NCBI GenBank assembly: GCA_012270065.1
Contig: JAAXJB010000063.1
Coordinates: 1-37,147, forward strand
Source of the DNA: Rubripirellula sp.
GTDB taxonomy: Bacteria; Planctomycetota; Planctomycetia; Pirellulales; Pirellulaceae
Length of the DNA stretch: 37,147 nt
Direction: 5' to 3'
In this document: piece after piece, positions 1-37,147 of the stretch
How the letters are laid out: each line of letters starts with the position of its first letter
How positions within the stretch are numbered: position 1 is the stretch's first letter
Translations under genes and position numbers: made by a program
The notes under the pieces: model-generated
Databases searched by the model: none
Seen by the model: the letters and a program-made list of their open reading frames with translations, nothing else
Told to the model about the DNA's origin: nothing

Positions 1-429
1 CACGGTGCTCATCGGTCACTTGCAGATAAAACTTCTTCATCGTCTCGATGCTGTGACCCGTCCACTGGCTCACGACGTGCATCGGATGATGCAGCACCAA
101 ATCAGTCGCTCTGGAAGCTCGAAAATTCTGAAATGCTATCGGCCATGGCTCCAAGTAAGCACGCTTGATAATCCGATGCAGCTGCGTCCGCAGGTTCGAT
201 TCAGAATCGCGGTAACGGTAAATCACATACTCACCCTTGCCGCCGGAAAGTTCATAGGCATCCTCAAGGAAGGGTGTTAGGTCTGTGAAAAGTGGAACTC
301 GCCGGCAGCCGTGGCCAACATGGTGTGCTGTTTTTTCTGATCGCACCAACATTTCCTGCTTGTTCCAGTCGATGTCCGACCATTTCAATTCCAGTACTTC
401 GCTGGGACATCGCAGGGCACCATATCGGG
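1..429 (-). pseudogene. tyrosine recombinase (integrase) C-terminal remnant, runs off the left edge
   Basis: Reading the minus strand from about 429 leftwards gives a continuous catalytic domain of a phage-type integrase of the kind common in planctomycetes. Visible blocks are RYGALRCPSE (first catalytic Arg), a linker ending in NLRTQLHRIIKRA, the block FQNFRASRATDL (second Arg; the usual His of HxxR is Asn), the QWTGHS box, and KFYLQVTDEH with the nucleophilic Tyr. There is no start codon and no N-terminal DNA-binding domain: the frame meets a TAA near 466, and similarity stops where an IS3 end begins at about 430. The missing 5' part is not found further right, so it was deleted. The 3' end lies outside the window. 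I see a broken, presumably inactive gene. Confidence 0.8.
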
Positions 430-610
430 TGACTACCCCCCAGCCTTTGCACCAAGTTGAGTGAGAGAATTAGGGTTGGTAAAGCGGCTGTGTTCTGGAG
501 GCTGAGGCGTAGCCGAAGCCGGAAGAACACAGCCGGCCGCGTATGCGGCAGGGGTTTGATAATCCAATGAACTGTGGATGCGGTGATGGTTGTAGTCAAG
601 GCACCTGAGG
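430..610 (-). mobile_element. IS3-family insertion sequence fragment (transposase C-terminus and one end)
   Basis: The minus strand encodes the last part of an IS3-type DDE transposase: LDYNHHRIHSSLDYQTPAAY, followed by an Ala/Pro/Ser-rich tail and a TAG stop at 433-435. The NHHRIHSSL block is the typical region after the catalytic Glu. The stop lies inside a sequence starting TGACTACCCCCC at 430, which resembles an IS3 terminal inverted repeat and would be the physical end of the element. Upstream the frame stays open for a while but transposase similarity is lost by about 610, so the rest of the element (orfA, the DDE core and the other end) is missing. The element abuts the truncated integrase exactly where that gene loses similarity, which suggests it caused the break. 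The 610 boundary is approximate. Confidence 0.72.
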
Positions 611-759
611 AAATACCCCCATATTCCAGACCCTACTTCCTGAATATCGCACCGTTGCGATTTACGGTAAACTGAGCTTCCGGTAGAGATGGCTGCGTGG
701 ATGCAGGCGTTGCGTTTGCGCCGCTTAAAAGAAACCTTGGCACTTTATCTGAACGACGA

Positions 760-2031
760 ATGTTTAACATTAAATTTTGCACATTGTTTGTTTTTTTGGC
801 GGCTCCCGGCGCATGTTTGATGGCGGAAGATCGTGAAGTCATTACTTGGGAGACAAAAAAACTCACCTCCGTTTTTTATGGAGAAGGTGCGTATTTCGGC
901 GACTTCAACAACGATGGTGCCATGGACGTTGTTTCTGGTCCTGTGTGGTATGAGGGCCCTGAATTCTTGAAAAGGCATGCGTATCGGCCGGTAAAGGAAT
1001 ATGACCCCAAAGGGTATTCAGACAATTTCCTGACATTCGTTAGCGATTTCAATGGCAACGGATGGGACGACATCATGATTATCGGATGGCCTGGCTACAA
1101 GAAAGGTCACGAGCATGTGTGGTACGAAAATCCGAAAGGCAACGAAGGAGAGTGGCAGAAACATGAGGTGTTCAGGGAGGTAGACAATGAATCACCGGCG
1201 TTCCTTAACTTAGTTGGCGATGACGCACGAGAGCTCGTTTTTCATTACAAAGGTCGTCTTGGTTGGGCCGCACCCAACCCTGCTGCTCCCAATGATCCGT
1301 GGACCTTTCATCCGGTTTCTGAAGATCTCAAGTTGACACGTTATGCGCATGGTTTAGGCGTCGGTGATGTAAACGGTGACGGACGCATGGATTTGGTGCA
1401 ATCAAAAGGCTGGTGGGAGCAGCCCGAGTCGATTAAGGACGATCCGCTTTGGAAGCATCATAAGTGGCCCATCAAGCTGGATGGTGCCCAAATGCTTGTT
1501 TACGATGTCGATGGTGATGGCGACAACGATATCGTTACTGCAATCTCATCGCATGGTTATGGGATAGGCTGGATGGAGCAGCAGGTAGGGGATAATGGAA
1601 GTCCCAAGTTCGAGATGCACCGGTTCATCAACCAAAAACCTGAAGAGAACCGATACGGTGTTCATTTTTCACAACCCCACGCCTTGGATATTGCTGATTT
1701 CAATGGTGATGGAATTCTTGATTTTGTTGTTGGAAAACGTTTTTGGGCACATGGCCCTAATGGCGATCCTGAACCCAATGCTGCAGCGGTGACCTACTGG
1801 TTTGAGTTAGCGCGTGGAGCGACAGATCTTCCCGGTGGAGTTGACTTCATACCCCACCTTATCCACGATGACTCGGGAGTTGGCACACAGGTGGCAGCGG
1901 GTGACATTAATCAAGATGGGTTAATTGATGTTGTATCGGGGAACAAGAAAGGGACCCACATTCATTTGCAGAAAAGGAAAACAGTGGGGAAGGTGGAATG
2001 GCAAAATCTGCAGCCAAAACCGCTGCATTAG
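760..2031 (+). CDS. secreted FG-GAP/VCBS repeat protein
   Basis: About 423 residues. I prefer the ATG at 760 because it gives a clean signal peptide (MFNIKFCTLFVFLAAPGACLM with a cut near A-ED); the frame also has an ATG at 697, but that adds 21 residues ahead of the leader. At least six Ca-binding FG-GAP loops of the D-x-N-x-D-G type are visible: GDFNNDGAMD, SDFNGNGWDD, GDVNGDGRMD, YDVDGDGDND, ADFNGDGILD and GDINQDGLID, the last close to the C-terminus. Such repeats build a seven-bladed beta-propeller, and many planctomycete members are exported. The substrate or partner is unknown. It is the first intact gene right of the mobile-element relics and is followed by a strong hairpin. Confidence 0.85.
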   Translation: MFNIKFCTLFVFLAAPGACLMAEDREVITWETKKLTSVFYGEGAYFGDFNNDGAMDVVSGPVWYEGPEFLKRHAYRPVKEYDPKGYSDNFLTFVSDFNGNGWDDIMIIGWPGYKKGHEHVWYENPKGNEGEWQKHEVFREVDNESPAFLNLVGDDARELVFHYKGRLGWAAPNPAAPNDPWTFHPVSEDLKLTRYAHGLGVGDVNGDGRMDLVQSKGWWEQPESIKDDPLWKHHKWPIKLDGAQMLVYDVDGDGDNDIVTAISSHGYGIGWMEQQVGDNGSPKFEMHRFINQKPEENRYGVHFSQPHALDIADFNGDGILDFVVGKRFWAHGPNGDPEPNAAAVTYWFELARGATDLPGGVDFIPHLIHDDSGVGTQVAAGDINQDGLIDVVSGNKKGTHIHLQKRKTVGKVEWQNLQPKPLH

Positions 2032-2034
2032 CTG

Positions 2035-2073
2035 CCTTGCGGGAACAAGCGACGTTTAGTTCCCGACGCAAGG
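2035..2073 (+). terminator. hairpin directly after the FG-GAP gene
   Basis: Starts four bases after the stop codon. The left arm CCTTGCGGGAAC pairs with GTTCCC and GCAAGG, giving 12 base pairs with a 3-base bulge (GAC) on the right arm and a 12-base loop. No U-tract follows, so it may be a factor-assisted terminator or an mRNA 3' end stabiliser. Confidence 0.5.
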
Positions 2074-2859
2074 TAGTTGAAAAAGCGAAGTGTGACCGAC
2101 AATGGTTTTTTACGGCAAGCAGGTTCTTGGTATTGGGCTGAACAACAGTAAGTTTGGCTTGTGTCGGTGGGGCCTTGGCTGTGGACCTCGCGATAGGTTT
2201 AGCGGCCTACGGTTCTCGAGATCACTAGCGTTCGCTGATTGGATGTGAGTAAACGTTTTTCATCTGGCTCCCTGCAAAAGATGAATATGCTGAGGAAGAT
2301 CATGCCGTCGTGCCCTAAGTGAATGGTTCTGGGACGCTAATTTCAGTTACTGAAGGCAGGAGAACGTTTCCCTGTTGCGGCATGTCATCACGATTCCGCG
2401 AAGTCGTTGTAAACGGGGGGGAGTTGAGGAACGTGGGAGTTGCGTTTTGTGTCGCAACTGATGTTATTCGATATGTCCCGTATTTGGCTAAAATTGTTCA
2501 CGTGACCGCCTTGCGGAACGAGCTTTTGTTGAAGCGGACGGTGGTGCCTTGCACGCTTGTTCGTCGATGGTGGACGGTGGGGTGGGTTTACGGATAGCCG
2601 CGAAACATAAAGGTTTCAATTGCTGGGCGTGTTTAGGCTTGCGTGTAATCCAGCTGAATTGGATTCTGATAAAGCCACCTGATTTTTGCAGTTTTCATTC
2701 AGCAAACACGACTGAAGGATAAGACAGCATTTTGACGGCAGAAAAGGACAATGTGTATGTGGCCGCGTTGGTACTGGACACATGGGTACCATGTGTTGTA
2801 AAAGATTCCAGCCATTCAGCGTTCTAAATCATCTTGAACAGTGTAACGAGAGCAAGACT
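2074..2859. other. 785-bp gap without a supported gene
   Basis: Open frames here are short, with no recognisable motif and amino-acid composition unlike the neighbouring genes. One 92-codon plus-strand frame (2319-2597) has no family signature and no visible ribosome-binding site. I see no repeats or RNA gene. Confidence 0.5.
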
Positions 2860-3288
2860 ATGCCCCTGACCATCATGCGACGGATCCGCTTTTGTGCCGG
2901 TCACCGACTGCTGCGGCATGGAGGGATGTGTGAGCATTTCCATGGACACAACTACACGGCTGACTTTTTTGTAGTCGGCGATGAACAGGACGAGGTCGGT
3001 CGGGTGTTGGACTTTTCCGACCTGAAACGACGGGTTAAGGGATGGATCGACGAGAACTGGGACCACGCGTTTCTAATAAGTCATGAAGATGATAACGCCA
3101 GAAAGGCCCTCGAAATGGTCGAACCAAGTCGTTTCTTTGTGCTTCCTTACAACCCGACAGCGGAAAACATGGCAAAATATTTGCTTGAAGAAATGTGCCC
3201 TCATGCACTCGAGGGAAGCGGGGCACGAGCGACGTCAGTGAGACTGTGGGAAACGGAAGACTCGTACGCTGAGGCAACACTAAGTTAA
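2860..3288 (+). CDS. queD: 6-carboxy-tetrahydropterin synthase / 6-pyruvoyl-tetrahydropterin synthase family (QueD-like)
   Basis: 142 residues from the ATG at 2860, the usual size of the family. Upstream in-frame ATGs exist (to 2782) but would add a 26-residue tail without similarity. The family signature is present: His in CAGHRLL, and C-E-H-F-H-G-H-N-Y, giving the three zinc-binding histidines and the catalytic Cys, then DFSDLKRRV and LPYNPTAENMAKYL, and a C-terminal VRLWET(E) block, the usual place for the pterin-anchoring Glu. QueD makes 6-carboxytetrahydropterin from 7,8-dihydroneopterin triphosphate for queuosine or other 7-deazapurines; close relatives make 6-pyruvoyl-tetrahydropterin. 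No other queuosine gene is near, so the exact product is inferred. Cytoplasmic. Confidence 0.85.
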   Translation: MPLTIMRRIRFCAGHRLLRHGGMCEHFHGHNYTADFFVVGDEQDEVGRVLDFSDLKRRVKGWIDENWDHAFLISHEDDNARKALEMVEPSRFFVLPYNPTAENMAKYLLEEMCPHALEGSGARATSVRLWETEDSYAEATLS

Positions 3289-3321
3289 ACAGATCGTTTG
3301 GGTAGTGCTTGACCTGCCCAA

Positions 3322-3513
3322 TCAAACGGCGTGGGATTGCCCATTTCTTACCGTTTGAAGTTGGGACGCGAGTTCTGCCCTTTGTTCATCACTCAGAATT
3401 TTCGACAACCAAGTCGTTAAAGCAGTCACGGCTGGCGAGCCGTCAACAAATACGGCTTCGGGTTTGGCTTCGCATGGCTCCATTTTCTTGTGTTTTCTAT
3501 TTGTTTGGCGCAT
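3322..3513 (-). CDS. small hypothetical protein, second of an overlapping pair
   Basis: 63 residues, no family recognised. The C-terminal half looks protein-like and helical (TTWLSKILSDEQRAELASQL). Its ATG lies inside the end of the preceding minus-strand ORF, with a 17-base overlap, an arrangement typical of translational coupling, or alternatively of one gene split by a frameshift. No signal peptide. It may be real but rests only on composition and arrangement. Confidence 0.4.
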   Translation of the reverse strand: MRQTNRKHKKMEPCEAKPEAVFVDGSPAVTALTTWLSKILSDEQRAELASQLQTVRNGQSHAV

Positions 3514-3712
3514 TTGATTCGAGTCCCTCTGCCGCTACTCGGGCATCATCCAACATGCCCACAACTTCCGAAAAACTCGCGTTTTCCCGCACGTGTTGAA
3601 ACGTGCAGATTTCTTTTGCGCCTCGGTGCGAGACGAAACGGACAGTTGCATCCCCAGTGGCCACACCCACGTTATCATGCTTGGCAAGAAATGTGTTTTT
3701 AGGTGGTCGCAT
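3497..3712 (-). CDS. small hypothetical protein, first of an overlapping pair
   Basis: 71 residues, no family recognised. The segment GVATGDATVRFVSHRGAKEI and a helical block ending in SEVVGMLDDARVAAEGLE look like a folded cytoplasmic protein rather than random translation. It is divergent from the PD-(D/E)XK-like gene with only 31 bases between the starts, so the two would share a promoter region. The downstream ORF overlaps its 3' end. No strong ribosome-binding site is visible. Confidence 0.42.
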   Translation of the reverse strand: MRPPKNTFLAKHDNVGVATGDATVRFVSHRGAKEICTFQHVRENASFSEVVGMLDDARVAAEGLESNAPNK

Positions 3713-3743
3713 TCACTGATGCACACGCTATGAGAGGCTCGAC

Positions 3744-4337
3744 ATGATGGAATTCATTCAAATTGCTGCAGGTCTGCTGCTTTTTGTTTTCGGAGGCTGG
3801 GCCGCTCTGCGGATCCGAAAGCTGCTCGCAGACTCCAAAATGAAGCGACGTTTCGCTGTCGGTTCCAAAGCTGAAAAGGACGCTGTCTTTCTTCTGGAAC
3901 GGCATGGCTATTCTGTCCTGAAAGGCCAAGCCACCAGCAAAAATGTTTTTTACGTCGATGGAGAAAAAACCAGCAGCACGGTAAGAGCCGACTACCTGGC
4001 AGAAAAGAACGGACAACGATTTGTGGTCGAAGTAAAAAGTGGCGATGCGGTTCCCAACCCCACCCACTCCGCAACCCGTCGACAGCTCCTTGAGTATGAG
4101 CACGTGTTCCGCCCAGACGGCTTGATCCTTGCTGACATGACAGCAGGTGCACTCAAGCGGGTTGCGTTTGGCCTCAACGACAACCGGATAACCCCAGACC
4201 AATCCCACGAAACATCCCCCCCTCCCACGCAGCATCAACCACTGCCCCGATGGAAACATGTTTCATGGGCTCTTGTCGCAGGAATCATTCTCGGCATCAT
4301 CGCTGCCAATCTGCTGACAACTGGTTCAAGCAGTTGA
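3744..4337 (+). CDS. membrane-anchored PD-(D/E)XK nuclease-like protein
   Basis: 197 residues. A hydrophobic segment at about residues 5-23 is followed by basic residues, a soluble domain at about 45-140, a Pro-rich linker (SPPPTQHQPLP) and a second hydrophobic segment near the C-terminus (about 174-191). The soluble domain has the pattern of a restriction-endonuclease fold: GSKAEKDAVFLLERHGY (helix), RADYL (catalytic Asp) and FVVEVKSG (the E-x-K motif). That suggests a divalent-metal nuclease or a DNA/RNA-binding relative held at the membrane. Start: an AGAGG motif lies about 7 bases ahead of the first ATG; a second ATG follows directly. Substrate unknown. The nuclease call is a motif inference. 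Confidence 0.65.
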   Translation: MMEFIQIAAGLLLFVFGGWAALRIRKLLADSKMKRRFAVGSKAEKDAVFLLERHGYSVLKGQATSKNVFYVDGEKTSSTVRADYLAEKNGQRFVVEVKSGDAVPNPTHSATRRQLLEYEHVFRPDGLILADMTAGALKRVAFGLNDNRITPDQSHETSPPPTQHQPLPRWKHVSWALVAGIILGIIAANLLTTGSSS

Positions 4338-4624
4338 ATGATTGCATTGCTTTCCTTCCCCTTTTCTCAGAATTCGCAATTTCGTCGAATTCATCGGGTG
4401 AATTTGACTGAGATTTCGCACTAAGCAAGGAATCCCATTCGGCTGTTCGCTGGCTCAATGGCCACTGCTGATGATTCCCGTCGCGAAAGAGCAACCGCCA
4501 ACATAGGGCAGGCCATGCGTTGTCCTGATGACAATCAGATGTACACCACGCAAGCATGGCAGCGGTATGCAGCGATGAAGTTTTTGCAGACCTTCATTCA
4601 AAGTAACCTCAGAGAAACTTCGGT

Positions 4625-5662
4625 ATGACCAGATTACTATTGGCAATCACTTTTCATGCATGCCTCACTGGATTCGCGTTGACCCCTTACCTTCAAGGGC
4701 AAGAAAATCCAGAACCGGCGCCACCCTCGGCGTCCGATCTGGATGGTGACTGGATCTGGTATGGCCCGGGCGGGATCTGTGAATTGACCTTCGCTGATGG
4801 ACGGCAAAACTTTCAACTCGTTCGGAATGATGGATCACGTCCTTGGGGATTTGAAACGGCGATTGAAGTTTCCTCGCATGAAGGAATCAGTCTGCTCATG
4901 CATCGAAATGAAGCTGGCGAGGTGACATACCGAGGTGTGTTCAAGCTGATGGACGGTCATTTCCATGAAATTCCGCCGCAGATCCGGGCAGGAGCACGTC
5001 GCTCGCCTGAATTGCGTGACTGGCGACGCGCAGGAGACGCGATTGACGATTGGCTGGCATCTGCGCGGCTGGGAAAAACATCAGAAGTGAAACATCTTTT
5101 AGACGAGGGCATGTCGCCTGATTCAACCGTCGGAGACTCTCTCACTGCGTTGGCGTATGCATCAGCCGGAGGACATCTTGAGACGATGAAATTATTGATT
5201 GAACGCGGAAGTGACGTGAATCTTCGAAGTGGATACTGGGGTCATTCGGCCATCGACGAGGCCGTCATTTTTGAACATCCGGATGCCGTAAAACTCCTTC
5301 TGGAACACGGGGCGTCCTTGAAACCACGCCAACCGATCGGACACACAGGCGTGCGCAACTACAGAGGTCAAAGCCCGCTACACGAATTGGCCATGTCCGG
5401 TAATGCAACCTGCCTCGACCTTTTGCTTGAAAACGGCGCAGACATCAATGCTCGCAATCTTTCAGACCAGACGCCGCTGATGTCCGCCGTCTATCGTGCT
5501 CGGCGATGGAACCGCGAAGTGTCAGACAAACACATTCAGATGGTTCAAACGCTGCTCTCAAAGAAAGCGGACAAGACCTTGAAAAACAAAGACGGAATGA
5601 CTGCGTTGGACATTGCGAAGTCAAGAAATCTCGAAGCCCTTTATGAATCGCTCAAACCATGA
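4625..5662 (+). CDS. secreted ankyrin-repeat protein
   Basis: 345 residues. An N-terminal leader (MTRLLLAITFHACLTGFAL, cut probably near LQGQ) points to export. Residues about 35-120 form a beta-rich region of unknown family (DGDWIWYGPGG...). From about residue 140 there are ankyrin repeats: KTSEVKHLLDEGMSPD, TALAYASAGGHLETMKLLIE, HPDAVKLLLEHGASL, SPLHELAMSGNATCLDLLLE, and a final repeat ending in GMTALDIAKSRNLEALYESL. Ankyrin repeats bind proteins; the partner is unknown. It stands alone, with a terminator-like structure after the stop, and is convergent with the acyltransferase operon. Confidence 0.85.
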   Translation: MTRLLLAITFHACLTGFALTPYLQGQENPEPAPPSASDLDGDWIWYGPGGICELTFADGRQNFQLVRNDGSRPWGFETAIEVSSHEGISLLMHRNEAGEVTYRGVFKLMDGHFHEIPPQIRAGARRSPELRDWRRAGDAIDDWLASARLGKTSEVKHLLDEGMSPDSTVGDSLTALAYASAGGHLETMKLLIERGSDVNLRSGYWGHSAIDEAVIFEHPDAVKLLLEHGASLKPRQPIGHTGVRNYRGQSPLHELAMSGNATCLDLLLENGADINARNLSDQTPLMSAVYRARRWNREVSDKHIQMVQTLLSKKADKTLKNKDGMTALDIAKSRNLEALYESLKP

Positions 5663-5663
5663 A

Positions 5664-5734
5664 CGGTCAAGAGGTAACTGGTCACACCAGACAGTGAGTG
5701 CTTGACCGGCGTCAACTTTGACTGCAGTTTTTTT
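5664..5734 (+). terminator. terminator-like structure between convergent genes
   Basis: CGGTCAAG at 5664 pairs perfectly with CTTGACCG at 5701 (8 bp), enclosing a second hairpin CTGGT/ACCAG. A run of T follows at about 5728-5734. It begins two bases after the ankyrin gene stop and ends before the stop of the convergent operon. Confidence 0.5.
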
Positions 5735-5746
5735 CCGGGTGAAAAC

Positions 5747-6775
5747 TCATTCGAGTGATTCGATTGCTGCAGTGATTTTTCCAGCCAAATGGCTGGCAGA
5801 CCTGGGTCCGTAATGACCGTAGGCGATCCAATCGAAATTTTGTTCCTCTGGCTCGTATCGCAGGTCGACCCATGCTGAGTCAATCACCTCGGACAGGTCT
5901 GCTGGCCCGGCGACATCAGACTGACGCGGAAGTGCGACAATCAACACAGCATCAATTCCCAAAGACCTCAGTCGTTCTGCTGCCATTGCTACCTGAGCTT
6001 TGCCAAGCTGCGAATTCAGCGAAGAAGATTTGCCAGAGTTACCATCCGAAGGATTTGCACGCAGCAGATTGAATGGAACCTGCATCAATCGACAGACCCC
6101 AGCCCAAACATAACTGTTCCAATAAAACTCACCGCCCAGGCGGGATGCCGGGTCGTCGGGCGTCACCACAGAGTCCATCATCTGCAGGTTTTCCGGTGTC
6201 ACGATCGTGTCCCAATCCGGGTGAAACGCGTAGTCATCTTTTCCATACGCCAGAATCACGCCAATGTCATATTGATCAGGTTCCAGCATTCGCGCCAGTT
6301 TCTGCACGTCCTGTCCAAGAGTAAATCCAGGCCAGGAAATCAAGTCGATCTGACAGCCACCTGCCAAGTGATCGGCCACTTGATGATGAAGTGTTTCATG
6401 GTCTGCCAGACCATACCCAAAACCCATGGATGCGCTGCCAAGCATGGCGATTCGTTTTGGTGGGGCAGGCGGTTGCTGGCCGTCTGAAGCCTCACCTTCA
6501 CGCACAGCAGATTTGCGGAACCCTCCGGAATCCAACTGCAGTGGTTCAGACCAAACCTGATCGACATTCCGCATCGTTCCATCATAATCGGGCCGGAAAA
6601 CAAATCCGAAATACGGATCTCGCTGATGCACTCCCTCTGTGAACCACGTGGAATAAAAGATAGGCCCCGGCACCAGCACGCGGAGTACTGACTCGCAGAG
6701 CAACCAGCCGATCATGAGTGACACGCCCAAAGACGCACAATGAATCAGTCGTCGTGTTCTGTTTTCTTTTTTCAT
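5747..6775 (-). CDS. SGNH-hydrolase-like membrane protein, partner of the MBOAT acyltransferase
   Basis: 342 residues from the ATG at 6775. The frame extends further upstream inside the MBOAT gene, but this start lies 14 bases after the MBOAT stop and gives a good membrane anchor (about residues 11-37). The rest is extracytoplasmic. SGNH-like features are MLGSASMGFGYG (about 111-121), where the nucleophile block GDS is altered to GSAS, and GHYGPRSASHLAGKI near the C-terminus, resembling the DGHYSPLGH block with catalytic His321 but with Tyr where the Asp is expected. AlgJ/AlgX/PatB-type proteins of this kind take the acyl group from the MBOAT protein and place it on a polysaccharide. Whether the altered triad is active is unclear. 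Confidence 0.7.
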   Translation of the reverse strand: MKKENRTRRLIHCASLGVSLMIGWLLCESVLRVLVPGPIFYSTWFTEGVHQRDPYFGFVFRPDYDGTMRNVDQVWSEPLQLDSGGFRKSAVREGEASDGQQPPAPPKRIAMLGSASMGFGYGLADHETLHHQVADHLAGGCQIDLISWPGFTLGQDVQKLARMLEPDQYDIGVILAYGKDDYAFHPDWDTIVTPENLQMMDSVVTPDDPASRLGGEFYWNSYVWAGVCRLMQVPFNLLRANPSDGNSGKSSSLNSQLGKAQVAMAAERLRSLGIDAVLIVALPRQSDVAGPADLSEVIDSAWVDLRYEPEEQNFDWIAYGHYGPRSASHLAGKITAAIESLE

Positions 6776-6789
6776 GATTCTGCTGGCAC

Positions 6790-8232
6790 CTAAAACTGAA
6801 AATAGATGAAACCTGTCGGCCGAAAACCGACTGCCAACAATGAAAAAACAATCATCGAATAGACGCTCCAACGAACGATCAAAGGTGCACGCAAAAATAC
6901 CAGTTCACTTTTTTGCAGTTCTTTCCCGATATCAATCACCAGCATGATCGCCAATGCCAGAGCGATAGGAGTCGCAAACGAAACCCAGCGGGGGTCCGCA
7001 AGGGAAGCCGTGAACATACGGGACAAGGTGACTTGGATCTCCATCAAGGACTCACAACGAAACAGTGTCCAACCGATCAGCATCAGCACAAAGGTCAACA
7101 TGATCCGGCAAACCCTCAGTGTCATGTGCCACAGCGTCTGCCTTTCGTCATGACTGCCCAAGCTAATCTTTGCTGTTGACCGGACAGACATCCACGCGTG
7201 CTGACCAACCAGCAAGATGCCATGAAATCCTCCCCAGAGGACAAAATTCCAGGACGCGCCATGCCACAAACCACCCAGCAACATGGTGACCATCAAGTTT
7301 CGACACGTGATCGAAAAACCACGTCGGCTGCCACCCAACTCGAAATACAGATAGCGCCGCAACCACTGAGACAGCGATCGGTGCCATCGCGTCCAGAAAT
7401 CACGTGGGCTGGTTGCCAGAAACGGCTGTCGGAAATTCGCCATCAGGCGGAATCCCATCCAACGTGAAATCCCTCTCGCAATCATGCTGTAGCCAGCAAA
7501 GTCACCGTAAATCTGAACTGCAAAGCCAACATTGGCCAACCAGGCGATCGATCCACCATACCGTTCAGGAGCGGCGTAGAACTGGTTGACCATTGGTGCA
7601 ACCGAATCAGCCAGAACCACTTTGTAAAAATAACCGAGCAGCACAAACTGCGTTCCTACTGCCAGATCAATCCGGCGGATCTTCCGTTGCTGCAGGACCT
7701 GTGGCAAAAAATGGGTTGCCCGTTCGATCGGTCCTGCAACCAACTGAGGAAAGAAAGCAACATAGACCGAAAATCCCAGCAGGTTGTTACAAGCTGGAAT
7801 ACGCCCACGGTAAACATCGATCGTATAACTGAGCGTCTGAAAGGTGTAAAAACTGATGCCGACCGGCAAAATGATCTCGGCGATTGGGAGAGAGATCCCA
7901 AGTCCCAGCATCTCAGTCAGCTGACAGAAACTCTGGGCCGCGAAACCAAAATATTTGAACGTTGCCAACACTCCCAGATTGGTCACCAGACTCAGGATCA
8001 GCCAACGTCGACGTGTGTTTTTTCTGCCGCTTTCAATTCGGATCCCTGCCCAAAAATCCACGACCGTCGACAACAGAATCAGGGACAAAAAGCGATAGTC
8101 CCACGCGGCGTAAAAGACATAACTGGAGACCAGCAGCAACAGATTCTGCGCTGACGTTCTACGGCTCAGAACCACATAGGCTGCAAAAACGAGAGCGTAG
8201 AAGACCAGAAAGGTGTAGCTATTGAAAAGCAT
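6790..8232 (-). CDS. MBOAT family membrane-bound O-acyltransferase (AlgI-like)
   Basis: 480 residues, the usual AlgI length, with about ten membrane segments. Family blocks: LPVGISFYTFQTLSYTIDVY (about 122-141), FFPQLVAGPIER (160-171), DFWTRWHRSLSQWLRRYLY (278-296) and GGLWHGASWNFVLWGGFHG (320-338) with the essential His at about 324. Such proteins move acetyl or another acyl group across the inner membrane for O-acylation of exported polysaccharides. The next gene on the same strand is an SGNH-like protein 14 bases away, which supports a two-gene acylation operon. No polymerase or export genes are nearby, so the glycan is unknown. Confidence 0.92.
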   Translation of the reverse strand: MLFNSYTFLVFYALVFAAYVVLSRRTSAQNLLLLVSSYVFYAAWDYRFLSLILLSTVVDFWAGIRIESGRKNTRRRWLILSLVTNLGVLATFKYFGFAAQSFCQLTEMLGLGISLPIAEIILPVGISFYTFQTLSYTIDVYRGRIPACNNLLGFSVYVAFFPQLVAGPIERATHFLPQVLQQRKIRRIDLAVGTQFVLLGYFYKVVLADSVAPMVNQFYAAPERYGGSIAWLANVGFAVQIYGDFAGYSMIARGISRWMGFRLMANFRQPFLATSPRDFWTRWHRSLSQWLRRYLYFELGGSRRGFSITCRNLMVTMLLGGLWHGASWNFVLWGGFHGILLVGQHAWMSVRSTAKISLGSHDERQTLWHMTLRVCRIMLTFVLMLIGWTLFRCESLMEIQVTLSRMFTASLADPRWVSFATPIALALAIMLVIDIGKELQKSELVFLRAPLIVRWSVYSMIVFSLLAVGFRPTGFIYFQF

Positions 8233-8603
8233 GCGGGGTCTCTAAGTGACAGTGAACCCCCGATGTTACGACATCACTGATGGCTTTCCCAGATGGAAGC
8301 ACTTTTTTCAAGCTGCCCGAACGGGGGATTTGATAAAAAGCAGTGGTGATCAGGAAATGACGTGAACCTTTCGTGTATTCCATGGTCTTTTCTGGCGTAG
8401 TCATCTTTCCAGCGACTACCAGCATGATGAGCAGGAAAATCCTCGCCAACCTGCCCGATCCGGGCAAGGTGGAACGCGTCGTTGACGTGCATGCGGCCTT
8501 TGGCAATCCCACGGATCGATGGCTGCTGGGATGGCCAATGATGCATCACATGCTGAGCGCATTTCACCACAATCGACCACCAGCATACGAAACGCATTTC
8601 AGG

Positions 8604-8912
8604 ATGAACAAAAATCTTTGCCAAACGAGCCGCCGCCAATTCTTTACGGTGTCAGCAATCACGGGACTCTCCATGGCGACATCTACCTTGGATCGTCGAA
8701 GAACCTGGGGCTCAATGCCACTCGGCGACAAGGTGATCATCAGGCAAGTCACCACGAATGGAAAACACCCGATCATGGACAATCCCCATTCAAGGAATCA
8801 GCAACAAGTCGATGCACTCGTCGAGAGGGCACGTCAAATCAACGCAGCCACGGGAGTCAAACTCATGTGTCTTGCCAGTCTCCTGAAGCAACCCATCGCG
8901 CCCTCAGAGTAA
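8604..8912 (+). CDS. doubtful ORF with a Tat-like leader, possibly decayed
   Basis: 102 residues. The start carries a twin-arginine-like leader, TSRRQFFTVSAITGLSMATS, preceded by a polar n-region, as in many planctomycete exported proteins. After it, the sequence has no recognisable domain and ends abruptly. A longer version of the frame reaches back to 8373. The rest of 8233-9006 holds only weak frames on both strands, including an antisense one of 121 codons (8274-8639). I read this as either a small exported protein or the 5' remnant of a lost gene. Confidence 0.3.
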   Translation: MNKNLCQTSRRQFFTVSAITGLSMATSTLDRRRTWGSMPLGDKVIIRQVTTNGKHPIMDNPHSRNQQQVDALVERARQINAATGVKLMCLASLLKQPIAPSE

Positions 8913-9006
8913 TCAACACAGCGTGGCTGCCCGAATCATCCGTTTTCCACCTGAACAAAACATGAATTGATCAGCGCTGGTGGGACAGACTACCGATCAT
9001 TTCCCG

Positions 9007-10020
9007 CTATTTTTTTCGGTGACTTAACATGAAATCGAGTGCGATGCGATCAGCACGGTCCCGCAAATCCCGTCGAAGATGATGACCTTGTCCTTTTGCC
9101 TCACAAATTGCGAGTTCGATGCCATCCTCATTTGTATAAGTCTGCACCGCAAGTTCTATTCCGTGAGCCTTGATGACAGGTGGCTTGTGGCAGTGATAAA
9201 AATCTCGCCAGATTTTCATGCGTTTGTCGGCTGAGTGCATGGTGACTTTCGGATTCGTTGAGCCATGGTAACTCTTGTCACGGTCACCAATGACCTGCAT
9301 CAAATGAACTGGCTGTGTGTTCCTGTCAGGATCATGGGCATCCTTGGCCATCCCGCAACTCATGGGGCAAACTGCCGCAAACAGGGAGGTTTCCCTGACC
9401 AGTCGGTAACAGAACAGACCGCCACTTGAATGCCCCGTTGCATACATTGCTTTTGAGTCGGCCACTCCACCCGACACCAGGGACCGAGCCACCCGTCGAA
9501 CCAACGCAACGTCATCATGATTGACCGGATGAAAGTCCTCTTTGAAATTCCATTTTCCCAGAGACTGAACTGCTTCAAAACTGACCAGAACCAGACCTCG
9601 GTCTTCAACGTGACTTGTCCAACGTTGACTCTGGTTCTCTGCTTTTCCACCTGCCCCGTGAAAACAGAAAAGCGTCGGATAGGATTCATCGTGGTCATGG
9701 TTGCTGGGCAAAATCACGATCAGTCGCCGCAGTTCAGGCCCATCTCTGACGAACACTTCGTTCGTGCCCGGCTGAAGTTTGGCGGGATCCAGTAGCTGGC
9801 CAGTCGTTCCCTGAGCCCCGCTGGCACTTGTACGAACAGAAACCAATAGCAAGCACAACGTGACCAGCATCACGATTGTCCGTTCCAGCCGCTGATTTCC
9901 TGCCGGGCTTGCCGTGTTCCCCTGTTTGGCAGATACGTTCCCCTGTTTGGCAAATACGTTCACCTGTTTGGCAACTATCGACACTCGATTCATGCATTGA
10001 ATGTTGGACAGGATTGGCAT
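9007..10020 (-). CDS. secreted PHB-depolymerase / LpqC-type alpha/beta-hydrolase
   Basis: Up to 337 residues. The core fold is an alpha/beta-hydrolase: PTLFCFHGAGG (oxyanion hole, about 115-125), nucleophile elbow GHSSGG with Ser198, acid candidate in IGDRDKSYHG (about 244-253) and GQGHHLRRD near the C-terminus with the His. This matches the polyhydroxybutyrate-depolymerase/feruloyl-esterase-like family of secreted esterases. A hydrophobic leader begins at Met51 (MLVTLCLLLVSVRTSASG), so the true start may be the ATG encoding Met51, Met11 or Met1. The first 36 residues contain a threefold 7-residue repeat. Its first ATG is 15 bases after the stop of the giant gene upstream, so co-transcription is likely. 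The ester substrate is unknown. Confidence 0.8.
   Translation of the reverse strand: MPILSNIQCMNRVSIVAKQVNVFAKQGNVSAKQGNTASPAGNQRLERTIVMLVTLCLLLVSVRTSASGAQGTTGQLLDPAKLQPGTNEVFVRDGPELRRLIVILPSNHDHDESYPTLFCFHGAGGKAENQSQRWTSHVEDRGLVLVSFEAVQSLGKWNFKEDFHPVNHDDVALVRRVARSLVSGGVADSKAMYATGHSSGGLFCYRLVRETSLFAAVCPMSCGMAKDAHDPDRNTQPVHLMQVIGDRDKSYHGSTNPKVTMHSADKRMKIWRDFYHCHKPPVIKAHGIELAVQTYTNEDGIELAICEAKGQGHHLRRDLRDRADRIALDFMLSHRKK
9917..9979 (-). repeat. three tandem 21-bp repeats in the 5' end of the esterase gene
   Basis: Three head-to-tail copies of a 21-bp unit (9917-9937, 9938-9958, 9959-9979). The first two differ at one base and the third at a few. Read on the minus strand they give AKQVNVF, AKQGNVS and AKQGNTA. 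The unit length keeps frame. They lie ahead of the hydrophobic leader, so they may be partly untranslated or an extended n-region. Confidence 0.85.
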
Positions 10021-10035
10021 TGGCTTTCTCTTCTT

Positions 10036-13000
10036 TCACTGGGCAACATTTCCATTGAAAGTTGCCTGAACATATTCGATCAAATCTGAAACATCCTGCA
10101 AATCAAGTTCCTGTTCCAGTCCTTCGGGCATCACGGATTTTCTCGATGCCTTGAGCAATTCAATTTCATCACGCAACACGGTTGTCCGTTTTCCCTCAGC
10201 GGCAAGCAGCGTGATGCTGGTCGCAGTCTCTGTTTCCAACTTGCCACGATACGTTCGGCCACTTTCGGTCAAGATCGAGTAATTGAAGTAACTGGCATCC
10301 ACCGCAGCGTTTGGATCGATGATCGAGTTCAGCAGTGACTCTTTTGTTTTGTTGGTAATGGATTCCAGTTTTGGCCCCACATGGTGACCTTGGTCCTTCA
10401 CGTTGTGACAGTTGAGACACAGTTTTCGAAACAGAATTCCACCCCGTTGGGCATCGCCTTTCAACTTGAGTGCTGGCCTGTAAGCACTCAGCACTTCCGC
10501 ACGGTCGTCCGTCCCGTCAATTGACAATGCCTGGACCCATGCGTCACGATTTTCAGGATCATCCAATAGTTGCTGCCGTATCGATGCCGGTAATTCACCT
10601 GGATGGATGCTTCCTTTCAGCAAGTGACTGCCTAGGGTATCGGCCCATTCGGCACGACTGGCAATGACACTCAACACCCGCTTTCGCAAGTCAGGACTGT
10701 ACGACAGCCATCCTCGCAAAAGAAACTCAGCGACTCCGGGTTCACTGATCTGCCCGAACCGTAGAACCACTTGCTGTTGAAGCAACGCGGGTACCCTTGG
10801 TTTCAACAGACCCGCCATCAACTCAAAATCCGAAGACCTCGTTTCTGCTTCACGTCCGAGCAGAAGGACTGCTGATGCCCGGACGTTGAGACTCTGTTCC
10901 GGATCGGTTGCACACTGCCGCGCCAACTGAACGCTGTCTTGCAGCATCTTTTTGGCTTCCTGGGAAACATCATGCACAGGCCATTTGCGTTTATTGAGGC
11001 CATCCAGGGTGATTGCCACTGCAGCGAAATGGTCCGCGGCTGCGTTTCCTCGCCCCGATTGACACACCACCTTGATGACTCGATCCATCGTTTCCAAGTC
11101 TGCCATTGCAATTGCCTGACCTATCAACTCATGAAGCAGGGCAGGCGGAACTGACGATTTGTGGAGAACAGACAGGACTTCTGAAACATTGCCTGGCTGC
11201 AGGGAACTCATGGCGGCTGCGAGCACATACGGATGATCTGCGTTGGTGACCATCAACTGCCCGAGTGCCAGAGCGGAAGATGGTGCGGCATCATTACCTA
11301 AACTTGATGCAAGTTCCAGACGAACTTTGGGGTCGGGATCGTTGATCAAGCGATTCAAGTGCCTCACGGGAACCATCGAATTCGATGCAATCCGAACGGC
11401 GTTTCGACGAACGCCAGCGTGTGGATCTGCCAAGGCGTTCTCCAGCCGCTCTGGCTTGAGCTGTCCCAGACCCTCGAGCGTCCACAGCGCATGCAGACGG
11501 GCTAGCGGCTGAGGACTTGTTTGCAGCAGTTTTTCCAACTGGGGAACAGCTTTCCGTTCGGCTTGGCGAACCAGAGTCCGCTGGGCCATGTCCCGCTGCC
11601 AACCATTGGAATGCTCGAGCATCGCCACCAGTTCAGACACCGATGGATCGACGGTTTTCTTCACTGGCGTGGGTGGCCGATCCTGCAGCACGACTCGATA
11701 AATGCGGCCATGATTTTCTCCGGATCGGAACCAGGGTCGAAGCTCATTCTGCCCTTTCTCCGGCAACCACTGCGGGTGCTCGATCATGTATCGATACATG
11801 TCGACGACCCACAACGCTCCATCGGGTCCGGTTCGGACCATCACAGGCCGACACCAGCGGTCCTCGCTGGCGAAAAAATCGGTCTTCGAACCCAGCATGT
11901 CATGCCTTGCCTTGAAACTGACTCCGTCCTCACTGATCACATTGTGCTGGACAAGGTTATGAAAAGGCTCACAGGTAAATGCGTGTTGCTCGGTCCCACG
12001 TTCGAACAGATAGTCATCGCGGTAAATCAACGGAGAACACGCTGATGTGAATCGACCGGATTGGCTGAAACTGTGGTATCGCTTTTGCAATTTGCTGGCG
12101 GGATACACCGGCGGGTTGGCCGGTGTCACTACCTGATGCTTCGGGTTTGGCGGAGCATAGTGGGGATTCCGTCGGATGTTCTGGTCCGCGAGAACATAAT
12201 GCCACAGCGGGTAACTGTTCTGGACGCCAAACCAACTCCCCCAATCATCGCGGACCCTGCCGTACTGCGAGGGACCACTCAGAGGATCCAGGAGACCGGC
12301 ATCAGGACGGAGGCGAAAATCCCGACTGCCAACGCGGTATTCAATGCCTGTTTTCAACGCAGTGATCTTGCTGTCTTTGCCATAGCCGCCATGATGACTC
12401 CCACTGGCACAGTAAACCCAATTATCAAGTCCCCACCGCAGTCCGTTGACTCGAAGTTGCTGATTTCCCTCAAGGAACCCGGAATAGAGCGTCCGCTGCA
12501 CATCTGCTTTACCATCACCAGTGGTATCTTCCAGATAAAGAATCTCAGGTGCTGCTGTGACGAGGATTCCATTGCCCCACACCAGGACACCGGTCGGAAA
12601 ACTCAAACCATCTGCAAAGAGCGTGGACTTGTCGTACCTTCCATCGGAATCGGTATCCTGCAGAAAAGAAACGCGTCCGCCTTTCGCTCCCATTCCATCC
12701 ATGCCAAGTGGGTAGTCCGCCATTTCCACCACCCACAATCTTCCATCAGGCCCCCAATCAATCGCAACCGGGTCTCTGACCAACGGTTCCGATGCCACAA
12801 GCTCAACGCGGTATCCCACAGGCACGTGAATGGATTGGATTGCCTTGTCAATCTCCATCGGTTGGGGCTCCGTCTGAGCCAGCTTTGCACGGTCTGGTTT
12901 CGCGGATTCCGCCTGGTCTGGTCTTGCGATCGGTTTAACACCGGCAGCATCAAAGTGCTGCTTGATTTCTTGAACGCTCAAAACGCGGTCGTAAAGTGCG

Positions 13001-15786
13001 ATCTCCTCCATCATGCCCTGAAGATTTGCAAAGTTATCGGCTCGCCCGCCAAGCAGAATCTGCTTGCAGCCGGGAGGGTACTCAATCGGCAAATCACCCC
13101 TGACTTCAGGTTCCGGGTCACCGTTCAGGTAAACACTGATTTTCTGTTTCTGGCGTACCATCACGACATGTGACCAACCACCGACAGGAATCATGGTCTT
13201 GCCAGCGAGCAGACGGTCGCCGCGATTGCCATTGAAGACGATCAACTTGCCCGAGTTGGAGTGGGTACCACCAAGCCCGAGATTATCACCAAAAGCGCCG
13301 TCAACTCCGTCAATCGCGTGTGAAAAGAGATAGGCGGTCACAGGGCGTTGCTGGACAGGCATTTCATTCCGAAACCAGAACTCGATGCTGTACGTGTCAT
13401 TCAATGCATCCACCTGAGCGTTGATGCGGCCGCCGGAAAAGTTGGGTAAACCCGTCTTTTCACCCAGTGGCTTTGCCCCCGTCTCGTAACGGGCATCATG
13501 GTCCCCTGTGAAATCACGGGCAATGCCGGCTGCTTCGTCATGCAGCCGCCAGTAAGCAATCGGTTTTGATGCCATGATCACCTTGCTGTATTGCTCGCGA
13601 GCGTCTGCCTCCACTGGCTTCGCTTCAAGCATCAGTGTTGGCTTGGGCCGCGGTGGTGGAACCATCCTGGAAACACCGTACAAGCTGGCGACATCATCAC
13701 CACTGAGGGCACGATCAAAAACTGCAACATCATCAAGCTCGCCATCGAGAGATGCCCCACAACGGTCAGTTCCGATCAGCAGACGATTCATGGGTGGCAG
13801 TGCTGAGACCGGCGCTTCAATTTCAGGATCAGCACGACCATCCAGATAAACCCGGATCGTGTTCTGATCCTTGGTAAGAGTGACACATTGCCAGTGGCCG
13901 GTTGCAACGGGAGTCTTGCCCATCCACACCTTTCCGCCATGACGCAGTACGAGATTTCCGGCAAGAGGCCCCTCTGCAGTACCGGCGATTTCCAATGTCT
14001 CGGCTCGAGTCATGCACAAGCAGGCAGTGACTTCACGGATTCCCGCAGGAAGTCGGTTTCGAAACCAGATATTCACGCTGTATTGCTTTGGTTGCTGCTT
14101 CAATGCTGCCTCGACATGCCCGCCTGCGAGATAGACCGCGCGGTTGCCATAACCATCTGTCTCGAAGCCCTGACTGTTGGCTCCCGGCAGAAACAACGCG
14201 ACTCCACCGTAGTACTCGGCAGGGTTATCCCGTGTCTCATCTTTGATCCCGTCAGTAGTCATGTCCTGAAATCGCCAGTGGGCGATCGGCTGCTTCTGTT
14301 CGACTGCACGACTGTGGGAAGAGGGAGATTCGAGAGGTGTTTTTCGTTTTTTCCCGGCAACCTTTTCCAGCAAAGTCAACAGGGTTTCGACAATCAGCGG
14401 TTCGGCTTCCGGAACAAGACCCGCTGTTCTTGCTGGCCACGTGGTGTAACCTCCAAGCAGATGCTGTTCCGGAGGAGGGATGTAACCAGTGGCTCCATTG
14501 GCGAGTTCAAGATTGAAGGTAGACGCCAGTGGACTTTGTCGCTTGAGTTTCAGACCGGTGATCCCGTACACCTCGTTGGGAATCGCCGTGATTCCCAGCT
14601 CGCCGATTCGCACAGCTTGCAGAACGACCTCGGCAACCGGGTTTTTCTGAATCCATTCGGCCTGTTGAGCGTAGACTTCCGGGCGATTTCTGGGTGGCAA
14701 GTCACCTCTTCCTGCGTTCAAGGGACGCGCCCATTGCAGACGGTCCCTTGACGGTGTCCGCAAACCGATACTCAGACGTTTTTCCGCCATACCCAGTGTT
14801 TGATCTGCTCGGTACTCGATCAATGAAAGTGCATCAATCACGCGGTTTGCAACGAGTTCAGAATACTGTTTTCGGGAAATCTCCTTTCGTGGTTGACTGT
14901 AATCCATCCAATGCAAGTCTCCGCTTGTACCTTGTGACATGATGCCAACGAAGTCTGGAAACTTCTTTTTGTGTTTTTCTTCGTTGTGCTGCTTGATTGC
15001 AAGTGCCACCTCGCCGAAATAATCGGCTGAAAAACCAGCGCCTCCGAAATAGTGCATGGAGAGGTTGGCCATGATGCAAATCGGTGACTCATCCTCACTC
15101 GAAACCAGACTCAATACTGAAAGCCATGGATCCACTGGACCTGCTGGACTTGTGTAGGCTGAATTCTGATATCCCGGATGCATCATCGCGCGCACGGTAC
15201 GTTGCCCAAAAGGATCCATGCCCATCTGGTCGCTGCGTGTGATCCAGCGACGGCAATGTGTCAATCCGCTGCCGTCGACAACCACCCATCCAACTTTTGC
15301 AGACTGTTGTTTCTGGTAAGCCTCCGTAATCGACTTCGCAACACGCTCGGGAACATACTGCAGATACGGCTCATCCGCAGGACAACCAAGACACATCATG
15401 GCAGCGGGAGCCATGTGGGTGTGAGTTGAACTGATGAGAATCCGGTCCACCGGGATGCCTGTCTCCTGGTTTGCCAGACGCTTGATCTGATCGCACAACG
15501 AAGTTGGAAACATGCACGAGTCAACGATCACAATCGCAATGGTTTCCGACCCATCACTGATCACCAGAGAACGCGCGTGCAGCGGATCAACGATGCGATC
15601 CGACTTGGCTTGCAGAAAACCACCGTTCTGAAAGGCAGGTAATGTTTGTGGTGAGATATCGACTGCCGCAGCACCAGCACGAAAATCTGCTGCTTCAGTT
15701 CTTTCGGACGCGAACAGCAAGACGAACACACTCGCACAGCCGCCACAGCACCACAAGAATCCCATGCAGATTTGAAAGTGTTTCAC
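10036..15786 (-). CDS. giant secreted mosaic: ceramidase-like domain, two LamG domains, PVC-type propeller, HEAT repeats, cytochrome c
   Basis: 1916 residues with an N-terminal leader (hydrophobic about 8-26, cut near TEAADF). Domains by rough residue position: 33-480, similar to neutral/alkaline ceramidases (THTHMAPA metal block, ANLSMHYFGG, GTSGDLHWMDY where ceramidases have the nucleophile region); 500-705 and 740-945, two LamG/concanavalin-like domains, each beginning with AHWRF or AYWRL and carrying W-x-x-V-x-L/M and YLDG/YLNG strands; 970-1370, PVC-type propeller (VPVGYRVELVASEPLVRDPV, GPDGRLWVVEMADYP); 1375-1780, HEAT repeats; 1785-1916, a PVC-type haem domain with CLNCH and a C-terminal YRGKLETE region. 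The frame is open throughout, so the fusion is not an assembly artefact of two frames. Likely a periplasmic or surface redox-linked enzyme; substrate unknown. Confidence 0.85.
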   Translation of the reverse strand: MKHFQICMGFLWCCGGCASVFVLLFASERTEAADFRAGAAAVDISPQTLPAFQNGGFLQAKSDRIVDPLHARSLVISDGSETIAIVIVDSCMFPTSLCDQIKRLANQETGIPVDRILISSTHTHMAPAAMMCLGCPADEPYLQYVPERVAKSITEAYQKQQSAKVGWVVVDGSGLTHCRRWITRSDQMGMDPFGQRTVRAMMHPGYQNSAYTSPAGPVDPWLSVLSLVSSEDESPICIMANLSMHYFGGAGFSADYFGEVALAIKQHNEEKHKKKFPDFVGIMSQGTSGDLHWMDYSQPRKEISRKQYSELVANRVIDALSLIEYRADQTLGMAEKRLSIGLRTPSRDRLQWARPLNAGRGDLPPRNRPEVYAQQAEWIQKNPVAEVVLQAVRIGELGITAIPNEVYGITGLKLKRQSPLASTFNLELANGATGYIPPPEQHLLGGYTTWPARTAGLVPEAEPLIVETLLTLLEKVAGKKRKTPLESPSSHSRAVEQKQPIAHWRFQDMTTDGIKDETRDNPAEYYGGVALFLPGANSQGFETDGYGNRAVYLAGGHVEAALKQQPKQYSVNIWFRNRLPAGIREVTACLCMTRAETLEIAGTAEGPLAGNLVLRHGGKVWMGKTPVATGHWQCVTLTKDQNTIRVYLDGRADPEIEAPVSALPPMNRLLIGTDRCGASLDGELDDVAVFDRALSGDDVASLYGVSRMVPPPRPKPTLMLEAKPVEADAREQYSKVIMASKPIAYWRLHDEAAGIARDFTGDHDARYETGAKPLGEKTGLPNFSGGRINAQVDALNDTYSIEFWFRNEMPVQQRPVTAYLFSHAIDGVDGAFGDNLGLGGTHSNSGKLIVFNGNRGDRLLAGKTMIPVGGWSHVVMVRQKQKISVYLNGDPEPEVRGDLPIEYPPGCKQILLGGRADNFANLQGMMEEIALYDRVLSVQEIKQHFDAAGVKPIARPDQAESAKPDRAKLAQTEPQPMEIDKAIQSIHVPVGYRVELVASEPLVRDPVAIDWGPDGRLWVVEMADYPLGMDGMGAKGGRVSFLQDTDSDGRYDKSTLFADGLSFPTGVLVWGNGILVTAAPEILYLEDTTGDGKADVQRTLYSGFLEGNQQLRVNGLRWGLDNWVYCASGSHHGGYGKDSKITALKTGIEYRVGSRDFRLRPDAGLLDPLSGPSQYGRVRDDWGSWFGVQNSYPLWHYVLADQNIRRNPHYAPPNPKHQVVTPANPPVYPASKLQKRYHSFSQSGRFTSACSPLIYRDDYLFERGTEQHAFTCEPFHNLVQHNVISEDGVSFKARHDMLGSKTDFFASEDRWCRPVMVRTGPDGALWVVDMYRYMIEHPQWLPEKGQNELRPWFRSGENHGRIYRVVLQDRPPTPVKKTVDPSVSELVAMLEHSNGWQRDMAQRTLVRQAERKAVPQLEKLLQTSPQPLARLHALWTLEGLGQLKPERLENALADPHAGVRRNAVRIASNSMVPVRHLNRLINDPDPKVRLELASSLGNDAAPSSALALGQLMVTNADHPYVLAAAMSSLQPGNVSEVLSVLHKSSVPPALLHELIGQAIAMADLETMDRVIKVVCQSGRGNAAADHFAAVAITLDGLNKRKWPVHDVSQEAKKMLQDSVQLARQCATDPEQSLNVRASAVLLLGREAETRSSDFELMAGLLKPRVPALLQQQVVLRFGQISEPGVAEFLLRGWLSYSPDLRKRVLSVIASRAEWADTLGSHLLKGSIHPGELPASIRQQLLDDPENRDAWVQALSIDGTDDRAEVLSAYRPALKLKGDAQRGGILFRKLCLNCHNVKDQGHHVGPKLESITNKTKESLLNSIIDPNAAVDASYFNYSILTESGRTYRGKLETETATSITLLAAEGKRTTVLRDEIELLKASRKSVMPEGLEQELDLQDVSDLIEYVQATFNGNVAQ

Positions 15787-16253
15787 CGGTTCCTGTTTCT
15801 CCAGAAAAGAAATTTGCTACTGCTGATGAAGTGTAAATGACGAGCTGTAGATGACAGACGCCAAAGTGAGACATGAGCTCAACATCTCAACGACTCTTCA
15901 CGCAGCCTGACATTGTCAAACAAGCCAATATCTCTCAGCAGCATTCAAAGCATACCGGACAGTCACCGACAACGTGTGCCAACGTTCGGATTCACCGGGG
16001 AACGAAACGAAAAGACCTGGCAAGACGATGCACAAACGCCGCCAGCAGCGAAGCAACTCGCTAACCACGAAGGCCCGAGTCCCCTTTCAAAGGCCAGATG
16101 GAAAACTGGATTCAGCAATGGTGAGTGCGCGACAATGACAAACGAACAGCGGATACGCGCGTGCTGTGGTTGCACAGAAAGAGTGTTGCTAGCGTGACCA
16201 GGTGCCGGCGGTGATCACCGTTGAAACAATCCGGCATTCGCTTGAAATAATGC
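15787..16253. other. intergenic region between divergent genes
   Basis: About 470 bp upstream of the giant minus-strand gene and ahead of the promoter of the LTxxQ gene. A 94-codon plus-strand frame (15913-16197) has no family signature or leader and a composition unlike a protein gene. I see no repeat or RNA. Confidence 0.45.
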
Positions 16254-16281
16254 TTGACAAACCCAACAGCATGTATACTTT
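16254..16281 (+). promoter_or_regulatory. sigma70-like promoter for the LTxxQ protein
   Basis: A perfect TTGACA at 16254-16259 precedes TATACT (16274-16279, 14-base spacing) and TACTTT (16276-16281, 16-base spacing); the latter gives the more usual spacing. It lies about 90 bases ahead of the chosen start, leaving a leader of roughly 80 bases. Confidence 0.5.
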
Positions 16282-16370
16282 TGTTCACGTGTCGTCAATT
16301 CTGGCGTCACAGATCCAGCCAACGTTTGGCTGGACAAGTACTTTCAACACACTCTTGGGGCAAAAGAGTC

Positions 16371-16835
16371 ATGAGCAAAGCATGGGGACGTAACTTTCTG
16401 GTCTTAGCTTTTACCGCAGTATGTTTCACCGCCACGGCGCAGGAACAGCCGGAAAGCAAAACAACCAAATCCGGCCAAGACGTGACGCCTGCACGTCGCG
16501 CAGAGGTCAAAGGCAGGCTACCTCGGTATTTTGGATCACTGGTAAACAACGAGCAGCGAACGGAGATCTACCTGATTCAGGCCAAGTTCCGTGAAAAGAT
16601 ATCCAAACTGAAACAGGAGTTGGAGAAACTCGAAACGCAACAGATGCAGGATATCGAAGCAGTGCTCACCGCAGAGCAGCGCAAAAAACTGACTGGTTTT
16701 CGGGATAATTCCCGCAGGAAAGGTAAATCTGATTCCCCCAGCAAGGATCGTGATCGTCCGAATGATTCGACCAGCAGTTTGTTGCCAGAGGAATCAGCAG
16801 CAACGAGCCGAACAACAGGTCCTTTGAATGAGTAA
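16371..16835 (+). CDS. LTxxQ-motif (Spy/CpxP-like) periplasmic small protein
   Basis: 154 residues from the ATG at 16371. The frame is open 39 codons further up, but those codons overlap the promoter and lack a leader, whereas 16371 gives a clean signal peptide cut near TATAQ. A helical, charged middle part (about 62-107, probable coiled coil) ends in LTAEQRKKL, the motif of Spy/CpxP-like periplasmic proteins that bind unfolded proteins or metals. The last 45 residues are polar and low-complexity. It has its own promoter and a strong terminator, so it is a single-gene unit. Similarity to Spy is by motif only. Confidence 0.72.
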   Translation: MSKAWGRNFLVLAFTAVCFTATAQEQPESKTTKSGQDVTPARRAEVKGRLPRYFGSLVNNEQRTEIYLIQAKFREKISKLKQELEKLETQQMQDIEAVLTAEQRKKLTGFRDNSRRKGKSDSPSKDRDRPNDSTSSLLPEESAATSRTTGPLNE

Positions 16836-16886
16836 TGCTCATTGCCAGCGTCTCATAATGGGGTGCTGAGGCAAAGATCTCTGGCG

Positions 16887-16928
16887 TGAAAAGCGGTGGT
16901 GCAGAGCCGACCTCACCACCGCTTTTCA
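16887..16928. terminator. strong hairpin terminator
   Basis: GAAAAGCGGTGGTG pairs perfectly with CACCACCGCTTTTC (14 bp, plus one flanking A-T pair) around a 12-base loop. The A-rich and T-rich feet let it act on either strand. It lies about 50 bases after the LTxxQ stop codon. Confidence 0.75.
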
Positions 16929-17213
16929 TGTCAACTTCAGGCCTTTGGTCATGCTCACACGATTGTTGAGCATCAGGATTCAAGTCAGACGCTCCGGAAC
17001 TGCGTTTGCCGTGACCCGGAATCACTTGAATCATGAATCAGCGTATGAAAAGACAGGGGAACTCTCTTCAACACAAGCGGATTTTCATGCACAAACAATT
17101 CGATTCCATGATCTAATGGAAAGAGCGAGCGATTCCTTCCTCGACATTCCGCGTTGACTCAATGGTCGGGTCCACGCTTCCATGATCTGATCACCTGATT
17201 CCGACAATTTCTC

Positions 17214-18260
17214 ATGAATCACCTGACGCAAATCTCTCTGTTGTCGTTCATCTTGTTCGTTCATTTGACGGACGCGCCGTTGACTTTCGCAACTGAGGCA
17301 GACGCGGCCAAACCCCGCCAGACTTCAACCCCCAAAGTGCAAGTGACGACCACCAAGCTTCCGGACTTACCGCTGGAATTGACCAGTTTTGGCGGGGCCG
17401 TCGCTGACGGAACTCTGTTCATCTACGGTGGTCACTCAGGAACGGCTCACTCCTACTCGACCGCCGAACAGTCTGACGAATTCTGGGCATTGGATCTGAA
17501 CGCCGCGAAACAATGGAAACAATTGCCTTCGGGGCCCCGACTTCAGGGTCTGGTGATGTTGCCGTACAAGAAATCAGTGGTCCGTATCGGTGGCTTCACA
17601 GCTCGCAATGCGGAGGGTGAAGAACACGACTTGCACTCACAGAGAACAGTTAGCCGGTATGACGCGATGAACGAACGTTGGATCGATCTGGCGCCGATGC
17701 CGGAACCACGTTCCTCATTGAGCGCCGCTATCATGGGTGATCACATTTTTGTCATCGGTGGTTGGGCGCTCAAGGGCGAAGCAACAACTTGGCATGGTAC
17801 AGCCTGGAAATTGGATCTCAAAGATCCAAACGCAACTTGGCAACCGATCGCAAAGCCACCCTTCAAACGGCGTGCTTTATTCTCAGCCGTCCACGATGGC
17901 AAAATTCATGTGATCGGTGGAATGAAATCTGACGGCGGACCCACAACTCGAACCGATGTCTATGACCCAGCAACCGACCAATGGTCGCAAGGTCCCAGTC
18001 TCAAGGGCAAGCCGCTCACCGGCTTTGGCGCTGCTGCCCAAAGCATGTCAGGCCAACTTTACGTCAGCACCATCGATGGTAACGTGCAAAGATTGAGTGA
18101 TGACGGAAAGACCTGGGAGATTGTTGCTGATTACGAACCAGCACGATTCTTCCATGTGATGGTGCCATGGACGAACGACAAGATGCTGCTGGTTGGCGGT
18201 GCCAACATGTCGGTTGGAAAATTCACTGAAATCGATTCCGTGGAAATTGTCGCTGACTGA
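17214..18260 (+). CDS. secreted Kelch-repeat beta-propeller protein
   Basis: 348 residues with a leader (MNHLTQISLLSFILFVHLTD..., cut near TFATEA). Kelch units are visible: TSFGGAVADGTLFIYGGHSG, VMLPYKKSVVRIGGF, SSLSAAIMGDHIFVIGGW, ALFSAVHDGKIHVIGGMKSD, TGFGAAAQSMSGQLYV and a final MLLVGGANM, consistent with a six-bladed propeller. Members resemble N-acetylneuraminate epimerase NanM, but no sialic-acid genes are nearby, so the function is open. A terminator-like hairpin follows. Confidence 0.85.
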   Translation: MNHLTQISLLSFILFVHLTDAPLTFATEADAAKPRQTSTPKVQVTTTKLPDLPLELTSFGGAVADGTLFIYGGHSGTAHSYSTAEQSDEFWALDLNAAKQWKQLPSGPRLQGLVMLPYKKSVVRIGGFTARNAEGEEHDLHSQRTVSRYDAMNERWIDLAPMPEPRSSLSAAIMGDHIFVIGGWALKGEATTWHGTAWKLDLKDPNATWQPIAKPPFKRRALFSAVHDGKIHVIGGMKSDGGPTTRTDVYDPATDQWSQGPSLKGKPLTGFGAAAQSMSGQLYVSTIDGNVQRLSDDGKTWEIVADYEPARFFHVMVPWTNDKMLLVGGANMSVGKFTEIDSVEIVAD

Positions 18261-18266
18261 AAACCG

Positions 18267-18296
18267 GGTGCCCCCAGAAAGTTCGGGACCGTTTTT
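18267..18296 (+). terminator. terminator after the Kelch gene
   Basis: GGT(G)CCC pairs with GGGACC (6 bp, one bulged base) and is followed at once by GTTTTT. It starts seven bases after the stop codon. Confidence 0.55.
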
Positions 18297-18311
18297 CCAG
18301 CCGCCAAACAG

Positions 18312-18869
18312 CTAGGACATCAACAAAGTGCTGTCGTCACGACTCAAGTTCAACATGTTCGTGATCACCTGAAGGCGTTTCAGCGCCGGGCGGCAAGCTG
18401 GCAGATGCTCGCTCCGCAGAACACAGGCCAGGCTTTCAAGAAACAGAATACTGGTACCGGACAATCTGATTTTCTTTGCCCATTGCAGTGACTGCCCAGG
18501 TTGATGGTCCGCTTCAAGCTGCAGTTCAGCAACCGTCAGCAAACTGCTTGGCGAGTAATAGCGACTACCGGTCAACGGGCCATTTCGAAATTCGCAACCC
18601 GAATCCGCAGTATCAGTCTCAATGACTTCGTGGATCGATAAAATGCCAGCCCGAAACTCTGATTCCGTTTCATAAACTGCCAGAACGATCGATCCTGCCG
18701 GTGGTAATTTCTGCGTCGCTTTCTGGTCGCTTTGATCTCCCACTGTCTCTCGGCTTTTGAAAGACATGTATCTCTGATGCAATGCTGAGGCTGATGACTG
18801 AGAAAAAGCGGGCTCTCCGGGCGACCCATCAATGGAGTCACTGGCTTGGTCCCGCGATTGGCCATTCAT
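18312..18869 (-). CDS. hypothetical protein
   Basis: 185 residues, no family recognised. The first 55 residues are polar and probably disordered (Ser, Gln and Asp rich). From about 57 there is a more regular part: PAGSIVLAVYETESEFRAGI looks like a beta-rich stretch, then helical segments to the end. No leader and no membrane segment, so probably cytoplasmic. It lies downstream of rsmE on the same strand with a 176-base gap, so it may or may not share its transcript. It is convergent with the Kelch gene. Confidence 0.6.
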   Translation of the reverse strand: MNGQSRDQASDSIDGSPGEPAFSQSSASALHQRYMSFKSRETVGDQSDQKATQKLPPAGSIVLAVYETESEFRAGILSIHEVIETDTADSGCEFRNGPLTGSRYYSPSSLLTVAELQLEADHQPGQSLQWAKKIRLSGTSILFLESLACVLRSEHLPACRPALKRLQVITNMLNLSRDDSTLLMS

Positions 18870-19045
18870 AGACTGGTCCTTGTACGAGGCTGTGATTTGG
18901 TGTCATCCGGCAGAGACAACTCCTCACTTTGCCCTCCGCGTACATCGCTCCAAGACACCGCAGAAGAATCTGGCTTGTTGCGGATGAACGCAAGATGCCC
19001 TTGGAGAGTGAATTTGTGTGATTCAGCTATCAGACGACAAGCTGG

Positions 19046-19741
19046 TCAGGTCGCCAAAATTGCAGCCAACACTGTGGCTGCAGTTTCAATTCGATAGATG
19101 CGTGGACCAAGATCGATCGATGTGAACCCGTTTGACATTGCCAAATTCACCTCGTCATCGGTCCAACCACCCTCAGGGCCGATTGCAATATGAAAAATAC
19201 CTGACTTTGCGATGTCCCCAATCGGCTTGCCATTCACAGGATGTGCGATCCAGCGATCATTCTGATCACAGGCTTGGAAAAAAGCATCTGCACGAATCGG
19301 CTCATTCAAGTCCAACAACCGATTACGCCCCGACTGTTTGCAGGCCTCGATCACGCCACGCCTGAGTTTTGCAAGCATTGAATCCGTTGGGGGACGTTGT
19401 GTCCGGTGAGCGACCAGGGGAGTCAAAGAGCACACGCCTAGTTCTGTCAAACGTTCTATTAACTCTCTCGAACGGTCGGGTTTAGGCAGAGCGATCGCAA
19501 GATGAATCTCTCGCTTCGGCTCTCGATTGACCGCTCGGACTGCATCAACCTGGCAGTGACATTCTTTGCGGCTCACCTGCACAAAGGTTGCGGCGGCCTC
19601 ATTACCCGCGCCATCGAACACGATAAGTTGATCGCCAGCCTGCACTCTCATGACCCGACTGGCGTGCTGCGCTTCAGCCTCAGGCAAGGCGACCAAACCG
19701 CCCGCAACAGGCAAATCAGGGACAAAGTATCGTCGTGTCAT
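19046..19741 (-). CDS. rsmE: 16S rRNA (uracil1498-N3)-methyltransferase
   Basis: 231 residues, usual length. The N-terminal PUA-like part (MTRRYFVPDL, EAQHASRVMRVQAGDQLIVF) is followed by a SPOUT methyltransferase domain with ALPKPDRSRELIERLTELGV, the SAM-knot motifs IAIGPEGGWTDDEV and LGPRIYRIETA (usual form LGxRILRTETA). It methylates N3 of U1498 in 16S rRNA in the assembled 30S subunit. Cytoplasmic. Starts divergently from the ExeA-like gene, 155 bases away. Confidence 0.92.
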   Translation of the reverse strand: MTRRYFVPDLPVAGGLVALPEAEAQHASRVMRVQAGDQLIVFDGAGNEAAATFVQVSRKECHCQVDAVRAVNREPKREIHLAIALPKPDRSRELIERLTELGVCSLTPLVAHRTQRPPTDSMLAKLRRGVIEACKQSGRNRLLDLNEPIRADAFFQACDQNDRWIAHPVNGKPIGDIAKSGIFHIAIGPEGGWTDDEVNLAMSNGFTSIDLGPRIYRIETAATVLAAILAT

Positions 19742-19896
19742 CGTTCATAGCCCCGGAATCAGGCAATTTTGATCATCACCTCGACTGAGGCATTCTCAAG
19801 AAGATACTACACGTTAGCCGATCTAAAAGAGGTTCGGAGAGGCGAACCAGAGGATTCGCCGCAAGGTATCTACCATCCCTTCACACAAGAACTGCA

Positions 19897-20742
19897 TTGT
19901 CGCCGCTTTCCCCCCAGCCGAATCCTGATTATCTGGATCACTGGTCGTTGAAATATCCTCCGTTTCTTGGCAATCCAGATTTCTTTTTCTCGGGTCAGCC
20001 CCAGCGTGAAACCCTCGCTGCACTTCAGTACTTTGCAGCAAGCAGCTGGAAACTTGCTTTCTTGACCGCAGTCAGCCAGTCAGGAGTCACTCATTTGTTG
20101 GATCATCTTGTTTCGATGAGAGGACTGGGAGACTGTCCGATCGACGTCATTCTGACGCAGGGCAGCAGTGACCATTCGTCGTCTATCCATCAACTTGGTG
20201 CCGCATACAGCGTTGATGGGGATATTGATATTGAAGTGGTCCGCCACAAGATTGATGCAGCGATCCGACAAAGCGACCGGGAAGGAATCCGCACCTTATG
20301 GCTGATTGAAAAGTGCACAGTCAGCAATATGAGCATCGCTTCAGACTTGGCGCGTAAGCACAGGAACTTCTCGGTCGTTGCCACCACCCAGCCTGACGAA
20401 AGAACAGCACTGCAGTTGAGTGCTGGAATGTGTGGCATGCAGATCCAGCTCAATCAGTTCTGCTTGCAGGACACAGCTGATTACGTTGAAACCGCACTGA
20501 GGCACGCGGGTGGAGAGCAACGAATATTCAGTGAACCGTCCACCGCGCGTTTGCATGAGTTGAGCGTTGGCGTGATCGGTGATGCCGCTGTGATTGCCGA
20601 GTCGGCACTGACGGCGGCTGCCTGCCGAAGCTTACCAATGATCACACCTGACATCATCGATCTCGTCTATGAAATTCATCGGCAGTGGCGTTCGGGCCGA
20701 CATGGGTACCACAGAGAATCACTTGCGAGCATGTCGGCATAG
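19897..20742 (+). CDS. ExeA/GspA-like AAA protein with a degenerate nucleotide site
   Basis: 281 residues. The opening DHWSLKYPPFLGNPDFFFSG plus RETLAALQYF is the typical N-terminus of ExeA-type ATPases of secretion systems. The P-loop, however, reads TAVSQSGVTHLL (about 57-68) where GxxxxGKT is expected: the Lys is Val and the first Gly is Ala. The Walker B region LWLIEKC (134-140) has Glu-Lys in place of Asp-Glu. The sensor region (VVATTQPDER) and the C-terminal helical lid remain. No ATG fits; the first usable start is TTG at 19897, and the frame is open back to 19789 without any ATG. It probably does not hydrolyse ATP and may be a structural or regulatory relative. Confidence 0.7.
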   Translation: MSPLSPQPNPDYLDHWSLKYPPFLGNPDFFFSGQPQRETLAALQYFAASSWKLAFLTAVSQSGVTHLLDHLVSMRGLGDCPIDVILTQGSSDHSSSIHQLGAAYSVDGDIDIEVVRHKIDAAIRQSDREGIRTLWLIEKCTVSNMSIASDLARKHRNFSVVATTQPDERTALQLSAGMCGMQIQLNQFCLQDTADYVETALRHAGGEQRIFSEPSTARLHELSVGVIGDAAVIAESALTAAACRSLPMITPDIIDLVYEIHRQWRSGRHGYHRESLASMSA

Positions 20743-20858
20743 AGCTGCAATCGACGGATCATGATATCCACCGATCAAAAGGTATGGATCGCCCCGGAGC
20801 CGGTATTCGGATTAGTAGCAGACCAAAGACAGTGCGATTTCAACCACTTGCATATTTC

Positions 20859-21629
20859 TCATTTTCCGGATGCATCACAAATTGGGCAGCACTGCCGCCG
20901 ACTGACATTCATTGTCTGAAAAGTCATCCGGCGCAAATCCATCCTCAGCAGGCGCCCGGTCAAGGGATCGCCCAAGCCAGCGAGCACTTTGACCGCTTCC
21001 ACAGCCCCCATGCAGGCAACGGTTCCTGAAACGGCACCGAGCACGGGAAACTGTCGTTTCCAGGTAGGCGGATCTTCTGGAAAGATGCATTGCAAACAAG
21101 GGGACTGCCCTGGAATTACCGTCGTGATATGAGCTTCCATTTCATACATGGCACATTCGACCAACGGTTTTTTCTGCAGGATCGCCTGCCGGTTCATGGC
21201 AAAACGCTCTGGAAACAGCGGCGCACAATCGACGATCAAATCACATTGCTGGACAAGGTCTGCTGCATTGTCTTCACTTACATTCTCGGCAACTGCGACA
21301 ATTTCGAGCCTTGGGTTGAGATCCAGCAAGCGACGCCTGATCGACTCGATCCGAGGCTTGCCAATCCAGTCATGGGTCATCAGCAACTGGCGATTCAAAT
21401 CACTGGGTTTGACATTACCGGCATGAGCCAACACAAGCTTGCCGATACCTGCGGCAGCCAACTCGTAGGCAACAACACTTCCGACTCCACCAACCCGGGA
21501 AACCATGACTGAGGCATCTTTTAAACGCTGCTGACCTTCCTCTCCCAGATCCGGGATCCACATTTGCCATTCATAGACGTCCTTTTCTTCAGCCGTCAAT
21601 GGATGACGGGGAACACTCGGTTCAGTCAT
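20859..21629 (-). CDS. ThiF/MoeB/HesA-family E1-like protein with altered active site
   Basis: 256 residues from the ATG at 21629 (the frame is open to 21692). Family features: LGEEGQQRLKDASVMVSRVG and GVGSVV nucleotide loop (about 29-53), PSDLNRQ with the phosphate-contacting Arg80, GKPRIE with Lys91, and two zinc Cys pairs, CLQC (178-181) and CCPIC (247-251). Several adenylation residues differ: the N-terminal RYxRQ is VYEWQ, the LxDxDxV motif is LAHAGNV, and the DCTDN motif is DCAPL, losing the metal-binding Asp. E1 proteins of this family adenylate the C-terminus of ThiS/MoaD-like proteins; here activity is doubtful. It lies 69 bases after a 61-residue ORF that follows the DUF1501 gene. 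Confidence 0.78.
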   Translation of the reverse strand: MTEPSVPRHPLTAEEKDVYEWQMWIPDLGEEGQQRLKDASVMVSRVGGVGSVVAYELAAAGIGKLVLAHAGNVKPSDLNRQLLMTHDWIGKPRIESIRRRLLDLNPRLEIVAVAENVSEDNAADLVQQCDLIVDCAPLFPERFAMNRQAILQKKPLVECAMYEMEAHITTVIPGQSPCLQCIFPEDPPTWKRQFPVLGAVSGTVACMGAVEAVKVLAGLGDPLTGRLLRMDLRRMTFQTMNVSRRQCCPICDASGK

Positions 21630-21698
21630 ATCTGGTTTTTCCAATTCTGTTTTGGCAAGTCCGCCAGACTGGGTTACTGACCAGGCTTGCACCTGCTG

Positions 21699-21884
21699 TC
21701 AAACCGCGTGGGAGTACTCGCGGTTATCATCGGTCACGAACGCACACTGGTCGACCCTCGAATTCTCGTTGCTGATGCCCAAGTTTGACAGTTCACGTAC
21801 CAATGCAACAGAGCCTGAACTACCTTCACCGAATAACAGTGCCCGAAAAACGTGGCCAAACAGGGACACTCGAACGAACGGCAT
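21699..21884 (-). CDS. small conserved-looking hypothetical protein between DUF1501 and ThiF-like genes
   Basis: 61 residues, starting at an ATG only four bases after the DUF1501 stop codon. It reads MPFVRVSLFGHVFRALLFGE, then a Gly/Ser turn, VALVRELSNLGI and VDQCAFVTDDN, with alternating hydrophobic residues like a small beta/alpha fold. It lacks the C-terminal Gly-Gly expected of ThiS or MoaD. Tight spacing on the same strand supports translation; the family is not recognised. Confidence 0.48.
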   Translation of the reverse strand: MPFVRVSLFGHVFRALLFGEGSSGSVALVRELSNLGISNENSRVDQCAFVTDDNREYSHAV

Positions 21885-21888
21885 TTTA

Positions 21889-23331
21889 TCAGGCAAAAAT
21901 ATCATCAGCGACCTGCCCAGCTACGTCCGTCAGGCGAAAGTCACGTCCGGCGTAGCGATATGTAAGCCGTTGATGATCAAGCCCCATCAGATGCAAGATT
22001 GTGGCGTGCAGATCATGGACATGCATCTTGTTCTCAGCCGCATAATAACCGTAGTCGTCCGTGGCACCATACGCATAGCCACCCTTCACGCCGCCACCCG
22101 CCATCCACATGGAGAACCCATGCGGGTTATGGTCTCGCCCGTTGTTTCCCTGTGCGGTTGGCGTTCGTCCGAATTCACCTCCCCAGATCACCAACGTATC
22201 TTCGAGAAGCCCTCTGCATTTGAGATCCTGCAGCAAACCGGAAATCGGCTTATCGACCTCTGATGCATTTTTTGTATGTCCGGCATAAAGATTGCCGTGC
22301 TGATCCCACTGCACTTCGCTGTCGCTGTGTGTGACCTGCACGAACCGAACACCATTTTCAATGAACCGCCGCGCCATCAGGCACTGTCGCCCAAAATCTT
22401 CCGTGACTGGGTCGTCAATGCCGTACATCCGCTGGGTAGCAGAAGTTTCTCGCGTAAGATCCTGAAGTTCGGGCATGGATGCCTGCATTCGATAGGCAAG
22501 TTCGAAGGAGTTCAGCCTTCCTTCCAAGGCATCATTTGACCCGACTCGATCCAGATGATCCTGATTCATGGATCGGATCAAATCGAGTTGCCGTCGTTGA
22601 CTGAGGCTGTCAATCCGTGGATTACGAATGTGTTTTACACCGACTGATCTGGCATTGAGAGACGCGTTGCCGATCGGTGTGCCCTGACAGTGCGCTGGCA
22701 GAAAAGCGGCTCCCCAATTGTTCACACCACCATGAGCCAGCGTAGGACAAATGGTGATGAACGCCGGTAGATTTTCATTTTCCGTACCCAGCCCATAAGT
22801 CAACCAGGATCCGAGACTGGGTCGCACGAACTGATCACTGCCGGTATGCAACTTCAGCAAAGCACCGCCGTGTGCCGGGTTCGTACCGTGGACTGAACGT
22901 AAAATGCACAAGTCATCGACGTGTTTCGCGACATTCGGAAACAGTTCACTCACGGGCAACCCGCTCTGTCCGTGACGCTTGAAACGCCAAGGCGATCGCA
23001 GCAGATTGCCCTGTTTTGCGAAAGTTACCCTCGGCAAATCAAATGGCAGCGGTTTGCCATGGTCCCGATCCAGCAAGGGCTTGGGATCAAAGGTATCAAC
23101 ATGCGAAGGGCCTCCTTTCATGAACAGGAAAATGACCCGTTTGGCGCGAGCTGGGAAATGAGTGGGTTTGGGAGCCAACGGCCCCGTTGATTTGACTCCC
23201 TGTCCAGCCTCGGCGCCACTTGCTGACGCAGCCGAAGTGCGGTGAAGCAGATCAAGAAAGGCAAGGTTGCCGAAACCAACGGCAGAGTTACGGAGCACAC
23301 TTCGCCGGGATTGCAAAAACTGATTCATCAT
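21889..23331 (-). CDS. DUF1501 protein with Tat leader (sulfatase/alkaline-phosphatase-fold relative)
   Basis: About 480 residues from the ATG at 23331, chosen because it lies four bases after the stop of the PSD1 gene and an AAGG-type ribosome site precedes it; the frame extends upstream into that gene. A Tat leader [20 protein letters not shown] is clear. Family blocks: [20 protein letters not shown] (about 61-80), [71 protein letters not shown], and a C-terminal [17 protein letters not shown] with [12 protein letters not shown]. Planctomycete DUF1501 genes nearly always sit beside a PSD1 gene; the function is not established but is probably periplasmic. Complete, normal length. Confidence 0.9.
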
Positions 23332-23335
23332 GCTC

Positions 23336-26300
23336 TTACCTTGGGTACATGAATTCATTACTGGCAAAGAGGCTTTGACAAAACAACAACCAACCCCTGC
23401 TTCGACAGTTTTCGTCAGCAACACCGTTCTTGATGGCAGCGTCTGCCATCACCTGTTCCACAAAATCCAGCGCTCTACGTGATTCGTGTACATACCGGTG
23501 TACCCCCAAAACTAAATAAAAACCAATTTCGATTCGCCCCAAGTCCCTGGAAGACGTTTCGAGAATGCTCTGGGCAAGAGCATCTGCTGAATCAATCACA
23601 AGATCCGAATTCATCAACAGAAGTGCCTGGGGAGCCACCACTGTCTCACTGCGATTACCCGTCGGCATCGTTGGGTCGGGAAAATCGAACTGCTCAAACA
23701 TGGTGTAAAGGTTGTTCCGAATGACTGGCAAATAGACAGCACGTCGCAAACTGTCATACCGGGTATGATCCACCGAAGTATGATTGAAAACAAACTGACG
23801 GTTCCGCAACGGTACTGTTTTACCTGACATCTTTGCATCCAGACGTCCGGAAACAGCAAGAATCGAATCCCTGATCTGCTCCGGTTCAAGTCGCTGGATG
23901 CGATATTTCCACAAGAGCCGGTTGTCAGGGTCTACCTTCAAGCCAAGTGTTTCGTCTGCGGAAAGCGAAGACATCTGGTAGGTGTTTGAGCTGAGAATCA
24001 GCCGATTGAGACTCTTTGTCGACCAACCTGATTCCATGAACCAATGCGTCAACCAATCAAGCAATTCCGGATGTGAGGGCCGGTCTCCGAGAACGCCAAA
24101 ATTCTCCGTCGTTCGAACAAGCCCCTCTCCAAAATGCCAACGCCAAACCCGATTCACATAAACCCTTGCCGTGAGCGGATGCCGCGTGCTGGACATCCAA
24201 CGTGCCAGTTCCAGTCTTCCACTTTGGTGTCTTGGGAAGATCGGCCGCACATCCGAACGTCGCATCACTTCCGGAAATTCACGGGCAATTTTTTTACCCA
24301 GATTCAAATGACTCCCACGAATGTGAATGGGCAGATGAGTCAGGATCGCATCATCCGAAACTCCCATCGCGGCCGGAATGTCCCGAGCTCTGGATTCATA
24401 CAATCTGGCAGCTTCCATCCGTCGGTTGTACTCGGCCAACGTTTCCTGATCAAAAGCAAATTCCGGCTTTGGCGGAATGGTCAGAAAACCGGAACGGTCT
24501 TTCAGTGCCGCTTCCACCATTTTCAAATCCGGCAACAGAATCCCACCTGTGCCGGATGCCTGCTCCAATGATTCACCGGCGACCTTGTTTTCAGTCGCCG
24601 CTGCAAAAAGTGGCCGATACAGTTTTTCCACTGCAAGGGCCTTCTGAGCCGGGTCGGTTATCCCTTGCTGCACTTCATGCCAAGGCTTGAAAACTTCGTG
24701 TTCCCTGTTGAATTCAAGATGCCTTCGACAATGATGCAGGATTCGTGGGTGCAAATCATGCTGCTGTGCAATCTCCGTGATTCGCACCAGTGAATCTGAC
24801 AGACCAAAGGCGGTGCATGCCACCAGGTACTCAACTGCCTTGGAAGTTGCTGACTCTCGCAAAGATGTAATCGCCGCATTCTTCCAGTCGCTGGCTTCTT
24901 TTTTCAATCGGGCAATTTCTGCATCGATGGCCTTGAATTCATCCGCGTCTTCATCGGAACCCAGAACATATTCATGCCAATGCTTGATGGCCCCGGTGTT
25001 GGTGTCACCGAAGGTTTTCGTGCTTTTGAAAATAGCAGCCAACGCGTAGTAATCACTTTGCTTGATCGGATCAAATTTATGATCATGGCAGCGCACGCAT
25101 CCAAGACTCATCCCCATGAACGCTTTGCCCGTCGCGTCGATTTGTTCATCGATTGTGTCCATCGTCAGCTTTTCCCGATCAGGCTCAGCCAACACCTTGG
25201 CACCAAGAACAAGAAACCCTGTGGCGATTCTTGTTTCCGCGTTGGCATCCGGCAGCAGATCACCTGCCAACTGCTCCATCAGAAAGCGATTGAAAGCCCG
25301 GTCGTCATTGAAGGCACCGATCACATAGTCGCGGTATCGCCACGCGTTACCAAATGCCAGATTCTCATCCAGACCGTTCGAATCTGCATAGCGTGCAACA
25401 TCCAACCAGTGTCGACCCCAACGTTCACCATACGCCGGTGAATGGAGAAGCCGATCGATCAGTTTTTGCGTCGATCCCGGTGAACCATCTGAAAGAAACC
25501 TGTCCAACTGTTCGGGAGTCGGTGGCACCCCGGTTACGTTCATGTAAAGTCGCCGAGCCAGCATTCCAGCTTCGGCTGGCGGTGCAGGTTGCAATCCACG
25601 CGACATCAGTTTTTGCAGGATGAATGCATCGATCGGATTTTTTACAAAGTCCTGCTCACCCAGGTCAGGAACGGAGGGATTGATGACCGGTTGAAATGAC
25701 CAGAATTTCCTACCGTCCTGAATGCTCATTCCAATCGGCGAAGGTGCCCCTGTTATCTCGAGTCGCGGGTCAGGGGCTCCCATTTCGATCCACTTCACCA
25801 TCACATCGATCTGATCCTGTTTCAGTCTGCCTTGTGGAGGCATCTGGAAATCCTGATTCTCGTAACGAATGGCTTCCACCAACAAACTGGAATCAGGATC
25901 ACCTGGAACAACAGCCGCGCCGGTGTCACCTCCACGCAGCAAACCAGCTCTCGAATTCACATGTAATCCGCCATCGGCACGTTCATCATGACACTCGTAG
26001 CAGTGCTCGACGAAAATCGGCCGCACCTGTTTTTCAAAAAACTCGAGCTGCGTCGCAGACACCGCCTGATTCTCACCACCACCTGCTTCACCCGCGTTCT
26101 GGGAAGTCTTGTCCTGAGAAGTCTTGTCCTGAGAAGTGTCATCCTGGGAAGCAGCAGTCGCAGCTGCGACTTTTTCCTGTGCCACGAGCATTTGAGATGC
26201 CCCTGCCAGAAGCCACCAACACACCAGACAGAAAGCAAACACTATCCATGTGCGCATCGACCGACCGGCGACACCGGTCGTCAACCACCAACGCGGCCGA

Positions 26301-26356
26301 TCGTTGATGTGGAGCGAACTTGAAATATGAGCCATCATGCATCGCATTTTAGTCAT
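23336..26356 (-). CDS. PSCyt1-DUF1549-DUF1553 (PSD1) cytochrome c domain protein
   Basis: Up to 1006 residues. A leader lies at Met34 ([19 protein letters not shown]), so the start may be 26257 rather than the first ATG. A polar stretch with TSQDK repeats follows (about 70-86), then the PSCyt1 haem site CYECH (119-123) with [19 protein letters not shown] and [12 protein letters not shown]1549 follows with [44 protein letters not shown] and a second [12 protein letters not shown] motif. DUF1553 at the C-terminus has [32 protein letters not shown] and a final [14 protein letters not shown]. Such proteins are secreted, probably haem-binding, and paired with DUF1501 genes; the reaction is unknown. 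First gene of the operon with the DUF1501 gene. Confidence 0.92.
26102..26146 (-). repeat. tandem 15-bp repeats in the PSD1 gene
   Basis: Three imperfect tandem copies of a 15-bp unit built on GTCTTGTCCTGAGAA (plus strand); two are identical and the third is diverged. They encode TSQDK-type pentapeptides between the leader and the first haem site, which keeps frame and likely forms a flexible linker. Boundaries are approximate. Confidence 0.7.
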
Positions 26357-26801
26357 TCCAGCAAGCCACGTCTTTCTTAACCCGGACGCGGCAACAGAAA
26401 TTCAACGTCACACATGAGGAATGTTCATGACGAGGCCGATTTCGCTGTTCCCGTCTCCAAATCGAGCGGAATGGAGCTACTTTCATTATTCTTCCCGAAC
26501 TCTGAACGCTGACAGCCAGAGTTCCTGGGAGCCGATGCCACTGCAAATGCGTGAAATTCGTAAAGCTGGATAATCGCAAACCGAAGAATCCTAATGAATC
26601 CGGTCGATGCCCGTTGAAGACAACAGTAACAAACAGACTTCGAACGGACTCGACTTTTGAATGCCACAGCAGCATCCCGGACGCTGCTTTAAATTTCGCA
26701 TCAAAACTTACGCTCGGAGCCATCCTTGTCGGCCATCGGGGAAAACTGACAAACCCGCTTCAATCAAATTTCATGAACCGGGTTCAAGGTCGGATCATCG
26801 A
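26357..26801. other. 445-bp gap upstream of the PSD1 operon
   Basis: No supported gene. Short frames on both strands lack leaders, ribosome sites or family motifs. It should hold the promoter of the minus-strand PSD1 operon, but I see no convincing -35/-10 pair. Confidence 0.4.
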
Positions 26802-28184
26802 TCACCCTTGATCCCACTGCAGGACGGTCTGTCCCCGCTGAAGGTTGATGCAGACGGTCTGGGTCTGTTCACCCTGCCACCACGTCCCCGCAGCCAAACC
26901 GGATATTTCAGAGACCTTCTCAAGTTTCCGATCGAGTCTCGCTGCTCCTTTCACCTTGGCAATCCGGAAGGTGAAGTTTTCAACGGCAAATGGAGATTCC
27001 AATATCAACCTGTTTCCAACTCGGTTCAACCTGGTCAACTCGCGAGCAGCCCAATAGCGTGCGATCTCACTCAGTTTCATCCATCGTGTTTTATTGCCAA
27101 AGCGAGTCTCAAGCGAAGTGACAATTCTCTGGAACGCCCGAAACCCATCTTCAGAACCATTGCTGTAAATCCCCGGCCAATGGCACAGCATGACGGCCGG
27201 CTGGCGACGTTCGATCAATTCAACCATCCTGCCGGTGGTTGCATCCTGATCACAATAAAGGTCAGGTTCCGACATCCGGTCTCCCTGCCAACCACCAAAC
27301 CAGTCACCCGTCCCGGCTGGAACATTGACCGTCAGTCTCAGGTTGTCCGTTCCGACTCCGCGCAAGTGTTCGATGATGGGCTCCGTACTTCGATCCCCCA
27401 TGTGCACGTACTTGAAGTAATGCGGGATCTCGACAGGGTAGACATCTCGCACGGCCTGATCGACTGCCAACGATAATTCGCTCTTCACAAGGTTTCCAAA
27501 CCCGCCCGGCGTCGTGATTCCTTCACAGGGAAGATCACAACGCTCAAGAATCCGGAGCGCGTAACTTAAATATGACGCCAACTCATCAACGCTTTTCTTT
27601 TCCTGTGGATACGAGTTTTCCATCGTGCCTGCGTTGATTTCTTCCTTCGGTCTTCCTGTCTTCAAGTCAATGACACGCGTATGTGTGATCATCTCCGGAT
27701 GAATGTCCCAGTTGGGGACCATCAATTCCCGAATCAGTTTCAGGCTATCCTGCAACTGTCGCCGCGACCAACCTGGCATTTCACGATCTACCCAACCGAC
27801 GCAAGCAGGGTAGGGCACAACACTGTATTTTCCACGAACGCCACGCTCCGCACACCACTCCCCGAAGCGGCGTACAAAGTCATCTGGTATTTCTCGCGGC
27901 CAACTCCGCCAAGGCTTCTTGTACTCGGCACGAGCTGGCAACGCCTCTGCGAACTGTGGTGTGCAAAAATGGCCCATGTTCACGAGACAAGTCGAGTCAT
28001 CAATGACGAAAGACAAAGGAACGCGATCGCAAGGAAGTAGTACTTCGACGTCTGCTGCACCAGCTCCAGCTTCGCGCAAGGTTCGCGATTCTTGACCAGA
28101 ACCATCATCGGCGATCAGACGAATTGCATTCCGACTCGCTGCAACACCGGCACCAGCTGCCAAAAAGGACCTTCGTGTCTGCAT
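26802..28184 (-). CDS. Tat-exported polysaccharide-deacetylase-like protein
   Basis: 460 residues with a twin-arginine leader (MQTRRSFLAAGAGVAAS). The middle resembles a NodB/deacetylase-type beta/alpha barrel: VPLSFVIDDSTCLVNMGHF carries paired Asp residues and a following His in the place of the first NodB motif; WDIHPEMITHTRVID resembles the H-x(3)-H metal block; CEGITTPGGFG and VMLCHWPGIYSNG sit near the expected later motifs. The last 80 residues (LILESPFAVENFTFRI...) look like a beta-sandwich. The substrate is probably a carbohydrate but is not shown. It stands alone on the minus strand with 448 bases ahead of it; the distance to the PSD1 gene downstream is 445 bases. Confidence 0.65.
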   Translation of the reverse strand: MQTRRSFLAAGAGVAASRNAIRLIADDGSGQESRTLREAGAGAADVEVLLPCDRVPLSFVIDDSTCLVNMGHFCTPQFAEALPARAEYKKPWRSWPREIPDDFVRRFGEWCAERGVRGKYSVVPYPACVGWVDREMPGWSRRQLQDSLKLIRELMVPNWDIHPEMITHTRVIDLKTGRPKEEINAGTMENSYPQEKKSVDELASYLSYALRILERCDLPCEGITTPGGFGNLVKSELSLAVDQAVRDVYPVEIPHYFKYVHMGDRSTEPIIEHLRGVGTDNLRLTVNVPAGTGDWFGGWQGDRMSEPDLYCDQDATTGRMVELIERRQPAVMLCHWPGIYSNGSEDGFRAFQRIVTSLETRFGNKTRWMKLSEIARYWAARELTRLNRVGNRLILESPFAVENFTFRIAKVKGAARLDRKLEKVSEISGLAAGTWWQGEQTQTVCINLQRGQTVLQWDQG

Positions 28185-28632
28185 CTTTTCACCTCGTGCG
28201 GAAGAACACCGGGAAGTCAGTACCGTCCCGAGTCAATTTTGCAATTCCCACTAGTCTACCGGAAGCCGTATCCAAAGGCTTCTGCCTGACGCACAGGTGA
28301 CTTGAATCGCAAATGTGAAATACCACGTGCGTCGCAGACAATGCGTCAGGGCCAACGGCGAAACAATTCAATCACCCTGTGTCGCGTCGACTCCCACTGG
28401 CCTTAAATTCCTTGTACGAACTGGTAAACACCGCCCTTGTGCGAGATCGACAATCGCAGTCACTGCACTGAAACTCCACGACTGCACAGTAGCCTTGAAT
28501 CTTTGCATGCAGCGATGAAACAAACCCACCTGTCTTTGCTGTATTCACTGATCACGCGGTGGTTACAAACAGGTTGCTTGCGTATTTTCACGCCATTACC
28601 AAAAGAGCAGAAAGCTATTCTACCCTCTGTCC
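28185..28632. other. 448-bp gap between the deacetylase-like and CcoP genes
   Basis: No supported gene on either strand; the open frames are short and have no motif. No clear terminator after the CcoP-like gene was found by eye. Confidence 0.4.
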
Positions 28633-29292
28633 TTATGATCCCGCGGCACCGCTATCCGCAGCACTGGCAGTCTCTGGATCCGCTTTCGGCCATGGTGGAA
28701 TTTCTTGTCCCTCGGCAGGCTTCCCGGATCCATCACTCGTCCCGCGTAAACTCGCCACATAGGCAGAAACGAGAATGATTTCGTTGGTCGATAATTTTGA
28801 CTTCCAGGCAGGCATCGCGCCAGCATTGGCACCGTTTTGCAGCACGTTAAGAATATCAGCAATATCACGGATGTTTTTGTAATGGTCATCCCGGAGATTG
28901 GGACCAACCTGACCCGCCCCATCGCGTCCATGACAGGAAACACAATTGGTTTTGAAGATTGACCGGCCCACTCGCAACCATGAATCTTCATAGGTGAAAC
29001 GAATCAAGGTAGCACGATCCGCCTTGAGTTCCCCCATCTGACTGAACTGCAATTTCAGATTTTCGGCCAACTGCTGGTCATGTCGGTCAGCGAGTGAACG
29101 TCCTTCCGTTCCATTGTGATAAAACCAGAAATACGGTGGCGCAAACGCAAGGCAAGCCGCGACCCCCCAGATCCACCATTTGGGCAATGGCCGACTGTAT
29201 TGATGGATTCCATCAAAGGAATCTTCGTTCAATTGGACTTCGGTGTCCGATGTTTCGTCTGAATCAGAAAGTTGGTTGTTTGGGTCATTCAT
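28633..29292 (-). CDS. CcoP-like cytochrome c subunit with one haem site
   Basis: 219 residues from the ATG at 29292, which gives a normal CcoP N-terminus; the frame opens 12 codons earlier. FDGIHQYSRPLPKWWIWG (about 26-43) is the CcoP signature ahead of a single membrane helix (about 39-57). After a charged helical part, one cytochrome c domain follows with CVSCHGRDGAGQVGPNLRD and axial Met in NAGAMPAWKSKL. Standard CcoP has two haem c domains; this one has only one, then a polar Pro/Ala/Ser tail. It is 160 bases downstream of the CcoN-CcoO gene on the same strand and surely belongs to the same complex. Confidence 0.85.
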   Translation of the reverse strand: MNDPNNQLSDSDETSDTEVQLNEDSFDGIHQYSRPLPKWWIWGVAACLAFAPPYFWFYHNGTEGRSLADRHDQQLAENLKLQFSQMGELKADRATLIRFTYEDSWLRVGRSIFKTNCVSCHGRDGAGQVGPNLRDDHYKNIRDIADILNVLQNGANAGAMPAWKSKLSTNEIILVSAYVASLRGTSDGSGKPAEGQEIPPWPKADPETASAADSGAAGS

Positions 29293-29452
29293 GAGATGAA
29301 ATGTCCCCGCTTTGATAACGAGGTGCAAAAATCGAATTGTTTTTACCTGATGTCAACGACGCTGATTGCATGCAAGTCAAATGGTAGCTCGAAGAGGTCA
29401 ATCAGACTTTGCCATGTCTCCAAGGCATGGCCGACTGTGTTCTGAAACGTAT

Positions 29453-31846
29453 TCATGGCCCGACACCGACGAGCTTTCTGGACACAGCAACGTCACCTTT
29501 ACGAGGATCTGCCGCTTGCTTCGATGCAGCATTGGAATCTGCGCGGCCAGACTCAACATCCGCTTCCGGTTTCTCAACTGAAACGGGCGTTGTCAGATCA
29601 GCGCCCAATCGTTGCAGGTACGCGATCAGAGCAACAGCCTGAGTATCAAATGTCATCAGTTTGCCCCGACGGATCGTTCCGCCACGTGAAACGATGTCAG
29701 CCGCAACACGCTCTGCCTGTTCATTGATGACTTCCTGGGTATCCTCCGGATCGATTTCATAGGGCAGCCCACGTGCTTTGGCGGTTTGCACCAACTCATC
29801 TACCTGGCTGAAATCAATCGGTCGATCCAGCAAATACCTGTACGAGGGCATTGACGATTTCGGATTGCTGTGCCGAGGGTTATCGAGGTGTTGCCAATGC
29901 CAGAAACTGGTCTGCTTTCCAGACTCACGGGCCAGGTCAGGCCCAATTCGCCGGCTTCCCCATTGTGCGGGCTGATCGTAAATGAACTCACCGGGCTGGC
30001 TGAATTCGCCATACCTTTTGGTCTCCGCCATGAGCGGCCGCACCATCTGGGTATGGCAGTTCGCACACCCCTCAACCAGATAGATGTGTCGTCCCATCAA
30101 TTCCAGAGGGGTGAGCGGTCGAACCGAAGCAATTTTCGGTGCGTTCGCGTTTGGAAACACGAAGACCGGCACCACTTCGATGATGAAGGCCAACAGAACA
30201 GCAAGTGCAACAAAAATGCCCAGTTTCCGCGGTGCACACTCCAGTTCTCGATGCCAACTCAATCTCGTCCAAACATCCACTTTCTTGGCGAAGTTCAAAA
30301 CCGGAACATCTTCCAGGACACTGGCTGGCTCCGGGTTGGATACCGTCCGATTCGGTTCTTTGCCAGACTCCACATGATGAACCGGAACCGCGTAAGGTCT
30401 GGCACGCTTCAACCAGGTCCGTGCATGGTTGACAAGCATGACTGCCATACCGGCGACATAAGCCATGCCACCCAGCATTTGCAGCGACCACATCATTTTC
30501 AGAAACGAATTCGACTCGGCAAAATCAAACTTCAAATTCCCGAGATCATCCATGGCGTTCCATGCAAACGCCTGAACAACCCCGGCGGCGTACCCCGGCA
30601 ATACACAAAGCAACACCCCGATTGCTCCCAGCCAGAAGTGCAAACCGACTGCTTTGGCACTTGCGATTTCAGTCTGGAACAGCCGAGGTATCATCCAATA
30701 AGACATTCCCAGAATCAGCATGCCGCCACACCCCAGGCTGCCAAGATAAAAATGTGCGGTCATCCATTCGGTGTAATTCACCTGCGCCTGAATGCTCTTC
30801 ACGCTCAAGAAAATTTCTTCAGCTGCATAAAACCCCAACAACAAAGTCCCAAACTTCAAAAAACGAATCCGGGGATCAGCCGGTTTCTGGACCTCGGCTC
30901 CACGGAAAGTCGCGAGGATATTACTGACACTGCCCAGGATGGCCAAACCGAGCAGGACGCCGGAAATCATGCCCAAACTTGAAATCCATTCCGGCAAAGC
31001 CGTGTAGTGCAAATGCTGGGGGGCGGCCCAGACGCCGGCAATGACCAATACCCAAAAGCTGACAATTGCCAGTTTGTAACTGTGAAGCGGCTGATTCAGT
31101 ACTTTGGGAACGAAGTAATACGTCAGTCCAAGCAATGGCAGCAGGCAGGAAAAAAGGAATGCGTTCCGGGTATACCATGTTTGCAACAACGCATCCTGCA
31201 TGCCTGTTGCGAGCGAATCACTCTTCCACCAACCGTTAGGAAAAACGAAAAGATTGCACAGAGTGACCAGCGCCATCGCCACTACGGCGGCAATGAAGAA
31301 CCACAATGACGCATACATACGTGTCACACGACGACGTACCAAAGTCATGAAAAAGGTCGATGCAAAGAACAGAATCCAAACCAGTGTGATGGCAAGATCG
31401 ATCGGCCACTCGACTTCACCGCCAACACGTCCCTGAGTGATTCCGCGGGGCAGCGTGAGCAGACCGGCAACGATGATTGCCTGCCAACTCAGCAGGTGTA
31501 GCCAGCCGAGGAACCTGCTCCATGTTCCAGCTCGACACAAACGCTGTGTGCTGTAATAGATTCCAGCAAAGATCCCGTTGGCGATGAATCCCATCAGCAA
31601 CAACCATTCACCAACTGGCTGCAGGCGACCAAAACTCAACCACTCGGGTCCCGAACCAAGCCTTGGATGCAGCAAGGTGGACGTCAGGAAGACAACTCCA
31701 ATGGCAGCCGCGAGTCCCCAAAAAACTGTCACCAAAAGAAAACCGCGAACGATTGCATCATCGAAGGAGTACGAGTCCTCGGTAGCACCATCCAATCGCA
31801 TCGCGTCGGTTTCCCCTGGATCGCCCGACGAATTCCCGCTCAACAC
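29453..31846 (-). CDS. CcoN-CcoO fusion of cbb3 type, with a CcoN half that has lost its haem and copper ligands
   Basis: 797 residues. Residues 28-485 align with CcoN (SFGRLQPV, EWPIDLAITLVW, YYFVPKVLNQPLHSYKL, HLHYTALPEW, IPRLFQTE), about 12 membrane helices. Residues 540-760 are CcoO: one helix, then EGCANCHTQMVRPL (594-598) and axial Met in SSMPSYR (666). Compared from memory with Pseudomonas stutzeri CcoN: His60 is Gly79, His207 is Arg227 (WYTRNAF for WYGHNAV), Tyr251 is Gly271, His257 is Gln277, His349 is Tyr367; only His258 (278) and His347 (365) remain. So the low-spin haem b has no ligands and CuB keeps one of three. The surface and fold are kept, so it is under selection, but it should not reduce O2. 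Forms an operon with the CcoP-like gene; a true ccoN is not in the window. Confidence 0.88.
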   Translation of the reverse strand: MLSGNSSGDPGETDAMRLDGATEDSYSFDDAIVRGFLLVTVFWGLAAAIGVVFLTSTLLHPRLGSGPEWLSFGRLQPVGEWLLLMGFIANGIFAGIYYSTQRLCRAGTWSRFLGWLHLLSWQAIIVAGLLTLPRGITQGRVGGEVEWPIDLAITLVWILFFASTFFMTLVRRRVTRMYASLWFFIAAVVAMALVTLCNLFVFPNGWWKSDSLATGMQDALLQTWYTRNAFLFSCLLPLLGLTYYFVPKVLNQPLHSYKLAIVSFWVLVIAGVWAAPQHLHYTALPEWISSLGMISGVLLGLAILGSVSNILATFRGAEVQKPADPRIRFLKFGTLLLGFYAAEEIFLSVKSIQAQVNYTEWMTAHFYLGSLGCGGMLILGMSYWMIPRLFQTEIASAKAVGLHFWLGAIGVLLCVLPGYAAGVVQAFAWNAMDDLGNLKFDFAESNSFLKMMWSLQMLGGMAYVAGMAVMLVNHARTWLKRARPYAVPVHHVESGKEPNRTVSNPEPASVLEDVPVLNFAKKVDVWTRLSWHRELECAPRKLGIFVALAVLLAFIIEVVPVFVFPNANAPKIASVRPLTPLELMGRHIYLVEGCANCHTQMVRPLMAETKRYGEFSQPGEFIYDQPAQWGSRRIGPDLARESGKQTSFWHWQHLDNPRHSNPKSSMPSYRYLLDRPIDFSQVDELVQTAKARGLPYEIDPEDTQEVINEQAERVAADIVSRGGTIRRGKLMTFDTQAVALIAYLQRLGADLTTPVSVEKPEADVESGRADSNAASKQAADPRKGDVAVSRKLVGVGP

Positions 31847-32069
31847 ACCGTTTGCCTATTTTTGTGATTCACCCGCCACATTGAGGCGCTCATCTGTCGA
31901 TCGCCCCACGTCGCCCCGATTATAGCAAGGGATCGATTGGCCGCCTTGGGGCCAATGCGACAGTCTGTCGCGGCGTGCCGGTTTGGCCCACCGAGCCGGC
32001 AGGTTGACCATCACAAGCGGAATAATGAAAGGTCAAATGCGTGAAAATCAGTGCCAGACTGTCCCTGAT

Positions 32070-32867
32070 TCAGTGAACTTTCCGCCGAAAGGCCAGAGAG
32101 ATAATCTGCAACATGGAACGCACTGCTTCCCGAAGAGACAACTTGCTTTGGCCACGCTCACGTTCCGTGAACGTGATCGGAACTTCAGCCATGCCCTCCC
32201 CTCGCTGGTGCAAACGCATCAACACTTCTTCCAGCACGGCATAACCATTGACCCTCAGATTTTCAAGACCAAGGTTTGCAAGAGCCTCCACGCGATAACA
32301 ACGCATTGATCCACTGCAATCCTTCACCGGCAAACGAAGGCAAGTGGTAGCAAAAACGTTGACCATCCGACTCATCAGCTTTCGGCGAACCGGCCAGCCT
32401 CGAATCTCGCCACCGCTGGTGTAGCGTGACCCGACCACCACCGCCAGCTTGCTATCTTCTACCGCTTTGTGAAACAGCAACGGCATCTGCGCGGGACTGT
32501 GACTGAGATCACCATCAAGATTCATGAAGTAATGATATTGCTGATCGATGGAGTACTGCATCGCAAAACGGATTGCGCTCCCCAGTCCACGTTCATTTTC
32601 CCGCAGGAGAAGAGAAATGCGGCTGTCTTTTTCAGCGAGATCCCTAACCACCTGAGCTGTTCCATCGGGTGAATTGTCATCAACCACAATCACATCTGAA
32701 TCAGGCAAGGCTTTCCGAAGCCCCGTAACCACCAACTCGATATTATCAGCCTCGTTGTACGTACAGACAGCCACCATTGCTCGGGGAACGCTGTCGCGTA
32801 CTACCTGAGCTCCACAAGCAGACTCTGATGCTACCGACGACTCAGATCCGGGCAGTGATGGAGGCAA
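32070..32867 (-). CDS. GT2 family glycosyltransferase, polyprenyl-phosphate mannosyltransferase (DPM1) type
   Basis: 265 residues. GT-A fold motifs: MVAVCTYNEADNIELVV (about 31-47), VIVVDDNSPDGTAQVV (58-73), the metal-binding MNLDGDLSH (about 114-122), VVGSRYTSGGEIRGWPVRRK (144-163) and a C-terminal EVPITFTERERGQSKLS block, the classic dolichyl-phosphate mannosyltransferase pattern. It lacks C-terminal membrane helices, so it is a soluble catalytic form. It moves a sugar from a nucleotide donor to polyprenyl phosphate; the sugar cannot be told. The first 25 residues are polar and may be extra. It stands upstream of the CcoN-CcoO gene, 223 bases away, probably in a separate unit. Confidence 0.88.
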   Translation of the reverse strand: MPPSLPGSESSVASESACGAQVVRDSVPRAMVAVCTYNEADNIELVVTGLRKALPDSDVIVVDDNSPDGTAQVVRDLAEKDSRISLLLRENERGLGSAIRFAMQYSIDQQYHYFMNLDGDLSHSPAQMPLLFHKAVEDSKLAVVVGSRYTSGGEIRGWPVRRKLMSRMVNVFATTCLRLPVKDCSGSMRCYRVEALANLGLENLRVNGYAVLEEVLMRLHQRGEGMAEVPITFTERERGQSKLSLREAVRSMLQIISLAFRRKVH

Positions 32868-33037
32868 AGCACTTCGTTTCAGAATAAATGATACAAACCA
32901 GACTCGACGGTCACGAGTTGGACTTCCGAGGTCATTGTGACCTCAGAATTGCATTGCGGGAACCCAGTCAGAAAAACGACTGTCAGAACGGATCATGCAA
33001 ACAGAAGGCATGCCAGCCAGCATGGCACTCATCCAGT

Positions 33038-33544
33038 TCACCAACGGTGTTCGGGCCGATCAAGAATCTCCCGAAGCAACAGCGCCTGCTGAACCCCACC
33101 TGGCCGCTTCAACATTTCGATCAAAGCCTCCGCAGAAAAACCGGTCATGGCCGGCTGGTTCAGAGATTTTTTTCCCTGCGTGTAGCTGGTATCCGCCGGT
33201 TGGGCTTCAACCGAAGTACCGACTCTTGATTGTTCACGATCCGAAAGAGTCTTGGATGACGAGGCAGATGACTTGCCTGAACGCGGCAGGGATGTCCGTT
33301 GGCGTTTCGGACGACGTGGCTGGGATGTGGTGACTGCATCAGCGACCACCACGTCCTCGTCGTACGTCGCTGACACGACCTGTGCCTCGACTATTTCGTC
33401 CTCTGGGACTTGTTGCGGAATGCGTTCCGTTCGACTGTCCGAGTACTGCGGCGGCACCCGCTTTGGCGAGTTCTTTTGCTGCGCAGCCTTGGCCTGACGA
33501 CGTTGGGCGGCGCGTTTGAGAAAATCTTCTAGATCACCAGACAT
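33038..33544 (-). CDS. hypothetical protein downstream of floA
   Basis: 168 residues, no known family. The N-terminus MSGDLEDFLKRAAQRRQAKA is basic and helical, the middle (about 25-120) is low-complexity with Pro, Arg, Ser, Lys and Gln, and the C-terminus has a helical block, AEALIEMLKRPGGVQQALLL. No leader or membrane segment. It starts 57 bases after the floA stop on the same strand, so it is probably co-transcribed and may be a partner of the flotillin-like protein. Function unknown. Confidence 0.7.
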   Translation of the reverse strand: MSGDLEDFLKRAAQRRQAKAAQQKNSPKRVPPQYSDSRTERIPQQVPEDEIVEAQVVSATYDEDVVVADAVTTSQPRRPKRQRTSLPRSGKSSASSSKTLSDREQSRVGTSVEAQPADTSYTQGKKSLNQPAMTGFSAEALIEMLKRPGGVQQALLLREILDRPEHRW

Positions 33545-33601
33545 GGTGTCAGTTCCTGCCGGAGTACGTAAGCGTCCTGCGTTTGACTTGAAATCGAGCG
33601 T

Positions 33602-34651
33602 TTACTTGGAATCGAGCGAATCACTGGCAGCATTGGCACCGACGGCCAGTGATTTCCTCATTTCTGTATCGGCAGCGACATTCTGCAACTTGTAATAGTC
33701 GAGAATATGAAGCTTTCCAGTCTGAAACGCCTCTGCCATTGCATGTGGAACTGCAGCCTGAGCAAGCACGACAGAAGCTTTGCTTTCCTGAATCTTGGCT
33801 TGATTTTCCTGTTCCTCCGCCACTGCGGAAGCTCGTTTTCCTTCGGCCCGAGCCCGTGCTACCTGCGTGTCGGCTTCTGCCTGATCAGCCTGCAACCTTG
33901 CTCCAATGTTCGCCCCGACATCAATGTCTGCAATATCAATGGAAACGATTTCAAAGGCGGTCTGCGAATCAAGACGCTTTGCCAATACAGCTTTGCTGAT
34001 GACGTCCGGATTTTCGAGAACGGCCTTGTGATTTTCTGCCGACCCGATGGCACTGACAATGCCTTCACCCACCCTCGCAATGATGGTTTCTTCGGTTGCA
34101 CCACCGATCAACTGCTGCAGGTTTGCACGCACCGTAACTCTGGCTTTGACCTTCAATTGAATGCCGTCTTTGGCGACCGCATCAAGCGATGGCTTGGCCG
34201 CACCACGCGGCGGACAGTCAATGACCTTCGGATAAACACTGGTCTGGACCGACTCCAGCACATCTCGCCCCGCCAAGTCGATGGCAGTAGCTTCGCGAAA
34301 CGTAAGCGAAATCGTCTTTGCTTTTTTTGCCGCAATCAACGCACGGGTCACCTGCTGAACATTTCCACCCGCCAGATAGTGGGCTTCCAAGGCCTTACTG
34401 GTCAGATCCGGATCACTCAGTCCCGCCTGAGTTGACATGATTTTGCTGCGTACGATGGCCCGTGAATTGACCTTTCGAAAAGTCATGCCGAGCAAGTCAA
34501 AGATCGTCACTTGAGCTCCCGTCAACATCGACTGAATCCACAGCCCGAAATAACGGGAAATGATGAAAAGCGCGACGAGTACAATGACTGTCACGATGAC
34601 CGCTAAAATGATGGTTCCTCTGCTCTGGGCCACCAACAGGGTATCAAGCAT
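33602..34651 (-). CDS. floA: flotillin-like protein FloA
   Basis: 349 residues, close to the Bacillus FloA length (about 331). One membrane segment at about 12-33 ([20 protein letters not shown]), then [36 protein letters not shown] and [24 protein letters not shown], the FloA signature, an SPFH-type domain with [20 protein letters not shown], and a C-terminal Ala/Glu/Gln-rich coiled coil (about 255-305). FloA organises membrane microdomains and affects membrane fluidity and secretion. The next gene on the strand is a small basic hypothetical protein, so they may form an operon. NfeD, often its neighbour elsewhere, is not seen here. Confidence 0.92.
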
Positions 34652-35149
34652 AATTCATTCTCAACAATCGGCTTCTCGATTACCACACCAGCCATATCTG
34701 GCGTGCAATTTTCTACTCGGCAACAGTTCGTTCAGGCTTCCGTGACCGTTGGCAACTTGCGATCCGCCATGTTCGCGATGCTCTCATTGGCGACTCAAAC
34801 CAGACCGAATCATACCACATTGCAGCGTGCAGATCGCTCTCGGCTGTCGCCCAACCGTTTCCCCACTTTACCACCACTGACTTGGTCACCCACATCCCCA
34901 AACATCAGGAAAAACAAATTATTTGGCTTTGCCCCCCAGCCTGCAAACGAACCCCCCTCGCAACCCCCGCACAGAAAACCAGGTGCAAGGCGATTTTCAG
35001 TCCTTCGGAAATTCGGAAACAACACTTTCAAACGGGGTCTGCAACGCCCGAGCCCCGGAGCGGCAGAGGCATGCCAGATTCGATAAAATCACGTTTTTCG
35101 CAGCTTCTTGCCCCCAGTGTGCTGACCTCAGGGGATCTCTCTGCGCATC
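34652..35149. other. gap between floA and the trigger-factor terminator
   Basis: About 500 bases ahead of floA with no supported gene. Plus-strand frames of up to 149 codons through here lack any family motif and have a composition (Pro, Arg, Ser, Gln rich) typical of non-coding frames. Confidence 0.45.
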
Positions 35150-35187
35150 AAAAAAACCCGAAACGCTCTCGCATCACGGGCTTCTTC
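35150..35187 (-). terminator. rho-independent terminator of the trigger-factor gene
   Basis: On the minus strand AGCCCG, a short inner hairpin and CGGGTT are followed by a run of six T. It lies about 95 bases after the tig stop. A second small hairpin, CCCGG/CCGGG with a 6-base loop, is at 35190-35205, nearer the gene. Confidence 0.6.
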
Positions 35188-35280
35188 ATCCCGGGCGATA
35201 CCGGGTACTTTGCTTTCGAAAATCGACTGTCTCTGACCAGCATTCGAGCAACGTTTGCCCGGCAGCCGTATTGATCAGGC

Positions 35281-36780
35281 TCAGTCCTTTTTCTCTGAAT
35301 CAACCTCTGCACCGGCAGGCGTATTATCTTCGTACTTCGCTTCTGGAATGGCGTCCGTATCCTTGGTGTTGAGCACGCTGTGGTAGACAGCAAACTCACC
35401 GGCATCTTCGCCTGCTTTCTTGTCGACAGGTTCCTCGGTCACATTCGCTGATTCTACGATCATCTCGATGACCTTCCGCTCGACGATTTGATTTCGCAGG
35501 GCATCCATTTGCCCCTGTTTCTCAAGCCTGGCCCGAACACGACGCTCCGGAGTATCGCTCTGCTGGGCGATCAATGCGATCTCTGCATCGTAATCGGCAT
35601 CGTCTGCGTCCACGTTTTCCTCTTCGGCAATCTGCTCGAGAATGAAGTGTTCCCGTAGTGCCGATTCGGTAGTCGCCTGAGCGTTTTGCTTCGAGGCGTT
35701 CACAAAGCCCCTGATGCTGTCTTCATCAAAGCCGCTCCTTCGCAACTCCAAGACCTTCCTCTCCAATTCTCGCATCGTCTGACGCTTCACAAGGCTCTCG
35801 GGCAACTCAAAACTAGCCGAGTCCGCCAACAGGCTCACCACTGCTTTTCGCAGAGCCTGCTGAGTGCGATAGTCAGCCTGTCTGGTCAGCGAGTCACGAA
35901 CAAAATCCCGCAGCTCCTGCTCTGACTCGAAGTCACCGAGTTCCTCAAGGAACGCCGGTGTCAATTCGGGATTTTCCCGCTTCATGACTTCGACAAGATG
36001 GAAGGTGGCATCAATCTCGGCGCCGCGCATATCCTCGTCCGCCGCGCCATCGGCGACCGTGACCTTTCCAGTAACGGTGTCACCCTCTTTGGCACCCGTC
36101 ATCAACTCACCGAATCCCTCACACACACCATCGGTGAAGCTCAAGCGGTTTTCGAGAGTGACATTCTCCTCGTCCATTTCGGAGAGGACTTTACCTTCAT
36201 GCTCAAATTTCGCGGTGATCAACAGGCGATCGCCCGATGCAGCCGGCTCGTCAGTGGCCTCGATGGACGCGTACTTGGCCAGCACGCGATCCAGAGCTTC
36301 CTGAACATCATCATCATTGATGTCCTCAACTGGTTTATTGAGATCAATTCCCTTCCAGGTCGGGGTGTCAAAACTGGGCCTGACTTCGATCTGAAACTGA
36401 TATTTGAAATCACCGGTATCAGGAATCGTGATCGAGTTGTAATCAAAATCAGGTTCCCCAATCGCGGAAAATTCCTCGGTGTCAGTGACCTGAGCAAGGC
36501 TATCCATCAGAAGGGAACCCTTCACCTGATCGGTGACGCGATCCTTGAACTGTTTCTCCACAAGTTTGCGTGGCGCACGCCCGCTGCGGAATCCGGGAAC
36601 CTGAGCGTCCGGCACCAGGTCGTCATAGGCTTCTTTCAGGTAGCGTTGCACTTCAGATTGCGGGATCGTAACAATGACCTCCCGCAAACATGCTTGGGGA
36701 CTTTCAACTTGAACTTCGAGTTCGATCGGCTGCTTGGCTTGCATTTCGTCAGCCGATTGGGGCTCAGTGGAGGTAGACAT
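35281..36780 (-). CDS. tig: trigger factor, ribosome-associated chaperone
   Basis: 499 residues, longer than the usual 430-450. The ribosome-binding domain begins after a 20-residue acidic leader and carries the signature PGFRSGRAPRKLVEKQF (about 62-78). A PPIase (FKBP-like) domain follows at about 180-270 but is diverged (VCEGFGELMTGAKEGDTV in place of the usual FIPGFE). A long helical C-terminal domain with ELTPAFLEELGDF, LRKAVVSLL and LPESLVKRQ follows, then an acidic, probably disordered tail from about 445 (EEPVDKKAGED...). It holds nascent chains at the exit tunnel. clpP and clpX, its usual neighbours in many bacteria, are not found here. Confidence 0.93.
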   Translation of the reverse strand: MSTSTEPQSADEMQAKQPIELEVQVESPQACLREVIVTIPQSEVQRYLKEAYDDLVPDAQVPGFRSGRAPRKLVEKQFKDRVTDQVKGSLLMDSLAQVTDTEEFSAIGEPDFDYNSITIPDTGDFKYQFQIEVRPSFDTPTWKGIDLNKPVEDINDDDVQEALDRVLAKYASIEATDEPAASGDRLLITAKFEHEGKVLSEMDEENVTLENRLSFTDGVCEGFGELMTGAKEGDTVTGKVTVADGAADEDMRGAEIDATFHLVEVMKRENPELTPAFLEELGDFESEQELRDFVRDSLTRQADYRTQQALRKAVVSLLADSASFELPESLVKRQTMRELERKVLELRRSGFDEDSIRGFVNASKQNAQATTESALREHFILEQIAEEENVDADDADYDAEIALIAQQSDTPERRVRARLEKQGQMDALRNQIVERKVIEMIVESANVTEEPVDKKAGEDAGEFAVYHSVLNTKDTDAIPEAKYEDNTPAGAEVDSEKKD

Positions 36781-37041
36781 CCTGCGACAGGCCTTGGTTT
36801 CTTATACGTTTTGGGTTGACAACCACCCCGAACGCTCGGGGCGGATAGCGGAAGATGCAATCAGCGCACCTACCAGTGTCTTTCATCAGTCTTTCGATTC
36901 CCGCGTCTGGCACAGCAACCCAGGCTTTTTCCGGCATTGGGGCAGGTTCAGAGCGGATTTATATGGAAGCTCACCAGTCTAGTCCGAACAAGTGAAAAAC
37001 GGCAAGCGGGGAGCCCGGAAAACCGGGTTTCAAATCAGGCC
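36781..37041. other. intergenic region between tig and the tRNA promoter, with one small hairpin
   Basis: About 260 bases without a gene. At 37011-37030 AGCCCGG, a 5-base A loop, CCGGGTT and TTT form a small terminator-like hairpin just ahead of the tRNA promoter. I found no convincing tig promoter by eye. Confidence 0.4.
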
Positions 37042-37069
37042 TTGCCGCGCAGAGCCCGCAGCCTATAAT
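37042..37069 (+). promoter_or_regulatory. sigma70-like promoter of the tRNA-Gly gene
   Basis: TTGCCG at 37042-37047 and a perfect TATAAT at 37064-37069 are spaced 16 bases apart. The -10 ends 25 bases ahead of the tRNA, as expected for a short 5' leader. Confidence 0.7.
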
Positions 37070-37094
37070 CTGCCTTCGTTCTGGCACAGATCAT

Positions 37095-37147
37095 GCGGCT
37101 GTAGCTCAGTTGGCAGAGCATCACGTTGCCAACGTGATTGTCGTGGG
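37095..37147 (+). tRNA. tRNA-Gly (GCC anticodon), truncated by the window end
   Basis: The cloverleaf can be folded by eye: acceptor strand GCGGCTG, D stem GCTC/GAGC with loop AGTTGGCA, anticodon stem TCACG/CGTGA with loop TTGCCAA giving anticodon GCC, variable loop TTGTC, and the start of the T stem GTGGG. The 3' part is outside the window. It reads GGC glycine codons (and GGU by wobble). Confidence 0.92.

Follow-up and report, generated by a model that had tools for sequence, protein, structure and literature searches.

A conserved CcoN-CcoO fusion of Rubripirellula that has lost haem b and CuB ligands and is probably no longer an oxidase

What defines a haem-copper oxidase is its active site. 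In the cbb3 type, which has a signalling role in Rhodobacter, E323 of subunit CcoN contacts H345 (P. stutzeri CcoN1 numbering, structure 3mk7, used throughout), and in the nitric oxide reductases (cNOR/qNOR) the FeB site includes a Glu. The described systems closest to the locus reported here are (i) the canonical CcoN-CcoO fusion cbb3 oxidases (NF011053/PRK14485; structures 3mk7, 9g6b, and 8smr), (ii) the ccoS mutants of R. capsulatus, and (iii) the orphan subunits CcoN3 and CcoN4 of Pseudomonas. The CcoN haems of R. capsulatus reportedly require CcoS, and its ccoS mutants contain a detectable CcoNOQP complex without active CcoN cofactors; the same paper describes a R. capsulatus ccoI mutant in which the CcoNOQ sub-complex is missing and, for C. 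jejuni, CcoO insertion without CcoI or CcoS (PMC8267372). A review describes CcoN as severely reduced without CcoG (PMC7558416). The open-access literature yielded no report of a conserved, selected haem-copper oxidase lineage without its active site.

The window, a stretch of 37,147 nucleotides from the marine planctomycete Rubripirellula sp., encodes a CcoNO fusion and an adjacent CcoP (Table 1). Similar to the canonical fusion oxidases, the protein is full length with a like predicted fold, both its fused CcoO and the neighbouring CcoP contain a haem c motif (CXXCH), and the genes occupy the same locus as the oxidases of the genus. Unlike them, the window lacks a ccoQ-like gene at the locus, ccoG, ccoI, ccoS, and an operonic ccoH. 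The window CcoP has a single haem c motif, in contrast to the di-haem CcoP of R. capsulatus (PMC5742617), and two canonical relatives share this single motif; an alternative ATG start of the ccoP-like gene is possible at about 29292. CcoN3 and CcoN4 are likewise additional CcoN forms with altered roles (PMC5697931), but they sustain growth on O2, whereas the window type is a CcoNO fusion with its own ccoP. Close relatives of Rubripirellula sp. carry substituted ccoNO genes as well.

The CcoN half aligns with P. stutzeri CcoN1 (3mk7) without long gaps (phmmer, E 2.7e-89), and its AF2 model superposes on 3mk7_A with a target-normalised TM-score of 0.96, an rmsd of 1.7 Å, and 36% identity (Foldseek). 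Window CcoN is thus a homologue of cbb3 subunit I with the same predicted fold, and together with the Pfam matches these results bear out the preliminary description, which had read the frame as a CcoN-CcoO fusion. The Pfam oxidase domain match lies well over its cut-off, but stricter NCBIfam models reject the protein. The window scores 340.9 bits with TIGR00780 (CcoN equivalog, cut-off 583.15) and 718.9 with NF011053 (CcoN-CcoO fusion, cut-off 1080), and with four other substituted proteins of the genus the ranges are 341-437 and 719-859, respectively; three canonical genus members used as controls pass both models (634.9-639 and 1210-1243 bits). The CcoO half is itself eroded, with 191.8 bits for the window and 189-195 for the window and the tested substituted proteins, slightly below the TIGR00781 cut-off of 200.65.

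Table 1. Features of the window, with residue numbers of the encoded proteins. Sequences are labelled canonical (all ligands present), C (Tyr and a CuB His lost), or B (haem b pair lost too).
Feature	Positions	Strand	Remarks
Tat-leader-like protein	26802..28184	-	directly after ccoP; no Pfam match
ccoP-like gene, FixP_N + one Cytochrome_CBB3 domain	28633..29328	-	PF14715, PF13442
CcoP haem c motif CVSCH	28930..28944	-	sequence
Gap without ccoQ-like gene	29329..29452	-	canonical relatives carry a small gene at the same place
ccoNO-like fusion gene, 797 aa, GTG start	29453..31846	-	single open frame; Pfam profile search: PF00115 (residues 32-461) + PF02433 (FixO, residues 532-750)
CcoO (FixO) half, residues 532-750	29597..30253	-	PF02433, 230.9 bits
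CcoO haem c motif CANCH, residues 594-598	30053..30067	-	intact in sequence
CcoN-like half, residues 24-484, cbb3 subunit I fold (predicted)	30395..31777	-	phmmer to 3mk7_A residues 4-464; AF2/Foldseek
His365-Phe-Tyr367: haem b3 ligand H345 retained, haem b ligand H347 gone	30746..30754	-	H345 in 8/8 B
Gln277-His278 at CuB ligands H257-H258	31013..31018	-	QH in 4/8 B, RL in 4/8
Gly271 replaces His-crosslinked Tyr251	31034..31036	-	Gly in 8/8 B
Arg227 replaces CuB ligand H207	31166..31168	-	window alone; 7/8 B retain His
Gly79 replaces haem b ligand H60	31610..31612	-	G or A in 8/8 B
Glycosyltransferase gene	32070..32867	-	upstream neighbour of ccoNO kept in B, C, canonical G013/G014/G017
floA	33602..34651	-	upstream neighbour kept in B, C, canonical G017

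Five of the seven ligand and active-site positions are changed in the window, H278 (= H258) and H365 (= H345) remain, and the CuB triad H207/H257/H258 reads R, Q, H. Alignment to P. stutzeri CcoN1 confirms the five substitutions and two retained histidines named in the preliminary description, whose "His349" should read H347 (3mk7 numbering), two positions lower. Four of the five sites, H60, Y251, H257, and H347, are changed in all eight clade-B sequences, whereas H207R occurs in the window alone and the other seven keep H207. The residue at H347 in this clade is Q in six, E in one, and Y in the window. An assembly artefact is ruled out because the same four positions are altered in eight separate genomes. 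Movement of the ligands to adjacent residues is ruled out as well by inspection of ±8 residues around these sites in 13 B and C sequences. In the eight B members this span holds no His around the lost H60; around the other lost sites, every His belongs to a canonical position (H258, H260, H337, H345) except one at H207+1 in a single sequence (L126).

These changes recur in the genus, in which 22 genomes comprise 8 canonical, 5 C, and 8 B (the window among them) and one without a match. Clade C has lost Tyr251 together with one or more CuB His in 5/5 but keeps both haem b ligands in 5/5. All 13 B and C genomes have an open frame of 779-821 codons from stop to stop, apart from G002, in which ccoNO is split over two contigs (527 and 378 codons). 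A CcoO+CcoP tree groups B and C together (support 96/97); the neighbouring-gene tree does not unite them, yet does not reject their union (p-AU 0.26). The substituted form is a conserved clade, neither chance nor simple decay.

A ccoQ-like gene (59-60 aa, assigned from place and size alone, with no significant Pfam match) lies between ccoNO and ccoP in 7/7 canonical genus loci versus 0/12 of clades B and C. The Tat-leader-like gene is located beyond ccoS in three canonical genomes (G013, G014, G017) and adjoins ccoP in the window; the intervening ccoG-to-ccoS block is thus gone. The conserved neighbours in B and C are a trigger factor-like gene (by eye), FloA, a DUF protein, the glycosyltransferase, and the Tat-leader protein, with floA elsewhere nearby in G001, G003, and G012. 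A search for an FNR-like box upstream of ccoNO was uninformative, giving one imperfect match in 20 loci and none in the eight canonical ones.

CcoS, CcoG, a CcoI orthologue, and a full-length operonic CcoH are each present in 8/8 canonical and 0/13 B and C genomes of the genus, and CcoG, CcoH, CcoI, and CcoS have no match anywhere in the window's genome (99.5% complete). Weak FixH-model matches, scoring about 22-27 bits and in most cases exceeding the Pfam cut-off (23), occur in B genomes G002, G005, G008, G009, and G011 and canonical genomes G013 and G018; they cover at most about half of the model, lie in frames of 717-1286 aa outside the cco locus, and were not scored as CcoH. Across the family, CcoS occurs in 113 of the 119 genomes that have a canonical CcoNO and in none of the 16 with substituted copies only (Fisher p = 3e-16, a test that treats genomes as unrelated). 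The six canonical genomes without a CcoS match are G109, G121, G136, G169, G180, and G265, of which G109, G169, and G180 (93, 82, and 96% complete) have no CcoG match either. CcoG was also not found in three substituted-only genomes of other genera.

In the R. capsulatus ccoS mutants (PMC8267372), the complex lacks active CcoN cofactors, as the window complex presumably would. That state was produced in the laboratory by mutating a normal enzyme, in contrast to the window state, which is fixed in many species and combines the loss of CcoS with that of the ligands, CcoI, and CcoG. The ccoI-mutant and CcoG reports imply that a stable complex is not assured once such assembly genes are lost.

The sequences argue strongly that window CcoNO is not an oxidase: catalytic ligands and helper genes are lost while the haem c parts are kept, so the protein has probably turned into something else. 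With a probability of roughly one half, we read it as a pseudo-oxidase in which CcoN serves as a cofactor-poor membrane scaffold for the haem c groups of CcoO and CcoP. The cofactor-insertion genes of an ancestral complete locus, ccoNO-ccoQ-ccoP-ccoGHIS, would have disappeared, probably on a single occasion, in the common ancestor of the 13 sampled species, with purifying selection then maintaining CcoNO and CcoP in the role of a cytochrome c complex rather than an oxidase. CcoN would mainly keep the CcoO and CcoP domains, each with a single haem c, in place on the periplasmic face. We infer this scaffold role together with an electron path and partner: electrons would pass from quinol:cytochrome c reductase to CcoP, on to the CcoO haem c, and from there to another periplasmic or membrane acceptor, possibly the aa3-type oxidases, which 11 of the 13 B and C genomes encode. 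Haem b and the haem b3/CuB centre would be bypassed, since they could not be built, and CcoN would presumably have no redox-active haem b or CuB. Of the functions offered in the preliminary description, the best fit is electron transfer through haem c or a scaffold role; quinol chemistry and an ion channel find no support here.

CcoN may nevertheless bind a single haem at H345. This residue is present in 8/8 B and 5/5 C, E323 is kept as E/D in 8/8 B and as E in 5/5 C, H207 persists in 7/8 B, and the haem b pair remains in 5/5 C, a pattern suggesting that CcoN may still bind some haem. A haem-based gas or redox sensor is therefore a possible, though unlikely, alternative; one five-coordinate haem at H345, with neither CuB nor low-spin haem b, would bind O2, NO, or CO without turnover and signal through partners of the complex. 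Nonetheless, none of the conserved B and C neighbours resembles a signalling gene (the trigger factor was assigned by eye and annotation is partial), the CcoS on which the CcoN haems of R. capsulatus depend is absent (PMC8267372), and H345 itself is replaced by R, Q, and S in the substituted copies L207, L208, and L239.

Somewhat less likely still is a structural or assembly subunit, in which CcoN-CcoO/CcoP would tie the cytochrome bc complex to an aa3/caa3 oxidase and the haem c groups would serve mainly in folding. A second aa3-type oxidase gene is found in 6/8 B, while clade C and the canonical members of the genus have no such gene. By eye, it adjoins a subunit II-like frame with one CXXCH in three loci, with Rieske-like and cytochrome b-like frames next in two of these, the third ending at a contig end. 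This correlation is confined to one clade, however, and the second aa3 gene is missing from the five C genomes.

A slowly decaying, functionless relic of a lost oxidase is improbable. In its favour, ligands vary between species, assembly genes are lost, CcoO scores slightly under canonical, and CcoN dN/dS in B and in the pair L204/L205 exceeds that of canonical pairs. The values are 0.09-0.16 for the five B pairs, 0.05-0.07 for a close C pair, and 0.13-0.17 for L204/L205 (NG86/YN00); saturated pairs, with dS over 2 or undefined, were not relied on (C pair L108/L109, 0.11, and L207/L208, 0.16, both NG86, and others). The mean for B is about 2.5 (NG86) to 4 times (YN00) that of canonical pairs, which indicates relaxed constraint on CcoN, and the adjacent FloA is under tighter constraint. 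A relic would nonetheless be hard to reconcile with open frames in all 13 genomes, a dN/dS of about 0.1, substituted paralogues beside canonical copies, and haem c motifs retained in every CcoO and CcoP inspected: the CcoO CXXCH in 16/16 substituted and 5/5 further B sequences, and CXXCH and AMPAW in 18/18 CcoP adjoining substituted CcoNO. Retention is uneven, in line with the scaffold reading: of the sites with at least 97% conservation across 106 canonical sequences of the family, those shared by all of seven B sequences number 114 of 258 in CcoN and 58 of 78 in CcoO. L239 reverses the pattern (190/258 versus 53/78). The preliminary view of a selected, non-oxidase relative rather than simple decay is thus well upheld by a loss conserved in eight species, open frames, dN/dS far below 1, retained haem c motifs, and the disappearance of the copper and haem insertion genes from these genomes. 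That description drew on a single protein; the wider comparison reveals a recurrent phenomenon that includes intermediate stages and the disappearance of the ccoGHIS block.

A reductase with a remodelled active site for another acceptor (NO, nitrite, a phenazine-like compound, or a metal) is very improbable: CcoN4-containing cbb3 isoforms of P. aeruginosa aid phenazine reduction (PMC5697931), so that cbb3 complexes can serve other acceptors, but in B the low-spin haem needed to supply such a site has lost its ligands, and C197 and C414, the only His or Cys invariant in the eight B sequences and unusual in canonical CcoN, are too few for a new metal site. The broken His set and lost low-spin haem b ligands also set the window protein apart from cNOR/qNOR.

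Of 174 non-redundant sequences, 146 are canonical. Substituted copies occur in other genera too, five of them alongside a canonical copy. The family-wide CcoS comparison rests on 140 of 145 matching genomes (G105, G111, G176, G217, and G261 left out), with G028, G120, G178, G188, and G257 excluded as fragments only. Homologues of the same architecture that keep every His thus exist, as the preliminary description had envisaged, but this does not make the window copy a decayed one, given that the substituted sequences make up a conserved clade of their own. Copies L204-L208 and L245 lie on long branches in the tree of all substituted copies, and the number of origins is therefore uncertain. In three paralogous loci (L206-L208), though not beside the window copy, the substituted ccoNO-ccoP is followed by an extra cytochrome c gene. 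A further group of relatives from the order (L042-L053, 25-30% identity) was inspected and set aside; all 12 keep H60, H207, Tyr, HH, and HxH.

Whether dead haem-copper oxidases form a recurrent, selected class in this bacterial family is an evenly balanced proposition; they would have lost the ligands of CuB and haem b along with the insertion machinery several times independently and been kept as a haem c electron-transfer platform (or a one-haem gas sensor), replacing the oxidase or beside it. For annotation the lineage is a warning, as on its Pfam match the window protein could pass as evidence of high-affinity O2 respiration. The genus offers a natural series of a full oxidase, a form without the CuB site, and a form without haem b ligands, and the loss of insertion genes parallels it. 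This series with its matching gene loss makes the order in which an oxidase is dismantled testable, and likewise what the haem c subunits can do on their own.

The window spans an entire contig of 37,147 bases. The window protein carries the pairs G79/H60, R227/H207, G271/Y251, Q277/H257, H278/H258, H365/H345 and Y367/H347 when aligned with CcoN1 of P. stutzeri (window/P. stutzeri; 3mk7_A, E 2.7e-89). This alignment bears out the five substitutions and the retention of H278 and H365 in the preliminary description, except that the position labeled H349 there is H347. H60 and H347 are ligands of haem b, H345 that of haem b3, H207, H257, and H258 those of CuB, and Y251 is the crosslinked tyrosine. 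An AF2 model of the window protein (mean pLDDT 80, pTM 0.84; input, a 40-row alignment that included canonical sequences) matches 3mk7_A in Foldseek with a TM of 0.96 and an rmsd of 1.7 Å, which supports a cbb3 subunit I fold and is silent on cofactors. Features are collected in the table, in which G-numbers denote genomes and L-numbers individual loci or sequences.

Features of the window and of loci in other genomes
Feature	Location	Strand	Domains or remarks
ccoNO-like gene, 797 aa	29453-31846	-	PF00115 + PF02433
CcoN-like half	residues 32-461		PF00115
CcoO/FixO half	residues 532-750		PF02433
ccoP-like gene, after ccoNO	28633-29328		FixP_N + single Cytochrome_CBB3 domain
PSCyt1/PSCyt2/PSD1 (DUF1549/1553) gene and DUF1501 gene	21889-26356		downstream of cco locus
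Second CtaD locus L249	G000:C105:88000-105582		
Second CtaD locus L250			
Second CtaD locus L251			
Relative of window Tat-leader protein	L207:256-1695		
Substituted ccoNO L239	G196:C110:1-2450		
Further COX1-family gene	G011:C172:11934-13265		777 aa frame, 210 bits

CcoNO is encoded in 21 of the 22 genomes sampled from the genus and falls into three types: canonical (eight genomes, all seven positions kept), type C (five genomes that lack the tyrosine and one or more CuB histidines but keep H60, H345, and H347), and type B (eight genomes, including that of the window, which is 6.99 Mb and 99.5% complete). The remaining genome (G015, 74% complete) gives no CcoNO match, yet CcoS and CcoI are present. 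The five substitutions, which the preliminary description suggested checking in homologues, recur in part: H60, Y251, H257, and H347 are lost in 8/8 type B genomes, but H207 is kept in 7/8. Type B also retains H345 (8/8), H258 (4/8), and E323 (as E or D), and H156, H243, Y317, T321, and R437 are among the canonical residues absent from all eight. Named records of the same clade, at 62-72% identity, are labeled Rhodopirellula, Rubripirellula, Planctomycetaceae, and Planctomycetota MAGs. Judged by these labels, the window comes from a Pirellulaceae-like planctomycete, and its family, genus, and probable marine origin are assigned on the same basis.

Three canonical genus members pass the NCBIfam cut-offs of TIGR00780 (CcoN) and NF011053 (fusion); the window protein and the four other B/C proteins scored fall below both. 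With the CcoO model, these five lie just under the cut-off (189-195 vs 200.65 bits) and the three canonical proteins above it. B and C share one side of a tree of CcoO and CcoP (96/97); a tree of neighboring genes lacks this grouping without rejecting it (p-AU 0.26).

The B/C ccoNO genes are unlikely to be products of decay. Open frames occur in all 13 B/C genomes, spanning 779-821 codons from stop to stop in 12; in the thirteenth (G002), the gene is split across two contigs (527 and 378 codons). Several further, saturated estimates aside, CcoN dN/dS is 0.09-0.16 in five B pairs (NG86 and YN00), close to CcoO (0.09-0.16), CcoP (0.07-0.13), and the adjacent glycosyltransferase (0.04-0.23) and under weaker constraint than FloA (0.03-0.07). 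It is 0.05-0.07 in a close C pair, 0.02-0.06 in three canonical genus pairs, and 0.13-0.17 in a pair from another genus (L204/L205). CcoN is thus under purifying selection, though more loosely constrained than in a working oxidase.

The two halves of the protein are retained unequally. Among positions at least 97% conserved across 106 full-length canonical family sequences (258 in CcoN, 78 in CcoO), all seven complete B sequences keep 114/258 and 58/78, and all five C sequences keep 136/258 and 56/78, respectively. Most single copies from other genera tilt the same way (e.g., L207, 91/258 and 54/78); L239 runs against this tilt (190/258 and 53/78), and L221 is almost intact in both halves (247/258 and 76/78). 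The CcoO CXXCH motif is present in 16/16 substituted sequences and 5/5 further B sequences, and CXXCH together with AMPAW, which holds the presumed axial Met, in 18/18 CcoP.

The cco locus lies in the same place in B/C and canonical genus members. B/C genomes share the order floA, DUF, glycosyltransferase, ccoNO, ccoP, Tat-leader protein; canonical G017 has the identical order with a ccoQ-like gene and a ccoG-to-ccoS block inserted. G013 and G014 are consistent with G017 over the stretches read. G001 has all three upstream neighbors (glycosyltransferase, DUF, and floA) near ccoNO, but arranged differently. CcoS, CcoG, a CcoI orthologue (at least 48% identity), and full-length operonic CcoH are each found in 8/8 canonical and 0/13 B/C genomes of the genus; five B/C genomes have only other P-type ATPases as CcoI matches (best 34-39%), and five B genomes have weak CcoH matches elsewhere. 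The ccoQ-like small gene, recognized by no Pfam model, occurs in 7/7 canonical loci examined and 0/12 B/C loci. In R. capsulatus ccoS mutants, the CcoNOQP complex is reported to be detected without active CcoN cofactors, CcoO of C. jejuni is inserted without CcoI or CcoS, and the CcoNOQ sub-complex of R. capsulatus is absent without CcoI (PMC8267372); without CcoG, CcoN is severely reduced (PMC7558416). CcoS loss alone would yield a cofactor-poor complex, consistent with the sequences, and loss of CcoI and CcoG might block assembly unless CcoN has adapted.

Substituted copies extend beyond the genus. A family search (241 genomes, 145 with matches, sequences of 140 read), with named and out-of-family records added, gave 174 non-redundant sequences besides the P. 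stutzeri reference: 146 canonical, 21 substituted, and 7 fragments. In other genera, five substituted copies (L204, L205, L206, L207, and L208) accompany a canonical CcoNO; for three more, no other CcoNO was found in the genome: L221 (Y251C), L245 (H207Q, H258Y), and L239 (five changes). CcoS occurs in 113/119 genomes with canonical CcoNO vs 0/16 with substituted CcoNO only; CcoG is absent from these three single-copy genomes (G172, G186, and G196) and present in 4/5 two-copy genomes. In a quick gene tree, L221 branches next to canonical L028 (100) and L239 inside a canonical group (99), so these placements and the genus make at least three origins likely; L245 and the paralogues L204-L208, on long branches, could add more. 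L221 is near-canonical, with Tyr251 to Cys the sole change among the seven positions. Its genome (96% complete) gives neither a CcoS nor a CcoG match, and L221 may represent an early step toward the substituted forms. In L206-L208, substituted ccoNO is followed by ccoP and a further cytochrome c gene. At its C-terminus, L239 continues as a cytochrome c domain that bears another CXXCH and is truncated by the end of the stretch. A 55%-identical relative of the window Tat-leader protein is encoded directly upstream of substituted ccoNO L207.

Other relatives of haem-copper oxidases were also observed. Within the genus, a second aa3-type CtaD (750-763 aa frame) is confined to type B, where 6/8 genomes have it. 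Nearby in G000 and G006 are, by eye, a CXXCH frame resembling subunit II, a Rieske-like frame, and a cytochrome b-like frame. The order also contains another CcoN-like family (L042-L053, 25-30% identity), which keeps all ligand positions and often lies beside a FixO-like match; GRWR..HTN, FIHDLVG, and GIHHFLYTPIP are common to 11/12, L043 differing. The COX1-family gene of G011, unmatched by the window protein, could encode a NorB-like protein or stem from contamination (8%).

CcoN is not called cofactor-free, mainly because H345 and E323 are strictly retained in B and the haem b pair in C. The same retention lends some weight to a less likely alternative in which CcoN would sense gas or redox state with one haem at H345. 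The simplest reading is that CcoN would serve as a membrane scaffold, the working part being the periplasmic haem c pair of CcoO and CcoP, which would accept and relay electrons, bypassing haem b and CuB. No earlier description of such a substituted lineage was found in titles and abstract openings of the open-access literature. An aa3-type oxidase gene, so assigned from the score against the family together with motifs in L001 and L002, is present in 11/13 B/C genomes, and O2 reduction in these organisms would proceed via that oxidase.
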